From the NCBI RefSeq assembly GCF_023277115.1, contig NZ_JALQCS010000001.1, positions 186,001 through 250,000 on the forward strand: 64,000 nt of DNA. The letters run 5' to 3'. The notes under the pieces were generated by a model. The model searched no databases, was not told where the DNA came from, and was given only the letters and a program-made list of their open reading frames with translations. Origin of the DNA: Acidithiobacillus acidisediminis. GTDB lineage: Bacteria; Pseudomonadota; Gammaproteobacteria; Acidithiobacillales; Acidithiobacillaceae. Below, one piece after another: positions 1 through 64,000 of the stretch (the stretch's first letter is position 1; each line of letters opens with the position of its first letter). Both the position numbers and the translations under genes were made by a program.

Positions 1-1241
1 CACTGGGAGATCCATTGCCCATTGGCCAAAATCGTGATCAGGGGGCGGCGCGTTGTTTTTTTGTCTGGTGTCACATCCAGATTCAATTTCATGACCATTT
101 GTGCCTGGCGATCCGCAAATTGCCCACCTGGCATCCAAAAAGAAAAGTGAATCATCTTGCCAGCCAATATCTCGCCATCCACATCCTGCGAATGGGCGCT
201 GCGAATCGGCACTTCCATGCCGGGCTGTAAGGCGGGAGGATTTTGAACCCGATCAAAATGTGCTTGTGTCGGAGCCAAACTCTTGGGTACCTGCCATACA
301 TTGCCAACGGGCACAGCCTCTCGGTTACTCGCGAAGGTGCGCGCCGCCTGCAAGACGTCTGCAGGCGTAGGCCCGGTAATCACGAGATCCACCCCTCCGT
401 CGCCAGCAGCGGAGCGTTGCAGCAGCATTACTGGGCCATTGAACTGCCCTAGTTTGCCATAGCTACCGGACAGTTCTTCTTCGGTTCCGATCACCACCGT
501 CATGGGGGCATGGGAATTTTGCAGCGCGGTCTTTCCTGCGCCAGAAGCAGTCGTCTGTTGCACATGCACAAGGACTGGCGCCTGCGCTCGCAAGGCAATT
601 CCGGCAACCACCTGTTGCGCTGCAGTCAAGATTTGCGGCGTCGGAGCGCCATCCAGCTCTAGAGGTAACGTCCATGCACCACTCTGGCTGGCATCACGAA
701 GCATATCGTCGAAATCTGCAAAATCGACCTTCTGCCAAGGGAGATGATGCGCTTGGTAGCCGAGCGACGAGCGGTAGAGATCAAGCTGAGTCCAAGCGTT
801 GGACTTCGCGGCATCAGGATGGGCAAGCTTCAGTTGGATTTCCACCTCATGCCCACCGGCCGCGATGGCGTGATTGGCGAGACGAATAACCGCCTGTCCT
901 TCCGGATACTTTGGGCTTTCCTGTACCGCACCCACATCGCGGCCATCCAAAGATACCACCAGTTCCGTGCCCGGCGCCGTTCCAGGACTCACGAAGTAGA
1001 ATAAATGGAGTAAAGCCTGATCGGCTTCTTGCTGTTTGGGGACTGTCCACGGAATTTCCAGGCGCGGGCTTTGCGCAGAAATCTGCGCATACTGCGATCC
1101 CTGAATCAGTTCCGCGAGCGAATGCCGCACCGGCGTATCCGCATGTACAACGCCGGGCAACAGCAAAGAAAAACAAAAGATCAGGCCTAGCCAACGCCAG
1201 AGAAAACCAGCATTGCGTCCAGCGCTTTCGCAATCTGTCAT
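1..1241 (-). CDS. bcsB: Cellulose synthase regulatory subunit BcsB (partial, 3' end beyond the window)
   Basis: Reading the minus strand from the ATG at 1241 gives about 413 uninterrupted residues that run off the left edge. The start has a signal peptide (Leu/Phe-rich core, then a cleavage-like VVHA/DTP around residue 34) followed by a periplasmic beta-rich region with motifs such as IPWTVPKQQ and HEVEIQLKL. Its ATG overlaps the bcsA TGA by four bases (ATGA), which implies translational coupling. BcsB is the periplasmic, membrane-anchored partner that guides the glucan leaving BcsA. The assignment rests on this position and on weak similarity. No lesion is visible in this part, but its partner bcsA is broken, so it may no longer be expressed. 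Confidence 0.7.
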   Translation of the reverse strand, partial: MTDCESAGRNAGFLWRWLGLIFCFSLLLPGVVHADTPVRHSLAELIQGSQYAQISAQSPRLEIPWTVPKQQEADQALLHLFYFVSPGTAPGTELVVSLDGRDVGAVQESPKYPEGQAVIRLANHAIAAGGHEVEIQLKLAHPDAAKSNAWTQLDLYRSSLGYQAHHLPWQKVDFADFDDMLRDASQSGAWTLPLELDGAPTPQILTAAQQVVAGIALRAQAPVLVHVQQTTASGAGKTALQNSHAPMTVVIGTEEELSGSYGKLGQFNGPVMLLQRSAAGDGGVDLVITGPTPADVLQAARTFASNREAVPVGNVWQVPKSLAPTQAHFDRVQNPPALQPGMEVPIRSAHSQDVDGEILAGKMIHFSFWMPGGQFADRQAQMVMKLNLDVTPDKKTTRRPLITILANGQWISQ

Positions 1242-1990
1242 CGGGATCTTCCAACCGAACGTGGCATGCGGCGCATCATTGCCGTTGATCTGCCGAGAAG
1301 ATGCATCCCGCTCGCGACCTTGGCCCGCCCCTGCGTGGCCCACAGAAATTTACCCCAATAACCCAGACCTGCCGCCGTTTTGCTGCAGAAATAACTGTAG
1401 GAATAGATGAAGCCAACGCGCTTTTTGCGGTGCGCGGAATACCTCGCGACCTGTTCACTATCCGCGTACAAAAGAGCAACGACCTCCTGCTTTTGTGCCA
1501 CATCGGCATACTGAAACGCTAGTCCTACATTTCCATCCCAGCTGGGCACCAGGACGACGGGCAACGAACTGGTGGAACAAGCGCGAGGGCCTTCCATAAT
1601 CAGTCGCACCGACAAGATGCTCGCCGATATTTGTTCTACGCTGGCGGGCCAATGCGCATGCCGAAAGCCCACCCCACCCACAGACAAATCACTCACCGGC
1701 AGACGAATCACGGTCCCCGATTTGAGCGTGATTTCACCAAGCACGCGCGCATCAGCATCCCCGGTCACAGCGCGATAACTTCCACGCACTTGGCGCCGCT
1801 CCAACATGACTACTATGGTGGCGGTAATGATCAGAAAATTCAGCAGCTCCCAAATCATCGTAAACACTAGCTGTGGACGCTCTCCGGGCGAACTGATCCA
1901 ACGCCATGCACCAACGACCAGCGAGGTAAATATGATCATAAAAAACAGTGCCTGTACGCGAATGGCAGACGATACGAAATCTTGATCCAA
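1238..1990 (-). pseudogene. bcsA: bcsA 3' fragment: membrane helices and PilZ domain, cut off by an IS4-family element
   Basis: This is the C-terminal part of cellulose synthase. It has several membrane helices, then a PilZ c-di-GMP-binding domain with an arginine-rich RRQVRGSYR stretch and the DLSVGGVGF motif. The first ATG is at 1990, but the frame stays open upstream to the insertion point at 2009. Removing the IS and one copy of the 10-bp duplication joins it in frame to the upstream fragment across the residues RPFKV-TPKGEQ. The rebuilt gene is 772 codons long. Cut off from the glycosyltransferase domain, this piece should not make cellulose. Confidence 0.85.
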
Positions 1991-2019
1991 CTGCTCACCC
2001 TTGGGGGTGACCTTAAAGG

Positions 2020-3479
2020 CAATACTGTTTAGATAGATTCATATGATTATCTGCGGTGTGCAAGGGATCCCCAGAGGGTCTCCTCGATCTCGGATGGGGT
2101 ACCGGCTCATTTTTCTTCGTACGCCTCTGGGGTTGCGCTTTCCCCGACTGGTGACGGCTTTGCCGGTGGCAATTTCCTGCAAGAGGCTCTGGAGCCATCT
2201 GGACCTAGCCTGAGGGGGGAATGGCGCCGACAGCAGGGAGACGTCGGTGCAACACGCGAACGGCGTGAAGGAAGGATAAATCCTGGGCAGCCTGCTGTGT
2301 TTGCGCCGCCGCTTCGGTCATCAGATGGCGGATGGCGGCATGGACCAACAGCAAGGCATAGAACTCCTGTTCGACGAGTTCGGGGCGTTTACTGCGCAGG
2401 ACGACACGGCGATCAGCCAAATGGGTCTTGAGTTCATCGAAGCTGGTTTCGATGGTCCAGCGCTGCTGATACAGGGCGGCCAATTCTGCGGCCGGAGCCT
2501 CTTGCGGATCCAGGATGGTGGTCAGGAGTCGATAAGTCGCTTCGGCGTTGGGGATGCCTTCCAGCTGGTATTCAATGACCCGTACACGTACCCCCTGCCG
2601 CTGCTTTTTTCGATCCGCGTCATTGGGATAGAGGGTGCTGAGATAGGACCCGTCGGACAGGGGCTGCTCAATGGGGAGTTTCAGGATGCTACTGAGACGA
2701 AAGAGCAACTGCGCTCCCGTTGCGCTAGCCTGCTGCCAGAAGTCGTAGCCGTAGAAGCCTCGATCTGCCATGACCAGCATGCTGGCATCGGCATGGGCGA
2801 TCACGGGCAAAGCCAGTTCCCGCTCACTCTGACCATAGGATCCCGGCTGAGCGTAACACAGGGTATGGGTGCCACATTCGGCCAGCGCTACGAAACGTAA
2901 TCGGGGAAAGGCGGTGGCGCCGCGGGATGAGGGCGGATATCCATAATGCGCAGCGTTGGGCGCTTCATCGGGCATCTCCAGAGACGAGCCATCCAGCGCC
3001 ATGAGTCGTTTCCCTCGATACCATACCCCTGCCATCCCCGCCGGACCATGGGGATGAACCTGCTCCTGATACAAAGACCGCAACGGCCCGGCACCGACCC
3101 GGCTGCGTGCCTGGGAAATGGCGCCCTTGCTGACCGTGCCCGCCGCCAATCCCTCATCTCCGAGCACCGGGCGCAGCCCTTCCAACACGAGTTGCAACAC
3201 CTCCTCGTAGGCCACCTGGGCATACAAAACCATGGCCAGGACGAAGTAGACCAACACCTCATGAGGCAAGCCTCTGCGACGCTGACTCTCCACATCATGG
3301 TGCGCCAAACTCTCCCGGACCTTGGGCAAAGGACAACGCAAGGCCAGATATCCCACCGTCAGGTAATCCGCCAGCCGCGCCCCGCTGGATAAACGTGCTT
3401 TGGTACGGGCCATCGCCATGTCTCCGCAGAAAAACATGGGTGGCATTTTGACAGAAAACTAGCTATCTAAACAGTATTG
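2020..3479 (-). mobile_element. IS4-family insertion sequence inside bcsA
   Basis: The element is 1460 bp with perfect 17-bp terminal inverted repeats (CAATACTGTTTAGATAG at 2020-2036, its complement at 3463-3479). A 10-bp target duplication, ACCTTAAAGG, lies at 2010-2019 and 3480-3489. That length fits the IS4 family. It carries one DDE transposase in the same orientation as bcsA. Perfect ends and a perfect duplication suggest a recent insertion. The 168 bases between the left end and the transposase stop show no other gene. Confidence 0.95.
2205..3413 (-). CDS. IS4-family transposase
   Basis: DDE transposase of about 402 residues. An IS4-type N-terminal region (KVRESLAHHDVESQRRRG) precedes the catalytic core. 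The likely acidic triad is the Asp in LMALDGSS, the Asp in VMADRGFYG, and the Glu in QRWTIETSFDELK, which is the family's Y/W-R-E-K-like signature. The ATG at 3413 is preferred because GGAG lies 8 bases upstream; the frame is open to ATGs at 3419 and 3446. The protein appears complete, so the element may still be mobile. Confidence 0.92.
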   Translation of the reverse strand: MARTKARLSSGARLADYLTVGYLALRCPLPKVRESLAHHDVESQRRRGLPHEVLVYFVLAMVLYAQVAYEEVLQLVLEGLRPVLGDEGLAAGTVSKGAISQARSRVGAGPLRSLYQEQVHPHGPAGMAGVWYRGKRLMALDGSSLEMPDEAPNAAHYGYPPSSRGATAFPRLRFVALAECGTHTLCYAQPGSYGQSERELALPVIAHADASMLVMADRGFYGYDFWQQASATGAQLLFRLSSILKLPIEQPLSDGSYLSTLYPNDADRKKQRQGVRVRVIEYQLEGIPNAEATYRLLTTILDPQEAPAAELAALYQQRWTIETSFDELKTHLADRRVVLRSKRPELVEQEFYALLLVHAAIRHLMTEAAAQTQQAAQDLSFLHAVRVLHRRLPAVGAIPPSG

Positions 3480-4564
3480 ACCTTAAAGGGACGTTTTCCC
3501 GGACGCAGCAGTGTACTAAACAACATTATCGATGCCATTGGTGTCTGCACCATCTCATAGACGTCTGACGTTAAAGGCCAGCGGATTTTCCCATAAATGA
3601 AATCGGAATAAATCCACGTCGCCAAGAAGTAGGGCGCACCATAGATCAGATATTGCCCAATGGTTGCGTTATATACCATGATCCCAAACAACAGAAACAT
3701 GGACGGCGCGAGCATATTGATCATGCGCGCATAGGGGAACAACCAATAGGAAAAACTGGTAATGTAGGTGATCTTTTGCGCGAAACTCAGTCCACGCACG
3801 AAAAGAGGATTTTTCATCTGCAGAATCTGGATAGCCCCTTGTGCCCAGCGCACACGTTGGCCGATAAAGCTGGTTACCGTCTCCGGCTGCAGCCCGAGAA
3901 CCTGGGAGCGGTTCAAGAAGACGCTATGGTAACCCCGTGCGTGCAACATCATCGCGGTCTCGACATCTTCCGTGAGGGTATCGGTTTGAATGCCACCAAT
4001 CTTCATCAACATGGAGCGGCGGATGATGGCGGCTGAGCCTACAAAAAAACTGGCATCCCATCCATCCAGACCCAACTGTATATATTGTTGAAACAAATCC
4101 GTTTCTGGGGGGGAATCTTGGTGAATATCGAGATTCTTCTCAATCGGATCGGGGTTAATGAAACTGTGGGGGGTCTGCACCACGGCGCACAGCGGGTCAA
4201 CAACAAAAAAGCCTACAGTATTCTCGAGAAAGTCGCGCGTGGGAACATGGTCTGCGTCAAGCACCACCATCAAATCCCCTGGCAAGGATGGTAGGGCGGC
4301 GTTGATATTCCCGGCCTTGGCATGGTTATTGTGGACGCGAGTGTGATAGGTCACCTCAAGGCGCTCACAAAGTGCCTGCAGCTCGGTTCGTCGAGCCTGA
4401 GCGGCCAGACTGGTCTTTGGATTCTGGCAGCGATCATCCGTGCCGCCATCATCAAGCAGATGGACCCGCAATTTCTCCGCCGGATATGCTACATTCAAGG
4501 CACCCAGCAAAGTGATTTCCAAGACATCCACAGACTCATTGTAAGTCGGTACGACGATGTCCAC
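3467..4564 (-). pseudogene. bcsA: bcsA central fragment: GT2 cellulose synthase catalytic domain
   Basis: This stretch holds the processive family 2 glycosyltransferase core. All hallmark motifs are present, numbered on the rebuilt protein: DDG near 191, DAD near 256, TED near 351 and QRVRW near 389. It lies between a TGA stop at 4571-4573 and the IS4-family element at 3479; the last three codons before its stop are IS sequence. The apparent start at 4564 is a GTG that aligns with a conserved internal Val (PAVDIVVPTYNES), not a real start, and no well-spaced ribosome site precedes it. Confidence 0.88.
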
Positions 4565-4570
4565 TGCCGG

Positions 4571-5023
4571 TCAAGCAGAAATGTCCTGGGGCAGCGGAAT
4601 TGGCTGCCGAGTGCGCGGAGAAAAATTGACAAAAAATCCTAATACTGCATAGATCGCCGCATAAACCTCAGCCGCGAACAATAACGACCCAAATATCGTA
4701 CTGATTACGCCATAGCCACCAATGGTAAACTCGGCCCGCCACACCAGATAGCGAAAAATCAAATACAAGGCAATAAATATGTTCAGAACCCGCAGCGCAT
4801 CAACGATCTCCGAGGAGAGACTTAGACGCTTAACGGTGAAGAGCCCCAGCATCATGATGGCGAGCAATGACAGACTCATATAGATCTGCGCCTGATTCTG
4901 TATGGGCAACACCGCCAGCATCAGTAGGAGAAGGATAACGATAGCAAAAAAAATTCCGGTGAAGAGGTTGGACCATGACCGGGATGCTTTCCTCATTCGA
5001 TGATGCATCTTGTCTAGCGACAT
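4571..5023 (-). pseudogene. bcsA: bcsA 5' fragment: N-terminal membrane domain ending in a nonsense codon
   Basis: 150 residues with N-terminal transmembrane segments (around 20-42, 48-64, 80-92 and 105-132), then the linker QPIPLPQDISA and a TGA at codon 151. The frame continues directly as PAVDIVVPTYNES, the start of the GT2 domain. BcsA proteins usually read W-P-x-V-D here, so TGG to TGA is the simplest lesion. The ATG at 5023 begins 3 bases after the stop of the upstream SDR gene, so the fragment is still in that operon. Readthrough would still leave the IS break downstream. Confidence 0.87.
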
Positions 5024-5026
5024 GAG

Positions 5027-6022
5027 CTACCCCGCCTTGCGCAATTGCTGCCAATGTTTCTGGTACCACTCCAACGTCCTCTCCAAGCCCTGATCCAAAG
5101 CAGTCCCGGGTGTCCAGCCGAGCCGTTCTCGCGCCTTATCGACGTTGAGATACTTGATCGCTGGCCGCTCTCTGTGCGCCCCTGAAAAACTGGGAGTCCG
5201 CTCTTCTTTGTCATACAGAATGGAGATTTTTTTGACCACCTCGGCGATGGATGCAGGCGCACCGCTGCCAAAATTAAACGGCTCAGCGCGACACGCGGGC
5301 AAGGCCTCTGCAGCACGCATATAGGCCTCGGCCATATCGCCAACATAAAGGAAATCCAGCCGCGAACTGCCATCGTCGCGCGCACCAAAATCATAGGGCA
5401 TAGCGTTCAGCAGGTTGCGTATCGCGCGCGGTACCAGTCGACTGAAGTTGATATCTCCTGGACCATAGGTGTTCATGAAACGACAGACCACAACCGATAG
5501 ACCGTAGGCTTCGCCATAACTCCGCGTCACGGCATCTGCCGCAACCTTGGATGATGCATAGATATTGCTAGCGGTACGCGGCGGATCGTCTTCCAGCAAC
5601 GCACGATCCGTTGTGGTGGCACCATAATAGGCGCCGCTGGACGCCACCACCATACGTTGGACGAATGCACTCTGGCGCATGGCTTCCAGGAGTACAAAGG
5701 TACCCATGGCATTCACCTGCAGCGTATCCATGGGCAAGACATTACTGATAGGGACAATGGGTTGTGCTGCCAGATGAAAGATGGTGTCGATCTCGAAGCG
5801 CTCGAGTAACAAGCGCACCAAGCCACTATCAGTAATGTCACCAAAGATCATCTGCACCCGGGATTCGAGTCCCTGTAGGCGAAAGTAAGAGAGATCGTGA
5901 ACCAGCCTATCGAGGACGTATACCTGCGCACCCGACGCGAGCAGTTTTTCACAGAGATGGGCGCCACCAAAGCCCGCACCACCGGTCACCAGGCACTTCT
6001 TATCCTGCCAGACGTTGCTCAT
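5027..6022 (-). CDS. NAD-dependent epimerase/dehydratase (extended SDR), second of two before bcsA
   Basis: 331-residue extended short-chain dehydrogenase that modifies a nucleotide sugar; the exact reaction cannot be read from sequence. Visible are the N-terminal nucleotide loop TGGAGFGGAH (third loop Gly kept), the VVASSGAYYG serine region, and the catalytic YASSK (YxxxK) near residue 140. LDFLYVGDMAEAY is typical of the UDP-/CDP-/GDP-sugar 4,6-dehydratase and epimerase group. The ATG at 6022 is chosen over 6037 because GGAG lies 7 bases upstream. It overlaps the preceding SDR gene by 23 bases and ends 3 bases before bcsA, so all three were one operon. Confidence 0.85.
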   Translation of the reverse strand: MSNVWQDKKCLVTGGAGFGGAHLCEKLLASGAQVYVLDRLVHDLSYFRLQGLESRVQMIFGDITDSGLVRLLLERFEIDTIFHLAAQPIVPISNVLPMDTLQVNAMGTFVLLEAMRQSAFVQRMVVASSGAYYGATTTDRALLEDDPPRTASNIYASSKVAADAVTRSYGEAYGLSVVVCRFMNTYGPGDINFSRLVPRAIRNLLNAMPYDFGARDDGSSRLDFLYVGDMAEAYMRAAEALPACRAEPFNFGSGAPASIAEVVKKISILYDKEERTPSFSGAHRERPAIKYLNVDKARERLGWTPGTALDQGLERTLEWYQKHWQQLRKAG

Positions 6023-7136
6023 TTTTTGTCTCCACACTGCTGGCCAGAAAATAATCCCGGTAGAAATTGATGGTTTCCTTCAGTGTTTCCACAAAATTGT
6101 CAGCGGGATGAAAGCCGGTGTCATTCATCAGCTTTTCACCATTCAGGTGTTGTTTGGTGATGGCATGCACGGTAGAGGCATTCGCACTGACGCGGACGGC
6201 GATGCCGTTGGCAAGGATGCGAGCAGCGCGCTCCTGGTCATAGCCACCTTCCACCTCTGCGCAAGCCTCTACAATCGTGCGCAACATGGTGGGGGTACTC
6301 AAATACGTACCGCCAGCCAAGTTGTACACTTCACCACGACACACATTGCAGTGCGCCAGCAAGAGGATGGCCTGCACCAGATCCTCCACATACAGATAAT
6401 CGCGATGGTGCTCAATTGCATCGAAGTACAGTTCAGGGGCTACCGGCTCCGGCCCGCCATAGATGCTCTGCATCGCCTTGGGTAGCAAACGATACGCACT
6501 ATTGAAGTCATAGGGGCCATAGATGTTGCACATACGCAGCGTTACCGTGGGTAGACCGAATGCCTCGTGATAAGTGCGCGAAAACACGTCCGCGGCAAGT
6601 TTCGCCGAATCATATACGCCAATTCCCCGTAACGGTGTGGTATGTTCAAAATACGAGTCACCATCCATCTCGCCATAAACCTTGTCGGTCGACGATAGGA
6701 AGATCATGTTGGGCTTATGCTGGGTCATTCGGCAGGCTTCCAGGATATTGATCCAGCCCATCGTGTTCGCCATGATCGTATCGTACGGTGCAGTCAACGC
6801 CTTCTCGATCACCGAGGCGTAGGCAGCAAAATGAAAGATATAATGAAAACGCCCCGCCTCGATGACCTCCTGCATGGCCTGCTTGTCCGTAACGTCGGCT
6901 TCCACAACCTGTACTTGGTCACGCATACCCTGCTGTCCGCAATTGATCATCGACGGGCGGCTGGGAGAAGTATCGATGTCCAGCACTGTTACCTCTGCAC
7001 CGCAGTCCAGCAAGCGGCGGGCCATATGCCCGCCCACGAAGCCAAACCCCCCGGTGATCAACACCCGTTTGGCATGGAAATACTCCAAAATCTGACGCGC
7101 CTTCGCGGCATTGTATTGATTGATGTCTTGCAGCAT
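6000..7136 (-). CDS. NAD-dependent epimerase/dehydratase (extended SDR), first gene of the bcs-linked operon
   Basis: 378-residue nucleotide-sugar SDR. TGGFGFVGGH near residue 30 binds NAD(P). SSTDKVYGE and YDSAK (YxxxK) supply the Ser/Thr-Tyr-Lys catalytic set. HRDYLYVEDLVQAI is the usual C-terminal substrate-side motif. The STDKVYGE wording recalls CDP-glucose and GDP-mannose 4,6-dehydratases, but substrate is not assigned. The ATG at 7136 follows a run of six G residues as ribosome site; the longer frame would begin at a TTG at 7148. It heads the operon with a second SDR, bcsA and bcsB, and sits behind an AT-rich intergenic region. Confidence 0.83.
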   Translation of the reverse strand: MLQDINQYNAAKARQILEYFHAKRVLITGGFGFVGGHMARRLLDCGAEVTVLDIDTSPSRPSMINCGQQGMRDQVQVVEADVTDKQAMQEVIEAGRFHYIFHFAAYASVIEKALTAPYDTIMANTMGWINILEACRMTQHKPNMIFLSSTDKVYGEMDGDSYFEHTTPLRGIGVYDSAKLAADVFSRTYHEAFGLPTVTLRMCNIYGPYDFNSAYRLLPKAMQSIYGGPEPVAPELYFDAIEHHRDYLYVEDLVQAILLLAHCNVCRGEVYNLAGGTYLSTPTMLRTIVEACAEVEGGYDQERAARILANGIAVRVSANASTVHAITKQHLNGEKLMNDTGFHPADNFVETLKETINFYRDYFLASSVETKNEQRLAG

Positions 7137-7373
7137 GTTGCCCCCCAAGGGTTAATGTTCTGTTACCCAATTTCTAATGCACTTTCAAATTGCGAAAAAG
7201 CAAAAGAGACCCTCGCTGCGAACAGCAGGATGCGTGCCAGAGGACAATTCTTTGAAATATATTGTATATTAGATTATAACTATATTTTGTATTGTATCAC
7301 GCGCGTTACACAACCGCCGCTCATTTCCATCGATTGCTTATGGAACAAGCACCTACTTATTGCTACGGAGATG
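7137..7373 (-). promoter_or_regulatory. AT-rich intergenic region, probable promoter of the SDR-SDR-bcs operon
   Basis: These 237 bases separate the end of the Pel cluster from the SDR/bcs operon and hold no credible gene. The core at about 7253-7302 is very AT-rich and on the minus strand contains TATAAT-like words (for example GTTATAATC), unlike the GC-rich surroundings. No well-spaced -35 box was found, so this is a likely promoter region only. Confidence 0.4.
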
Positions 7374-8348
7374 TTACGATGCGCTAATTTGGGGGGAAGA
7401 ATGCACTACCGCTGCGCCCCTTCCGACGGTCAAACCCATTGTCCCCAAAAACTGCCGGAGACCGTCGGAGAAGCTGACTTGCGCCGCCCCCAAGCGAGAG
7501 TTCATGACGCGCACATCGGCCTGGGAATGCCGGATATCACCGGGCAGCGCTGGGACCCAGGAAAAATCACCAGAGCCATGCAACGCACACATTGTCGTCG
7601 CCAGCTGGCGAATGCTCGTAGCGATTCCCGAACCAATGTTTATCACTCCGTTATCGCCAGCGAACAAGGCGGCAACATTGACCCGGGCCACATCAAACAC
7701 ATGGATAAAATCCCGTTCCTGCAGCCCGTCCCCGCGGATAGTCAGGGGTTCGCGCAAACGCAACTGCTCAACGAAGCGAGAGATGACGCCGCTATAGGGC
7801 GATCTGGGGTCCTGGCGTGGCCCATAAACATTGAAATAGCGCAGGCCCATATGCGACAGGTCATACATCTGCTCATACAAGCGCGCGTAGAGTTCATTAC
7901 TGTATTTTTCCAGGCCGTAGGGAGAAATCGGCGCCACTGGGTCGCTTTCCCGTAGAGGAAGGATTTGCGGATCCCCATACACGGCTGCCGAGGAGGCATA
8001 CACCACACGCACCCCCCGCTTCCGCGCCAACTCCAGAACAACCACAAAATTCTGAATGTTTTCTGCGCAGGAACGCACCGGGTTTTCAATACTTTTCTGC
8101 ACGGACACCTGCGCCGCGAAATGGAGGATGCCATCGACATCATCCATCACCGGCTCCCAGAGGAGAGGATTCGCGATATCGCCGGTTACAACCTCCAGAC
8201 CGGGATGGGATGCTGGCAGATTTTCTCGGCAACCCGTCGAAAAATTGTCCAGCACTCGCACCCGATATCCTTCTTGTAATAGCAGATCAACTGTGTGAGA
8301 TCCGATAAACCCCGCACCGCCTATCACTAAAATACGCTCTTTTATCAT
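7374..8348 (-). CDS. UDP-sugar 4-epimerase (GalE/PelX-like SDR) at the end of the pel operon
   Basis: 324 residues of the extended SDR family, closest in style to UDP-glucose/UDP-GlcNAc 4-epimerases. GGAGFIGSH at residues 9-17 binds NAD. YASSAAVYGD and SPYGLEKYSNE provide the catalytic Ser and YxxxK. RYFNVYGPRQDP and ERDFIHVFDVA are classic GalE-group motifs. It starts 8 bases after pelG ends, with a good ribosome site, so it is operon-linked. Pel is GalNAc-rich, and a UDP-GlcNAc C4-epimerase (PelX) feeds some pel systems. The same role here is an inference from context. The last 20 or so residues look non-conserved. Confidence 0.85.
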   Translation of the reverse strand: MIKERILVIGGAGFIGSHTVDLLLQEGYRVRVLDNFSTGCRENLPASHPGLEVVTGDIANPLLWEPVMDDVDGILHFAAQVSVQKSIENPVRSCAENIQNFVVVLELARKRGVRVVYASSAAVYGDPQILPLRESDPVAPISPYGLEKYSNELYARLYEQMYDLSHMGLRYFNVYGPRQDPRSPYSGVISRFVEQLRLREPLTIRGDGLQERDFIHVFDVARVNVAALFAGDNGVINIGSGIATSIRQLATTMCALHGSGDFSWVPALPGDIRHSQADVRVMNSRLGAAQVSFSDGLRQFLGTMGLTVGRGAAVVHSSPQISAS

Positions 8349-8356
8349 TCTTCCCT

Positions 8357-9727
8357 CTAATGAATACGAATAAATGTCAAATAATCGATTCGCCGGAAAT
8401 CCCGGGACAGAAGAAATATGCCAAGGGTATCAACCAGAAACAGGGCCAAAGAAAATCCCATCCCATAGAAGAAAGGACCCGCCCAGAGCGTGAGATAGGT
8501 AAAAGCAAAATTCCCCAAAACGAAAAGCATGCTTAACAGCACGGCGCGTGCACGCAAGTCCAGATAAAAATAAACATTCAACAGACTCATAAGCAGGAGT
8601 TGCAAGCTCACTCCGATCACGTCGAACTGAAAGATGCGTGCATAACTCTCGGAATAGCCCAACACATGTAATAATTTTGAAGTAAAGGCGAAGGCGAGCA
8701 GCACCGTTACGCCTTGTACTTTGGCAATATCCCAGAGACCTGCCCGCGTAGCCAAGATCATCCCGCTCTTGGCGGCGTGCAATTCCTGCAGTGTTCCACC
8801 ATCCACGATCGCCCGATTATAGGCATCGTAAGCTTCGACAAAATCTGTCTCCAGGCGGAAAAGAAAAACCGCCAGCCCTGGAACGATCAGGAGATAGCTG
8901 AGAAAGATGGGTACATCATAAATTGGCGAGGCATGCAGTGGTCCAATGACCTGGGCGCCGGTAGCCGGATTGAACCAAAACAGAAATTTGTCCATCCAGA
9001 CCCCAGCGTTGAAGGTCAAGCCCACCAGGGATAGTGACCAGAACAGCCGACTTGCGCGACTATTTGGCCATTGTAAGTAGCCAGGGAACTCACGAATTAC
9101 GGTAACGCCCAAACCGAGAAGAAGAACCCATTGCCCCAGGGCAAACGCAGCGAGATACCCGGTCAATCCCCAGTGGCGACCACAAAACATCCCCAGCAAA
9201 ACGATTGTTGCATACGCCAGGAAATACCAACTCACCAGCGTCTTATAGTCTTTCAGGCTGGTGCCCATGATCGTCAGCACCCAGACGCCACAGAGCTCGA
9301 CAAAGCTGACGCCCATCAATATCTGGTAGTGAATCGGGGTATCTTGGAACAATAAAAATAAGACCAAACCGGCAAATACGGCACCTGGTACAATGGTCGT
9401 CACCAGCATCGTCACCAATACCGTCACCACGGACCGGGCCTGACGGGCGAAGAGCATATCGGCGATATAGCGGGTAAACAGTAATTGCGGGGGTCCCGTG
9501 AAAATAAGCGATACCGCGATGAGATAGGTTACCGAGACCTGAAATTGAATGATCGGCAGAGCGGCAGAGCGATCGCTCAGGGCCAGAAACCCAAGCAACA
9601 GAATCCCAAAAATCGACAGCAACCAGGGGCCGGAGGAGACAATGCCGGCGTAGCCGTAGGCCTCGATCAGCGCCAGATACGTGCGCCGGCGCAGGATACG
9701 GCGTAGTTCAAACCCAATACCAGCCAT
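8357..9727 (-). CDS. pelG: Pel polysaccharide inner-membrane transporter PelG
   Basis: 456 residues, essentially all membrane: about twelve hydrophobic helices in the MOP/Wzx flippase style. It begins MAGIGFELRRILRRRTYL, as PelG proteins do, and matches the length of the Pseudomonas protein. With PelD, PelE and PelF it should move the growing Pel chain across the inner membrane. It starts 2 bases after the pelF stop and is followed by the epimerase gene. No lesion is visible. Confidence 0.93.
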   Translation of the reverse strand: MAGIGFELRRILRRRTYLALIEAYGYAGIVSSGPWLLSIFGILLLGFLALSDRSAALPIIQFQVSVTYLIAVSLIFTGPPQLLFTRYIADMLFARQARSVVTVLVTMLVTTIVPGAVFAGLVLFLLFQDTPIHYQILMGVSFVELCGVWVLTIMGTSLKDYKTLVSWYFLAYATIVLLGMFCGRHWGLTGYLAAFALGQWVLLLGLGVTVIREFPGYLQWPNSRASRLFWSLSLVGLTFNAGVWMDKFLFWFNPATGAQVIGPLHASPIYDVPIFLSYLLIVPGLAVFLFRLETDFVEAYDAYNRAIVDGGTLQELHAAKSGMILATRAGLWDIAKVQGVTVLLAFAFTSKLLHVLGYSESYARIFQFDVIGVSLQLLLMSLLNVYFYLDLRARAVLLSMLFVLGNFAFTYLTLWAGPFFYGMGFSLALFLVDTLGIFLLSRDFRRIDYLTFIRIH

Positions 9728-9729
9728 GC

Positions 9730-11229
9730 TCAGCTCTCCCGCAGCGCCGCGCGCTCAAATAGTTGCCGGTAGGCGGAAAACATCTGTTCCTCGCGGTATT
9801 CGCCCTCGACTCGTAGTACCGCCTGCGTGCTACAGGCCTGCCACATCTCCGGATTGTCGAGCAATTCGCCGATGGCCAGGGCCAATGCCTCCGGTTCCGC
9901 AATGGGCACCACTCTTCCCGCCGCACGGGGTTGGTCAGGATCTGCGCCAAGGATCAGTTCTCGGCAGGAGCCCACGTCCGTGCTGACTACGGGTACCCCT
10001 GCGGCAAAGCTCTCCAACACCGAGAGGGGTAGCCCTTCACTGATCGAGCTCAACACCGTCAGGCGAATCTCTGACAATATTTCTGCCACACTACGAAATC
10101 CCAGGAACTCTACCTGTTTTTCTAACTGCAGATGGCGCAGCAATATCGAGCACTCGGCGAAATATTCCTCATCCTCCTCCGTCGGGCCAACAATCCAAAA
10201 ACGGGTGTTTCGGCCCTGATTCCGCGCCACTGCGGCACTGCGGATAAAGGTCTTGATATCTTTGATTGGCACCACCCGGCCAATCAATGCCACGACATCC
10301 TGACGCTGCTCATAGGTTCTGCGGCAGGCGACAAAATTTTCCACGGCGATGCCATTGGGAATGGTTTGTAGCTTTGCCGGGCTGGCACCATCGGCTACCT
10401 GCAGTGGAATAACGCCAGCATACAGGTTCACAATGGCATATGCTTGGTCGTAACTGATCTTTCCCAATAGGGCAAAAAAATTGATCCAGAGTTGTCGCAG
10501 ATAATGGATATGTCCCGCACGTTGCAGAAACTCTTCATCTTCCTGAATCCAACGGGCCAACATCAAATCAATGCGCCGCTCCTTGGTATAGATACCATGT
10601 TCGGAGATGATCAGTGGACACTCCTGCAGTTGGCTGAGCAAGGCACCAAGGTAGCCGGCATAGCCCGTAGATGGGCATTGTATGATTTTCGCCTGCGGGG
10701 CTTTTTCCAGTGCCTGCTGTATCGCCCAGAGGGGGGCGTGCATGCCACGAATGGTCCAGAAATAATCCACAAAAGGCGGCTGATCGGCAATTTCGGCATA
10801 GCGTGACAGAAAGCATTGCCAAATCCTCTCTGCATAGAGAAAGTCTAACTGACTAACGGAGAAATTGTTCGCATAGGCATTCAGATCCAATTTTTCTGGC
10901 CCGCCAGCGATGCATTTTTTCATTTGTTCATGCGCAGCGGAAACCGTTTCCAGGTTGGAGACGCGATGTCTTGACAACAGCCGATCACGTGGAAAATCCT
11001 GGCTATCATGGAGAAAATATTCAGCAAAATAATCGACATTTTCAGGTAGTTCATAAGGTTTTGCCGTATAGTCATCACGCGCACTGCCCAGAAAAATTAC
11101 GCCAAAACGCTTATCGGAGAAACCTTGAATCATCCGCCTGACCCACGAGGAGACTCCACCGCGGACGTAAGGGAAGGTACCCTCCAGGACCAGCAGAATA
11201 TCTACGGGTTGGGCGGTCTTTTGCGTCAT
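9730..11229 (-). CDS. pelF: Pel polysaccharide glycosyltransferase PelF (GT4)
   Basis: 499-residue cytosolic GT-B glycosyltransferase that builds the Pel chain from UDP-GalNAc (family knowledge). Near the start, LVLEGTFPYVRGGVSSWV is the PelF signature. The C-terminal half has the GT4 E-x7-E pattern in SISEGLPLSVLE, followed by AAGVPVVSTDVGSCREL. The ATG at 11229 is chosen because it overlaps the pelE stop as ATGA; the frame also reaches 11247. It sits between pelE and pelG, the expected order. Confidence 0.95.
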   Translation of the reverse strand: MTQKTAQPVDILLVLEGTFPYVRGGVSSWVRRMIQGFSDKRFGVIFLGSARDDYTAKPYELPENVDYFAEYFLHDSQDFPRDRLLSRHRVSNLETVSAAHEQMKKCIAGGPEKLDLNAYANNFSVSQLDFLYAERIWQCFLSRYAEIADQPPFVDYFWTIRGMHAPLWAIQQALEKAPQAKIIQCPSTGYAGYLGALLSQLQECPLIISEHGIYTKERRIDLMLARWIQEDEEFLQRAGHIHYLRQLWINFFALLGKISYDQAYAIVNLYAGVIPLQVADGASPAKLQTIPNGIAVENFVACRRTYEQRQDVVALIGRVVPIKDIKTFIRSAAVARNQGRNTRFWIVGPTEEDEEYFAECSILLRHLQLEKQVEFLGFRSVAEILSEIRLTVLSSISEGLPLSVLESFAAGVPVVSTDVGSCRELILGADPDQPRAAGRVVPIAEPEALALAIGELLDNPEMWQACSTQAVLRVEGEYREEQMFSAYRQLFERAALRES

Positions 11230-12131
11230 GCAGCAGACCCCGACCAATAACGATAGGATGGACCATAGCGCGAGGAGAGCGCCAGCTCGGGATGCTGCGC
11301 GTACAGTTTCCGCAGACCATCGAGATCGCGCTGCAGATACAGTGCAGCAGCATAATGGGGAGCGAGTACGGCGGGGGCAACGCGATCGCGCTCCGCTTGC
11401 TGCAGAAACGTCATGGCCAGATCGGCCTGTCCGGCTTCCAGTGCCGCCAATCCCGCCAACATGGCGGGCAACGCTGCCGCTTTGTCTTCTGCAAGTTCCG
11501 CTCCTGGCGGCGTTACCTCGCGCCGCGTTTCCGGTTCGGCAAGCTCACGGGAAACCGCATGTTCGATGTTCCAGCGCAACCACGCCAAATAATCTCGTAA
11601 GCGCCGCTGCATACGGGGATTAGAACAATCCTTGATGTCTTCTTGTAGCTGCAAGAGCAGCTCCGTGTTTTCTTGTTCACGCTGATCCAGCGCTGCGTAG
11701 GCGAGCAAACGAACTTCCTCCGCCTTATCGCGTAGTGCACTGCGCAGTAGACGGGTCGGCTCCGCAAAACGCGCACTGACGATTTGTGACAGGGCTTCCA
11801 CCCGCTGGCTGGAGTTTCTAGCGCCGCGCAAGCGCCCAGCTATGGCACCAGGAGTTACACTAGAGGCACGCAGACGAAAGTCTCGCGCCGGCAGGGGCAC
11901 GATAATCGGCTCTGCAGATGCTGCATGAATGCGCCCGCTCACCGAACGCAGGGCCGTCGCGTAAGCCAATGCCAGAATGGCGCCGAAAAAAGGTAAAAAC
12001 ACAGAGAGCAAAAAAAACAGGATCCATGCCGCAGACCCGTTGCGGCCGGGCTGTTCCCGCGGGACGATCAGGCTGGCCGCTAACGACGCTACCAGGGACA
12101 CCACCACCCAGAGAAGGATCAGGAAGGTCAT
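11226..12131 (-). CDS. pelE: Pel inner-membrane protein PelE
   Basis: 301 residues. Two N-terminal transmembrane helices (about 1-22 and 34-58) are followed by a soluble, helix-rich region with TPR-like character, as in PelE. PelE works with PelD, PelF and PelG in the synthase complex. The ATG at 12131 overlaps the pelD stop (ATGA) and its own stop overlaps pelF in the same way, so pelD, pelE and pelF should be translationally coupled. The open frame extends 37 residues upstream, but that part overlaps pelD and looks non-native. Sequence conservation is weak in this family, so position carries much of the call. Confidence 0.85.
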   Translation of the reverse strand: MTFLILLWVVVSLVASLAASLIVPREQPGRNGSAAWILFFLLSVFLPFFGAILALAYATALRSVSGRIHAASAEPIIVPLPARDFRLRASSVTPGAIAGRLRGARNSSQRVEALSQIVSARFAEPTRLLRSALRDKAEEVRLLAYAALDQREQENTELLLQLQEDIKDCSNPRMQRRLRDYLAWLRWNIEHAVSRELAEPETRREVTPPGAELAEDKAAALPAMLAGLAALEAGQADLAMTFLQQAERDRVAPAVLAPHYAAALYLQRDLDGLRKLYAQHPELALSSRYGPSYRYWSGSAA

Positions 12132-13417
12132 GCCTCCTGACCCTCTGCCAAAAGATCTTGCACCTGGACCACCGCATCCCGTTGGTCCACTCTGACGGAA
12201 TCCCGCCGCTGCAGAATCTGCTCCCAGTCCTCTGGGCAACATTGCCGAATCTGCGCGTCAATACGCTGTAAATAACCATCAACTGCACTGGGCCCCGCAA
12301 ATGGCAGAAGGACCAACAAAATCGTATGCTGTTCCGAGCGATGCACCCAAAGGACATCGAGTCCACGGCGCAGAGCCTCGATCTTGTTCACAACCAGTTC
12401 CGTTACTGCGGTCTCGGCCAATACATAGCGAATACAGAAACCTACTTGCGAGACGACCCTCGCAAGCCGCTGCAGCTGCAAAAGATCCGTGGCGAACTCC
12501 GGTGGACAATCTGGCCAGCGCCGCAGAAGGTTTTGCGAAAATTGAGTAGCGCCGGCGTAATTACACAAATATTGAAATAACACTTCAATGATCTGCAGAT
12601 TTTCCTGACTGATGGCATAAAATGACATATCCTCAACGCCAAGATAATGGCGAATTTCGGTATTATTTTTGTGCACATGGACGCTCAGGTACTGATGAAT
12701 TTCTCCCAGATCCAAACCGGCAATGTTTTGACTCTGAGCATCCGTTTGGGCGCGGCGCCACACCGGATCCGTTACATCCAGGGGAGACACATTACCAAAA
12801 GACGCGATCAACTTGAGACCGGCAGCAGGATCCTGCGTCGAGTACCAGGCCGCAATCTGCACTCCCGCAAGCTGATTGAGAAAGTACAAGGTACGAGAAA
12901 CAATTTCCGGATTCAGCTCGCCCCGGCTCGCTACCAAGCCTTGGCGCAATTCCTCCACAGCACTGCGAATCGAGATGGGTTGATACAGCAGACTTTGTTC
13001 CAAACGGTCCAGGGAGACGCGTGTTACGTAGAGGTCATCCGCGAGTTGGCGCAAACGCGTTGCGGTAATTTCTTCCTCAAGAGCACGCCCCAGCTCCCGC
13101 CGCGACCAATAAGAGCTGAACTCCGCGGCGATCAGGATAACCAGTACGGTACCGGCCGCGATCGCCAATCCCTGTGCAACGGGGTAGGGATGCCAGAGAA
13201 ATGTGGTCGCCAAGATCAATGCCGAACCCAAGGCGGGAAGAAACGCGTAGCGTAGGGCAATCAACAAGGGAATCAGCAATAACCAAGGGAAATCCTCCGT
13301 CAGCAGGAGGGGATCCCTGGGATCGAGGAGGCTGCTCAGCAGCAGGGCAAGTGCCGGAAACAGAATTGCCTCCAGCCAGCCCTCGCCTCGCCGTTGAGGC
13401 ACCGTAAAGAATCCCAT
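12128..13417 (-). CDS. pelD: c-di-GMP receptor of the Pel synthase, PelD
   Basis: 429 residues. Four hydrophobic helices span about 16-105. A helical linker (ELGRALEEEITATRLRQL) then leads to a GAF-like domain and a C-terminal degenerate GGDEF-like domain. PelD activates polymer synthesis when c-di-GMP binds an RxxD inhibitory-site motif. The best candidate here is RGLD at about 351-354; that assignment is mine. No GGDEF active-site sequence is present, as expected for a receptor that is not a cyclase. It lies 5 bases downstream of pelC and overlaps pelE. Confidence 0.9.
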   Translation of the reverse strand: MGFFTVPQRRGEGWLEAILFPALALLLSSLLDPRDPLLLTEDFPWLLLIPLLIALRYAFLPALGSALILATTFLWHPYPVAQGLAIAAGTVLVILIAAEFSSYWSRRELGRALEEEITATRLRQLADDLYVTRVSLDRLEQSLLYQPISIRSAVEELRQGLVASRGELNPEIVSRTLYFLNQLAGVQIAAWYSTQDPAAGLKLIASFGNVSPLDVTDPVWRRAQTDAQSQNIAGLDLGEIHQYLSVHVHKNNTEIRHYLGVEDMSFYAISQENLQIIEVLFQYLCNYAGATQFSQNLLRRWPDCPPEFATDLLQLQRLARVVSQVGFCIRYVLAETAVTELVVNKIEALRRGLDVLWVHRSEQHTILLVLLPFAGPSAVDGYLQRIDAQIRQCCPEDWEQILQRRDSVRVDQRDAVVQVQDLLAEGQEA

Positions 13418-13422
13418 CTGGA

Positions 13423-13956
13423 TCAGGAGAATGCGCGACCGAGAAGCCGTTGAATCAGACGTTGTGCGACACCGCCGGTGCCACCCCGCCCCAGACTCCC
13501 GCCGTGCGCACTCCCCACCCCGCTCCAGATCACCTTACCGCTCGCCACGTCCACGACCCAGAGCGTCATCGCAACTTCCGGCTCGGCATTGATGCCGGCA
13601 CGGTAGTCCCATTCATCGACGCTGCCGGCAACGGCATAGCGCGCTCCCTCGTCCCGTGCAGTGCGCAGGGCGCTGGCATATTCCTGCTTCCAATCGCCCC
13701 CAAGCAAGGCCTCTGTGCGGGTGCTGATCGGCAGTTCACCCCGCACTTGCCGGCCTTCACTTTGCAAGACTCCTGCCGCCATCGCCGCGGCACGCGCGTT
13801 GGCCATCGGGGTCTCGGTATTGTTCACAAAGGGCAGGACGGCCCAGGCAGCGTCGCGATTGGCAGCGACCGGCTTGGCACTTTGGATGTTCATGCCGGCA
13901 CAACCAGACAGTAAGAGGGCAAGCCCCGCAAAAAACAGGATGTTGCGCCAGTTCAT
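13423..13956 (-). CDS. pelC: Outer-membrane lipoprotein PelC
   Basis: 177 residues. A short signal peptide ends in the lipobox LSGC (Cys near residue 19), so the protein should be lipidated. PelC forms a periplasmic ring beneath the outer membrane that funnels Pel towards the PelB barrel. WAVLPFVNNTETPMANARAA and VASGKVIWSG are typical of this fold. The ATG at 13956 is preferred because AGGAGG lies 7 bases upstream; the frame is open 8 codons further. It follows the PelB-barrel ORF closely, in normal pel order. Confidence 0.9.
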   Translation of the reverse strand: MNWRNILFFAGLALLLSGCAGMNIQSAKPVAANRDAAWAVLPFVNNTETPMANARAAAMAAGVLQSEGRQVRGELPISTRTEALLGGDWKQEYASALRTARDEGARYAVAGSVDEWDYRAGINAEPEVAMTLWVVDVASGKVIWSGVGSAHGGSLGRGGTGGVAQRLIQRLLGRAFS

Positions 13957-13976
13957 ATCATTTCCTCCTGAAGCAC

Positions 13977-15386
13977 TCAAAAATAATAGCGATAACCAAT
14001 CCGAACAATCCGTTGGTTGAGGGCGAGGCCGTTTCCTCCCTGCCCCTGGGCAAAACCAATCCGCAGCCGATCGGGTCCGAATACTGCCGTGCTCAACCCC
14101 GCATCCAGTTGATATTGCGGTCCAAAACGGGTGTTTTCATAGACGCTTAGGGAGAGATACGGGCTCCAGTTGCTCGCCAGGGCATCTTGCCAGGCTCCCC
14201 ATTGTAGGCGCAGCCCGAGATCCCCATAGCTCCCTGGCAACACCGTATTGATGCTGCGGGCATCGGGTTGCAGCGCATCTGCAATCACCCCCTGTAACTG
14301 ATCAACGCGAGTCAGATGATGATAATCGGCGAAAGGCCCTAGCTGTAGCTCCCACGGACCGAGAGGGTGGCGCCAGAGCAAGGAGATCTCTCCATAGCCG
14401 TCGCTTCCCAGCGCTTTGCCGTCCTGCCCCTGATATTGCCGCCAACCCGCGCCGATATTGCCTAGCCAGGACCCCAATCGTTGCGCCCACTGGAAATCTG
14501 CGCGATCGACCATCCCCGCCACAGCCAGGGCCGGGCTTTGCAGGCTCCGATCATGATAGGCGAAAGTGGCGGCAAGCTCGCCACTATCTGACGCCTGCCA
14601 AACGAGAGTGGCATTGGCACTGAGATTATCCCGCGTTCTGCGATAGCTCCCCACCAAGGCCTCTATCTGCCAGCGCGGATCCTGCCAACGCACACCCACA
14701 AGACTGCGGCTGCTCCAGGCGGGCGTGTGCAACAACTGTGAACTCGCATTCGCGGACTGCCGCAACGCATCGCCATCAAAAACCAGACTCCAGCGATCAT
14801 CCCACGCAATCCGTCCGCGCAAACGAGGGCCATACAAGCTCAAGCCATTAAAGCTTTGCCAATGCCCAGCCAAATCGACATAGCTGGCCGACTCCCGAAC
14901 CGCCTGCAGATACTGCCGTCGCAGTTGGCGATCATAGGGATTGTGCTGCATCGCCGCCAAAGCATCCTGGCGCGCTTGCCGGTACCGCCCGAGGTCCATT
15001 TCTGCCTGCATCCGATCACGCACGGGCAGACCCTGCGGGTGGCGGAGGATACGAGCCAGCGTAGCAGAATCATGCGCGTGCAGGGCAAGGCTCAAACGCG
15101 CCCAGCGCGGCGTCGGCTTTGGATTGTCGGCAATCAGCACTTGCGCTAAGCCCCAATACCCTCGGGACAAGGCCCAGGAAATTGCGGGCAGATAATCTCC
15201 GCGGCGTGCCGCCGCAAGTAAGACGGAGCGCGTGGTATTGCCATCAAGCGGCGCTGAAGCGAGGGAATCGGCCAAGGTATGCAGAGGATCGTCACGCAGA
15301 ACACCTTGCGTACCTTCCCCCCACGCAATGACAGTGTAAAAAGAGAGGCCTGCAACTATGAACAGCGAAAGGTTTTTTGCTTTCAT
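13977..15386 (-). CDS. pelB: PelB C-terminal part as a separate protein: outer-membrane beta-barrel
   Basis: 469 residues with its own signal peptide (MKAKNLSLFIVAGLSFYTVIA, cleavage near residue 23). A TPR-like region follows, then alternating polar/aromatic strands typical of an outer-membrane barrel. It ends RIGYRYYF, with the C-terminal aromatic residue that outer-membrane proteins use for assembly. In Pseudomonas, PelB is one protein of about 1190 residues with TPRs and a C-terminal porin. Here the porin is its own ORF; its ATG overlaps the stop of the upstream TPR ORF (ATGA). It should be the Pel exit channel. Confidence 0.82.
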   Translation of the reverse strand: MKAKNLSLFIVAGLSFYTVIAWGEGTQGVLRDDPLHTLADSLASAPLDGNTTRSVLLAAARRGDYLPAISWALSRGYWGLAQVLIADNPKPTPRWARLSLALHAHDSATLARILRHPQGLPVRDRMQAEMDLGRYRQARQDALAAMQHNPYDRQLRRQYLQAVRESASYVDLAGHWQSFNGLSLYGPRLRGRIAWDDRWSLVFDGDALRQSANASSQLLHTPAWSSRSLVGVRWQDPRWQIEALVGSYRRTRDNLSANATLVWQASDSGELAATFAYHDRSLQSPALAVAGMVDRADFQWAQRLGSWLGNIGAGWRQYQGQDGKALGSDGYGEISLLWRHPLGPWELQLGPFADYHHLTRVDQLQGVIADALQPDARSINTVLPGSYGDLGLRLQWGAWQDALASNWSPYLSLSVYENTRFGPQYQLDAGLSTAVFGPDRLRIGFAQGQGGNGLALNQRIVRIGYRYYF

Positions 15387-17032
15387 GGCCGGGCATCACC
15401 CTGCTGCAGGGCCAGAAAACTTTGTTGTGCCGCCTGCCGACGAAGCGTCCAGGCCAAGCCCGGCTGACCAACGCTATCCCAAAGAGATGCCGCGTTGAGC
15501 AACCGTCTCTCCGGCTGTCCATCCGCATGGGGGGGCATGGTTGCTGCCAAGTGCAGGGCTTCACGATGGCGCCCCAGACGCTCCAGGGCGTTCAGCACCA
15601 CATCGCGCATACCTGGAGATGGTCGGGCGATGTTATCCACCAAGAGGGCCCGCAGGGTTCGCACCTGACCACTATCGATGAGCATCCACAAGAGATTATT
15701 TGCCGCTACACTATCCTCTGGATTGCGGTGCAGCGCCTGCGCATAGGCAAAGCCAGCGAGGGCATAATGGCTCCGCGCATTGGCCCACTGCCCCATGGCC
15801 AGCCAGTAGGCGGGATAGTTTTTTACCCCATCGGGATCCTTTTTCTCGACAGCATGCAAGAGATCGCCCAGGGTATCCCAATGTTTGGCCTCTGCCGCGT
15901 AGTACAGACCCTCAAAATAGAATAGCGGCAGACGATAGCGTTGCCAGCCACGAAGCGCGACCGCGAGAGCGGCTTCGGGATTTTCCTTCCCACTCAGGAC
16001 GACCAGGCGCTGTAAATCATATTGGCTGGCGGCACCAAGCAGATACAGGGTCTTTTCGGCCTGGAAGGCAACGGCATTGTCGTGCAGCTCCCAGGCCAGT
16101 ACGGCGTAAAGCCGCCAAAACGGAACATCCTCCAGGGTTGCTTGCTGCCGAACCCGCTCCAACGCAGCAAAGGCCAAGCGATAGTTCCCCTGCATGGACA
16201 GGAGATGCGCCTCATCGATAGCCACGGACGGATTCGAGCCATACAGGGCAGCACTGCGCTGTAGGGCATGCAGACTGGTCTCGATATCCCCCATCTGGTA
16301 ACTGAGATAGGCCTTTTGGGTGAGCAAATAGTGACGCCGCCCAAAATGCTGGAGCGCAAAGTCCAGAGCCTGGAGCGCGCGCCCCGGTTCGCCAAGCTCG
16401 CCGTAGGCGAAGATCAGCGCCTTCCACTGTTCATCGCTAAGTGGCTGTGCATGCGCCAAGGGTGCGAGCATGGCAATGACCACATCCGGCCTGGACAGGG
16501 TGAGCGCCAAAGATACTGCTTTCTTTTGTGCGCTCGCATCTCCATGTTCTGCCAGCCAGTGCAGTTGCCGCAGCACTTCCTCGCGCTGCCCCAGCCATCC
16601 TGCAACTTCGATCAGTCGTTGCCGCCATACCAGATCATCAGGTCGCTGTTGCACCGCGGTGTACGCCAGTCGGTAGGCCTCTGCCAAATCATGGCTCTGC
16701 AGAAAAACACGGTAAGCGAGTTCATACACCTTGGTCGAGTATCTGCCAGGGTAAGGTTCTACCTGCAAGGGCGGACTGTACCAGGACGGTGATACCCCTC
16801 CTTGATCCAGATAACTCATCCCCTTGCCACTTTTTTGGCTAGCCATGAGATCGGCAGCAAAGGTGTTTGCATCCTCTTTTTCCGCCAGATATTTTTGGCG
16901 CCACTGCGCATCATCAGACGCCAGACTGCCCGGCGCCTTCCACCACTCGTTGGGCAACCCGCTAGCGCGGGCAGATAGTGTCGACGAGATGAGCAGGAGC
17001 CCAAGGAATATCCAGCCGGCCCGTGCCCTCAT
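15383..17032 (-). CDS. pelB: PelB central part as a separate secreted TPR protein
   Basis: 549 residues. The ATG at 17032 gives a signal peptide (MRARAGWIFLGLLLISSTLSARA) and overlaps the upstream stop as ATGA; the frame is open 16 codons further, but without a signal sequence at the start. The rest is helical with repeated TPR-like units (ALQALDFALQHFG, AFAALERVRQQA, AYAQALHRNPED). It should lie in the periplasm and act with PelA and PelC, as the PelB TPR region does in Pseudomonas. Both of its ends overlap neighbours by four bases, so it is a genuine separate ORF rather than a frameshift product. Confidence 0.82.
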   Translation of the reverse strand: MRARAGWIFLGLLLISSTLSARASGLPNEWWKAPGSLASDDAQWRQKYLAEKEDANTFAADLMASQKSGKGMSYLDQGGVSPSWYSPPLQVEPYPGRYSTKVYELAYRVFLQSHDLAEAYRLAYTAVQQRPDDLVWRQRLIEVAGWLGQREEVLRQLHWLAEHGDASAQKKAVSLALTLSRPDVVIAMLAPLAHAQPLSDEQWKALIFAYGELGEPGRALQALDFALQHFGRRHYLLTQKAYLSYQMGDIETSLHALQRSAALYGSNPSVAIDEAHLLSMQGNYRLAFAALERVRQQATLEDVPFWRLYAVLAWELHDNAVAFQAEKTLYLLGAASQYDLQRLVVLSGKENPEAALAVALRGWQRYRLPLFYFEGLYYAAEAKHWDTLGDLLHAVEKKDPDGVKNYPAYWLAMGQWANARSHYALAGFAYAQALHRNPEDSVAANNLLWMLIDSGQVRTLRALLVDNIARPSPGMRDVVLNALERLGRHREALHLAATMPPHADGQPERRLLNAASLWDSVGQPGLAWTLRRQAAQQSFLALQQGDARP

Positions 17033-17901
17033 GGTGTCTGCTCCGCCGGCGCAGCGCGCAGTAGCTCCCGATGCAACCACCGCGCGGCAAGCTGCGGATG
17101 ATCATTCGCCAAGGCCAGCTTGGACATCACCAGCACGACCTGCGAGTCCTGCCACAGGGCGGGTAACTTCTGTAAGGTTGCCTGTCCAGAGCGTAGTGCG
17201 ACACGCGCGCCTGCGCCCCCCTCTAGCCAAACAATGCCACGCAGAAAAAAAGTCTTCTGTTGCGCTTCCTCTGCGCTTTCCTCGGCCAGTTGCAGGAGGA
17301 TCTGCCCACCCTGTGCCGCCTTGTCGCCCGCCGCATACGCGCGCGCGGCAGCCAGGAGATCTGATGCTCGCTGCGACGGTTGCCTTTTTGCCGCTTCTGA
17401 CCAGGCCTCGGCGCTCAGTTCATAGGCACCCAAGGCAAAGGCATCTTGTGCGAAACCACGCCACTGCTGCGCCGACCAAGAGCCCAAAGCGAACAATGCT
17501 GCTAGCTGCGGGCGCAAGGCCAACATTGCCGTCCGGCGCGCCGATGAATGGGGGGGAAAGGCTAGTGTTCGGGTTTTGGCGATCTGCCACTGCAGCAGGC
17601 ACGCCCGACGATACAAGGGCCCTTGCGGATCCCCCAAGATTGGCGCAATTTGCCGTTCTGCCGCCGCATACTGACCACTACGTAACATCAGCTCGGCACT
17701 CTCCAGTTGTGCCCGGGCATCCGCAGAAGACTCCTGAAAGGCAATGCGCCCGTGCCAGCCATACTGCCAAGCGACACCCGCCAACACCGCCAACACAATC
17801 AGCACAAAAAGCAGCAGGCTAGCCGGACGCAAGAGCCGCGTCTGGCCACCAGCAGCGTCACGCTCCGGGACAGCGGACATCGACGCGAAGATGCTCTGCA
17901 C
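17029..17901 (-). CDS. pelB: PelB N-terminal part as a separate membrane-anchored TPR-like protein
   Basis: 290 residues. A single transmembrane helix at about 28-48 (LLLFVLIVLAVLAGVAW) is followed by a periplasmic helical region resembling TPRs (LESAELMLRSGQYAAAERQI). It fits the membrane-anchored N-terminus of PelB, whose TPR and barrel parts are encoded by the next two ORFs. The GTG at 17901 has AGGTG about 7 bases upstream; the alternative ATG at 17880 has no visible ribosome site. It overlaps the end of pelA by about 40 bases. The assignment rests mostly on operon position. Confidence 0.7.
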   Translation of the reverse strand: MQSIFASMSAVPERDAAGGQTRLLRPASLLLFVLIVLAVLAGVAWQYGWHGRIAFQESSADARAQLESAELMLRSGQYAAAERQIAPILGDPQGPLYRRACLLQWQIAKTRTLAFPPHSSARRTAMLALRPQLAALFALGSWSAQQWRGFAQDAFALGAYELSAEAWSEAAKRQPSQRASDLLAAARAYAAGDKAAQGGQILLQLAEESAEEAQQKTFFLRGIVWLEGGAGARVALRSGQATLQKLPALWQDSQVVLVMSKLALANDHPQLAARWLHRELLRAAPAEQTP

Positions 17902-20620
17902 TACTCTGCACCTGCGAGGAGGCAGACACTGGCCTTCCGTTTAGCTGCAGTTGGCAACCTTGGATGTTGGCCAAGTGCATCTGGACCGGCACAAAACCAT
18001 CCAACTGCGCGGTGAAACCGTCGGCATTCTCCTGAAAAGCGCTAATTGGTGCATTTGCGCTGACGATATAGGGTTTTTGCGGAATTTTGGGCTGCAAAGC
18101 CAAATATACGGAGTTTTTTCCGTCCATGTGTACATAATAGGCACCGTTCGGCGTATCGTTGTATCCAGCAATGCCAGAACTGGCTGCCAGGTCTGGATAA
18201 CCCAATTTTTTTGGCATCCGCAATTCCCGCAAACTCGTCGCACCGCCAATCCAGAAACCGTCGCCTTGCCGTGCCACATGAACGGTAAAGAAGTTATTGG
18301 CAATGTGGCCATAGTCTGCCACGTAAATTGGCGTAATCGATTGTTTCAACACCCAATCATAGACCTTTTCCAAGGCGGAGAGGGAGGCCTGCTTGGTCGC
18401 CGAATACCAGTGCGTATAGATGTCGATGGGCTTCAAACGATGTGGCTTGTCGGTCATCTCGAAGGTCTGAATGACATTGACGAAGCCCCAGAATGGCCCA
18501 TGCCACTGATTGGTAAAATAATCTTCGTTCGCGTCCGGGGCGAAGACCTGCAGCCACTTGCCGCGGAAAATACCAATCGGGGGTACCGCGGTGATACTGG
18601 AATCTTTCTTGCTGATATAGCTGTCACCACCGTTGATATTCATCAGGCCTGCACTGTAGGCCAGCCCGACCACCTCTGCATCGGGATCGCAATCCCCCGA
18701 CCATTGGTCGATCACGACTTTTTTGTCTGCGGGAGCCAAGTGCTTGTCGATCCATTCGGCGGCACCTACGGCCTCCATATAGGGGCTGAATTTGTATCCG
18801 GGAACTGGGAGATTGATCCCTGGAAAATCCTTCCCCGCCTCTATCGCGGGCCAATTGAAGGGATGCGACCACATGTGCGAGCCAATCTCGACATAGGGCA
18901 AGCGAAAAATTTCCCGCGCCACCTTGGTGCCCAAGGGGGCGAGTGCCGGATACAGGCCCCGATCCCCCTGTAACAAATCTCCAACGATGACGGAGCCGGT
19001 AAACGGTAAGCGATATTTTTCCAGGATCCGGTGCATGTAGACTTCACCGGCAATATGGTAGGGCGGGAATTGCGCCCGGCTGACGAAACCATCGCCGTCG
19101 GTATGGGCCATGAACAGGCGACGTCCGCTCTCGGTCGTGGTATCGGGCACCGGCATCGACGGCAGGCGCAGGGCCTCCCGGTACAACGCAAAAGGGTCCA
19201 CCAGCCAGCGCGTGTCTTTGTTCGGCAAGGTCGTGAGCACATAGGGAGACAAAACATAGCCGCCCCAAGGGGTAATGGCCGCTGCCGCTTCCTGCGCACC
19301 TGCAGCTCCTCGCACCTGTAACCAGACTTTGCTTCCCGACGGGGCATCAGTCGTCAGGAAATCGCGCGTACTCGCCTGAATAGGCATCTCATAATTCATT
19401 TCCTTGCTGGCATTCTCGATTTGGGCAGAAGCCTCCGTTGCCGAGCGTGGCCGAGACATGTCTAACGCCTGATACAGGCCGGCATCGAGATCATCCTGAA
19501 AATCGCCCAGCAATAGGATGGGGATTCCCGCCTTTTTGGCCTCGCGCAACCAGTGCGAGAGGCCGGCGACATCATCGATGGGGTCCCCGTCACTCCAGAA
19601 GACAACGCCGGCATATTCCCCTGCATGCACCGCTTTGGGAAGGCCCTCCGAGAGGCGACGAAACTCCGGAATATAGCCCAGGTACTCGAGGGGCATCGCG
19701 CCATTGGCAAACGCCGTGCTGTATTCCTCTGGTCCCGCACTGTTGTACAGGATCAACACATGCCGCGGCATGGGCTCGCGCGCGCCGGCGCCCACCGCAG
19801 TGAGTTCGGCATTGGTCACATAAGGGATGAAGCCCAGCGCGCGAATCTTCTGCGCGTCTTCCCACCAGCCCTGACGATTGAGTTGTGTTGGCATATAGTC
19901 AATGACCATGGCGGGCAGACCATAGGACTGGGCTTGGTGCAACTGGGCGATCAGCGCCTGACGATTTGCCTCCGACACCTGTCGATAGCTGTGGGTAGCC
20001 TGATCCCACTCGCGAAACAACGATTCCGCCAGCACTGCCACCAGGTCCTGGTGAATCTTGGGCAGCACAGAAAATCCGCGATTGGCGATAAGTTCGGCCT
20101 GCGGGTGTGCTGCCTTGATGGCGGCAATGAGGTCCACCAGACCACACTCCTGCGCTTGGCGCGCGGCCCCTTGGGTCACCGCCTCGTAGGAGTCCAGGGT
20201 ATCCAGAAAGAAGCCGTGGTAGCCTTCCGCCCAGATGGGATCGATGACCTTGTGGAGCAGATAATCACGACACTGCGGCTGCGCCAGATCGATGATCTTT
20301 CCGCCCCAGGCCGAATTGCGTCCGAGCACACAGGAAGCCGGGAGATCCGCGTACGCACTATTGCCGGGCGTGCTTTCCCCGATACTGACATAGGAAAAGA
20401 CCTTCTGTTGCGGAGCAAAATCCCTCGGCAAACGCTGCGCACCGGGGTTAACGACGACCCAATCAAAATCTTGGAAACCAGAAGGCGCGGCACCATCGCC
20501 ATAGTAAAAACCGACACTGGGCGACAAGGCAGCCTGTGCTGATGCTCCACAAGCAAAAATAAGCAGCAGAGCTGCGGCTACAAGCGCATGCACGGCCTGC
20601 CAAAAATAGTTCAAGCGCAT
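17858..20620 (-). CDS. pelA: Pel hydrolase/deacetylase PelA
   Basis: 920 residues with a signal peptide (about 1-29), so periplasmic. The N-terminal glycoside hydrolase-like domain (about 35-280) contains FFLDTLDSYE and the probable catalytic Glu at 199 in LAESLF. A Rossmann-like middle follows. The C-terminal polysaccharide deacetylase has its metal Asp in HTDGDG (506-511) and the HxxxH pair in SHMWSH (581-586). PelA partly deacetylates and trims Pel. The spacing of these residues parallels Pseudomonas PelA. It is the first gene of the operon; AAAGGA precedes its ATG and the phosphoribulokinase terminator lies just upstream. Confidence 0.95.
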   Translation of the reverse strand: MRLNYFWQAVHALVAAALLLIFACGASAQAALSPSVGFYYGDGAAPSGFQDFDWVVVNPGAQRLPRDFAPQQKVFSYVSIGESTPGNSAYADLPASCVLGRNSAWGGKIIDLAQPQCRDYLLHKVIDPIWAEGYHGFFLDTLDSYEAVTQGAARQAQECGLVDLIAAIKAAHPQAELIANRGFSVLPKIHQDLVAVLAESLFREWDQATHSYRQVSEANRQALIAQLHQAQSYGLPAMVIDYMPTQLNRQGWWEDAQKIRALGFIPYVTNAELTAVGAGAREPMPRHVLILYNSAGPEEYSTAFANGAMPLEYLGYIPEFRRLSEGLPKAVHAGEYAGVVFWSDGDPIDDVAGLSHWLREAKKAGIPILLLGDFQDDLDAGLYQALDMSRPRSATEASAQIENASKEMNYEMPIQASTRDFLTTDAPSGSKVWLQVRGAAGAQEAAAAITPWGGYVLSPYVLTTLPNKDTRWLVDPFALYREALRLPSMPVPDTTTESGRRLFMAHTDGDGFVSRAQFPPYHIAGEVYMHRILEKYRLPFTGSVIVGDLLQGDRGLYPALAPLGTKVAREIFRLPYVEIGSHMWSHPFNWPAIEAGKDFPGINLPVPGYKFSPYMEAVGAAEWIDKHLAPADKKVVIDQWSGDCDPDAEVVGLAYSAGLMNINGGDSYISKKDSSITAVPPIGIFRGKWLQVFAPDANEDYFTNQWHGPFWGFVNVIQTFEMTDKPHRLKPIDIYTHWYSATKQASLSALEKVYDWVLKQSITPIYVADYGHIANNFFTVHVARQGDGFWIGGATSLRELRMPKKLGYPDLAASSGIAGYNDTPNGAYYVHMDGKNSVYLALQPKIPQKPYIVSANAPISAFQENADGFTAQLDGFVPVQMHLANIQGCQLQLNGRPVSASSQVQSSAEHLRVDVRCPGA

Positions 20621-20689
20621 TCCTTTCCCTTTGTATTAGCGAAAACTAGCACAAGCGACAATTCTCTCGCAACCATTTTGATCCGCCTA

Positions 20690-20718
20690 TAAAAAAGCCG
20701 AGGACTAGGCCTCGGCTC
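20690..20718 (-). terminator. Rho-independent terminator after phosphoribulokinase
   Basis: On the minus strand AGCCGAGG (20717-20710) pairs with CCTCGGCT (20703-20696) around a 6-base loop and is followed by a run of T. It sits 30 bases after the prk stop and before pelA, so the Pel operon needs its own promoter in 20621-20689. Confidence 0.88.
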
Positions 20719-20746
20719 GAATGCGCAAAGCAGGCACGCAGCGGTT

Positions 20747-21607
20747 TCAGCGCTCCGACAACATGCGCTCGATGCGGGGTCCGAGGATCAATTCCATGGC
20801 GTATCCCATCTTGACGCCAGGCACGACGATACTGTTTTTCCGCGACATGAAACTTCCAGGAATCATTTGCAGCAGATAGGGAAAGTTCTCCTCCCGATGA
20901 TCGCTGAAGCGGATCACCACCATACTTTCGTCTGGAGTCGGAATATCCCGCGCAATAAAGGGATTGGAGGTATCCACCATCGGTACGCGCTGGAAGTTGA
21001 TGTGGGTGCGACTGAACTGTGGCGTGATGTGGTGGATGTAATCGGGCATCCGTCGCAGGATGGTATCGACGATTGCCTCTGCCGAATAGCCGCGCTGGGC
21101 ATTGTCACGATGGATCTTCTGGATCCACTCCAAATTGACCACCGGTACCACACCCACCAGCAAATCTACGTAATTGGCAACGTCATGCTCTTCCGTCTTT
21201 ACGCCACCATGCAGACCCTCGTAAAAGAGCAGGTCGGTGCCCGACGGAATCTCCTGCCACGGGGTGAACGTGCCGGGCGCACTGCCACGCAGTTCGGCCT
21301 CGGCCTCATCATGCACGTAATAGCGCATCTTGCCGGTACCGGTCTCACCGTATTGACGAAATAAGGCCTCCAAGGCGCCAAAATCATTCCCTTCCGGGCC
21401 AAAGTGGCTGATGGTCTTCCCTTCTGCTGCAGCCTTGGCAATAGCTTCCCGCATCTCCACCCGGTTGTAGCGATGAAAGCTATCCCCCTCAATCACTACC
21501 GGGTTGACGTCCAGGCGGTGAAAGACATCGTGAAAGGCGTGCTTAACAGTAGTGGTGCCGGCACCGGATGACCCGGTCACCGCAATGACGGGATGCTTCT
21601 TGGACAT
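20747..21607 (-). CDS. prk: Phosphoribulokinase
   Basis: 286 residues. It phosphorylates ribulose 5-phosphate with ATP to give ribulose 1,5-bisphosphate, the Calvin-cycle acceptor for CO2. The P-loop is GSSGAGTTT at residues 12-20. EGDSFHRYNR and LLFYEGLHGG are signature motifs of the proteobacterial class of about 290 residues. It is the clearest sign of autotrophy in the window; no Rubisco gene is visible here. It is monocistronic or follows metF after 91 bases, and ends at a strong terminator. Confidence 0.96.
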   Translation of the reverse strand: MSKKHPVIAVTGSSGAGTTTVKHAFHDVFHRLDVNPVVIEGDSFHRYNRVEMREAIAKAAAEGKTISHFGPEGNDFGALEALFRQYGETGTGKMRYYVHDEAEAELRGSAPGTFTPWQEIPSGTDLLFYEGLHGGVKTEEHDVANYVDLLVGVVPVVNLEWIQKIHRDNAQRGYSAEAIVDTILRRMPDYIHHITPQFSRTHINFQRVPMVDTSNPFIARDIPTPDESMVVIRFSDHREENFPYLLQMIPGSFMSRKNSIVVPGVKMGYAMELILGPRIERMLSER

Positions 21608-21698
21608 GGAAGTAACTCCTTAAAGGACAAAAAAAGATCAGGCGCCGCCGCAGCCCACCGAATTTAGTGGGGAGTGTATATCAGCGCGCCGGAATCGC

Positions 21699-22526
21699 TC
21701 AAATACCCAAGCCCTGCGCAATGGCAAGGGTGGCATCCGCCTGATTCAGGGTATAGAAATGCAAACCGGGCGCCCCTTCCCGGAGTAAGAGCTTGCATTG
21801 CCGCGTAAGAAACTCGGCAGCCAATGCCTGTTGTGAGCGCGGATCATCCGCATAGGCCTCGAACTGCATGCGCAGATAGCGTGGAATCTCCGCTCCACAC
21901 TGCGCAGAAAAACGCGCAATTTGCTCATAATTATGGATGGGCATGACACCGACCACGATCGGCACCGTGATCCCCCGCCGCGCCAAGGCATCACGCAGCT
22001 GCAGGTATGCATCAGGATTATAGAAATATTGAGTGATGAGGGTATCGACGCCAGCCTCGACCTTGGCCACCAGATAGTCGAGGTCACGACGCGCATCCTG
22101 CGCCTGCGGATGGACTTCGGGGTAGGCCGAGGCCACGATCTCAAAGCCGCCGAAGTCGCGAATAAAGGCGACCAGGTCGCTGGCATGGCGAAAAAAGCCG
22201 GGGTTTTCCATGCCAGCGGGGAGATCACCGCGCAGCGCCACGATACGGCGCACGCCCCAGTCGCGATAGCGCTGCAGCAGCTCGCGAATCCCCGCCTCGG
22301 TGGAACCAATGCAGGTGAGGTGAGGAACCGCCTCATATCCCACTTGCTGCTGTATCAGGCGCACCGTGGCCAGGGTACGCTCCTGCGTCGAGCCCCCGGC
22401 TCCATAGGTAACCGAGGCGTAGGCAGGGCGGAGGGCAGCCAGAGCAGCCATCGCTTCCTGCAGACGCTCCTCCCCGGCGGGATTCTTCGGTGGAAAAAAT
22501 TCCACCGAGATCTCAGGCGTGTTCAT
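21699..22526 (-). CDS. metF: 5,10-Methylenetetrahydrofolate reductase
   Basis: 275-residue flavoprotein with a TIM-barrel fold that makes 5-methyltetrahydrofolate for methionine synthesis. The N-terminal SVEFFPPKNPAGEERL and VTYGAGGSTQERT motifs, RGDLPAG, and TQYFYNPDAYL are diagnostic. Its ATG shares one base with the ahcY stop (TGATG), so the two are coupled. With metK and ahcY upstream it completes a methyl-cycle operon, probably under the SAH riboswitch. Confidence 0.96.
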   Translation of the reverse strand: MNTPEISVEFFPPKNPAGEERLQEAMAALAALRPAYASVTYGAGGSTQERTLATVRLIQQQVGYEAVPHLTCIGSTEAGIRELLQRYRDWGVRRIVALRGDLPAGMENPGFFRHASDLVAFIRDFGGFEIVASAYPEVHPQAQDARRDLDYLVAKVEAGVDTLITQYFYNPDAYLQLRDALARRGITVPIVVGVMPIHNYEQIARFSAQCGAEIPRYLRMQFEAYADDPRSQQALAAEFLTRQCKLLLREGAPGLHFYTLNQADATLAIAQGLGI

Positions 22527-23932
22527 CAGTAGCGATAGGCGTCGTTCTTGAACGGACCATCAACCGCCACGCCCAAGTACTCCGCTTGCTCCGTGGTCAG
22601 CTGGGTGATTACCCCGGCGAACCCTTCCACCATATAACGCGCTACCTCTTCATCCAATTGCTTGGGCAGTACGTCAACACGAATGGCCTGAGCCTTATCC
22701 GCCGCCGGCAGCTTAGCGAACTGCTCTCGGTACAGGTGGATCTGCGCCAGGACCTGATTGGCAAAGGAGCCATCCATGATACGGCTGGGGTGACCCGTCG
22801 CATTGCCCAGATTCACCAGACGCCCCTCGGAGAGCAGGATCAGATAGTCATTACTGGCCGGATCGATCTTGCCACCGGCACGCGTGTCTCGGTACACCTT
22901 GTGCACCTGCGCTTTCACCTCTTCCCAGGCCCAGTTCGCACGCAGGTAAGCGGTATCGATTTCGTTATCGAAATGGCCGATATTGCATACCACTGCCCCC
23001 GGCTTCAGAGCTGCGAGCATGCGGCTGTTACAGACATTGTAATTGCCCGTGGCCGTTACCAGCAGATCCGTCTGCGCCAGCAGATCGCGGTGGATACAGG
23101 CCTCTGTGCCATCGTCGATGCCGTTGATGTAGGGCGAGACCACTTCATAACCGTCCATGCACGCCTGCATCGCGCAGATCGGGTCGATCTCGGTAACCCG
23201 CACGATCATGCCTTCCTGGCGTAGGGAGGCAGCCGAACCCTTGCCCACATCCCCGTAACCCAGGACCAAGGCCCGTTTGCCCGACAGCAAATGATCCGTA
23301 GCCCGTTTGATGGCATCATTGAGGGAGTGGCGGCAACCGTACTTGTTGTCGTTCTTGCTCTTGGTCACCGAGTCGTTGACGTTGATGGCCGGGATCTTGA
23401 GGCTGCCGTCCTTGAGCATTTCCCAGAGACGATGCACGCCGGTGGTGGTCTCCTCCGACACGCCATGGATATCGCTCAGCAACTGCGGATACTTTTCGTG
23501 CAAGAGGCCGGTGAGATCTCCGCCATCATCCAGGATCATGTTGGGTTTCCAGCCTCCCGGCCCGGAGATGGTCTGTTCCACACACCACCAATACTCCTCT
23601 TCCGTCTCGCCCTTCCAAGCAAAGACCGGAATGCCCGCCGCCGCAATCGCCGCGGCTGCCTGGTCCTGGGTCGAGAAGATATTGCAAGACGACCAACGCA
23701 CCTGCGCCCCCAGGGCAATCAGGGTCTCGATGAGCACGGCGGTCTGGATGGTCATGTGGATACAGCCGGCGATACGCGCACCCTGGAGTGGTTGCTCGGC
23801 GCGATATTTTTCCCGGATGCGCATCAAGGCCGGCATCTCGGTTTCGGCAATCCGAATTTCCTGTCGGCCCCAATTGGCTAGGGACAGGTCGGCAACTTTG
23901 TAATCAGCTTGATCTTGCAACACGGCATTCAT
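22526..23932 (-). CDS. ahcY: S-adenosylhomocysteine hydrolase
   Basis: 468-residue cytosolic NAD-dependent enzyme that splits S-adenosylhomocysteine into homocysteine and adenosine. Visible are the N-terminal [17 protein letters not shown] substrate region, the NAD-binding [12 protein letters not shown], and the C-terminal DPSSRIM-like [13 protein letters not shown]. The length matches the bacterial long form, and the C-terminus ends KNDAYRY, as usual. It is preceded by a SAH riboswitch and overlaps metF. The ribosome site AGGAG lies about 10 bases from the ATG, in the riboswitch's 3' hairpin. Confidence 0.97.
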
Positions 23933-23939
23933 CGGGGTT

Positions 23940-24032
23940 CGACTCCTGTGAAAGTCGAGCGCGGTTGAAGCGACAACCCAGGCCCGAGCCTGACCGCCAG
24001 ACCGCGACGGCTGCAGCGCCCCTCGGGCTGGG
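23940..24032 (-). promoter_or_regulatory. SAH riboswitch upstream of ahcY
   Basis: Read on the minus strand, the metK-ahcY gap matches the SAH riboswitch consensus. It has CCGAGGGGCGCTGC, then TCAGGCTCGG closing the P1 stem (GCCCGAG with CTCGGGC), then CAACCGCGCTCG for the pseudoknot. A further small hairpin (CGACT with AGTCG at 23940-23957) encloses the AGGAG ribosome site of ahcY. This suggests that SAH binding frees translation or prevents termination. SAH riboswitches typically switch on recycling genes. Confidence 0.87.
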
Positions 24033-24040
24033 TCAAAGAC

Positions 24041-25210
24041 TCAATTCAAGCCAGCGGCGGCACGCAGGGCAGCAGCGCGATCGGTACGTTCCCAGGTAAA
24101 CTCGGGCTCTTCCCGACCAAAATGGCCATAGGCTGCGGTCTTGCCATAGATGGGCCGCAACAGATCGAGCATCTGGATGATGCCCTTGGGGCGCAGATCA
24201 AACTGCTCGCGCACGATCGCGGCAATTCGATCATCGGCGATGGTGCCTGTGCCGAAGGTATCGACCATCAGACTCACCGGCTGCGAGACCCCAATGGCGT
24301 AGGCCACCTGCACCTCGCAGCGTTTAGCCAGACCTGCGGCCACAATGTTTTTGGCGACATAGCGTCCCGCGTAGGAAGAAGAGCGATCAACCTTGGAAGG
24401 ATCCTTGCCCGAGAAAGCGCCGCCACCATGACTGCCTTGACCGCCGTAGGTATCGACGATGATCTTGCGCCCGGTCAGACCGCAATCGCCCACCGGCCCC
24501 CCAATCACGAAACGGCCCGTCGGATTGATGAAATAATTCGTCCCCTTGTGCAACATTTCCGGCGGCAGGACTGGCTTGATGATTTCTTCCCGCACGGCCT
24601 CCACGAGATCGGCATGACGCACGTCCGGGCTATGCTGCGTCGACAGCACCACGGCATCGATTGCCACCGGGCGGCCATCCTCGTAGCGCACCGTAACCTG
24701 ACTCTTGGCGTCGGGGCGCAACCAGGGCAAACGTCCATCTTTCCGCACCAGGGCCTGCCGTTCGGTCAGGCGATGGGCAAAGTAGATCGGTGTGGGCATC
24801 AACACGTCGGTTTCATCGCAGGCGAAGCCAAACATCAGCCCCTGATCCCCCGCGCCCTGATCGAGATCCAACCCCTTCCCTTCATCCACCCCCTGGGCAA
24901 TATCCGGCGACTGCTTGTCGAGGGTCTGGACCACGGCACAGGATGCCCAGTCAAAACCCATTTCCGAGGAGTCATAGCCGATCCGACGTACCGTCTGCCG
25001 CGCCACGTCGGCATAGTCGACCTGCGCCGTGGTGGTGATTTCGCCGGCGAGCACGATCAGGCCCGTGGTGATCAAGGTCTCCGCCGCTACGCGGCCATGT
25101 GGGTCCTGCGCCAGAATCGCGTCGAGTATGGCATCAGAGATCTGGTCTGCGACCTTGTCCGGATGGCCTTCGGAAACAGATTCAGAGGTGAACAAATGGG
25201 TATGGGACAT
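24041..25210 (-). CDS. metK: S-adenosylmethionine synthetase
   Basis: 389-residue cytosolic enzyme that makes SAM from methionine and [24 protein letters not shown] at the N-terminus, [14 protein letters not shown], and [16 protein letters not shown] are the classic motifs. The ATG at 25210 with GAGGAG upstream is the right start; an open frame extends 16 codons further. It is upstream of ahcY and metF on the same strand. No SAM riboswitch was seen before it. Confidence 0.96.
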
Positions 25211-25290
25211 GCGGAGGGCTCCTCGGCTGCATGAGCGATAGGATCGCGAAAATCCCAATCAATATAGCAGAGGGAAAAGCACTACGAAAA

Positions 25291-25316
25291 TGAAAGGCGC
25301 TCATTGCGAGCGCAAA
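25291..25316 (-). terminator. Weak hairpin after the outer-membrane protein gene
   Basis: GCGCTC (25297-25302) pairs with GAGCGC (25308-25313) around a 5-base loop. On the minus strand it is followed by CTTTCATTTTCG, a broken T-rich tail. It lies just after the stop at 25323 and before metK, so it may be a weak terminator. Confidence 0.45.
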
Positions 25317-25322
25317 AAGCCT

Positions 25323-25931
25323 TCAAGAACCAGATCGCGTCGGCGCAATGATGGGAAAGACATGCTGCTTTTCACTGCCGCCCCAATAATAGGAAATGCC
25401 GCCGGTGACCTGCACATTGTTCAGGGCACCCCCCTGCGGCCGCGGGGTATCGAGGAGGAGCTGATCCTGCACGCCCAAACGCAGACCAAAATGCGCGCCG
25501 ATCTGCTGCTCGTAGCCCAGCCCGAAAATCGCCATGGGTGAGGTACCCCGCCCCAACTGTGCATTCAGGACATCACTGGAGGCGCCAAGCCCCAACGAAA
25601 GGTACGGCGAGGAGGAGCCAGAAAAGGCGTAGTAATTACCGATGAGCGAGCCACTGTATTGATTCGCACTGGTCTTGCCCTGATCCTGCAAATGCGCGAA
25701 GGCGGAAGCGATCTGTGCCTCGATGCCCAGGTGCTGACCCAGCCGCTGCCCGAGCCGCAAACCCACGGAGCCACCCCCAGCCAGAGAACTATCCGGCCCA
25801 AAGAAGGTATTGCCGCCAAAAAGGTTGACGTAGGGCTGCTCGCTGGCCGCAACTGCCTGCATGGGGATGCCAAGCAACCCAGCGATCAGCAGCAACGGTA
25901 AGATCCCACGCCCCATCACGATTCGCACCAC
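25323..25931 (-). CDS. Small outer-membrane beta-barrel protein, function unknown
   Basis: Up to 202 residues with a signal peptide (hydrophobic core LPLLLIAGLLGIP, cleavage near AVAA/SEQ). It then has about eight amphipathic strands rich in Gly, Tyr and aromatic residues (YVNLFGGNTFFG, GGGSVGLRLGQRLGQHLG, VTGGISYYWG), as in OmpA-like or OmpW-like small porins. The annotated start is a GTG at 25931; an ATG at 25916 is about equally likely. It is divergent from the adenosine-kinase-like gene. The fold call is fairly safe, the function is open. Confidence 0.65.
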   Translation of the reverse strand: MVRIVMGRGILPLLLIAGLLGIPMQAVAASEQPYVNLFGGNTFFGPDSSLAGGGSVGLRLGQRLGQHLGIEAQIASAFAHLQDQGKTSANQYSGSLIGNYYAFSGSSSPYLSLGLGASSDVLNAQLGRGTSPMAIFGLGYEQQIGAHFGLRLGVQDQLLLDTPRPQGGALNNVQVTGGISYYWGGSEKQHVFPIIAPTRSGS

Positions 25932-26022
25932 CTAGCGACTCTGTCGTACAATGGCTACATTGTAGACCAGATTCGTGCAAATTACCACTCTTAACCGTTG
26001 CAAAAAATCAACAGGAGCATCC

Positions 26023-26967
26023 ATGCCAACCATCATCTGCGGTTCCCTCGCCTTTGACACCATCATGGTGTTTCAGGACCGTTTCAAGGAGCATATTCTC
26101 CCCGACCGCGTACATATGTTGAATGTCTCTTTCACGGTCCCGGAGATGCGCCGCGACTTCGGCGGCTGCGCAGGGAACATTGCCTATAATCTGAAATTAC
26201 TGGATGGCAACCCCCTGATTGTAGGCACCGTGGGGCAGGACTTTGCACCCTATGCCCAGCACCTACAGGATCTGGGGATCGCCCAGACGCACATCGCCAC
26301 CCTGGCAGATCAGTACACCGCGCAAGCCTTCATCACTACCGACCTCGACGACAATCAGATTACCGCTTTTCACCCCGGCGCGATGATGCGGGCGGGTGAA
26401 AATCGCCTGGCGGGGCACATTCCTGCCGACAGTCGCTGGGCCATCGTCGCCCCGGATGGTCTCGACGCCATGCGGCATCACCTCGCCGACCTGCATGCTG
26501 CCGGGGTACAGACTATTTTCGATCCCGGACAGGCCCTGCCCCTCTTCGATGGCGAGACCCTGCGCCAGATGATCGACGCGGCCGACTACCTGAGCGTCAA
26601 TGATTACGAGTGCGGGATGGTACAATCGCGTACCGGTTGGGACCTGGCGGCTTTACGCCAAAAGCTCAAGGCCCTGATTGTCACGCAGGGGGAACAAGGC
26701 TCGCGCATCTACCTGGGCGAGGAAGAAGTGGTCATCCCTGCCGCCAAACCCGTCGCCGTAATCGATCCAACCGGCTGTGGTGACGCCTACCGGGCCGGTC
26801 TGCTCTATGGTCTCGAACGCGGTCTGCCCTGGGCAACGAGTGGTCGTATCGCCGCTCTGCTGGGGGCCTATAAGATCGAGGTCGCGGGCACCCAGAATCA
26901 TCGCTTCACTCCAGCCGAGTTTGCCCAGCGCTACCGCGACAATTTTGGCGCGCCGCTCGCCCTGTAA
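26023..26967 (+). CDS. PfkB-family sugar kinase, probable adenosine kinase
   Basis: 314-residue ribokinase-fold kinase. FGGCAGNIAYNLKLL is the N-terminal PfkB signature. DPTGCGDAYRAGLLYGL is the C-terminal one, with the catalytic Asp in the G-x-G-D anion hole (here GCGD). Adenosine is produced by ahcY nearby, and proteobacteria with the ahcY pathway often use such a kinase to remove it. That makes adenosine kinase the best guess; ribokinase or another nucleoside kinase is possible. The start at 26023 follows AGGAG; the open frame reaches 25975. Confidence 0.8.
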   Translation: MPTIICGSLAFDTIMVFQDRFKEHILPDRVHMLNVSFTVPEMRRDFGGCAGNIAYNLKLLDGNPLIVGTVGQDFAPYAQHLQDLGIAQTHIATLADQYTAQAFITTDLDDNQITAFHPGAMMRAGENRLAGHIPADSRWAIVAPDGLDAMRHHLADLHAAGVQTIFDPGQALPLFDGETLRQMIDAADYLSVNDYECGMVQSRTGWDLAALRQKLKALIVTQGEQGSRIYLGEEEVVIPAAKPVAVIDPTGCGDAYRAGLLYGLERGLPWATSGRIAALLGAYKIEVAGTQNHRFTPAEFAQRYRDNFGAPLAL

Positions 26968-26969
26968 GC

Positions 26970-27356
26970 TTAGGAAATGATGGGCTTATCTTCTGCCTCC
27001 CAGACCACCATGCCACCGGCAAGGCTGTAGACCTGGGTAAAGCCCATCTGTAACAGGGTGAGCGCGGCAAAGGCCGAGCGCGTGCCACTGTCACAGTAGA
27101 GCAGCACGCGCCGCTCCTGCGCTCGCGAGAGCTCCGGGTGCGCCTTGCCGTACGCACGGTCTGCCAGGGCCTCGAGATGGCCCCGCGGCACGTGATGGGC
27201 GCCGGGCAGGCGCGCCTTGTGAAAATCCTCGGCTTCGCGTACGTCCACGATCAACACCTCCTCGCCGGCGTCGAGCCAGCCCTCGACCGTGTCGCAGTCC
27301 ACCTCCGCAATCTCTGCCCGCGCCTCCCGAATGAAGTCTGCCAGGGTCTTTGCCAT
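26970..27356 (-). CDS. Rhodanese-like sulfurtransferase domain protein
   Basis: 128 residues, one rhodanese domain. VLIVDVREAEDFHKARLPGAHHVP is the CH2A-type N-terminal motif. The active-site loop is CDSGTRSA near residue 90, with the nucleophilic Cys. Rhodaneses carry sulfane sulfur, which would fit a sulfur-oxidising host. The specific partner is unknown. The ATG at 27356 has GGAG 6 bases upstream; a longer frame goes to 27416. It is convergent with the kinase gene and divergent from glgP. Confidence 0.88.
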   Translation of the reverse strand: MAKTLADFIREARAEIAEVDCDTVEGWLDAGEEVLIVDVREAEDFHKARLPGAHHVPRGHLEALADRAYGKAHPELSRAQERRVLLYCDSGTRSAFAALTLLQMGFTQVYSLAGGMVVWEAEDKPIIS

Positions 27357-27489
27357 CCGCTTCTCCCGAACCAATCCGTGCAGGCCATAGCTTGGCGATC
27401 GGCCGCAAAAAAGCAAGCCGGATAGGCCTTCTCAAGCCCATAAAAAGGTTCTATGATCAAAGAGCGTCTTCTCCGCAGAGGAATCCGCC

Positions 27490-30000
27490 ATGAACCGGAA
27501 ACGCAGCAAAAACAGTGAATGTATCCTGCCCGACCTGGCCATGGACGGCGAGGGTCTGTGCCGGGACACGCAGCACTATCTCTTCCGCACTTTGGGGGTG
27601 CCAAGCGCTGCACCCCAGTCAGAGAGCGTTTCCGGCAGCGTCTATACTGCTCTCGGTATGGCCCTGCGCGACCGTTTGGTGGAGCGTTGGAACCGAACCG
27701 AAGAAAAACGCTTGGCTACCCAAGGGAAACGCGCGTTCTATCTCTCCCTGGAGTTTTTACTCGGACGCAGCCTGCACAACACCCTGCTCAATCTCGAGCT
27801 GGAAGAGGTCGCGCAGAGTGCCCTGAGCGAGCAGGGCTGGGAACTGGCGGAGCTCGCCGAGAAGGAGGCCGACGCCGGTCTCGGCAATGGCGGCCTCGGC
27901 CGCCTTGCCGCCTGCTTTCTCGATAGCTGCGCCAGTCTCGCCCTACCGGTGACGGGCTATGGCATCCGCTACGCCTATGGCATGTTTCGTCAGGAAATTC
28001 GTGCCGGCGAGCAAGTCGAAGAGCCCGATCACTGGCTCAAAAATGGTTATCCCTGGGAATTGAAACGCCCACATCGTGTGCGTCATATCCCCTACGGCGG
28101 GCATACGGAGAGCTATGTCGACACCGCCGGAAGACAGCGCTTCCGCTGGGTGGGTACCCACGACGTCCTCGCTGTGCCCTACGACATTCCCATCCCCGGT
28201 TACGCCAACGGCGTCGTCAACACCCTTCGCCTCTGGCGCGCCGCAGCCACCGATGTCTTCGACCTGGGGGAATTCAATGCGGGCGCCTATCCCGAGGCCG
28301 TAGCGGCGAAAAATGCCGCCGAACACATCAGTATGGTCCTCTATCCCAACGACAGTAGCGAGAACGGCAAGGAATTGCGCCTACGCCAGCAATATTTCCT
28401 CGCCTCCGCCAGTCTGCAGGACGTGTTGGCGGACTGGGTAGATCTGCATGGCGAGGATTTTTCCGATTTTGCCGCGCAACACGTCTTTCAGCTCAACGAC
28501 ACTCATCCGAGCATCTCCGTTGCCGAACTGATGCGCCTATTGCTCGACGAGCATGGTCTGGACTGGGATGCCGCCTGGGCGATCACCAGCAACACCATGG
28601 CCTATACTAACCACACGCTGTTGCCCGAAGCACTGGAGCGCTGGCCGCTGCGCCTTTTTCGTCAGTTGCTGCCGCGCGTCCTGGAGATCATTTACGAGAT
28701 CAACGCCCGCTTCCTGCGCGAAGTGGCGCGCAAGAACCCGGGCGATAGTGCCCTGCTGAGCCGCGTATCGGTGATCGAAGAAGGCCCGGAACCCATGGTA
28801 CGCATGGCCAATCTGGCCGTGGTCGGCAGCTTTTCCGTCAATGGCGTCGCCGCCTTGCATACCGAGCTCCTGCGCCGAGAACTGTTTCACGACTTTTCGC
28901 AACTCTGGCCTCAGCGCTTCAACAACAAGACCAATGGCGTTACCCCAAGGCGCTGGCTACAGTCTGCCAATCCTGAACTATGCAAGCTGATCAGCAGCAA
29001 GATCGGCACAGCCTGGCAGCAAGATCTGGCAGCACTGCAGGATCTGGCCCCCTTTGCCGACGACAGCCGCTTCCGCAAAAGCTGGGGCAAGATCCGCGCG
29101 GACAACAAGGAACGGCTGCTCGCGCTGATCGCCCGCCAGACCGGGGTGCAGATGATCCCAGGAGCCCTCCTCGACACCCAGGTCAAACGCATCCACGAAT
29201 ACAAGCGCCAATTGCTCAACGCCCTGCATGTGGTGCATCTCTACGATCGGATCAAGCGCGGGGATATTGCCGATTTCACCCCGCGCAACGTCCTCTTCGC
29301 CGGCAAGGCCGCGCCGGGATACTTCATGGCCAAGCGCATCATCCGCTTCATCAACGAAATTGCGCGTACCATCAATGGCGATCCCGACACCCAGGGGCTC
29401 CTACGCGTGGTTTTCCTCCCCGACTATCGCGTCTCTCTCATGGAAAAGATCTGTACCGGCACCGACCTGTCCGAACAGATCTCCACCGCGGGCAAGGAGG
29501 CCTCGGGTACCGGCAACATGAAATTCATGATGAACGGCGCCCTGACCATTGGCACTCTTGATGGCGCCAACATCGAAATCCGCGAAGCCGTCGGCGCCGA
29601 GCACTTTTTCCTGTTTGGCCTGAATGCCGAAGAGGTGGCACATTTACGCGCCCAGTATCAGCCGCAGCATTTCGTCGACGCCGATATGGACCTGGAGCGG
29701 GTCCTGCATCTGTTGCGCAGTGGCTATTTCAACCCTTACGACTTCGGTCTCTTCGATTGCCTCCTCGATGCCGTGCTGTCCCCCTACGACCCGTGGATGG
29801 TGCTCGCCGACTTCAGCAGCTACAAGCAAAAGCAGCAGGAGGTCGCGGAACTCTGGCGGGATCAGCAGGAGTGGCTGCGCTTCAGTATTCGCAATACCGC
29901 GGCCAGTGGCGTCTTTTCCAGTGACCGCACCATCCGTGAGTACAATGACGAGATCTGGCATTTGACTCCGCTGGTAGCGGCGGGCAGCAGTCTTGGCTAG
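27490..30000 (+). CDS. glgP: Glycogen/alpha-glucan phosphorylase
   Basis: 836-residue GT35 enzyme that releases glucose 1-phosphate from glycogen using PLP. EADAGLGNGGLGRLAACFLDS (about 135-155) and RIHEYKRQLLN are hallmark motifs. The PLP lysine lies in EASGTGNMKFMMNGALTIG near residue 675. Length is normal. GAGGA precedes the ATG. It is divergent from the rhodanese gene and followed 39 bases later by gpmI, with which it may share a transcript. Confidence 0.97.
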   Translation: MNRKRSKNSECILPDLAMDGEGLCRDTQHYLFRTLGVPSAAPQSESVSGSVYTALGMALRDRLVERWNRTEEKRLATQGKRAFYLSLEFLLGRSLHNTLLNLELEEVAQSALSEQGWELAELAEKEADAGLGNGGLGRLAACFLDSCASLALPVTGYGIRYAYGMFRQEIRAGEQVEEPDHWLKNGYPWELKRPHRVRHIPYGGHTESYVDTAGRQRFRWVGTHDVLAVPYDIPIPGYANGVVNTLRLWRAAATDVFDLGEFNAGAYPEAVAAKNAAEHISMVLYPNDSSENGKELRLRQQYFLASASLQDVLADWVDLHGEDFSDFAAQHVFQLNDTHPSISVAELMRLLLDEHGLDWDAAWAITSNTMAYTNHTLLPEALERWPLRLFRQLLPRVLEIIYEINARFLREVARKNPGDSALLSRVSVIEEGPEPMVRMANLAVVGSFSVNGVAALHTELLRRELFHDFSQLWPQRFNNKTNGVTPRRWLQSANPELCKLISSKIGTAWQQDLAALQDLAPFADDSRFRKSWGKIRADNKERLLALIARQTGVQMIPGALLDTQVKRIHEYKRQLLNALHVVHLYDRIKRGDIADFTPRNVLFAGKAAPGYFMAKRIIRFINEIARTINGDPDTQGLLRVVFLPDYRVSLMEKICTGTDLSEQISTAGKEASGTGNMKFMMNGALTIGTLDGANIEIREAVGAEHFFLFGLNAEEVAHLRAQYQPQHFVDADMDLERVLHLLRSGYFNPYDFGLFDCLLDAVLSPYDPWMVLADFSSYKQKQQEVAELWRDQQEWLRFSIRNTAASGVFSSDRTIREYNDEIWHLTPLVAAGSSLG

Positions 30001-30039
30001 AATCGGCGCTTGACCAAGCAAGCCTGGTAAAGGAGTTCT

Positions 30040-31569
30040 GTGAGCACAGCATCCGCCCGCCCCGTGGTACTACTCATTCTCGACGGCTGGGGATATCGGG
30101 AAGCGGCGGATGACAACGCCATCAGCTTGGCGCACACGCCGCACTGGGACAGCTGGTGGAAGAGCCATCCCCATACCCTCCTGCAGGCCTCGGAGGCCTC
30201 GGTCGGCTTGCCGCGTGGTCAGATGGGCAACAGTGAGGTCGGGCATATCAACATCGGTGCCGGACGGGTGGTTTATCAGGAATTTGAACGGATCAACCGG
30301 GCCATTGCTGACGGCAGCTTTTATGGGAACGCGGCCCTGGTGGAAGCCGTGGATGCGGCACAGGGGCGGGGCAAGGCCGTGCACATCCTCGGCCTGCTCT
30401 CTCCCGGTGGGGTGCATTCGCACGAAGATCATCTGATCGCCGCTTTGCATATGGCGCGGGAGCGTGGTGCGGAACGGGTCTATGTGCATGCTTTTCTCGA
30501 TGGCCGCGATACCGCACCACGCTCGGCGGCAGCCTCCCTGGCCAAGATCGAGGCGGCGCTGACCGAAGAGGGGGGACGCCTGGCCACCGTCATCGGGCGC
30601 TACTATGCCATGGATCGAGACCACCGCTGGGACCGGGTGCAGCAGGCCTATGACTTAATCACCCAGGGCTGCGGCAGCGAGTACCCCAGTGCGGAGGCCG
30701 CACTGGAAGCCGCTTATGCTAGCGTCGAGAGCGATGAGTTCATCCCCCCCTGCCGCATTGGGTCGCCGGTTCGCGTCGAGGATGGGGACAGCATCCTCTT
30801 TCTGAATTTCCGCTCTGATCGCGCCCGACAGATCACCCGCGCCTTCGTTGAGCCGGACTTCAGCGGGTTTCCGCGCAGCGTCATACCCAAACTCGCCGCC
30901 TTCGTCACCCTGACGGAATACAGCGAGCAATTTCCGGTCAGCGTGGCCTATCCGCCCACCCGCCTACGCAACACCTTCGGCGAATGGGTTTCCCGCTTCG
31001 GTCTGCGCCAGCTGCGGATTGCAGAAACAGAAAAATATGCCCATGTCACCTTCTTCTTCAATGGCGGGGAAGAGCAGGTATTCGAGGGCGAGGATCGCAT
31101 CCTCGTCCCCTCACCGGCGGTTGCCACCTATGACCTGCAACCGGAGATGAGTGTGCGGGATCTTACCGAGCAATTGGTGAGTGCCATTCAGGCCGGACGT
31201 TACGATGTCATCATCTGCAACATCGCCAATCCCGACATGGTTGGCCATAGCGGCAAACTCGCTGCCGCCAAGGCCGCGGTTGAGGCGGTGGATCAAGCCC
31301 TCGGTCGCATCGTGCCGGCCGTGCGGGCACAGGGTGGCGAAGTGCTGATCACGGCCGACCACGGCAATGTCGAGCAAATGCTCGACCCCGAGACGGGTCA
31401 GGCGCACACTGCACATACCTGCAATCCCGTTCCTCTGCTGTATATTGGCCGTTCGGGTCGTCTGCAGGAAAGTGGCGCCCTGGAAGACCTGGCCCCGACG
31501 CTGTTGCAGCTCCTGGGCCTGCCCAAGGCTCCTGAGATGGGCGGAAAAAGTCTGCTCGAGAACGCGTGA
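30040..31569 (+). CDS. gpmI: 2,3-Bisphosphoglycerate-independent phosphoglycerate mutase
   Basis: 509 residues, interconverting 3- and 2-phosphoglycerate with two metal ions. LILDGWGYRE at the N-terminus and SEVGHINIGAGRVVYQ hold the metal Asp and phosphorylated Ser. HIDGRDT-like HAFLDGRDTAP and TADHGNVEQM complete the alkaline-phosphatase-type site. The start is GTG at 30040 with AAAGGAG just upstream. Its stop overlaps the next start as GTGA, so the EnvC-like gene is coupled to it. Confidence 0.97.
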   Translation: MSTASARPVVLLILDGWGYREAADDNAISLAHTPHWDSWWKSHPHTLLQASEASVGLPRGQMGNSEVGHINIGAGRVVYQEFERINRAIADGSFYGNAALVEAVDAAQGRGKAVHILGLLSPGGVHSHEDHLIAALHMARERGAERVYVHAFLDGRDTAPRSAAASLAKIEAALTEEGGRLATVIGRYYAMDRDHRWDRVQQAYDLITQGCGSEYPSAEAALEAAYASVESDEFIPPCRIGSPVRVEDGDSILFLNFRSDRARQITRAFVEPDFSGFPRSVIPKLAAFVTLTEYSEQFPVSVAYPPTRLRNTFGEWVSRFGLRQLRIAETEKYAHVTFFFNGGEEQVFEGEDRILVPSPAVATYDLQPEMSVRDLTEQLVSAIQAGRYDVIICNIANPDMVGHSGKLAAAKAAVEAVDQALGRIVPAVRAQGGEVLITADHGNVEQMLDPETGQAHTAHTCNPVPLLYIGRSGRLQESGALEDLAPTLLQLLGLPKAPEMGGKSLLENA

Positions 31570-32999
31570 AATACCTCTCTCCTTCCACTATCCTGCTGAC
31601 CGGTACATGCTGTTTCCTGGGCGCAATGTCCGCCCAGGCGAGCAATTTACCGCAAAAGATTCACGAGAGTAAGGCACGCCTGGAGTCTATCCATCAGAGC
31701 GTGGCGAACCTGCAGGCGCAATTGCAGAAAAAGCAGAAATCACAATCTGAGCTACGCGCGGAAATCCATCAACTCGACGTCAAGATCCAGGCCACCCAAG
31801 CTCAGCTCACCAAGATTCAAGGTCAACGGCAGAAAACACGGCAAGAAATTCAGACCCTGCAGACACAAATCAACCAGCTGCAACAAGACTTGTTGCAGCA
31901 GAAGGAAATTCTCGCAGATCAGTTACGTGCGGCTTATATGCTCGGTGGGGAGACACCGTTGGCGGTATGGCTGCAAACCGAGAAGCCGGCAGAAATTGGC
32001 CGACTCAGCGTGTACTATCAGGCCTTGGCCAAGGCGCGCCTGGACCTGATCAGCAAGACCCAGGTCACGAGCAACAAAATCAGCCAGACGCAGGGGCAGA
32101 AAAAACAGCAGGAAGCCCAGCTCACCCACTTGGCAACCCTGACCCAAGCCCAGGAGAAGACCCTGCAGGGGCAACGTGCCCAGCATGCCAAGCTGGAGGA
32201 ACAACTGGTGCAGCGCATTGCCGCCGACCAGGCAAAGATTGCCAACCTGGAGGCCAACGCCAATATTCTCAATGGCTTGGTCAATCGTTTATCGACGGAG
32301 TATGCCCAGCAAGTCGCTGCCGAAAAGGCGGCGGCTGCGCGCCGCGCGGCAGAGGCACGCAAACGGGCCGCAGAACGCTTGGCCGCCGAGCGGGCGGCAG
32401 CGGCTCGGGCGGCGGCGGAGCGGCGTGCTGCCGCCCGAGCCGCTGCGCAGCAGCGGGCCGAACTTGCGGCCAAAGCCGCCGCCGAGCAAAGACGTGCGGA
32501 GCAACTACAAAAGGAAATTCACCAGGAGGCGGTACCCCCACCGACTCCCGTTCAAGCACCCCAGATTGCCGAGCTGAAACCGACGGCCCCCAGCACGCCA
32601 CCAGCCAGCAGCACCGTGGGGCAGGGGAGTTTCCCGCGGCCGGTCAGCGCGCCGATCCAACACCTCTTCGGAACACCTCGTATGGATGGTGGTCCGAACT
32701 GGCAAGGGATCACCTTTGCCGCCGCACCGGGCACGCCAGTGCATGCCATCGCCCCGGGGATGGTGCTCTATGCAGGACCACTACGCGGCTATGGCGAGAT
32801 CGTCATCGTTCAGCAGGCAGATCTGGTTCTTGCCATCTATGGGCATCTCGCCAAACCTGCTGTGCAGGTCGGACAAAAGTTACAGACCGGAAGCCTGGTG
32901 GGCAGCGTGGGTAGCGGCGGCGAAATGAATGCAGACGGTCTGTATCTCGAAATCCGCAGCCACGGACACCCCGTCAACCCCTTGCATTTCCTTCGTTGA
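31566..32999 (+). CDS. EnvC-like murein hydrolase activator (degenerate LytM domain)
   Basis: 477 residues: signal peptide (about 1-25), long coiled coil (about 30-250), an Ala/Arg/Glu-rich helix (about 250-320), a Pro-rich linker and a C-terminal M23/LytM domain (about 360-477). The fold motifs FGTPR, GTPVHAIAPGMVLYAG and YGHL are kept. The zinc ligands are not: the HxxxD region reads WQGIT and the final HxH reads GLYLEI. EnvC of E. coli is inactive in the same way and activates amidases for cell separation. The start is GTG overlapping the gpmI stop; ctpA follows 22 bases later. Confidence 0.88.
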   Translation: MKYLSPSTILLTGTCCFLGAMSAQASNLPQKIHESKARLESIHQSVANLQAQLQKKQKSQSELRAEIHQLDVKIQATQAQLTKIQGQRQKTRQEIQTLQTQINQLQQDLLQQKEILADQLRAAYMLGGETPLAVWLQTEKPAEIGRLSVYYQALAKARLDLISKTQVTSNKISQTQGQKKQQEAQLTHLATLTQAQEKTLQGQRAQHAKLEEQLVQRIAADQAKIANLEANANILNGLVNRLSTEYAQQVAAEKAAAARRAAEARKRAAERLAAERAAAARAAAERRAAARAAAQQRAELAAKAAAEQRRAEQLQKEIHQEAVPPPTPVQAPQIAELKPTAPSTPPASSTVGQGSFPRPVSAPIQHLFGTPRMDGGPNWQGITFAAAPGTPVHAIAPGMVLYAGPLRGYGEIVIVQQADLVLAIYGHLAKPAVQVGQKLQTGSLVGSVGSGGEMNADGLYLEIRSHGHPVNPLHFLR

Positions 33000-33021
33000 G
33001 CATCCATCTCGTGGAGCCCGC

Positions 33022-34431
33022 ATGACCAGCCGCATCCTACAAATTTGCCTGCCCCTTGTCGCCATCACGGTCTTCAGCCTTGCGAGCCCAGCGGCCCATG
33101 CCGACAGTGCATCAGCAATTCCGCTCAAGGAAATCCAGACCTTCAGTCAGGTTTTCGCCCTAATCAAATCCGATTACGTCGATCCCAGCTCCGATAACAC
33201 CCTGATGCAGGGGGCGATTGCGGGCATGGTGCACGCCCTCGATCCGCACTCTGCCTATCTCACGCCCAAAGAATGGAAGCAGATGCAGGTGTTTACGGAT
33301 GGGCGTTTTGGTGGCGTGGGCATCGAGATCACCCCCGATCACGGACTGTTGCGGGTGGTGACCCCCATCGACGGCACCCCAGCGGCACAGGCGGGAATTC
33401 ATGCTGGCGATCTGATCATTAAGATCAATGGCGAGGCCGTCGAGGGTCTGGGGCTGGAAAAGGCCATCGACAAGATGCGCGGCAAGCCGGGAAGCACGGT
33501 CCGGCTGACGCTGTTACGCCCGCATAATAGCGTCCCGCTGCAACTGACCCTCACCCGCGCCATCATCAAGGTGCAGAGTGTGCGTTATCAGATGATCGCC
33601 CCGGACTATGGCTATCTACGCGTCAGTCAGTTTCAGGACAATACCGGCAATGCAGTGCAGGCCGCCGTCAAACAGCTGGAGAGCGACGCTAACGGCAAAC
33701 TGAAGGGCTTGATTCTCGATCTGCGCAACAATCCCGGCGGTGTACTCCAGGCGGGGGTGGAGACGGCAGACACCTTTCTGACCCATGGCTTGATCGTCTA
33801 TACCAAGGGGCGGGCAGCGGAGAGCGAGATGCGTTTCCGCGCCCACGGACCCGATCTCCTCCACGGCGCCCCCCTGGTAGTCCTCATCAACGGCGGCACG
33901 GCCTCGGCGGCCGAGATCGTCACCGGCGCACTGAAGGACGACGAGCGCGCCTTGGTCGTAGGCAGCCGCAGCTTTGGCAAGGGATCCGTTCAATCCGTCA
34001 TTCCCCTCGACAATGGCGGCGCCCTGAAGTTGACCACAGCGTTGTATTACACGCCTGCGGGGTGTTCCATCCAGGGGCAAGGGATCGTACCTAACGTCGC
34101 CATCGTGCCGCACAGCAGCGAGGAACAGCAAATCGATTCGGCCCTGCTGAAGGAGGCCGAGTTGCCAGGAGTCCTCAAGGCTGCGGATCCCTGTCAGAAA
34201 ATTCAGCCACAGTACCGTATCCTGGAGCCCGCAGCGCCGGTCAGCAATGGCAAGGGCGGCACGCCCACAGAGGGACCCAACCTCGCCACCGACTTCGTGT
34301 TGCGCAAGGCGCTGGAAATCCTCGAGGGAAACCCAGTGGAGATCAACAAGAATGGGAAGACCGTAAAGACGACCATCCCGTTTCCGGTCTATAGGGATAA
34401 AAATGCGGCGGGCACGGTCAAAGCCGCGTAG
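33022..34431 (+). CDS. C-terminal processing protease (S41 family, CtpA-like)
   Basis: 469-residue periplasmic serine protease. A signal peptide (about 1-28) is followed by a PDZ domain (about 95-180, GVGIEITPDHGLLRVV) and the S41 core. The catalytic Ser is in GGTASAAEIV and the Lys in SFGKGSVQSV. It probably trims envelope proteins or hydrolases; an EnvC-CtpA gene pair is common. The ATG at 33022 follows GGAG; the open frame reaches upstream to 32929 inside the envC-like gene, which is not the real start. Confidence 0.95.
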   Translation: MTSRILQICLPLVAITVFSLASPAAHADSASAIPLKEIQTFSQVFALIKSDYVDPSSDNTLMQGAIAGMVHALDPHSAYLTPKEWKQMQVFTDGRFGGVGIEITPDHGLLRVVTPIDGTPAAQAGIHAGDLIIKINGEAVEGLGLEKAIDKMRGKPGSTVRLTLLRPHNSVPLQLTLTRAIIKVQSVRYQMIAPDYGYLRVSQFQDNTGNAVQAAVKQLESDANGKLKGLILDLRNNPGGVLQAGVETADTFLTHGLIVYTKGRAAESEMRFRAHGPDLLHGAPLVVLINGGTASAAEIVTGALKDDERALVVGSRSFGKGSVQSVIPLDNGGALKLTTALYYTPAGCSIQGQGIVPNVAIVPHSSEEQQIDSALLKEAELPGVLKAADPCQKIQPQYRILEPAAPVSNGKGGTPTEGPNLATDFVLRKALEILEGNPVEINKNGKTVKTTIPFPVYRDKNAAGTVKAA

Positions 34432-34437
34432 GAATGG

Positions 34438-35025
34438 ATGCAGGTACCGAACATGTCCGCAGCGCCCAGTGTAGTGATCCCCATCGCCGACGGTTGTGAA
34501 GAGATGGAGGCGGTGATTTGCGCCGACATCCTGCGCCGCGCCGGTGCCGATGTTTGCCTGGCCGGCATGGATGGCGCCGGGGTGGTGGTCGCTTCGCGCG
34601 GCGTGCGCTTGCTGCCCGATCAGGCCTGGGCGGAGCGCGCGCGGCAGCCCATGGATGTACTGCTCTTGCCCGGCGGAGCGGGTGGCGTAGAGCGCTTGCG
34701 CCAGTCCGACAGTCTGCGCGCCCTGCTGCGCGAACGCAGCGCGTCTGGACACCACGTGGCTGCCATCTGTGCCGCTCCCGCCTTGCTCGGCGAACTTGGG
34801 ATCCTGCGTGGTAAACAGGTCACCAGCTATCCCGGCAGTCTCGCCCTGGATAGCCAGGAATACCAGTATCGCGAGGATCCCGTCGTCGTCGACGGGCAGC
34901 TCACCACTTCCCGGGGCCCCGGTACCGCCATCGATTTTGCGCTCCAGCTCGTCACCCAGCTTTTTGGTACGGAACGCCGGATGCAGGTGGAAGGAGCCTT
35001 GCAAAGACCGCCAGTTTACCTGTGA
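34438..35025 (+). CDS. DJ-1/PfpI (YajL-like) family protein
   Basis: 195 residues of the class I glutamine amidotransferase-like fold. The conserved Glu is in DGCEEMEAV (near residue 21) and the reactive Cys in AAICAAPALL (near 109). Bacterial members such as YajL protect proteins against oxidative or glyoxal damage. The exact activity cannot be read here. It begins 6 bases after the protease gene; MSAAPS five codons later is an alternative start. Same strand as the envelope genes around it. Confidence 0.9.
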   Translation: MQVPNMSAAPSVVIPIADGCEEMEAVICADILRRAGADVCLAGMDGAGVVVASRGVRLLPDQAWAERARQPMDVLLLPGGAGGVERLRQSDSLRALLRERSASGHHVAAICAAPALLGELGILRGKQVTSYPGSLALDSQEYQYREDPVVVDGQLTTSRGPGTAIDFALQLVTQLFGTERRMQVEGALQRPPVYL

Positions 35026-35074
35026 TCTATCCCCATGGATAATGCTTCGTCTTAATCAAACTGAAGGAAAACTC

Positions 35075-35851
35075 ATGAAACTTCGCGCAGTTGTTCTTGC
35101 CGGCATCGTCGGCGCTTTTTCCCTGCCAGTGTTTGCGGCACCTGCAGCTACGGTCAATGGTCATGCCATCGACAATAGTCAGGTCGAGGCAATCATGGAC
35201 ATGAGCCCCGATTTGGCGAAAGAGCCCAATGCCCGGGAACAGGTCGTCCAGAATCTGATCAACATGGAAGTGTTGTCGCAGTATGCCGACCAGCACGGTC
35301 TGGCGCAGTCAGCTGATGTCAAAGAGCGTCTGAGTTTGGCCAAGCGGCAGATTCTGGCCGATGCCGCCATTGAATCCTACGTGAAGTCCCATCCCGTGTC
35401 CCAGACCGACGTGCAGACCGCCTACAACAAGTTTGTCGCCGCAATGGGCAAAAAGGAATATGAAGTCCGCCATATTCTGGTCAAGAGTAAGGCCGAGGCC
35501 GACAAGATCCTCGCCGATCTCAAGTCTGGCCAGAAGTTCTCCAAACTGGCAGAGAAATACTCCATCGACAAGGGCAGTGCTGCCCATGGCGGGGAACTGG
35601 GCTGGATTGTGCCCGGTATGGTCGTACCACCCTTTGCGCAGGCCATCGAGACCGCCCCGATCGACAAGCCTGTAGGACCGGTACAGACGCAGTTTGGCTA
35701 TCACATCATCGAAGTGCAGGCGACCCGTCCCGTGACACCGCCTTCCCTGAGCTCCATGCAGAGCCGGATCAAGGCACAGCTGCAGCAGCAGGAAGCGGCC
35801 AAGTTTGTCTCTGACCTGCGCAGCAAGGCCTCCATCAATATCACCAAGTAA
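35075..35851 (+). CDS. Periplasmic parvulin-type peptidyl-prolyl isomerase
   Basis: 258 residues. A signal peptide (MKLRAVVLAGIVGAFSLPVFA) precedes a SurA-like helical N-domain and one rotamase domain of the PpiC type (about 130-225). That domain shows RHILVKSKAEADKIL, FSKLAEKYSIDKGSAAHGGELGW and FGYHIIEV. It helps fold exported proteins. The start at 35075 gives the signal peptide and has GAAGGA upstream. The gene ends 20 bases before a strong terminator, closing the gpmI-to-isomerase transcription unit. Confidence 0.93.
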   Translation: MKLRAVVLAGIVGAFSLPVFAAPAATVNGHAIDNSQVEAIMDMSPDLAKEPNAREQVVQNLINMEVLSQYADQHGLAQSADVKERLSLAKRQILADAAIESYVKSHPVSQTDVQTAYNKFVAAMGKKEYEVRHILVKSKAEADKILADLKSGQKFSKLAEKYSIDKGSAAHGGELGWIVPGMVVPPFAQAIETAPIDKPVGPVQTQFGYHIIEVQATRPVTPPSLSSMQSRIKAQLQQQEAAKFVSDLRSKASINITK

Positions 35852-35871
35852 TTTGGCGCTTCTGGATGCCA

Positions 35872-35902
35872 GGGCCGAGGGGCTTGCTCCTCGGCCCTTT
35901 TC
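35872..35902 (+). terminator. Rho-independent terminator after the isomerase gene
   Basis: GGGCCGAGG (35872-35880) and CCTCGGCCC (35889-35897) form a perfect 9-bp stem with an 8-base loop, followed by TTTTCC. It separates the envelope unit from clpS-clpA. Confidence 0.9.
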
Positions 35903-35962
35903 CTTGCCTAGTCCGCAGACTGGCGCCACAATGAAGGAAGAGAGTTTTGCAGGAGCCAGGGT

Positions 35963-36271
35963 GTGACGGCACGAAAACATTCCCAAGAACCGGTACTAGA
36001 GCGGCGCACGCAAGTGCGGGAACCGCATCTCTATCGCGTCTGCCTGTTGAATGATGATTTCACCCCCATGGACTACGTAGTTCGCATCCTCGAGGAATAT
36101 TTTTACAAGAGTCATGAGGAGGCGGTTCAGATCATGATGGAGGTGCACCATCAGGGGAAGGGAGTATGTGGGGTCTACCCCTTTGATCTTGCGGAAACCA
36201 AAGTCACCCTGGTTACCGCCGATGCACGGCAGCACCAGCACCCCCTGCGCTGCACGATGGAAAAGGAGTGA
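35963..36271 (+). CDS. clpS: ClpS, adaptor of the ClpAP protease
   Basis: 102 residues. ClpS delivers N-degron proteins to ClpA. LYRVCLLNDDFTPMDYVV holds the acidic residues that bind the N-terminal amine, and ILEEYF, HHQGKGVCGVY and AETKV follow as in the family. The start is GTG at 35963 with AGGAG upstream. clpA begins 3 bases after its stop, the usual arrangement. Confidence 0.96.
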   Translation: MTARKHSQEPVLERRTQVREPHLYRVCLLNDDFTPMDYVVRILEEYFYKSHEEAVQIMMEVHHQGKGVCGVYPFDLAETKVTLVTADARQHQHPLRCTMEKE

Positions 36272-36274
36272 GCG

Positions 36275-38521
36275 ATGATAGACAAATCCTTGGAACAATC
36301 CATCAATCAGGCATTTCAAACGGCACGGGAATATGGGCACGAGTACGCATCGGTCGAACATCTCTTACTCGCTCTGCTAGATAACCCTGCCAGCATCGAG
36401 GTTCTGGATGCCTGCGGTGCCGATCGCAAGCGCCTGAGTCGGGAGCTCAAAAACTTTCTCAGCAAAAAGATTCCCTCCCTGGGCGACGCGGGCACGGTCA
36501 ACAGTCAGCCGTCGATCGGCTTCCAACGTGTCATTCAGCGCGCGCTCTACCATGTGCAATCGGCGGGCAAGGATGCGGTCACCGGGGCCAATGTCCTGGT
36601 TGCCCTCTTCGCCGAACGCGAGTCCCATGCGGTCTATTACCTGCAAAAGGAACACGTCTCGCGTATGGATGTGGTCACCTACCTCGCCCACGGGCAGCAG
36701 CGTGATGAAGGCAGTGAGGAAAGCGAGGAGCCAGAAAGCACACCGGAGCGGAAACCAGGCAAGGATCCCCTGGCGGCGTATACCCGCAACCTCAATGCCC
36801 TGGCCCGAGCCGGACGCATCGATCCGCTGATCGGACGCAGCCACGAACTGGAACGCGCCCTGCAAATTCTGGCGCGGCGACGGAAAAACAACCCCCTCTT
36901 CGTTGGCGAGGCGGGGGTGGGGAAAACCGTCATCGTCGAGGGCCTGGCGCGTGCCATCGTCCATGGCAAGGTCCCGGAAATTCTCGAAGACACCATCATT
37001 TACGCCCTCGACATGGGTGCCCTCATTGCGGGATCACGCTATCGCGGCGATTTTGAGGAGCGTCTCAAGGCCGTGCTCAAGGCCCTGCAGCGGCAGCCCA
37101 AGTCCATTCTCTTCATCGACGAAATCCACACCATCGTCGGGGCCGGGGCGGTATCTGGCGGCGCCATGGATGCCTCCAACCTGCTTAAGCCAGCGCTGGC
37201 GGCGGGGGAACTGAAATGTATTGGAGCCACGACCTATCAGGAGTACCGGCAGCATTTTGAGAAGGATCGTGCCCTGAGCCGACGCTTTCAGAAAATTGAC
37301 GTGCCCGAACCGAGCCCCGACGAGGCCATTGAAGTCCTACGCGGCCTCAAGCGTCATTTTGAGAACCATCATCATCTGCGCTACACCGACGCTGCCCTGC
37401 GCGCCGCCGTGGAGCTCTCCATCAAGCACATCCACGATCGGCACTTGCCGGACAAGGCCATCGACGTGATTGACGAAGTCGGCGCCGCCCAAGCCCTACT
37501 CCCGCCCTCGCGGCGGAAGAAAAGTATCGGCGTTCACGACATCGAGGACATGGTCGCCAAGATCGCCCGCATTCCGGGCAAATCGGTTTCCCTCGATGAT
37601 CGTAGCGCGCTGAAAAATCTGGAGCGCGATCTGGGTTTGGTCATCTTTGGTCAGGACCGGGCCATTCAGGAGCTCAGCGCCGCGATCAAGCTTTCGCGGG
37701 CCGGCTTGCGCCATGCCGAAAAGCCTATCGGTGCCTTCCTCTTTTCCGGCCCTACCGGTGTCGGCAAGACGGAACTCACCCGCCAGCTTGCCCAGCTTCT
37801 GGGCATCCCCTTGCTACGCTTCGATATGAGCGAATACATGGAGCGCCACAGCGTTGCGCGCCTGATCGGTGCCCCGCCGGGCTATGTCGGCTATGATCAG
37901 TCCGGCTTGCTCAGTGATGCCATCCTCAAGCATCCGCACGCGGTTCTGCTCCTCGATGAAATCGAAAAGGCCCATCCAGACATCTTCAATGTCCTGCTGC
38001 AGGTCATGGACCACGGCAAGCTCACCGACGCCAGCGGTCGACAGGTCGATTTCCGCCAGGTGATCCTGGTCATGACCACCAATGCCGGGGCCGAAGAGCA
38101 GGGCAAGGCGGCCATCGGCTTTGTGCAACAAGGCGGCGAAAGTGGCAAGGAGATGGAAAGTATTCGCCGCGTCTTCGCCCCGGAATTTCGCAACCGGCTC
38201 GATGCCATCGTCCCCTTCTCGCCCCTGGCGCGGGAAGACATTCTGCATGTGGTGGACAAGTTCCTCATGGAGCTCGATGAGCAACTCCTGCAGAAGGGCT
38301 ATAGCCTGGAGGTCAGCAGCGAATTGCGGCAGTGGCTGGCGAAGAAGGGGTATGATCCCCTGATGGGCGCACGTCCCATGGCGCGCCTGATTCAGGAAGA
38401 ACTGAAAAAGCCCCTCGCCGAGCATATCCTCTTCAGCGACCTGCCCAAGGGAACCCAGATCCGTGCCGATCTGGAGGCCGACAAAGTCGTTCTGCGGCTA
38501 CCCGAGATCGCTCCGGCTTAA
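36275..38521 (+). CDS. clpA: ClpA, ATPase subunit of the ClpAP protease
   Basis: 748-residue AAA+ unfoldase. A double Clp-N domain (about 1-145) precedes two ATPase domains: Walker A GEAGVGKT near 212 with Walker [10 protein letters not shown], and GPTGVGKT near 495 with [13 protein letters not shown]. The C-terminal D2-small domain ends the protein at normal length. It unfolds substrates for ClpP, which is not in this window. It is coupled to clpS; the unknown ORF on the other strand overlaps its last 4 bases. Confidence 0.97.
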
Positions 38522-38961
38522 CGGTTGCGGCGCCAGTACGGCGCCAGCAGGCGTGCCTCCGGCACCTCCTGCAGAATCGCAGCGGGAATCTCGACGGTGA
38601 GCCCCGGGCGGGCCCGAATACTCACCCAAAGAAGGTTCATACGCAGGTTGAGATCGGCGAAGACCACCCAGCTTTGGTATCGCTGCAAGACCCCGCCGAC
38701 CAAACGCAGGGTTTGTAGTTGCCGTTCTGGACCCTGACGCCGTAAGCCCGGAAAGAGCATGCGGAAGTCCGCCAGGAGATTGCCATATTCATCACGGCTG
38801 GGAACGCGCTGCCAGAGCGGCCCCTCTGCCTCCAATCGGCCCCAAGGAAGGGCGACCGGCAGTTGTGCTGCCGAGACCAGCGAAGTCCCGGCAGAAGAGC
38901 GTCCGTCAGCCCGGGAAACGGGCAACGTCCTTCTGGATGATTTCCCGCGCGGCGTCGACAC
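38518..38961 (-). CDS. Hypothetical protein downstream of ppa
   Basis: 147 residues from a GTG at 38961, inside the end of ppa (56-base overlap). I do not recognise it. The first 30 residues are Ser/Arg-rich and may be artefactual. The rest is compact with conserved-looking stretches such as [19 protein letters not shown] and [18 protein letters not shown]. No signal peptide, helix or metal motif is clear. No ATG, GTG or TTG start exists after the ppa stop, so if real it must start within ppa. It converges on clpA and shares its last 4 bases. Confidence 0.55.
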
Positions 38962-39430
38962 CCGCCCAGTCCTTGAGTTTCACCCATTTACCCGGCTCGA
39001 GATCTTTGTAGTGCTCGAAGAAATGGCGCACCTGATCGAGCAGGGATTGCGGCAGATCGTGAACGTCCTGAATGGACTCATAGCCTGGCGCAATCTTGGC
39101 ATGGGGCACCGCAATGATCTTCATGTCCAATCCTTTCTCATCTTCCATGGTCAAGACCCCCACGGGACGGGCGCGCAGCACCGAGCCAGGCGCTACGGGC
39201 TGGGGAGAGACCACCAGCACATCCGTCGGGTCGCCATCGTCGGAGAGGGTGTTGGGGATAAAGCCATAATTCAGGGGATACTGCATCGAGGTAAAGAGAA
39301 AACGATCGACGAAGATCGCCTCGGAAGCCTTCTCTACCTCGTATTTGATGTTCGATCCCTGGGGGATTTCGATGACCACATGGATATCGTCGGGGACCGC
39401 CTTGCCAGCAGGGATTTCTTTCAGTTTCAT
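38906..39430 (-). CDS. ppa: Inorganic pyrophosphatase
   Basis: 174-residue soluble family I pyrophosphatase. The metal-binding signature [10 protein letters not shown] (near residue 65) carries the three conserved Asp residues. [29 protein letters not shown] and [11 protein letters not shown] are also diagnostic. The ATG at 39430 overlaps the kdsB stop (ATGA) and has GAGGAG upstream, so it is coupled to the Kdo operon. That placement suits CMP-Kdo synthesis, which releases pyrophosphate. Confidence 0.97.
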
Positions 39431-40206
39431 ATACGACACTCCTCGTAGGTAGAAAATACGGCCCGCACCCGGACCAGATCGGCGGGGGTATCAACGCCAA
39501 TCGGCGCGGCCATGTCGCCACAGCATACCCGAATTCGCTCACCGCGTTCGAGAATGCGCAACTGCTCCAGGGATTCGATCGTCTCGAGCGCCGAACGTGG
39601 CCAGCGCGCGTAGTCGCGCAGAAATCCGGCGCGGTAGGCATAAAGCCCGAGGTGCCGCCAATGCTGCCCCGCCGGGAGCGCAGCGTCGGCGTCGGCCAGG
39701 GGATAGCCATCACGATCCCAGGGAATGGGCGCGCGAGAAAAATACAGCGCATCCCCTGCGGCATTCAGCACCACTTTCACGGCGTGGGGATCAATGAATT
39801 CTTCCCAGCGCGTCATGGGTACCGCCGCTGTCGCCACGGACAGCTGCGGATCGGCGGCCAAGGCCGCTGCCACCGCATGGATCAATGACGCCGGCATGAG
39901 CGGCTCATCGCCTTGCAGATTCACGATGATCTCATCCGCTGGCAACCCCAGAATCTCTGCTGCCTCTGCAAGGCGCTCACTACCGCAACTATGGCGTGGA
40001 TTGGTCTGTACCACTTCGCCACCGTGCGCCTCCACGGCAGCCAGGATCTGTGCATCATCGGCGGCAACCACTACGCGACGGGCACCACTGCCCAGGGCGC
40101 AACGCCGCACCCATTCGATCATCGGTAGACCAGCGATGGGGAGGAGCACCTTTCCCGGGAGGCGGGTGGACTGCAGGCGGGCGGGGATGAGAACGGTAAA
40201 ATTCAC
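39427..40206 (-). CDS. kdsB: 3-Deoxy-manno-octulosonate cytidylyltransferase
   Basis: 259 residues. It activates Kdo as CMP-Kdo for the inner core of lipopolysaccharide. [19 protein letters not shown] is the nucleotide-binding start, and VNLQGDEPL holds a metal-binding Asp. [19 protein letters not shown] and the [14 protein letters not shown] stretch are family marks. The start is GTG at 40206, overlapping the stop of the Trm112-like gene (GTGA); the open frame extends far upstream through neighbouring genes and should be ignored. Confidence 0.96.
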
Positions 40207-40385
40207 GGTGACTCGCCGTCGATGGGCTCCGCCTCTTCCACAAGCAGCACAGGAATGCCCTCCCGCACCAGGAAACGCAGTTTGCACCGAGTACAACAAA
40301 GGGCACTTTGTGCCGCACAAGGAACCAGGGGCCCCTTGCATTCCGGACAAGCCAGCAGGTCGAGCAAACGGCGATCGATTTTCAC
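40203..40385 (-). CDS. Trm112-like small zinc-ribbon protein (YcaR-like)
   Basis: 60 residues with two CxxC pairs (ACPEC near 13 and CTRC near 32) and the motif REGIPVLL, as in the YcaR/Trm112 family found between lpxK and kdsB in many Gram-negatives. The GTG at 40385 is chosen: GGAGG lies 8 bases before it and it overlaps the lpxK stop as GTGA. An ATG at 40400 is inside that ribosome site. Its role in bacteria is unclear; Trm112 relatives stabilise methyltransferases. Confidence 0.85.
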   Translation of the reverse strand: MKIDRRLLDLLACPECKGPLVPCAAQSALCCTRCKLRFLVREGIPVLLVEEAEPIDGESP

Positions 40386-41380
40386 GGTGCCTTCCTCCAT
40401 TGCGCCAGTCGTCGGTCGAGCCAGTCGGAGAAAGCCGGCTCCCAGTGGATACCGATCTCCAGCACCCAGATCTCTGGCAGATCAGAAAGTCCTGCACATT
40501 TTACGGCATCCTTGCTGGTCATGACGAGGGGCGCGGGGAGATGCGCCAGATCCCGCTGACGGAAGACATGATGATCGGGGAAGGCATGCAAGATCACCGC
40601 TGCCCCAAGGCTTTCCAGGGTACGCTGCAAGCGCTCCGGGCGGGCAATACCGGTAACCGCATGCACCCGCCGTTGCTGCAGCGCCGTCAGGGGCAGCTCC
40701 TGCAGCGGGTCGAACAAGCTGTGCAAACGCGTAACCTGCTGGGCATAGCGAAACAGCGGCCGAGAAACCCCGATCAGCTCCGGGCTAGCCGCCGCCGCAG
40801 GATCGCAGAGCAAGGCATCAGCAGCCTGCAGGGCAGATTTGCCCTCGCGCAAGGGACCAGCCGGCAGGCAGCAACCATTGCCAAACGGGCGCTCGCCTTG
40901 CAGAAGCAGGAGCGAAATGCTCGGCCGCAGGGCGAGGTGCTGAAAGCCATCATCGAGAACGACGATGTCATGGCCCGCAGCGGCGGCTGCAACAATCCCG
41001 GTGTGGCGCCTACGGCTCAGGTAGACCGGCGCCACCGCGCGCAAGAGCAGGGGCTCATCCCCGGCGTGGGCGGGAAGGTCATCGCTGCAGACCGCATAGG
41101 GTTCCTGCGGTGGTCGTGCGCCATAGCCACGGCTGATGGCGGCAGGATTCCAACCGTTCACTTGCAAATGGTGCAGCAAGGCGATGCTGACGGGGGTCTT
41201 GGCACTACCCCCCACGTTCAGATTCCCAACCACGATACTGGGCAGGACCCCAGGACTGGGCCGTGCCCGCCACCGACGCCAGCCCGCAGCGGCGCAGTAC
41301 AGTGCGCCCAAGGGTCGCAAGAGGGCAGAACAGGCTCCACCGCTATACCATTGACGCTCCAGTTGCTGTCGCCAGTTCAC
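40382..41380 (-). CDS. lpxK: Tetraacyldisaccharide 4'-kinase
   Basis: 332-residue inner-membrane-associated kinase that phosphorylates the lipid A precursor at the 4' position. VVGNLNVGGSAKTP holds the P-loop; the usual GGxGKTP reads GGSAKTP, with Ala in place of the last Gly. AAISRGYGAR, VLDDGFQH and TSKDAVKC are conserved. The GTG at 41380 overlaps the upstream stop (GTGA); the open frame to 41629 covers the neighbouring gene. It lies in an operon with kdsB and a KdtA-like gene. Confidence 0.93.
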   Translation of the reverse strand: MNWRQQLERQWYSGGACSALLRPLGALYCAAAGWRRWRARPSPGVLPSIVVGNLNVGGSAKTPVSIALLHHLQVNGWNPAAISRGYGARPPQEPYAVCSDDLPAHAGDEPLLLRAVAPVYLSRRRHTGIVAAAAAGHDIVVLDDGFQHLALRPSISLLLLQGERPFGNGCCLPAGPLREGKSALQAADALLCDPAAAASPELIGVSRPLFRYAQQVTRLHSLFDPLQELPLTALQQRRVHAVTGIARPERLQRTLESLGAAVILHAFPDHHVFRQRDLAHLPAPLVMTSKDAVKCAGLSDLPEIWVLEIGIHWEPAFSDWLDRRLAQWRKAP

Positions 41381-42522
41381 CAGTCGAATACGCGCTGCAG
41401 AAATTCTGCCAAGCGCTCCCCAGCCAGGCGGCGCTGTTGCCAAAAGAAGCGCCGGTAGGCATCGGCCTCCTCGCGCGCGGCAATGGGGTCGGCCAGTATC
41501 CTTTGCCAATGCTGCAGGACTTCTTGCGGCGTTGCCCACTCTACCGGCAGGGTTGCCGGCGTATCTGGCAAATCCCAGGATTGGCCAGGATAGCGACTCA
41601 GTGGGCGCCCCCCAGCAAAGATCTGCCATATCTGGGTGGTGCTCGCGGCGCGCAGGTGCACGGCATCACACGCAGCGGCCAGGGCGGGATACCAGCGCGC
41701 CTCGTCCACCTGCAGGACGGTCCCTACCGGCTGCAGGTCGCGCTGCCAGCGCGACAGTCGCGGCAGGCTCGCGGGTGCCCCGGCCCCTTCGAGGAAGAGC
41801 AGGCCACGTACCCGCAGCGGGGACGCCTGCCAGGCCGCCAGCCACTCCGACCAATCGCCGGCTTGCAAGCCCGTCACCCAAAAAAGAGCGTCGCCCTGGC
41901 TACCAAGAATGAGGTTACGGAAGTTGGGATCGACCTGGGCTACCGTGACCAACGTCAAAAAATCCACCGGCTCCTGCAAGACGGGCCGATCACAAAGCGC
42001 CTGCCAGCTCCGGTATTGCGCTTGGCTACGCGGAAGCACAGCCTCCCAGGGGGTATTCTCGGCGCCCTTGCTGGGCGCTGCAGCGACAGCCAGGGCAGGA
42101 ATCTTGCGCTCCCGCAAAAGGCCTGCGAGGGCGGGGCTGGGGTTGCGACCCAAACCCAAATACCGCAAAGGCCGCAATCGCTCCAAGGTGGTGGAAAGAG
42201 CGCGGGGATGGGCACAGGGGCCAAAACCGTAACCCAATCTTTCGATGCCCGCCGTGGCTTCGGGAAAAAGTGCCGGGTCCTCCTGCTCAAAGGTCAGGAT
42301 CATGCGCAGATCACGGCGTTTCTCGCTGATGGCACGGCAGAGTTCCACCCCCAGGCGCAGATCGTCGCTACGTTCAGCCCCCTGCAGCCATAACACTGGC
42401 CCGCGATCGCCGGGCAATTTCAGCCCTCCGAGACGGGCATTTGCCTGGGCCAAGCGCCCGGCGCGAGCGTCCTGCCAACTCGCCCAGCGGGCGCGCCAGG
42501 CATTACTGCCGTAGTAACTCAT
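41377..42522 (-). CDS. Divergent KdtA/WaaA-like protein (GT-B fold), uncertain function
   Basis: 381 residues. The order of features resembles 3-deoxy-manno-octulosonic acid transferase: an early GPVLWLQGAE (like the SVGE loop), DLRMILTFEQED, and PLRYLGLGRNPSPALAGLLRERKIPALAV in place of the usual ETELWPN stretch. The C-half has VHLRAASTTQIWQIFAGGRPLSRYPGQSWDLPD. The usual METELWP and SYGE-type motifs are not kept, so activity is doubtful. It overlaps the DUF374 gene (ATGA) and lpxK (GTGA), placing it in the Kdo/lipid A operon. It may be a Kdo-transferring enzyme or an inactive relative. Confidence 0.5.
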   Translation of the reverse strand: MSYYGSNAWRARWASWQDARAGRLAQANARLGGLKLPGDRGPVLWLQGAERSDDLRLGVELCRAISEKRRDLRMILTFEQEDPALFPEATAGIERLGYGFGPCAHPRALSTTLERLRPLRYLGLGRNPSPALAGLLRERKIPALAVAAAPSKGAENTPWEAVLPRSQAQYRSWQALCDRPVLQEPVDFLTLVTVAQVDPNFRNLILGSQGDALFWVTGLQAGDWSEWLAAWQASPLRVRGLLFLEGAGAPASLPRLSRWQRDLQPVGTVLQVDEARWYPALAAACDAVHLRAASTTQIWQIFAGGRPLSRYPGQSWDLPDTPATLPVEWATPQEVLQHWQRILADPIAAREEADAYRRFFWQQRRLAGERLAEFLQRVFDW

Positions 42523-43205
42523 GGATCCTGATCCTCATGCCCCTTCGCCCCTATCAACTGGTCGGCACGCCGCCGCTGTGCCCGCATCGCCGCCTGCAGT
42601 TCACCTTGCATTCGTTGCAGGTCTGCTGGCGCGGTATCGGCTGGTACGTGCAGCGGCTCCCCCCACAGCACCACGGCGCGACTCCCCGGCCAGGGAAAGA
42701 GAAAATGATCCCAACTGGAAAACTCCTGCCCCCAAGCCGCAGAGAAGGTCACGGGGACGACCGGAAGCCCGGTCCAGCGAGCGAGTTCCAGCACGCCCGC
42801 CTGCAGTTCCTCGCGTGGGCCACGCGGGCCGTCGGGGGTGATGGCCAGATCGTAGCCGGCGCGTGCTGCCCGCACCATACCTTTTGCCCCTTTGAGGGCA
42901 CCCCGGCGACTGGAGCCGCGCACCGCCTCATAGCCCCAGTGGGACATCACCTGGGCAATCAACTCTCCGTCCCGGTGTTCGCTAATCAGAATCTTTACCC
43001 GCTGCCCGCCGATGCGCCGGTAGGCCTCGGGAATCAAGGCCAAACGCCCATGCCAGAAGGCGAGAATGATGGGTTGCCCCGCAGCATGCAGGGCGCGGAT
43101 CGGCTCTGCCCCCTCCTCGCGCCAACGCAAGCTCCAGACAATCATCCGCAGCAGAACGGCGGCCAGCCATGCCGCGCGGGCTTGCCAGCGCCCCTGCAAA
43201 CGCAC
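42519..43205 (-). CDS. DUF374 / lysophospholipid acyltransferase-family protein
   Basis: 228 residues. Motifs typical of DUF374 are present: ILAFWHGRLALIPEAY, ISEHRDGELIAQVM, VRGSSRRGALKGAKGM and AITPDGPRGPREE. These proteins are related to lipid A acyltransferases and sit in LPS gene clusters, so a late acyl transfer at the inner membrane is likely but unproven. A short hydrophobic stretch lies near residues 12-25. It starts 3 bases after exbD and overlaps the KdtA-like gene. Confidence 0.85.
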   Translation of the reverse strand: MRLQGRWQARAAWLAAVLLRMIVWSLRWREEGAEPIRALHAAGQPIILAFWHGRLALIPEAYRRIGGQRVKILISEHRDGELIAQVMSHWGYEAVRGSSRRGALKGAKGMVRAARAGYDLAITPDGPRGPREELQAGVLELARWTGLPVVPVTFSAAWGQEFSSWDHFLFPWPGSRAVVLWGEPLHVPADTAPADLQRMQGELQAAMRAQRRRADQLIGAKGHEDQDP

Positions 43206-43208
43206 CCG

Positions 43209-43622
43209 TCAGTGTCCCGCCTGACTCAAGGTAGCAAAACTGATCCGCGTCAGCCCGGCCTGCTGGGCCGCGTCGAGGACATCGATCACATACTGCTGGG
43301 TGGCGTCTTTGTCGGCACGCAGCACGATGACTCGTTCTGGATCCTGCGCTGCCAGCGCCTTCAGACGTTCCAGCAGGGCGCTCATAGGCAGCCCATGGCC
43401 ATCGATGGCCACCCGCCCACTCGCGCTGAGATCGATGGTAATCGGCGTTTTTGGCTCACCCTTGGCGGCCTGCTGCGCCTTGGGTAACTGCATGGAGATA
43501 TGACTATGTTGCACAAAACTCGTCGTCACCATAAAAAAGAGCAGCAATACCAGAACGATATCCACCATGGAGATGACGTTGATCTCGGGCTCTTCCATGC
43601 CCCCGCGTGCGCGAAAATTCAT
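43209..43622 (-). CDS. exbD: ExbD/TolR-family biopolymer transport protein
   Basis: 137 residues with one N-terminal transmembrane helix, MVDIVLVLLLFFMVTTSF (about 19-36), that keeps the essential membrane Asp. A periplasmic domain follows (VIVLRADKDATQQYVIDVLDAAQQAG). With the ExbB-like protein it forms a proton-driven motor for TonB- or Tol-type energy transfer. Its ATG overlaps the upstream stop (ATGA). Whether it is ExbD or TolR cannot be settled without a tonB or tolA gene nearby. Confidence 0.9.
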   Translation of the reverse strand: MNFRARGGMEEPEINVISMVDIVLVLLLFFMVTTSFVQHSHISMQLPKAQQAAKGEPKTPITIDLSASGRVAIDGHGLPMSALLERLKALAAQDPERVIVLRADKDATQQYVIDVLDAAQQAGLTRISFATLSQAGH

Positions 43623-44239
43623 GATTGCTTGGCCCCCGCCAGCAGATTCACCAGCTTCAAGACATCCTTCTCCGTCGCCAGCACCAGGGCCTCTACCCGG
43701 CCGCGGAAATAGCGATAGAAGAGCAGGCTGGGAATGGCCACGATCAGACCCGCGGCGGTGGTGATCAGGGCCTCGGCAATTCCTCCCGCCAAGGCCTTGG
43801 GATCGCCCATGCCCACAGCGCCGATGGCCGCAAAGGCGTGCATGATGCCGAAGACCGTACCAAGCAGTCCCAGCAACGGCGCCACGCCGGCGATACTGCC
43901 GAGAAAGTTCAGGTAGCGATCGAGATACGCCATCTCGTGCCGCCCCGCATCCTCCACCAGTTCCTTGATGGCGTCGCGTGGCTGGCCAATCTGCTGCAAG
44001 GCAACGAGCAGAATACGCGCCACCGGGGTATCATTTTCGTAGAGCCGCTTCACTGCCTGAGGCAGCTTGCCGCCTTCCACCAGGTCCGCAACCTGCTCGA
44101 CTAAGCCCGCGGGCACGATCCGCGCCCGCCGCAGCACCCAGAAGCGATTCCCAATGATGGCCAGAGCAATAATGGCCGCAAGAATAAGGATGGGCAGCAC
44201 AAAGCCACCCAAGCTGAACAACTCTACCAGATCACGCAC
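43619..44239 (-). CDS. exbB: ExbB/TolQ/MotA-family proton channel protein
   Basis: 206 residues with three transmembrane regions (about 11-33, 108-135, 150-178). GSIAGVAPLLGLLGTVFGIMHAFAAIG and AEALITTAAGLIVAIPSLLFYRYF are the family signature. It is the first gene of the operon that continues through exbD, DUF374, the KdtA-like gene, lpxK, kdsB and ppa. Placing the motor pair with lipid A genes is a common arrangement. Confidence 0.92.
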   Translation of the reverse strand: MRDLVELFSLGGFVLPILILAAIIALAIIGNRFWVLRRARIVPAGLVEQVADLVEGGKLPQAVKRLYENDTPVARILLVALQQIGQPRDAIKELVEDAGRHEMAYLDRYLNFLGSIAGVAPLLGLLGTVFGIMHAFAAIGAVGMGDPKALAGGIAEALITTAAGLIVAIPSLLFYRYFRGRVEALVLATEKDVLKLVNLLAGAKQS

Positions 44240-44312
44240 ACAAGACTCCCGCCAGGAACCCTAACGGGAACCGACTATAGCATAAGCACACAATTTGCAG
44301 AGGGGCGTTCTG

Positions 44313-45386
44313 TTAGCCCAGGTTACGCGACACCTCCGGTGGCACGGGCGCAAAGCGAAACTGCGCTGCCGGACGAAAATCCTTGACCACATCGCCCGAG
44401 TACACCTGACCCTGCCCCATGGGAAGCATCTTCACCGACGCCCCCGGACGGAGACCCGCCTTGTTCAGATTTACCCAGAAAAGATCTAGGCTGGAAGTGG
44501 AATTGAAGTAATATTTCAAATCCTTCTGATCGGCCACTACGCGCCAGCGGGTCGTAGAAATATTGGGATGCCCAGGCGTCGAGATCCCCATGGGGACGGA
44601 GACGTTGTTGAGCACGCTGAAGACCTGCGCCACCCCCTGCTGATTATTGGCCGTTTTGGGAATGGCGTGGATATAGAAATCGGCTCGGGCAAAGCGATCG
44701 GGTGCCTGGTTGGTTCCGGGAAGAAAACGGGTACCACCAATCTGCGACCAGTACTGGGCCACCGCCAGCTGCTGTGGATATTCTGGGTCGTTGGTCATCA
44801 CCTGATACTGACGACCCGCATGCACCACCAGTTTGCCATCGATATATTCCAGAATGGCGCTGTTGCCACTGGCGTCAGACAAAGAGAGGTGCAAGGTCGT
44901 GAAGCGATCGGTGCCAGGAATGGGTGCGGAGATCAGACAAACGGGATGGGTCTTGAGCGACGCCACGGCGGCGTCGACCGTCGCAAAATTATCGAGAAAA
45001 TATTGCGCCCAGGCACTGATGGCCAAACGCTTGGCATCGGCGGGACACTGATCCGGATACTTGCTGCTGTTAAGCCAGAGCAGGTTGGCATTGAGGCCTT
45101 TCTGATTCATGCCATCGCTGACGGCGGCATGGAGGGAGGTGACGACCACGCTCCCGTAGCGCGCCGTCCACTCCGCAGAATTCTTGCCCGCTGCCCCGTT
45201 TTCCTTGCGACCAGCCGGGAAAAGCCATAGGCGCGAGTGCATGGGATCTTTCCAGTCCATGGTGCGGCCCGTGATATTGAGGCCGTCCTCGCCGTGGTAG
45301 ACCACTCGGGTACACGCCTGAGCGGCCATACTGAAAGCGCCCAGGGACAAGGCCAGTACGACACGGTTCAACCAGGTTGCGGGCAT
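44313..45386 (-). CDS. Secreted Ntn-hydrolase, choloylglycine hydrolase / penicillin V acylase family
   Basis: 357 residues. A signal peptide (about 1-24) ends AAQA and exposes CTRVVYHG; that Cys is the expected N-terminal nucleophile. Other active-site marks are present: NITGRTMDW, SDGMNQKGLNANLLWL and MTNDPEY. Relatives hydrolyse bile salts, penicillin V, or acyl-homoserine lactones. In an environmental Gram-negative the last is plausible, but this is inference. The ATG at 45386 follows AGGAG, 25 bases after the MscS gene ends, so the two may be co-transcribed. Confidence 0.9.
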   Translation of the reverse strand: MPATWLNRVVLALSLGAFSMAAQACTRVVYHGEDGLNITGRTMDWKDPMHSRLWLFPAGRKENGAAGKNSAEWTARYGSVVVTSLHAAVSDGMNQKGLNANLLWLNSSKYPDQCPADAKRLAISAWAQYFLDNFATVDAAVASLKTHPVCLISAPIPGTDRFTTLHLSLSDASGNSAILEYIDGKLVVHAGRQYQVMTNDPEYPQQLAVAQYWSQIGGTRFLPGTNQAPDRFARADFYIHAIPKTANNQQGVAQVFSVLNNVSVPMGISTPGHPNISTTRWRVVADQKDLKYYFNSTSSLDLFWVNLNKAGLRPGASVKMLPMGQGQVYSGDVVKDFRPAAQFRFAPVPPEVSRNLG

Positions 45387-45411
45387 AAAGATCTCCTTTT
45401 CGTGAAACCCC

Positions 45412-46623
45412 TCATTGGGGCTTGGGTTGCAAGGGAGGGTGCGCGGGAACCGACCATGGGTTGTCAGCGGTGACCAGTTCCGGCTCAGGAGTATTGGCCA
45501 TGAAATGAGGAGACATGATCTGCACACCGTTTTCATTAAAGACATCGAGCACCTCGGCGTGCAGGCGGGATAGGGTTTGGGCATGGCCGCCCGCGATGGC
45601 AATATCGAAGCACGCAACAAGCAGATATTCCACATAAAAGTCCGATAGTTGACGCTGCAGCACATAGGGCGGGGGATCATTCACCAAACCTGGACAACGC
45701 TGCCCAGCGGTCAACAGGAGGGATTGCACCTGACGCCACGGGGTGCTGTAGCCAATCGACACAGCAACTTGCAGGGTATGATGCTTGCCCACACCCTCGC
45801 GGGAAAAATTACGGATTGGTTGACTGAAGACCACCGCATTGGGAATGCTCACCTCTTCGCCGGTGCCGGTCGCGATACGGGTAGCAAAGACGCCGATCTT
45901 GACGACCGTGCCACGGGTCCCACCCACCGCCACATACTCCCCCGCCTGCAAGGCATGAGAATACAGCATCGAAAATCCGGCCAAGGCCTGCCCCACCACA
46001 CTCTGCCCACCCAGGGAAATCATTAATCCAGCCAGAACGGAAACGCCCTGAAAGGTGGCGCTGCTTGAGCCCGGCAAGTAGGGGTAGGCCAAGGCCAGGG
46101 CAAAGAGCCAGACCAAGAGATTGCTGATTTGACGGGTGGGCGCGGCGAGGTCGGCGGAGATCCATCCGACGCGAATGCGCCCGGTCTCGACACGCCGCAA
46201 AAAGGCCGAATTGGCCTGTACCAGGCCCCGCGCCAGCACAAAGATCAGGATAGCAACAAAAAGATTGGGTAGGGCAGCCAGTACGCCCGCTAACAAGTGC
46301 TGTAACCAGTGCCCCAGCCACAGAGACAGGCGCACCCCGATGTCATGGCTGAAATCGAACTGACGCAGGACAAAGGTAACGACCAAGGCCAGTACAAAGA
46401 GATAACTGGCCCAAAAGATCAGGCGTAGTACACTGGCCAAAAGGAAATGCAACTGTCCTAGGTACTGCCGGACGGAAGTCTCCCCCTGACGCAACAGTAC
46501 ACCCGCCAGTCTTGCCTGAAGCCACGACTGCAGCACGCGTAATATCCAGAGCACGCCCACGCCGACGATAAGCACCAGCACGGACCAAAGTATCGAAAAG
46601 CCCACGGATTCCAGTGCAGCCAT
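45412..46623 (-). CDS. MscS-family mechanosensitive channel
   Basis: 403 residues. Four to five transmembrane helices occupy about 8-215. The pore helix region is GVSVLAGLMISLGGQSVVGQALAGFSMLY. The cytosolic beta domain follows with AGEYVAVGGTRGTVVKIGVFATRI and the EEVSIPNAVVFSQPIRNFSR motif of MscS. It releases solutes on hypo-osmotic stress. The choloylglycine-hydrolase-like gene follows on the same strand. Confidence 0.93.
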   Translation of the reverse strand: MAALESVGFSILWSVLVLIVGVGVLWILRVLQSWLQARLAGVLLRQGETSVRQYLGQLHFLLASVLRLIFWASYLFVLALVVTFVLRQFDFSHDIGVRLSLWLGHWLQHLLAGVLAALPNLFVAILIFVLARGLVQANSAFLRRVETGRIRVGWISADLAAPTRQISNLLVWLFALALAYPYLPGSSSATFQGVSVLAGLMISLGGQSVVGQALAGFSMLYSHALQAGEYVAVGGTRGTVVKIGVFATRIATGTGEEVSIPNAVVFSQPIRNFSREGVGKHHTLQVAVSIGYSTPWRQVQSLLLTAGQRCPGLVNDPPPYVLQRQLSDFYVEYLLVACFDIAIAGGHAQTLSRLHAEVLDVFNENGVQIMSPHFMANTPEPELVTADNPWSVPAHPPLQPKPQ

Positions 46624-46706
46624 GTAACTTCCTCTGTTATTCCGTTTTGCGGATTATTCATTCGCTACCAGCGCAAAGCAACAACAACTCCTCCAGCGCC
46701 AGCCAT

Positions 46707-48881
46707 TCAGGAAAGATCCCAATACGGCGTCGGTCGAGCGGGGGCGAAAGAATCCGTCGCACCGGGATTGGATTGCCCCTCGCCCAAGATATGAATCTGC
46801 GCAACCGGGAAGGCGCGATGCATCGCCAAGCGTTGCCACAGATCCCAGCTGTATGGGACGAAAACAACGCGCGGCGGCACTCCTTTCCAGCGTGTCAGAA
46901 GCCCGCGCTCTGTGCGTTCGTCCATGTCGCCGGCCACCAGGACGTGCCCGGCATCCAGGCGCAAGACACAGGGTTGCTGGGGGGCGAACTGCAGGGTCTG
47001 CCCCCCAGGGATCGCCTGCCCAGCACAGGCCTGTGTTGCACGCTCCAATTCCGGCAGGCGATTACCGGCCGGAAGCAAGATCTCCTCGGCCTGGGGCAAG
47101 GGGCGCGGCAAGGAGAGATCCCCTAGCACCCAAGTCGTCAGGCGCTTCTGTCCCGCCTGCTGCAGTTGTGCGGCCAGCAGGGGCGCCAGGGCGCGCTGAT
47201 CCGGGCGCCGCCACAGGTTGGCGGTATACAGGCCCGTTGCCCGCCCCGCCTGCCAGAAGATCGCCATTCCCTTCCCTACCGGTAAGGCGTGGATGCGCAG
47301 CCCTTCTGGAGCCGGCCCGGGCGCCAGGAGGGGTAGAAAGCCGAGATAGGCGAGAGAACGACCGGGCCAGGCACGGGGCAGAAGCAATAAGGAAAAAAGC
47401 AGTGCCGCCGCGACGGCCGCGGCGAGACGCCCCGGCGCCACACTCAGCAGGGCTCCGGGCCAGTGTCGCAGCCAGTCGAGTACGGCGGTCACGCCCCGCA
47501 TTTCCAGGGCAACAAGACGAAATAGCACCCGGTAGGCGAATTCCCAGTCGAAGAGCGCGCCGGCGGCTCCGAGCAGCGCCAGGGGCACGGCAAGCAGCTC
47601 GATGAAGGGGATGACGAGCAGATTTGCCAGGGGAGAAATCAGGGAGATACTACCGAAGAGGTAGGCCAGCAGCGGCAATAGCAGAATGGAAACGCGCCAC
47701 TGCGCCGCCAGGGCCTGGCGCCAGTGCCCCTCCTCCATCCCCAGGCTGATGAGTACAGCGACGGCCAGTATCGACAACCAGTAGCCCAAGTTGATGACCT
47801 GCCCAGGATCGAGGAGGGCCATCATCGCCGCACTGAAAACAAGACCGGACCAGACCGCATGGCGGCGACCAAGCAGGGCGGCCATGCTCGCCGCAGTGAT
47901 CATCCACGCTGCCCGCTCGCCAGGGCTTTGCATCCCCGCCAGATAGGCATAGATCCAGGCCACCGGAATCGCAGCCACTAGCGCCGCCTGCTGCGCCGGC
48001 CAGCGGCGGACCAAAGCCGGGATGCGGCGCCAGAGGGCACGCCAGAACCAGAGGAAGAACCCCGTCACCACCGCCACATGGGAGCCGGAGATCACCAAGA
48101 GATGGGCGGTACCTGTATCGCGATAGATCTGCCAGAGTTCCGGCGGCAACTGATTGCCAATCCCCACCGTCAGGGCCTGCACATAGCCGGCTTCAAGGCG
48201 CGGCAAGGCGGCATTGCTGGCCTGCACCACGCGCGCCCGCCACTGGGCGAGGAGGTCCAACGGATACCAAGAGGAGAGGGGCAAGGGGGTGGCGGAAAGA
48301 ATCTTGCCAGCGCCGAGCAGCCCCTGCCAGAAACGCTCCCGTGGCAGGTCGACAAAGGCACTATGACGCAGGGTATGCAAGGACTCGGAGCGGATCTCGA
48401 AGCGCCAGCGCTGACCGGTAACCGGCACTTCCGGCAACGCCCCATGCAATTCGAGCAGGGGTGGGGAATGCCGCGTTGCTACGTCACCCTGGAGGGATTC
48501 CGGCGCCAGATGCAGACGCCACTGCCCACGCTGCTCCTGGGGAATCCCCTGGACGCGGCCGCTGACGGTGTAGCTGTGTCCGGCCGGCAAGACTCGGTCC
48601 AGGAGCTGTCCGGCCTGCAGATCGGCAAGCAGAAAGGCCAGCGCGGCACAGGCCGGCAATAGTGCTTGGTGCCAGCGCCAGGCCAGGGCGGTAAAAAGCA
48701 GCACCAGGGAAAGAGCGGGAAGCCAGGACGGCAAGGCGGAAAAAAACTGAAAGAAGACCACTCCGCTTTCCAGGGCCAAGGCCACGGCCAGGAGGCTGGG
48801 CCAGGATTTGGTCCAGTGCGCGAGACTCGCTAGACTAGGGCCTCTTCGTCCCGACAGGATTCCCATTGCGCCTGCCCGCAT
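46707..48881 (-). CDS. comEC: ComEC/Rec2 family DNA uptake channel with a degenerate C-terminal domain
   Basis: 724 residues. The N-terminal OB-like and Competence domains (about 60-520) have multiple membrane helices and the motifs ALTVGIGNQLPPELWQIYRDTGTAHLLVISGSHVA and IPFIELLAVPLALLGAAGALF. ComEC moves single-stranded DNA across the inner membrane in transformation. The C-terminal metallo-beta-lactamase-like part keeps the starting strand (LRIHALPVGKGMAIFW) but lacks the usual HxHxDH metal motif (WVLGDLSLPRP instead). The start may be 48881 or the ATG at 48866. It is divergent from DUF2062 and overlaps its TTG start. Confidence 0.9.
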   Translation of the reverse strand: MRAGAMGILSGRRGPSLASLAHWTKSWPSLLAVALALESGVVFFQFFSALPSWLPALSLVLLFTALAWRWHQALLPACAALAFLLADLQAGQLLDRVLPAGHSYTVSGRVQGIPQEQRGQWRLHLAPESLQGDVATRHSPPLLELHGALPEVPVTGQRWRFEIRSESLHTLRHSAFVDLPRERFWQGLLGAGKILSATPLPLSSWYPLDLLAQWRARVVQASNAALPRLEAGYVQALTVGIGNQLPPELWQIYRDTGTAHLLVISGSHVAVVTGFFLWFWRALWRRIPALVRRWPAQQAALVAAIPVAWIYAYLAGMQSPGERAAWMITAASMAALLGRRHAVWSGLVFSAAMMALLDPGQVINLGYWLSILAVAVLISLGMEEGHWRQALAAQWRVSILLLPLLAYLFGSISLISPLANLLVIPFIELLAVPLALLGAAGALFDWEFAYRVLFRLVALEMRGVTAVLDWLRHWPGALLSVAPGRLAAAVAAALLFSLLLLPRAWPGRSLAYLGFLPLLAPGPAPEGLRIHALPVGKGMAIFWQAGRATGLYTANLWRRPDQRALAPLLAAQLQQAGQKRLTTWVLGDLSLPRPLPQAEEILLPAGNRLPELERATQACAGQAIPGGQTLQFAPQQPCVLRLDAGHVLVAGDMDERTERGLLTRWKGVPPRVVFVPYSWDLWQRLAMHRAFPVAQIHILGEGQSNPGATDSFAPARPTPYWDLS

Positions 48882-49420
48882 TCCTTCGCCTCCCCCGCCG
48901 TGAGGAAATCCTCAAAAAACGTCCTCTCGGACGTTTCACCCACTATCTGGCACGCAGTGCCTACTGGCATCTGCATCGCCGGAATGTCGCCAAAGGTGCG
49001 GCCATCGGGGTCTTTATTGGCTCCCTCCCCTATTTTGGGCATGTGGCCACCATTCTGGTGCTCTGTCTCTGGCGCCGGGCCTATATCCCCCTCGCCGTAA
49101 TCATGCCCTTCATTGTGACCGGCCCGTTCACGATCGTGCCGTTTTTTTATGCATCCTATCAGTTTGGCTACTGGTTATTGCAACGGGCGCACCTGGCACC
49201 CGCCATTACCATCCACTATGCCGACATCCATCGCTTGGTGCATGGCAATATCAGCCTGGTATCCATGGGCGACCGCCTCTGGCACGCCTACTGGGTCACC
49301 TGGATCGGCAGCATCATTCTCGGGGCGGCAATGGCCGCCGTCGTCTACGCCGGCATCATGCTGGGCTGGCGGGTGTGGGTCCATTGGCGCCTGCATCGTC
49401 GCGAACAGAACCGCGCTTAG
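48866..49420 (+). CDS. DUF2062 membrane protein
   Basis: 184 residues starting with TTG at 48866, with ACAGGAT upstream. FTHYLARSAYWHLHRRNVAKGAAIGVFIGSLPYFGHV is the DUF2062 motif; hydrophobic helices lie near 43-60, 70-100 and 140-168. Function is not established for the family, although some members are fused to glycosyltransferases. It is convergent with lolD (4-base overlap) and divergent from comEC. Confidence 0.85.
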   Translation: MRLPAFLRLPRREEILKKRPLGRFTHYLARSAYWHLHRRNVAKGAAIGVFIGSLPYFGHVATILVLCLWRRAYIPLAVIMPFIVTGPFTIVPFFYASYQFGYWLLQRAHLAPAITIHYADIHRLVHGNISLVSMGDRLWHAYWVTWIGSIILGAAMAAVVYAGIMLGWRVWVHWRLHRREQNRA

Positions 49421-50106
49421 TTCTCAGCCGTTTCTGTCAGGACACCATCGCGCAGGTGCAAAACCCGCGCCATGCGCTCCGCCAAGGCGGGCTCGTGGGT
49501 GACCACCACCATGGCTGTTCCCAGTTCGGCGTTCAGGTCGAGCATCAGGGCATGTACCGCCTCGGCAGCACTACGGTCAAGATTGCCCGTCGGCTCATCG
49601 GCCAAGAGTAGCGCCGGGCGCGTCACCAAGGCGCGTGCCAGGGCCACGCGCTGGCGCTCCCCGCCGGAGAGCATCCCCGGCTTGTGTTGATAGCGCTGCC
49701 CCAGGCCCACTCGGTCGAGCAGCTCCTTGGCCCAAGGCTCGCTGGTCGCACGCTTCTCCCGACGGATGCGCAGGGGCAGGAGCACATTTTCCAGGGCGGT
49801 AAATTCCGGCAGCAGACGATGCAGCTGGTAAACAAAGCCAATGTGTTGATTGCGCAAGCGGCTCCGCGCGGCTTCCGAGAGACGGTACAGGTCCTGCCCC
49901 AGGACCTCCACGCTGCCGGCGCTGGGGCGCTCCAGCCCCCCCATCAGGTGCATCAGGGTGCTCTTGCCCTGCCCCGAAGCACCGACGATGCCGAGGCGCT
50001 CCCCGCGGCGCAGCTCCAGATGGATATCGCGCAGCACATCCAGGCGTCCACTGCCAAAGCTGTAGCTGTGGCGCAGACCCTGCACCCGCAAGACGAGATC
50101 ACTCAT
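49417..50106 (-). CDS. lolD: LolD, ATPase of the lipoprotein-releasing ABC system
   Basis: 229 residues. Walker A GASGQGKST near 41, the ABC signature LSGGERQRVALARAL and Walker B LLLADEPTGNLD are all present. It powers extraction of outer-membrane lipoproteins by LolC/E. The ATG at 50106 lies inside the end of the LolC-like gene (8-base overlap), so the two are coupled; the frame is open nine codons further. Confidence 0.95.
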   Translation of the reverse strand: MSDLVLRVQGLRHSYSFGSGRLDVLRDIHLELRRGERLGIVGASGQGKSTLMHLMGGLERPSAGSVEVLGQDLYRLSEAARSRLRNQHIGFVYQLHRLLPEFTALENVLLPLRIRREKRATSEPWAKELLDRVGLGQRYQHKPGMLSGGERQRVALARALVTRPALLLADEPTGNLDRSAAEAVHALMLDLNAELGTAMVVVTHEPALAERMARVLHLRDGVLTETAEN

Positions 50107-51343
50107 AGCGCAGGGCCTCCGCTGGATCGACACGGGATGCGCGCCAGGACGGATACAGGGTCGCGATCCAGCTCATCAGCAGCGAGGCGATCGCCACATG
50201 CAGCACGTCCGCCCACTCCAGACGGGAAGGCAACTGGCTAATGGAATACACCTCGGGGGACAGAAACTGCACATGAAAGAGCTGCTCGATGAAGGGCACG
50301 ATGGTCGGCACATTGAGGGCCAGCAAGACCCCACCGAGCACCCCCAAAGCCGTACCAAAGAGGCCGATGATGATGCCCTGCACCATGAAAATCAGCATGA
50401 TGCTGCGCGGTCGCGCCCCCAAGGTGCGCAGGATGGCGATATCCGGCTCCTTGTCCGTGACCACCATCACCAGGGTGGCGACGATATTGAAGGCCGCCAC
50501 GGCAATGATCAGCGACAGAATCACGAACATTACTAGCTTCTCCATGGCCAGGGCCTTGAAGAAATTTTCGTGGGTCTGGGTCCAGTCCTGCACGTAAAAG
50601 GCCGGACCCAGGATCTTCTGCAGGTGGGCGGCAAAGACCGGGGCGTTGAAGGGATCGGTGATCTGCATGCGCAGGCCGGTCACACCACTCCCCAGGTTGT
50701 AGAGCGCCTGGGCGTCCGGCAGGCTGATATAGGCCATGCCGCTGTCGTAAGCATAGATCCCCACGGAAAAGAGCCCGACCACGGTAAACTGACGCAGAGT
50801 GGGCGTGACCCCCAGGGGCGTAACGCCGCCTTGCGGGGAGATCAGGGTAATCTTGCTGCCCACCGTGGCCCCCAGTTGCTTGGCCAAGGCGCGGCCCAGC
50901 ACAATGCCCCATGGGTGCTGCTGCAGGGCATCAAGGCTGCCCACCTTCATGTCCTGCGCCAGACGATTCACTCGCCCTTCAAGCTGCGGATCGATCCCCT
51001 CGACCAGGGCACCGCTTACCAAGCCATCATGGGACAGCATGGCCTGCGCCTGCACATAGGGCGCTACCCCGGTTACCCCCCGCACCGCCGAGAGGTTCTT
51101 CTCCGCCTCGTGCCAATTCAAGACTGGCACGCCATTGCCCTGCACGATCACGTCGGAGGTGACCGCCAGAATCCGGCTGCGCAAGGTGTGATCAAAGCCA
51201 TTCATCACCGCCATGACGGTGATCAGGGCTGCAACACCAATCACCATCCCCAAGATGGCGGTACCGGTAATGAAGGAAATGAAATGATTGCGCCGCTTGG
51301 CGCGGGTGTAGCGCAGGCCCACCCAGAGTTCGAAAGGCGTCAT
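50099..51343 (-). CDS. lolC: LolC/LolE-type lipoprotein-releasing permease
   Basis: 414 residues of the MacB/FtsX superfamily. It begins [23 protein letters not shown], typical of LolC/E. One N-terminal helix (about 25-48), a periplasmic domain, and three C-terminal helices (about 270-400) follow. [24 protein letters not shown] is the coupling helix region. Only one permease gene is visible, so it may serve as a homodimer (LolF-like). Its ATG overlaps the lysS stop (ATGA). Confidence 0.93.
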
Positions 51344-52824
51344 CCCTGTTCCGGTCGCAGATGGGGGAAGAGGATCACCTCACGGATGCTCGGCTGATCC
51401 GCCAGCAGCATCACCAGCCGATCGATGCCCATGCCCACCCCCGCGGTCGGCGGCATGCCATACTCCAGGGCGCGGATGTAGTCGTGATCATAGAACATCG
51501 CCTCGTCATCCCCCGACTCCTTGGCCAGGACCTGGGCCTCAAAACGGGCCGCCTGATCCTCGGGGTCATTCAGCTCGGAGAAGCCATTGGCGAGTTCGCG
51601 CCCAGCAATGAAGAGCTCGAAGCGGTCGGTGACTTCCGGGTCGGCATCATTGGCCCGCGCCAGAGGACTGACCTCGGTGGGGTATTCGATGATGAAGGTC
51701 GGCTGCAGCAACTGCGTCTCGACGGTTTTCTCGAAAATCTCAATGAGGCGCTTGCCCCAACCCCAACCCGCCTGCACCGGCAGGCCCAGGTCCCGCAGCT
51801 TGTGCCCGAGGACTTCCGGATCGCGCAGATTGGCGCCACGCAAGTCGGGATTGTAGCTGCGCACCGCCTCCGCCACGGTCAGGCGGGCAAACGGCTGCCC
51901 CAGGTCGATGGCTGCGCCTTGATAAGAGATCGCCGTCTGCCCCAGGGTCGCCTGCGCCGCTGCACGGATGAGCCCTTCGGTGCGATCCATGGCAATGTGG
52001 TAATCGGCATAGGCCTCGTACCACTCGAGCATGGTGAACTCGGGATTGTGGCGGGTCGAGATGCCCTCGTTGCGGAAATTCCGGTTGATCTCAAACACCC
52101 GCTCGACCCCGCCCACCACCAGGCGTTTGAGATAGAGCTCGGGGGCGATGCGCAGATACAAGGTCATATCCAGGGCATGGTGATGGGTCACGAACGGCTT
52201 GGCAGTAGCGCCGCCAGGAATCGGCTGCATCATCGGCGTTTCGACCTCGACGAAGCGCGCCGCGCTCAGCCCCTGACGCAAGGCCACCACGGTTGCGGAA
52301 CGGATCTGAAAGGTGCGCCGCGCTTCTTCGGTTACGATCAAATCCACATAGCGCTGGCGAAAGCGGGTCTCCGGGTCCGTCAAACCATGCCACTTCTCGG
52401 GCAAGGGACGCAGGGCCTTGGCCAGCAGTTGCAGGGCATGCACGCGCAGGCTCAACTCCCCGGCCTTGGTACGAAAGAGGGTGCCCTCCACGCCAATCAG
52501 GTCCCCCAGATCGAGTTCCTTGAACTGTGCATAGGTCCCTTCCCCGACCTCCTCGCGGCTCAAGAAGAGCTGCAGCCGACCACTGCCATCCTGCAGGTCG
52601 GCAAAGCTCGCCTTGCCCATCACCCGCCGGGTCATGAGCCGTCCCCCCACACGAACTGCAATGGGCTCACGCTCCAGGGCGGCGGCATCCATATCGGCGC
52701 AGCGGCGCTGCAGATCACCCGCCTCGGCATCGCGGCGGAAGGCATTGGGATAGGCCCGCCCCGCCTCGCGCCAGCGCTGCAGCTTCTCCCAACGCACCTG
52801 CATTTGATCGTTGCGTTCTTCCAT
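51340..52824 (-). CDS. lysS: Lysyl-tRNA synthetase (class II)
   Basis: 494 residues. An N-terminal OB-fold anticodon domain (about 55-150) precedes the class II core. Motif 1 is [16 protein letters not shown], motif 2 [24 protein letters not shown], and motif 3 [18 protein letters not shown]. It charges tRNA-Lys. It starts 12 bases after prfB, and this prfB-lysS pairing is common in proteobacteria. Start codon ATG at 52824 with GAGG upstream. Confidence 0.97.
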
Positions 52825-52836
52825 TCTGCCCTCGCC

Positions 52837-53935
52837 TCAGAGGCCGGCCTTCAAGGCCGCCTCGATGAAGATATCCAGACTGCCATCCAGCACCTTTTGC
52901 GTATCGCCCACTTCGACACTGGTGCGCAGGTCTTTGATCCGCGACTGGTCGAGCACGTAGGAGCGGATCTGATGCCCCCAACCAATGTCGCTCTTGCTGT
53001 CTTCCAGAGCCTGCTTCTCCGCCTCCCGCTTCTGCAGTTCCATCTCGTAGAGCTTGGAGCGCAGCATGCGCATCGCCTCGGCACGGTTCTTGTGCTGCGA
53101 GCGATCGGTCTGACAGGCCACCACAATCCCCGACGGGACGTGGGTAATGCGCACCGCCGAGTCGGTCTTGTTGATGTGCTGGCCGCCCGCACCGCTGGCC
53201 CGGTAGGTATCCACCTTGAGGTCGGCGGGGTTGATCTCGATCTCGAAGCTGTCGTCGATCTCGGGGTAGATAAAGACGCTGGCGAAACTGGTATGGCGCC
53301 GGTTGCCCGAATCGAAGGGCGACTTGCGCACCAGACGATGCACCCCAGTCTCCGTCCGCAGCCAGCCAAAGGCATGATCGCCCTTGACATGGATACTGGC
53401 CGACTTGATGCCCGCCACTTCGCCCTCGGAGACCTCCACCAGCTCGGCGGCAAAACCGTGTGCCTCCGCCCAGCGCAGATACATGCGCAGGATCATCTCC
53501 GCCCAATCCTGGGCCTCGGTACCCCCGGCTCCCGCCTGGATGTCGACAAAGCAGTTGGCGGCATCGTGGGGGCCAGAGAACATGCGCTGAAATTCCAGCT
53601 TTTCCACCGCCGCCAGGGCCTGATCGAGATCGCCATCGACCGCCGCCAGGAGCTCCGTATCGTTCTCGCTCAAGGCCAGATCCAGCATCTCGCCGCTGTC
53701 CTGCAAACCCGTCAGCAGCCGATCCATGGGCTGCACGATGGCCTCCAGGCTGGCCCGCTCCCGTCCCAACTCCTGTGCCTTCTCCGGCTGGTTCCAGATG
53801 CCGGGGTCTTCCAGCTCCCGCCCTACTTCCTCTAAGCGACCGCGCTTTTCCTCAAGGTCAAAGATACCCCCTCAGGCCGTCCAACCGGGCCTGGAGATCG
53901 TCGCGCAGGGCGCGCATCTCATTCACTTCTCGCAT
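52837..53935 (-). CDS. prfB: Peptide chain release factor 2, with programmed +1 frameshift
   Basis: 365 residues after a +1 frameshift. The first 25 codons begin at the ATG at 53935 ([15 protein letters not shown]) and end at an in-frame TGA at 53858-53860. Translation resumes in the next frame at [13 protein letters not shown]. The stop-recognition SPF and the peptidyl-hydrolysis loop GGQ (SGAGGQHIN) are both present. RF2 reads UAA and UGA; the frameshift lets RF2 level control its own synthesis. The product length equals that of E. coli RF2. AAGGA precedes the ATG; lysS follows. Confidence 0.97.
53856..53871 (-). promoter_or_regulatory. prfB programmed frameshift site
   Basis: On the minus strand the sequence AGGGGGTATCTTTGAC is present: an internal Shine-Dalgarno-like AGGGGG, then the slippery CTT followed by TGA and C. 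This is the canonical RF2 autoregulatory site. Confidence 0.97.
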
Positions 53936-54014
53936 CGTGGATCCTTACAACTGCGCCAAAGCGGCATAGTATGCGCAAAGTCCCGCGCTGGGGCTAGGGA
54001 TACGCGGCAAGAGT

Positions 54015-54422
54015 TCAGGACCGCTCCTGACGAAAAACATCTCTTGCCAGGCCATGGGCCGCCTGATCCAAGCGGGAATCGTTGGTCCACAATGCATCAC
54101 AGCAATGAATCTGCGCGATGGCCAAGTGTAGAGCATCCGGCGGCTTTAGTCCGAAACGTCCCCGTATGGTTGCGGCCAACAAAAAAGTTTTCTCGGATAT
54201 AGGCAATTGCTGGAACTGGCCAAAGCCCTCTTCGTAGTACTGCTGCAACTGCAAATTTCCGCTTCGTATTGGCCCAACAAGACACTCAAACTTTACCAGG
54301 GGAGATATGGCAAAGTGGCTTTTCGGATGGGCAAGCAGCGCCTCCTGCACGCGCGGACCAAACACTGGATGACTCTCGAACAGATAAATGAGCACACAAC
54401 TATCGAGGTAAATCAATCCCAT
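54015..54422 (-). CDS. PIN-domain toxin, VapC family
   Basis: 135 residues. The acidic PIN residues are present: LDSCVLIY (Asp 7), VKFECLVG, KPPDALHLA and WTNDSRLDQA. VapC toxins cleave specific RNAs such as initiator tRNA. The Phd-type antitoxin gene upstream overlaps it by 10 bases, the usual toxin-antitoxin layout. It is the only one of the three VapC-type loci here that looks fully intact. Confidence 0.88.
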   Translation of the reverse strand: MGLIYLDSCVLIYLFESHPVFGPRVQEALLAHPKSHFAISPLVKFECLVGPIRSGNLQLQQYYEEGFGQFQQLPISEKTFLLAATIRGRFGLKPPDALHLAIAQIHCCDALWTNDSRLDQAAHGLARDVFRQERS

Positions 54423-54667
54423 TCTTCGCGTCCGCGAAGAATATCGGCGTCGATTTCCTCCGGACTTCGGCGCGCGTGTGCGGGTAAAGGATGACGCCTC
54501 AGCCAGACCAGGATGTCTTGTGGCGCAGCTGCGGTTGGCGGCGATCTCAAGGGTTCCAACCGAGCCACCGGCACCCCACGATTGCTAATCACCACTTCTT
54601 CCCCCGCCTGAGCGCGTTTCACCAGCTCTGAAAGGCGGTTTTTCGCGTCGAGAATGTTTGCCTGCAT
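54413..54667 (-). CDS. Phd/YefM-type antitoxin
   Basis: 84 residues. The N-terminal DNA-binding part ANILDAKNRLSELVKRAQAGEEVVISNRGVPVARLEPL is a clear Phd/YefM fold; the C-terminal tail (RRSPEEIDADILRGREEWD) should wrap the toxin. GGAGGA lies upstream of the ATG. A 13-bp palindrome 37 bases upstream is a good candidate for its autoregulatory operator. Confidence 0.87.
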   Translation of the reverse strand: MQANILDAKNRLSELVKRAQAGEEVVISNRGVPVARLEPLRSPPTAAAPQDILVWLRRHPLPAHARRSPEEIDADILRGREEWD

Positions 54668-54703
54668 GACAATTCCTCCCCATGACTCTTCAAAAGATTA
54701 TAG

Positions 54704-54732
54704 CCCTATCTGGCTATCTTAGCCAGATAGGG
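54704..54732. promoter_or_regulatory. 13-bp-arm palindrome, probable operator of the Phd/VapC pair
   Basis: CCCTATCTGGCTA at 54704-54716 and its exact complement at 54720-54732 flank a 3-base centre (TCT). No T-run follows on either strand, so it is not a standard terminator. It lies just upstream of the antitoxin start at 54667. Confidence 0.6.
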
Positions 54733-54909
54733 GCGTTACTTGCGCAAAAATCTTCCAGCAAGAAGGGTTTTCCCTTGCCGTCTTTCCAGCGAGTGCCTAT
54801 GCTGACCCAGCATTGCAGGGCCTTGCGAACGTCGCCGAGCACAGTAACTTGCGATCTCCGCAGCGCATCCTTACCATAAAGTAAGGATTTTTATTTTGGT
54901 TAGGATCGC
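54733..54909 (+). promoter_or_regulatory. Upstream region of the VapB/VapC pair, with a small inverted repeat
   Basis: This stretch between the two divergent toxin-antitoxin modules has no gene. TCCTTAC (54868-54874) and GTAAGGA (54881-54887) form a 7-bp inverted repeat followed by TTTTTATTTT, 20 bases before vapB. It may be an operator or a weak terminator. The AT-rich tail next to the start could supply the promoter. Confidence 0.4.
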
Positions 54910-55146
54910 ATGCTCAGCACCCTCAGCAGCAAAGGACAAATCACCCTCCCCAAGGCGCTCCGGGAACAACTGCACCTGCGTCCAGGGGACAAAATCGAGT
55001 TTTTGCTGACTGAGGGCGGCCGTATCGAGATCCTGCCGATCACCCTGCCCATCGCCCGACTGAAGGGCATGGCGCCAAAACCACAACAAGCACTTTCCCT
55101 GGAGGAGATGGACGCGGCCATCCGGGAACGGGCCGGAAAGCCATGA
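54910..55146 (+). CDS. AbrB/MazE-fold antitoxin, VapB family
   Basis: 78 residues. STLSSKGQITLPKALREQLHLRPGDKIEFLL is the SpoVT/AbrB swapped-hairpin DNA-binding motif. The acidic-basic C-tail (LSLEEMDAAIRERAGKP) would bind the VapC toxin. Its stop overlaps the vapC ATG (ATGA). The partner toxin is split by an IS21-family element, so the antitoxin is now an orphan. Confidence 0.9.
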   Translation: MLSTLSSKGQITLPKALREQLHLRPGDKIEFLLTEGGRIEILPITLPIARLKGMAPKPQQALSLEEMDAAIRERAGKP

Positions 55147-55182
55147 TTGGGCTGGATACCAATGTGCTGGTCCGCTACATCG
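55143..55182 (+). pseudogene. vapC 5' fragment, interrupted by an IS21-family element
   Basis: Only 13 residues of the PIN toxin remain before the insertion: IGLDTNVLVRYIV, with the first catalytic Asp. The rest is found on the other side of the element. Joining the halves with one copy of the 6-bp duplication (ACATCG) restores a 133-residue PIN protein in frame. Confidence 0.92.
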
Positions 55183-55352
55183 TGCGCATTCTGTTGATCG
55201 TGGGCGGTCATTCTGCTGATCGTGGGCACCCCCCGAAGAGCGAACTTTCTGGCCGGTGCTATTGTATGCCTGGGTGCCCACGATGGGTCAACTTTGGGTG
55301 GTCGTGGTGCCCAGGGATGTACGTTACCGTTACCGTGTAAATGGTGTAATGG

Positions 55353-56111
55353 TCACGACGATTCGGTTGGCTGGTTTTCGTGACGGTCACGGTGACGGCG
55401 TAAAGACTCTCCCTTGAGCTCCAGCCGGTGTGCGCTTTGCAGGAGACGGTCGAGGACGGCATCGGCGACGGTGGGCTCGCCGAGATATTCGTGCCAGTGG
55501 GACACCGGCAGCTGACTGGTGATCAAGGTGGCGCGCTGGCCGACGCGATCATCGATGATTTCCAGCAGGTCACGGGCATCCTCTCCACCCATGGGGGCGA
55601 GGCCCCAATCGTCGAGCAGTAAGAGGTCGACCTTGGCCAGGGTGTTCAGATAGCGGCCGAAGCTCCCGTCACCGTGACGGATACGCAGATCTTCCAGCAG
55701 GCGTGGCAAGCGCAGATAGCGCACACTCAAGCCCTGCCGACAGGCTTGATGACCGAAGGCACAAGCAAGCCAGGTCTTGCCGGTTCCGGTGGCCCCGGTG
55801 AGGAGGAGGTTCTGCCCCTGGCGTATCCAGGTATTCTGGATCAGGGCGGCGATGCGCGATCGATCCAGTCCCCGAGAACTGCGGTAGTCGATATCCTCGG
55901 CGCAGGCATCGTGCTTGAGGTGGGCGAGTTTCAGCAACCGCGTCAGGCGGCGTTGATCCCGGGCACAGAGTTCGCGGTCGAGGAGCAGGCCGAGGCGCTC
56001 TTCGAAGGAGAGCTCCTGGTATTGCGGCAGCCGGGTTTGCTCGTCGAGGGCATCGGCCATGGCATCGAGGTGTAACTGCCGCAGGGTGTTCAGGGTCGGT
56101 GGTAAGAACAT
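55353..56111 (-). CDS. istB: IstB, ATP-binding helper of the IS21-family element
   Basis: 252-residue AAA+ ATPase that assists the transposase. Walker A is GATGTGKT near residue 102; Walker B is LLLLDDWG. SRGLDRSRI and ITSQLPVSHWHEYLG are IstB marks. The ATG at 56111 has AGGAG at good spacing; a TTG at 56132 that overlaps the istA stop is the longer alternative. Confidence 0.93.
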   Translation of the reverse strand: MFLPPTLNTLRQLHLDAMADALDEQTRLPQYQELSFEERLGLLLDRELCARDQRRLTRLLKLAHLKHDACAEDIDYRSSRGLDRSRIAALIQNTWIRQGQNLLLTGATGTGKTWLACAFGHQACRQGLSVRYLRLPRLLEDLRIRHGDGSFGRYLNTLAKVDLLLLDDWGLAPMGGEDARDLLEIIDDRVGQRATLITSQLPVSHWHEYLGEPTVADAVLDRLLQSAHRLELKGESLRRHRDRHENQPTESS

Positions 56112-56128
56112 GAGAAACTCCTGGATAT

Positions 56129-57670
56129 TCAATGGTAGTACTGGGAACCGCGGAGGTTGTTGTGCGCGGGCAGAGCCGTGCTTTTGGCCGTCGACTCCGG
56201 GACGTGATCCATGCCCTTTTGGAGAATCGACCGGACACTGCGGGTGGTCGGGGCACCAAGGTGCAAGGCCCGACGACAGGCCGCTTCCAGACGGGGCTTG
56301 TCATAGCGACGGGCGAGGTGGAGCAAGCCCAAACAGGAGCGATAGCCCTGCTCGGGGTGCGGCTTACTCTCCAGCTGCCAGCGCACGACGTCGCGGGTTG
56401 CCGGGCCAATGGACAGTGCCCAACGCAGCAGACGCCCCGGGCTCCATTCCCGGTGGCGCTGATGGGCCTTGGGCAGGTGCTCCGTGCAGGTACTGAAGCG
56501 GCCCGGCTGCAACCCACGCAGATGACTGGCCACCCGTTGTTGCTGGTGGAAGATCTCTACCGTTTCGGCACTTATCCGCAGGTCCACCCGTTGCCCGATC
56601 AGCCGGTAGGGGACCGAGTAATAGTGCCCCTCGCAAGCGACGTGATAGTCGATACTGACCTTGGCCGTCTTCCATGTGGCAAAGACATAGGGTTGTACGG
56701 GCAAGGGCTGCAGTGCCGGCCGGTCCAGCGCCTCGAAGAGGCTCCTGCGACTGCCAGGCAGACGCTTGAAGGGGCGCTGGTTCAGGTCTTCGAGCAGACG
56801 ATGAATCTCGCGGTTGAGCTCCCGCAGAGAGAAGAACTGGAAGTGCCGCAGGCGCGCGAGAATCCAACGCTCCACCACTTGCACCCCCACCTCGACCTTG
56901 GCCTTGTCTTTGGGCTTGTAGGGCCGAGTGGGGAGCACGACCGAGCCATAGTGGGTCGCGAGATCCTGATAGCTGCGGTTGATCTGCGGCTCGTAGCGAG
57001 ACGCCTTGGTCACGGCCGCCTTGAGGTTGTCGGGGACGAGCAGAACCGGTGCCCCGCCCAGGTAGTTCAGGGCACGAACGTGGGCGCCCAGGAAGTCCCC
57101 CAGGCTCTGGCTCCAGGTCGCCTCGCAGTAGGTATAGCTGGAAGCCCCCAGCACCGCCACAAAGATCTGTGCCTGCCGGATCTCCCCGGTACTCGGATCG
57201 ATGACCGGCACGGTAGGGCCAGCATAGTCCACGAAGAGCTTTTCCCCGGCAACATGGGTCTGGCGCATGCTGAGTTTGAGGCGCCCTCGCCAGCGCCGGT
57301 ACAGGGTGCAGAACTGCGCGTATTGATACACCCGTTGCCCGGCATGTGCCCCGACGTATTCCTCCCAGAGCAGCTGCAGGGTCATGCCCTTGCGCCGCAG
57401 TTCCGTGTGCATCTGGGCAAAATCCGGCAAGACCTTGCTTGATGCCACTGCGGGTTTCCGCTCGGGAAAGAGCCGTCCTTCCAGAGCCGCCTCGCCCTGA
57501 TCCGCAGGCAGCGGCCAGGACACCGCAGCCTGTTCCGCCCGCTGCAGATATTTGCCGACAGCCCCTTTGGAGAGCCCGCAGGCACGGGCAATTTGCCGCT
57601 GGCTCAGGCCAGCCGCGTGTAAACGAAGTACCTCCATGATTGCTTTCATCGTCATCCTCGGTGTCGGCAT
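56129..57670 (-). CDS. istA: IstA, transposase of the IS21-family element
   Basis: 513 residues from the ATG at 57670 (GAGG upstream; the frame is open 38 codons further). An N-terminal helix-turn-helix ([25 protein letters not shown]) precedes the DDE integrase core: [24 protein letters not shown] and the Glu in [18 protein letters not shown]. The C-terminal half recognises DNA ends. istB follows and may be translationally linked. Confidence 0.94.
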
Positions 57671-57805
57671 CCTCAACCTCCCGTAAAAAGAGTGCAGGAT
57701 GCTCGCTAAGCCAATGAATGACCAAAAAGTTCTGAAATCGCCAAGGGAAAAACACGACACCATTCTGGCATCGTGGGCACCCATTCTGAAAACACCGCAA
57801 AACTG

Positions 57806-57893
57806 CCCACGATCAAAACAGAATCAGTGCCCACGATCGATCAGAATGACCGCCCACCATCGTTCAGAATCGCTGCCCACGATGGTCCAGAAT
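57806..57893 (+). repeat. Four direct repeats at the istA-side end of the IS21-family element
   Basis: Four close copies of an approximately 19-bp unit, GCCCACGATnnnnCAGAAT with small changes, run in tandem here. Two inverted copies occur at the other end (about 55187-55230). These are the multiple terminal repeats that IS21-type transposases bind; they are not CRISPR repeats. Confidence 0.85.
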
Positions 57894-57904
57894 ACGCAAC
57901 ATCG

Positions 57905-58266
57905 TCCAGGATGACGCGATCCAGGGCACCCAGGCGGCGCGCTTCATTGAAAGTCAATGCAGCGTGGAGCAGCCCGGCTGGATCGACAGCATTACTCTTT
58001 GTGAACTGGTCTGGGTCTTGGAAAGTGCCTACGGCTACTCTCGAGGCGTTGTTGCCGACATTTTGCGTCAGGTCCTGAGCACGGCAGAGTTGTCTGTAGA
58101 ATCTACTGACCAAGCCTGGGCGGCGCTTCGCGCTTACGACTCCGGAGGGGCCGATTTTGCCGATTACCTGATGGGCATCCGCAACCGCGCCCAAAATTGC
58201 GACAGCACCTGGACCTTCGATAAACGCGCTGCGCGCTCCCCCTGGCATCGCTTGATACCCAGTTGA
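57905..58266 (+). pseudogene. vapC 3' fragment, beyond the IS21-family element
   Basis: It carries the remaining PIN residues: ITLCELVWVLE with the conserved Glu, SGGADFADYLMG with the conserved Asp, and TWTFDKRAARSPW. Frame and length fit the 5' fragment exactly. Without the N-terminal Asp it should be inactive. An internal ATG at 57964 lets it look like a 100-residue ORF. Confidence 0.9.
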
Positions 58267-58394
58267 TTTGTCCCATGCGCCCACGTCGTTTTTTTGGAGT
58301 AATGCAAACCGAGATTGAAACCTGAGTCCACGCCGGACTGGATTGTCTACGCCCAGTCTATATATTGGTCTATATTGGATGGCAGGAGCAAAGC
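58267..58394 (+). promoter_or_regulatory. Promoter/operator region of the second Phd-type antitoxin
   Basis: This short gap contains a direct repeat TATATTGG-TC-TATATTGG at about 58361-58379, just before the antitoxin. Toxin-antitoxin operators are often placed there. A T-run (58289-58295) follows the vapC stop but without a clear stem. Confidence 0.4.
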
Positions 58395-58640
58395 ATGAAC
58401 ATCGAAATTGGATCTTACGAGGCAAAGACAAAGCTGCCGGAGTTGTTGCGAAGCATCAAGACCGGCAATCGCTACACCATCATCCTGCGGGGCGAGGCTG
58501 TCGCCGATCTTGTTCCGGCACAAGGAAACAAGCAATCGGATGCCGTGGCGGCTGTAGAGGACATGCTGTCCTATATGCAGGCTCACAAAGCGGGGGCGGG
58601 TATCGACCTGAAAGCGATGATCAACGAGGGGCGTGCGTGA
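58395..58640 (+). CDS. Phd/YefM-type antitoxin (second copy of this type)
   Basis: 81 residues: IEIGSYEAKTKLPELLRSIKTGNRYTIILRGEAVADLVPA is a Phd/YefM DNA-binding domain, followed by a toxin-binding tail (AHKAGAGIDLKAMINEGRA). The ATG at 58395 has AGGAG 6 bases upstream. Its stop overlaps the toxin GTG (GTGA). The toxin is broken, so this is an orphan antitoxin. Confidence 0.88.
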   Translation: MNIEIGSYEAKTKLPELLRSIKTGNRYTIILRGEAVADLVPAQGNKQSDAVAAVEDMLSYMQAHKAGAGIDLKAMINEGRA

Positions 58641-58965
58641 ATTTTATTCTGGATGCGTCCGTCGCGTTGCTATGGTTGGCACCGCAAAGCAATCCCGCTG
58701 GCATCGATTATGCGGTATCCACGCTGAACGCCCTCAGACAATCTCAAGCTGTCGTGCCATCTCTGCTTGCCTTGGAGATTGCCAACGTGATTACCAGCTC
58801 GAATCCAAAGCGCTTGTGACCGAAGCCGACTCACAGCGCTACATCGCGGTGCTAGAACGCCTCAACATTTCTGTTGACCCAGCGACAGCGTCACACGCCT
58901 TGGGCGACACATTGAATCTCGCTCGCCGCTACAAGCTGTCGGCCAAGGTAATGACTACCGGCTGA
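58637..58965 (+). pseudogene. vapC-type toxin, frameshifted and truncated by fusion to higB
   Basis: It starts at a GTG (NFILDASVALLWLAPQ, with the PIN Asp) but reaches a TGA after 60 residues near ITSSNPKRL. In another frame the homology continues as ALVTEADSQRYIAVLERLNIS and ends in [10 protein letters not shown]. There the usual next motif of the PIN domain is replaced by sequence from higB. So the gene has a frameshift near 58790 and has lost its 3' third. Confidence 0.85.
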
Positions 58966-59105
58966 TCGTGGCCGTGCGGTGCTAGAACGCCTCAACATTT
59001 CTGTTGACCCAGCGACAGCGTCACACGCCTTGGGCGACACATTGAATCTCGCTCGCCGCTACAAGCTGTCGGCCAAGGTAATGACTACCGGCTGATCGTG
59101 GCCGT
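58846..59105 (+). repeat. Perfect 130-bp tandem duplication across the vapC-higB junction
   Basis: 58846-58975 and 58976-59105 are identical. The unit includes the end of the vapC remnant ([14 protein letters not shown] to YKLSA) and the beginning of the higB remnant (GNDYRLIVA). The duplication therefore happened after the two genes were fused. Confidence 0.97.
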
Positions 59106-59196
59106 TGCGTACAAGTTGCAGATTGTCTACGTGAAGTTTGTCGGTACCCACATAGAATACGACGCAGTGGACGCGAAAACCGTTGAAATGGCCTGA
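59071..59196 (+). pseudogene. higB: higB toxin 3' fragment
   Basis: Reading from 59077 gives [19 protein letters not shown], then [20 protein letters not shown] and a stop. This is the C-terminal half of a HigB-type ribosome-dependent mRNA interferase of the RelE superfamily. The N-terminal half is missing. higA follows 18 bases later, the normal higBA order. Confidence 0.85.
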
Positions 59197-59214
59197 TTGG
59201 CCACGGAGGAAAGT

Positions 59215-59607
59215 ATGGACATCCGCCCTATCCACACCGAAGCAAACTACAAGGCCACTCTCAAAGAGATCTCCGTCCTGATGGACTCCGATCCTGATTT
59301 GGGCACGCCCGATGGTGATCGTCTGGACATCCTGGTCACGTTGGTGCAGGCCTACGAGGCCAGACATGTCCCCATCGCTAAGCCTGATCCGGTGGAGGCC
59401 ATTAAATTTCGAATGGATCAAAGCGGCCTGTCCGTCAAAGATCTTGAGCCGATTATCGGCAAGAGCAACCGCGTTTACGAAGTGCTGAATCGCAAGCGTC
59501 CGCTAACGTTGTCGATGATCCGTAGGCTGCACCAGAGCCTGGGCATCCCAGCCGATGTACTGATTGCAGAGACTTTGGCTAGGGAATCTCTGCACAACTC
59601 AATCTGA
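59215..59607 (+). CDS. higA: HigA-type antitoxin, last codons supplied by an IS5-family element
   Basis: 130 residues. DPVEAIKFRMDQSGLSVKDLEPIIGKSNRVYEVLNRKRPLT is a helix-turn-helix XRE domain of the HigA type. The ATG at 59215 has GGAGGA upstream. The IS5-family element begins at 59583; the frame runs into it and ends RESLHNSI. If the element and one copy of the duplication are removed, the gene reads AGG TGA and ends one residue after ETLA. The protein is thus nearly complete and probably still folds. Its toxin partner is gone. Confidence 0.88.
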   Translation: MDIRPIHTEANYKATLKEISVLMDSDPDLGTPDGDRLDILVTLVQAYEARHVPIAKPDPVEAIKFRMDQSGLSVKDLEPIIGKSNRVYEVLNRKRPLTLSMIRRLHQSLGIPADVLIAETLARESLHNSI

Positions 59608-60774
59608 TATAATCTGAGCCATAGCAGCAAGGGACCGGAGGCAATACACATGGCAGGGCAGATGACGTTTGCGGAAAACGCAGGGTTGGAGCGTCGGCAC
59701 AAGGAGACCAAACGAGAGCGTTTCCTCCGGGAAATGGACCAAGTGGTTCCTTGGCAACGGCTGGTTGCCCTCATTGAGCCCTGTTATCCCAAGGCCGGAC
59801 CCTGTGGGGGACGCAAACCCATGCCCCTGGAACAGATGCTGCGCATCCATTTCTTGCAGCAATGGTATGCCTACTCCGACCCTGGCATGGAAGAAGCCCT
59901 GCACGAAATTCCCTTGCTGCGCTCCTTTGCCGGCATCGACACTGGCCGTGACCTGATCCCCGACGAGTCCACTATTCTGCGTTTTCGTCGCCTGCTGGAA
60001 AAGCACGGCTTGGCGCAAAAGATTTTTGCCGAGGTCCAAGAACTGCTGGAGGCCGCGCACCTCATTCTCCAAGAAGGCAAGATGGTGGATGCCACCCTCA
60101 TTCATGCCCCCAGCTCCACTAAAAACCGTGACCACAAACGGGACCCGGAGATGCATCAAACCAAGAAAGGGAATCAGTGGTATTTCGGCATGAAGGCCCA
60201 TGTGGCGACGGACACCCAAGGCCTGGTCCAGAGCGTTGAGGTCACGGCCGCCAATGTCCCGGACCATCAAGTGTTGGAAGACCTACTCACCGGCGACGAG
60301 CCAGTCGTTCTGGGGGATCGAGGCTACGACTATCCCCAGGTTCACGAATGTCTGAAAGGGCACGGCATTCAGGATGCCGTCGCCCGGCGGCGTTATCCGG
60401 GTCAGCAAAAGGGGCTACAAGCCCTGCAGCGCTTCAATCGTAGCGTGGCACGCCTTCGCGCACGGGGGGAACATGCCTTTCGCGTCTTGAAGTGCCAGTT
60501 TGGCTTCCGCAAGACCCGCTATCGAGGACTGACCAAGAATGGCGCTCAACTGACCACACTGTTTGCTCTGGTCAACCTCTACATGAAGCGACGAGAGCTA
60601 TGCTGGCTAAAGGCGTAATCCGTCCAAAGAGGGAAAAATGGGCCAGTGCAGAGGCCGCAGGGTGCCCTTTTGCCCCTCTGGGGCCGAAAATGACGATGTT
60701 CGTCGCCGAAAGTCGATCTGTGTGTCAAAAGCCATGCAAAACCCGACGATTTTTAGGGCCAGTTCAGAGGTTCC
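59583..60774 (+). mobile_element. IS5-family insertion sequence, left copy
   Basis: 1192 bp with imperfect ends GGAATCTCTGCAC and the complement of GGAACCTCTGAAC. The flanks are CTAG (59579-59582) and ATAG (60775-60778), a 4-bp duplication of the YTAR type with one mismatch. It is identical, as read, to the inverted copy at 62382-63573. Confidence 0.93.
59650..60618 (+). CDS. IS5-family transposase, left copy
   Basis: 322 residues. The DDE core is visible: MVDATLIHAPSS, VVLGDRGYDYPQVH and the C-terminal RARGEHAFRVLKCQFGF with the Glu. KNRDHKRDPEMHQTKKGNQWYFGMKAH is a family landmark. GGAGG precedes the ATG. The ORF is intact and its product is identical to that of the second copy. Confidence 0.95.
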   Translation: MAGQMTFAENAGLERRHKETKRERFLREMDQVVPWQRLVALIEPCYPKAGPCGGRKPMPLEQMLRIHFLQQWYAYSDPGMEEALHEIPLLRSFAGIDTGRDLIPDESTILRFRRLLEKHGLAQKIFAEVQELLEAAHLILQEGKMVDATLIHAPSSTKNRDHKRDPEMHQTKKGNQWYFGMKAHVATDTQGLVQSVEVTAANVPDHQVLEDLLTGDEPVVLGDRGYDYPQVHECLKGHGIQDAVARRRYPGQQKGLQALQRFNRSVARLRARGEHAFRVLKCQFGFRKTRYRGLTKNGAQLTTLFALVNLYMKRRELCWLKA

Positions 60775-61051
60775 ATAGGTGATCAATCCCCTGGCTCGCA
60801 GAGAAAGCTGTACCATAAAACCACGTCCGACGTGGAAATCTGGTACAGCCCCATGATGGGCGCAAATTAGGCACAAATGGGCACAAGTTGCGCCGAATTT
60901 CCGATAAGCCAAGCTATAGGAATGTTTTGGTGAAAAACAACTCCTAATGCTTGAGGGGGCGGCAGGTTCCACCAAAACCGGAGTGAGGCAGGCGAACAAA
61001 GGCCAGCAGACGGCTAATCCAAGCGCTGGATATACCTGGCGCGCTCAAAAA
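60775..61051. other. Non-coding stretch between IS5 and IS30 elements, with a 41-base hairpin
   Basis: No convincing gene is present. At 60808-60848 CTGTACCA pairs with TGGTACAG and, inside it, CCACGT pairs with ACGTGG around CCG, forming a two-part palindrome. The rest is unassigned; the minus-strand frames through it are continuous with neither higA nor the nuclease gene in a recognisable way. Confidence 0.5.
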
Positions 61052-62100
61052 TGAAATGCAACACCTGTGGTCCAAAGGGGCCGGAGGTGGAAGATGGGCA
61101 GCAAGTACCAGCAGTTGAGCATGGATGAGAGAAATCGATTGCAGAGAGGATTGAACCAAGGGATGAGCCTGCGGGCCGTGGCGAGAGAGTTACAGCGCCC
61201 CCCAAGCACCTTGAGTCGGGAGTATCGCAGAGGCTGGGTGGGCAACAGCTATGACGCCGTAGCGGGGCGGGAGACGGTGTGGGCAAGGAGGCGGCGGGGA
61301 ACGCGCAAGCTGGTGGCCGGCAATGCCTTGACCGAACGGGTCACCGCCACCATCCTGGAGCGGAAGTGGTCGCCGGAACAGGTGGCCGGGAGGCTGCGTG
61401 TGGAACACCCCGAGGACAAGTCCCAACAGGTCAGTCACGAAACGATCTACCAGTATATCTATGCCCACCCCGCAGGAGAGCTGAAGGCGGCACTCATCGA
61501 TGCGCTGCGCCAAGGGCACCAGAAGCGCCGCCCCCGCAGTCGAGGCAAGGACCGCCGCGGTGGCATACGGAACATGCGTTCCATCCGCGAGCGGCCCGCA
61601 GAGGCCGAGGGTCGGGAGGTACCAGGCCATTGGGAAGGGGATCTCATCAAGGGGGCTTTCAACGGCAGTGCCATCGGCACACTGGTCGATCGGAGCAGCC
61701 GTTTCGTGATCCTGGCACGGGTCGATGACGCCACAGCGGAATCGATTCTGGAGGGCTTTACCAGGCGGCTACGCACTCTGCCCAAAGCGTTTCGACAGAC
61801 CCTGACCTACGACCAGGGGCGAGAGATGGCCCGGCATCAGGAACTGGAGCAACGGGTGAGTATTCGGGTGTTTTTCGCTGATCCCCACAGTCCATGGCAA
61901 CGCCCCACGAACGAAAATACCAATGGCCTGCTGCGGCAATATTTCCCCAAAGGGACGGATTTATCGGGATATTCGCAGCGGCACTTGACGCGGGTAGCGG
62001 AAGAGCTAAATAATCGCCCAAGGAAATCTTTGGGATTCCGAACGCCAGCCGAAGTAATGGCACAACAAATCAGGCACTTAAACAACAGTGTTGCACTTCA
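61052..62100 (+). mobile_element. IS30-family insertion sequence
   Basis: About 1049 bp. The ends are TGAAATGCAACAC and the complement of TGAAGTGCAACAC. AAA flanks both sides, in keeping with the 2-3 bp duplications of this family, although the left flank is a longer A run. One DDE transposase is encoded. The left end lies in unassigned DNA and the right end abuts the nuclease fragment. Confidence 0.88.
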
Positions 62101-62107
62101 AAATTGA
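61094..62107 (+). CDS. IS30-family transposase
   Basis: 337 residues. An N-terminal helix-turn-helix (YQQLSMDERNRLQRGLNQGMSLRAVARELQRPPSTLSRE) precedes the DDE core: GHWEGDLIKG, LTYDQGREMARH and the Glu in RPTNENTNGLLRQYFPKGTDL. GGAGG precedes the ATG at 61094. The stop codon (62105-62107) lies just past the predicted right end at 62100, so the last residues are read from flanking DNA. Confidence 0.95.
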   Translation: MGSKYQQLSMDERNRLQRGLNQGMSLRAVARELQRPPSTLSREYRRGWVGNSYDAVAGRETVWARRRRGTRKLVAGNALTERVTATILERKWSPEQVAGRLRVEHPEDKSQQVSHETIYQYIYAHPAGELKAALIDALRQGHQKRRPRSRGKDRRGGIRNMRSIRERPAEAEGREVPGHWEGDLIKGAFNGSAIGTLVDRSSRFVILARVDDATAESILEGFTRRLRTLPKAFRQTLTYDQGREMARHQELEQRVSIRVFFADPHSPWQRPTNENTNGLLRQYFPKGTDLSGYSQRHLTRVAEELNNRPRKSLGFRTPAEVMAQQIRHLNNSVALQN

Positions 62108-62381
62108 AACCGCCAGGATTTTCCTGATAGCGCTTCCTGGACTGCATCTACCCCAACCGTTCCTTGCCAACGCTTGGCTTGCACAACGATGCGTCGCTCA
62201 TTTCTGGTTAGAATCAAATCTCCACCAAAATCACCAGTGGCGGGTGTCTGCTTTACCAAATAGCCCATGGCGGTGAAAAGTCCATCGAGATAGTCCTCAA
62301 ATTCTGTTCCGCTCATGGCGTCGATCACGGGCATTCGTGCGTCGCCCCATCTCTTTGCCCAAATTTCAGCCTCTGCCCTAA
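62101..62381 (-). pseudogene. Mrr-like restriction nuclease gene, central fragment
   Basis: Minus-strand frame with AMSGTEFEDYLDGLFTAMGY, then GDFGGDLILTRNERRIVVQAKRW. This matches the Mrr/PD-(D/E)xK pattern (Asp in GDFGGDL, then QAK). Removing the right IS5 copy with one CTAA joins it in frame to the N-terminal fragment at 63574-63761. The downstream end is cut at the IS30 boundary. Even with that IS removed, the following frame (LSAPGISSAWISRLL) does not look like the rest of an Mrr domain. Confidence 0.85.
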
Positions 62382-63573
62382 GGAACCTCTGAACTGGCCC
62401 TAAAAATCGTCGGGTTTTGCATGGCTTTTGACACACAGATCGACTTTCGGCGACGAACATCGTCATTTTCGGCCCCAGAGGGGCAAAAGGGCACCCTGCG
62501 GCCTCTGCACTGGCCCATTTTTCCCTCTTTGGACGGATTACGCCTTTAGCCAGCATAGCTCTCGTCGCTTCATGTAGAGGTTGACCAGAGCAAACAGTGT
62601 GGTCAGTTGAGCGCCATTCTTGGTCAGTCCTCGATAGCGGGTCTTGCGGAAGCCAAACTGGCACTTCAAGACGCGAAAGGCATGTTCCCCCCGTGCGCGA
62701 AGGCGTGCCACGCTACGATTGAAGCGCTGCAGGGCTTGTAGCCCCTTTTGCTGACCCGGATAACGCCGCCGGGCGACGGCATCCTGAATGCCGTGCCCTT
62801 TCAGACATTCGTGAACCTGGGGATAGTCGTAGCCTCGATCCCCCAGAACGACTGGCTCGTCGCCGGTGAGTAGGTCTTCCAACACTTGATGGTCCGGGAC
62901 ATTGGCGGCCGTGACCTCAACGCTCTGGACCAGGCCTTGGGTGTCCGTCGCCACATGGGCCTTCATGCCGAAATACCACTGATTCCCTTTCTTGGTTTGA
63001 TGCATCTCCGGGTCCCGTTTGTGGTCACGGTTTTTAGTGGAGCTGGGGGCATGAATGAGGGTGGCATCCACCATCTTGCCTTCTTGGAGAATGAGGTGCG
63101 CGGCCTCCAGCAGTTCTTGGACCTCGGCAAAAATCTTTTGCGCCAAGCCGTGCTTTTCCAGCAGGCGACGAAAACGCAGAATAGTGGACTCGTCGGGGAT
63201 CAGGTCACGGCCAGTGTCGATGCCGGCAAAGGAGCGCAGCAAGGGAATTTCGTGCAGGGCTTCTTCCATGCCAGGGTCGGAGTAGGCATACCATTGCTGC
63301 AAGAAATGGATGCGCAGCATCTGTTCCAGGGGCATGGGTTTGCGTCCCCCACAGGGTCCGGCCTTGGGATAACAGGGCTCAATGAGGGCAACCAGCCGTT
63401 GCCAAGGAACCACTTGGTCCATTTCCCGGAGGAAACGCTCTCGTTTGGTCTCCTTGTGCCGACGCTCCAACCCTGCGTTTTCCGCAAACGTCATCTGCCC
63501 TGCCATGTGTATTGCCTCCGGTCCCTTGCTGCTATGGCTCAGATTATATCAGATTGAGTTGTGCAGAGATTCC
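62382..63573 (-). mobile_element. IS5-family insertion sequence, right copy (inverted)
   Basis: 1192 bp, identical as read to the left copy and in the opposite orientation. A perfect 4-bp duplication CTAA flanks it (62378-62381 and 63574-63577). It sits inside the Mrr-like gene. The perfect duplication shows it inserted here as a single element. Confidence 0.95.
62538..63506 (-). CDS. IS5-family transposase, right copy
   Basis: 322 residues, the same protein as the left copy, including the MVDATLIHAP, LGDRGYDYP and GEHAFRVLKCQFGF core motifs. Intact. Because the two copies are identical and inverted, homologous recombination between them could flip the 4-kb block between. Confidence 0.95.
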   Translation of the reverse strand: MAGQMTFAENAGLERRHKETKRERFLREMDQVVPWQRLVALIEPCYPKAGPCGGRKPMPLEQMLRIHFLQQWYAYSDPGMEEALHEIPLLRSFAGIDTGRDLIPDESTILRFRRLLEKHGLAQKIFAEVQELLEAAHLILQEGKMVDATLIHAPSSTKNRDHKRDPEMHQTKKGNQWYFGMKAHVATDTQGLVQSVEVTAANVPDHQVLEDLLTGDEPVVLGDRGYDYPQVHECLKGHGIQDAVARRRYPGQQKGLQALQRFNRSVARLRARGEHAFRVLKCQFGFRKTRYRGLTKNGAQLTTLFALVNLYMKRRELCWLKA

Positions 63574-63761
63574 CTAATGCAATCAGCTTTTTCAATGCGC
63601 GCGTTCAAAAACTGTATCGTTTGGTCAATGGGGTTATTCTTCTGCTGTTTTGGTGGTTCACAAACCATAACCTGTAACTTCTTTTTTCGACGGTTCTGGT
63701 AGTATCGAATGCAGAAGTAGGATACAACCCCGAAAACGATAATTATCCATAAGCTATTCAT
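63574..63761 (-). pseudogene. Mrr-like restriction nuclease gene, N-terminal membrane fragment
   Basis: The first 62 residues: a transmembrane helix (LWIIIVFGVVSYFCIRYY, about 4-21), a basic stretch (QNRRKKKLQ), then a linker ending IEKADCI. The IS5 copy interrupts it after the TTAG/CTAA target; past the IS it continues RAEAEIWAKRWGD into the nuclease part. The current ORF ends in IS-encoded RESLHNSI. Its ATG overlaps the stop of the small upstream ORF (ATGA). Confidence 0.88.
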
Positions 63762-63988
63762 GATTTAGCCTGCTTCTGGCGCCATTCTTCTAAAGTGATC
63801 TTGCGCTCTGATATTTGCTGCATAAGTGTCACAGAAAGATCTGCGAGAGCATCCCCGCCATCCGCATCGGCCTCCTCAACCCTTTTCATCAGCATAAAAT
63901 AATCGTCAGCATGGAGAGCCTCAAGTTCTCTGCTAATCTCATCAATGCGACGACGCATCTGTGCGAGCTTTCTGATGACCTTTATCAT
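63758..63988 (-). CDS. Small coiled-coil protein of unknown function, upstream of the Mrr-like gene
   Basis: 76 residues, highly charged and almost all helix-forming (KLAQMRRRIDEISRELEALHADDYFMLMKRVEEADADGG). No known domain recognised. It overlaps the Mrr-like gene by four bases, so the pair was translationally coupled. The ATG at 63988 is near the window edge, so upstream partners cannot be seen. Confidence 0.65.
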   Translation of the reverse strand: MIKVIRKLAQMRRRIDEISRELEALHADDYFMLMKRVEEADADGGDALADLSVTLMQQISERKITLEEWRQKQAKS

Positions 63989-64000
63989 CCTAGATCCAAC

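Follow-up and report, generated by a model that had tools for sequence, protein, structure and literature searches.

In the usual view, PelB is a single long chain that spans the envelope and passes a sticky biofilm sugar from the inner membrane on to the outer one. The single-chain PelB of Pseudomonas aeruginosa has 1193 aa, with a published border between its TPRs (residues 69-726) and an alpha-rich region (PMC12022489). BcsC (cellulose) and PgaA (PNAG) resemble it in joining a TPR array to a 16-strand outer-membrane barrel, but each is one chain and lacks a PelC ring (PMC12141448). In the alginate system, the TPR scaffold AlgK and the outer-membrane barrel AlgE are two proteins that have been placed end to end in a model (PMC9734138).

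We analysed a window of 64,000 nt from Acidithiobacillus acidisediminis (GCF_023277115.1, contig NZ_JALQCS010000001.1, positions 186,001-250,000 of the forward strand). It contains a complete pel operon on the minus strand, as are all features described below, in which three ORFs sit between pelA and pelC. pelA (17858..20620, 920 aa) has a GH114 domain (3.9e-19) and can be aligned along its length to the PelA proteins of further pel operons. A sequence-only reading of this DNA had taken the three ORFs for a pelB in pieces, namely a membrane-anchored TPR-like ORF, a secreted TPR ORF and a barrel ORF. Its coordinates and reading frames were right, apart, probably, from the start of the first ORF, and the three descriptions agree with a predicted membrane helix, two predicted signal peptides and matches to PelB profiles. 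A genome-wide search for a second, whole pelB found none; there is only one PelB barrel in the genome.

ORF1 (PelB-N; 17029..17880, 283 aa) comprises a predicted inner-membrane helix and about TPRs 1-6. It was listed as 17901-17029, from an in-frame GTG at 17901, but probably starts at the ATG at 17880, which we prefer because the alignment of orthologs has a conserved MS start there. A phmmer search with the single sequence returned nothing convincing. The profile of 15 orthologs, however, aligned by hhalign to columns 18-292 of the single-chain PelB profile (E=1e-22), and its best match among all PDB chains was PelB itself (9h80_M, residues 145-239, E=2.2e-6), which rules out that ORF1 is an unrelated protein. 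Most orthologs close the hydrophobic stretch of ORF1 with an A-x-A-like motif, which reads G-V-A in the window; cleavage at this motif is possible.

In a mechanical listing, ORF2 (PelB-M; 15383..17032, 549 aa) extends upstream to a GTG at position 17080. Its signal peptide starts with the ATG at 17032, which forms an ATGA with the stop of ORF1. This Sec signal peptide, predicted to be cleaved near ARA|SG, is followed by a segment of ~71 residues, which in a segment search was conserved yet specific to Acidithiobacillaceae, and then by the TPR region. In the AlphaFold2 model (pLDDT 85) ORF2 is predicted to form 26 helices, or 13 TPR-like pairs, equal in number to the 13 repeats of P. aeruginosa PelB TPRs 7-19, to which they would roughly correspond. 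ORF2 matches Pfam TPR_15 (2.5e-44), residues 304-651 of PelB in 9h80_M (E=2e-17) and, by hhalign, the single-chain PelB profile (E=1.4e-49). The PelA-contact region of PelB, residues 332-436 as cited in PMC12141448, maps within ORF2. In the window, the signal peptide of ORF2 lacks a Cys lipobox, in contrast to AlgK, which is an outer-membrane lipoprotein.

ORF3 (PelB-C; 13977..15386, 469 aa, ATG at 15386) has a predicted signal peptide, then a 9-helix alpha-rich region that includes the stalk, and then a predicted 16-stranded beta-barrel. It matches the PelB barrel domain PF24604 (7.9e-43) with 147.6 bits against a cut-off of 31 bits, and columns 811-1221 of the PelB profile by hhalign (E=3.3e-34). 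Sequence searches of the PDB, with the single sequence or a profile, gave no PelB match for ORF3, since the barrel is too divergent; Pfam and hhalign settled its identity. The AlphaFold2 model (pLDDT 88) predicts all 16 strands and places a helix between strands 7/8, helices between strands 11/12 and a Gly-rich loop between strands 15/16, at the positions of Plug-I, Plug-O and Plug-S, respectively. In the profile search of the three proteins, then, all match PelB, and neither ORF1 nor ORF2 belongs to a different family. Compared with P. aeruginosa PelB, domain order, position between pelA and pelC and the three plug positions are the same; the differences are three polypeptides instead of one, two extra signal peptides and the ~71-residue segment of ORF2. 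The likeness to AlgK/AlgE is one of layout, and it has limits: here the barrel protein retains some of the helices, and TPRs are also carried by a third protein, anchored in the membrane.

The three ORFs align to the single-chain PelB profile colinearly and in order, with little missing at the cuts (hhalign), and one PelB of 1357 aa gives three ordered blastp matches to ORF1, ORF2 and ORF3. The first cut falls at about PelB residue 283. The second, near P. aeruginosa PelB residue 723-727, matches the published border between TPRs and alpha-rich region. The N-terminal signal peptides of ORF2 and ORF3, called by a crude hydropathy rule and reading by eye rather than by a trained predictor, have no counterpart at those places in single-chain PelB. 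As the sequence-only reading had noted, both junctions are ATGA overlaps, at 17029..17032 (ORF1 stop, ORF2 start) and 15383..15386 (ORF2 stop, ORF3 start).

We compared these junctions across Acidithiobacillaceae, a family of acidophilic sulfur bacteria. In all 16 loci that could be read whole (the window included), which represent three of its genus groups plus two MAGs, the three ORFs are intact, in the same order and with conserved short overlaps, and such a pattern is no product of chance. The first overlap has 4 nt in every one of them; the second has 4 nt in 12 and 8 nt (ATGAATAA) in the other four. ORF1 is present in 17 of the 19 family genomes with a barrel, and in the other two the locus lies on short broken contigs. 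Several related genomes carry the three ORFs on chromosome-size contigs, where a survey of pel operons might have shown one continuous pelB. The dN/dS of the split ORFs is well below 1, indicating purifying selection; ORF1 evolves fastest of the three (0.14-0.21), which may point to a looser role.

Elsewhere, a single PelB can indeed be found broken, through mutation or an error of sequencing: in the Thiomonas intermedia L142 assembly pelB is two overlapping ORFs without a signal peptide, and it is intact in L145. That frameshift, however, has none of the marks of the conserved split, where identical cuts recur in 16 loci from three genus groups and two MAGs, the overlaps are exactly 4 or 8 nt, an added signal peptide follows each cut, and purifying selection acts. 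Because of the 16-locus conservation, the overlaps and the dN/dS, the split is not damage, as had been proposed from the window, nor is it a sequencing error, and we regard breakage as having practically no chance of being the explanation. Short overlaps could also permit ribosome re-phasing, so that at each ATGA programmed frameshifting or readthrough of the stop would yield some full-length PelB. We consider this very improbable, as a signal peptide follows each downstream start and would be useless inside a fused chain, and the flanking letters vary among species with no common slippery site. Moreover, in one species of the family ORF2 and ORF3 are truly re-fused, and there the second signal peptide is gone. 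This is the sole family member with middle TPRs and barrel joined, and the natural fusion suggests that ORF2 and ORF3 work as one unit.

Taken together, these data make it highly likely that ORF1, ORF2 and ORF3 are portions of PelB, divided at its domain borders or close to them, that are translated and exported separately and would stack end to end. We infer their assembly, stoichiometry and role in polymer passage as follows. ORF1 would stay in the inner membrane through its uncleaved helix and hold out the first TPRs towards the synthase. ORF2 would be a TPR solenoid, soluble in the periplasm, that serves as the docking platform where PelA deacetylates Pel. ORF3 would insert into the outer membrane as a gated 16-strand exit barrel, its alpha-rich/stalk region nucleating the PelC ring. 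Stop-start coupling would keep the three proteins at linked levels, and the stacked parts, with no covalent links, would give the path of single-chain PelB.

A PelB fragment, residues 762-1193, was enough on its own for outer-membrane insertion and for carrying PelC (PMC12141448). ORF3 resembles this fragment, which sufficed for the PelC ring, and one could thus envisage no continuous scaffold at all: ORF1 with the inner-membrane PelDEFG synthase, ORF2 as a free PelA cofactor, and only ORF3-PelC as the outer-membrane exit. The ORF1 piece is indeed a separate membrane-anchored protein in many phyla, and the 71-residue segment of ORF2 is conserved but family-specific. This arrangement nevertheless appears unlikely, since the TPR series has kept its order and completeness with little missing at the cuts, the parts are covalently joined in single-chain relatives, and an ORF2-ORF3 fusion has occurred. 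With stacking of the three parts as the preferred reading, a whole family with three exported parts would provide natural evidence that the bridge can consist of separate subunits, and that an envelope bridge need not be one continuous chain. The split also supplies individually expressible modules for studying the Pel route from synthase through PelA to the exit barrel.

Outside Acidithiobacillaceae PelB is one chain or two. The suspicion that split forms exist in other lineages held: a separate ORF1 piece also occurs in Geobacteraceae, Campylobacterota, Alcanivoracaceae and others, so that a single polypeptide is not essential to the PelB family. These two-part forms share the first cut (about PelB residue 283), usually with the same 4-nt overlap, a membrane-anchored N part and a signal peptide on the next part; they differ in having middle TPRs and barrel in one chain of about 940 aa, with no second cut. 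In print, the legend to Fig. 5(iii) of PMC7112194 notes 'pelB fission' in 'aquatic thermophilic species', a likeness drawn from a legend that does not place the cut. The three-part split is real and a further variant of an already known pelB fission; only the cut between ORF2 and ORF3 is special to Acidithiobacillaceae. Outside supplementary figures, our search found no published description of a three-part PelB.

It is conceivable, though doubtful, that PelB was originally encoded in separate parts, and that these were fused only later into the single chain of Pseudomonas and Burkholderiales. The Pel machine would then basically consist of non-covalent modules (a synthase-side TPR anchor, a PelA platform and a PelC-ringed exit), divided furthest in Acidithiobacillaceae, where copy numbers might differ between modules or modules might be exchanged. 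As the two-part form occurs in several other phyla, the direction, fusion or fission, is answerable by rooted trees.

Downstream of the split pelB, the likely ATG of pelC (13423..13956) lies at 13956, 20 nt after the ORF3 stop (13977), and is preceded by AGGAGG. pelC encodes a lipoprotein with an LLSGC lipobox, assigned by position and orthology, with weak LpoB-like matches. It is followed by pelD (12128..13417), the c-di-GMP effector (PF16963, 3.2e-29), and by pelE (11226..12242, from the first ATG; the true start may be further downstream), which had no Pfam match in the search of the window proteins and was assigned by its place in the operon and as an ortholog of the PelE proteins in further pel operons. 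pelF (9730..11247; NF038011, 3.1e-166) and pelG (8357..9727; PF16933, 3.1e-137) come next. S6 of PMC4331095 and S3 of PMC5852609 show the Acidithiobacillus pel operon, and these figures may already depict the split, uncommented. In A. thiooxidans, mutation of pelD altered the structure of the biofilm (PMC5852609). The operon ends with an NAD-dependent sugar epimerase (7374..8348; PF01370, 6.4e-60), an arrangement also reported from A. caldus and A. thiooxidans (PMC5852609, PMC4331095).

A complete pel operon lies on the minus strand of the window, in the order pelA (20620-17858), ORF1 (17880-17029, with an alternative GTG start at 17901), ORF2 (17032-15383), ORF3 (15386-13977), pelC (13956-13423), pelD, pelE, pelF, pelG and a sugar epimerase gene. 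The sequence-only reading had taken the three ORFs between pelA and pelC for parts of PelB, and homology searches bear this out. The genome's only Pfam PelB barrel domain (PF24604, 7.9e-43) is in ORF3; ORF2 has a long TPR array by Pfam search, with its residues 117-465 aligning to P. aeruginosa PelB 304-651 (E=2e-17). As a single sequence ORF1 was too divergent for a sequence search to recognize it as PelB; a profile of 15 orthologs, searched against all PDB chains, had PelB 145-239 as its best match (E=2.2e-6). In profile-profile comparison with 13 single-chain PelBs, the ORFs matched colinearly: ORF1 to columns 18-292 (E=1e-22), ORF2 up to column 735 (E=1.4e-49) and ORF3 to columns 811-1221 (E=3.3e-34). 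The TPR part of ORF2 starts at about column 295; its match nominally begins at column 245, the initial stretch being a weakly aligned, family-specific segment. By blast, the ORFs also matched in order the 1357-aa single chain of locus L058 (100-321, 415-866 and 972-1357, respectively).

At both internal junctions the upstream stop overlaps the downstream start in an ATGA, as had been noted. The three-ORF layout is found in 16 loci where it is readable, the window included, with a 4-nt overlap between ORF1 and ORF2 in all 16, and between ORF2 and ORF3 in 12, the other four having 8 nt (ATGAATAA). In one pair of close relatives dN/dS was 0.08-0.21 for the three ORFs, 0.07 for PelA and 0.13 for PelD. 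In contrast, pelB of Thiomonas intermedia locus L142 (2801-6633) is interrupted by an apparent frameshift, where its two ORFs overlap across hundreds of bases, without a signal peptide (the copy in L145 is intact). The recurrence of the layout, the short overlaps, the dN/dS values and the contrast with L142 rule out damage as the cause of the three ORFs, and the proposal of an ordered split stands. ORF1 and the barrel co-occur across Acidithiobacillaceae genomes: the barrel is present in 19 of 29, and ORF1 in 17 of these 19; in the remaining two (G001 and G027), where ORF1 was not found, the pel locus is on short contigs.

The alignment puts the first cut (ORF1/ORF2) near residue 283 of P. aeruginosa PelB, and the second (ORF2/ORF3) near residues 723-727. 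Published PelB domains are an inner-membrane helix (1-36), TPRs 1-19 (69-726), an alpha-rich region (727-910) and the barrel (876-1193) (PMC12022489). The TPR array therefore ends at the second cut, and the first cut falls inside it, approximately after TPR 6, a repeat number estimated from spacing. In the AlphaFold2 model of ORF2 (pLDDT 85), the 26 helices predicted past residue 100 form 13 pairs, matching the 13 repeats of TPRs 7-19. In the ORF3 model (pLDDT 88), 9 helices precede 16 strands; the loop joining strands 7/8 contains a helix, that between 11/12 contains helices and that between 15/16 is Gly-rich, matching in position Plug-I, Plug-O and Plug-S of the cryo-EM structure (PMC12141448). 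ORF3 is close to a PelB fragment (762-1193) that, given a foreign signal peptide, reached the outer membrane bearing the PelC ring, and that lost contact with the ring without its helical part (PMC12141448).

The predicted signal peptides of ORF2 (MRARAGWIFLGLLLISSTLSARA) and ORF3 (MKAKNLSLFIVAGLSFYTVIAWG) agree with the earlier reading. ORF1 begins with an Arg-containing start and a longer hydrophobic stretch with no clear cleavage site, suggesting that it is membrane-anchored, although most orthologs close this stretch with an A-x-A-like motif (in the window, G-V-A). Signal-peptide-like hydrophobic stretches were mostly missing from the matching junction regions of the 13 single-chain PelBs; on an 11-residue scale their maximum hydropathy was at most 1.93 at junction 1 and 1.68 at junction 2, compared with 1.7-3.0 in the signal peptides of ORF2 and ORF3.

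The most likely scheme is one of stacking. Stop-start coupling would allow the three proteins to be made at linked levels; each would cross the inner membrane on its own, and together they would stack to build the path formed elsewhere by a single chain, with ORF1 at the synthase side, ORF2 as the platform for PelA, and ORF3 with the PelC ring as the exit. The PelA contact on PelB, residues 332-436 (PMC12141448), falls within ORF2. Following its signal peptide, ORF2 has a 71-residue segment (28-98), running from a WW motif through a PPxxVxPxP motif. With 32% invariant columns it matches the repeats in conservation, and it was not found in any pel locus searched outside the branch holding Acidithiobacillaceae. 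Modelled as one helix and then a low-confidence stretch, it is a candidate docking element.

A PelF scan of genome contigs gave 80 loci, among which most beta- and gammaproteobacteria have one-chain PelB. The suggestion that split forms may exist in other lineages proved right: a two-part PelB was seen in Geobacteraceae (L080, L093, L106, L114, L131), other deltaproteobacterial MAGs (L125, L132), Campylobacterota (L097, L119, L127), an Acidobacteria MAG (L112), Alcanivoracaceae (L129, L151) and one gammaproteobacterial MAG (L092). It is cut at the same first place, into a predicted membrane-anchored N part and a part of about 940 aa with a signal peptide, overlapping by 4 nt in most loci. Among the loci surveyed, the three-part form is limited to the branch holding Acidithiobacillaceae. 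Within it, L035 (G014) has ORF2 and ORF3 joined in one 968-aa chain. Since this chain is nested among three-part rows of the PelF+PelG tree and lacks the second signal peptide, its simplest reading is a secondary fusion. On this tree (unrooted, quickly built and with long branches) the three PelB states require 5 changes, versus a shuffled mean of 27.6. A figure legend names 'pelB fission' in aquatic thermophiles (PMC7112194). The pelA-pelG operon of A. caldus and A. thiooxidans, epimerase included, has been described (PMC5852609, PMC4331095), and the operon descriptions themselves make no remark on a split pelB; the three-part PelB thus appears to be a new form of an already known fission.

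Several other pel loci were unusual. L067 (9626-12432; G419, of the same class) is a reduced operon, with a PelA-like ORF of only 317 aa with a GH114 domain, a 634-aa barrel ORF with few TPRs, and no PelC-like ORF detected by blast between the barrel and PelD. Nitrosospira multiformis L122 (4775-7522) and L130 (4805-7552) encode a 915-aa PelB-like TPR protein without a barrel, leading directly into pelD without pelC, apparently an operon without its own exit porin. In L112 (7228-19566) the operon consists of two convergent halves, forward pelC-D-F and reversed pelG, pelA and two pelB parts. In L119, L125 and L127, pelA and pelB follow pelG instead of preceding pelC (C-D-(E)-F-G-A-B-B). Several Burkholderiales and Chromobacteriaceae (L083, L100, L101, L110, L111, L123, L126, L138, L143, L144) carry, downstream of pelG, a second, short PelA-matching ORF (about 290-310 aa), and L111 has an additional single-chain pelB close by.
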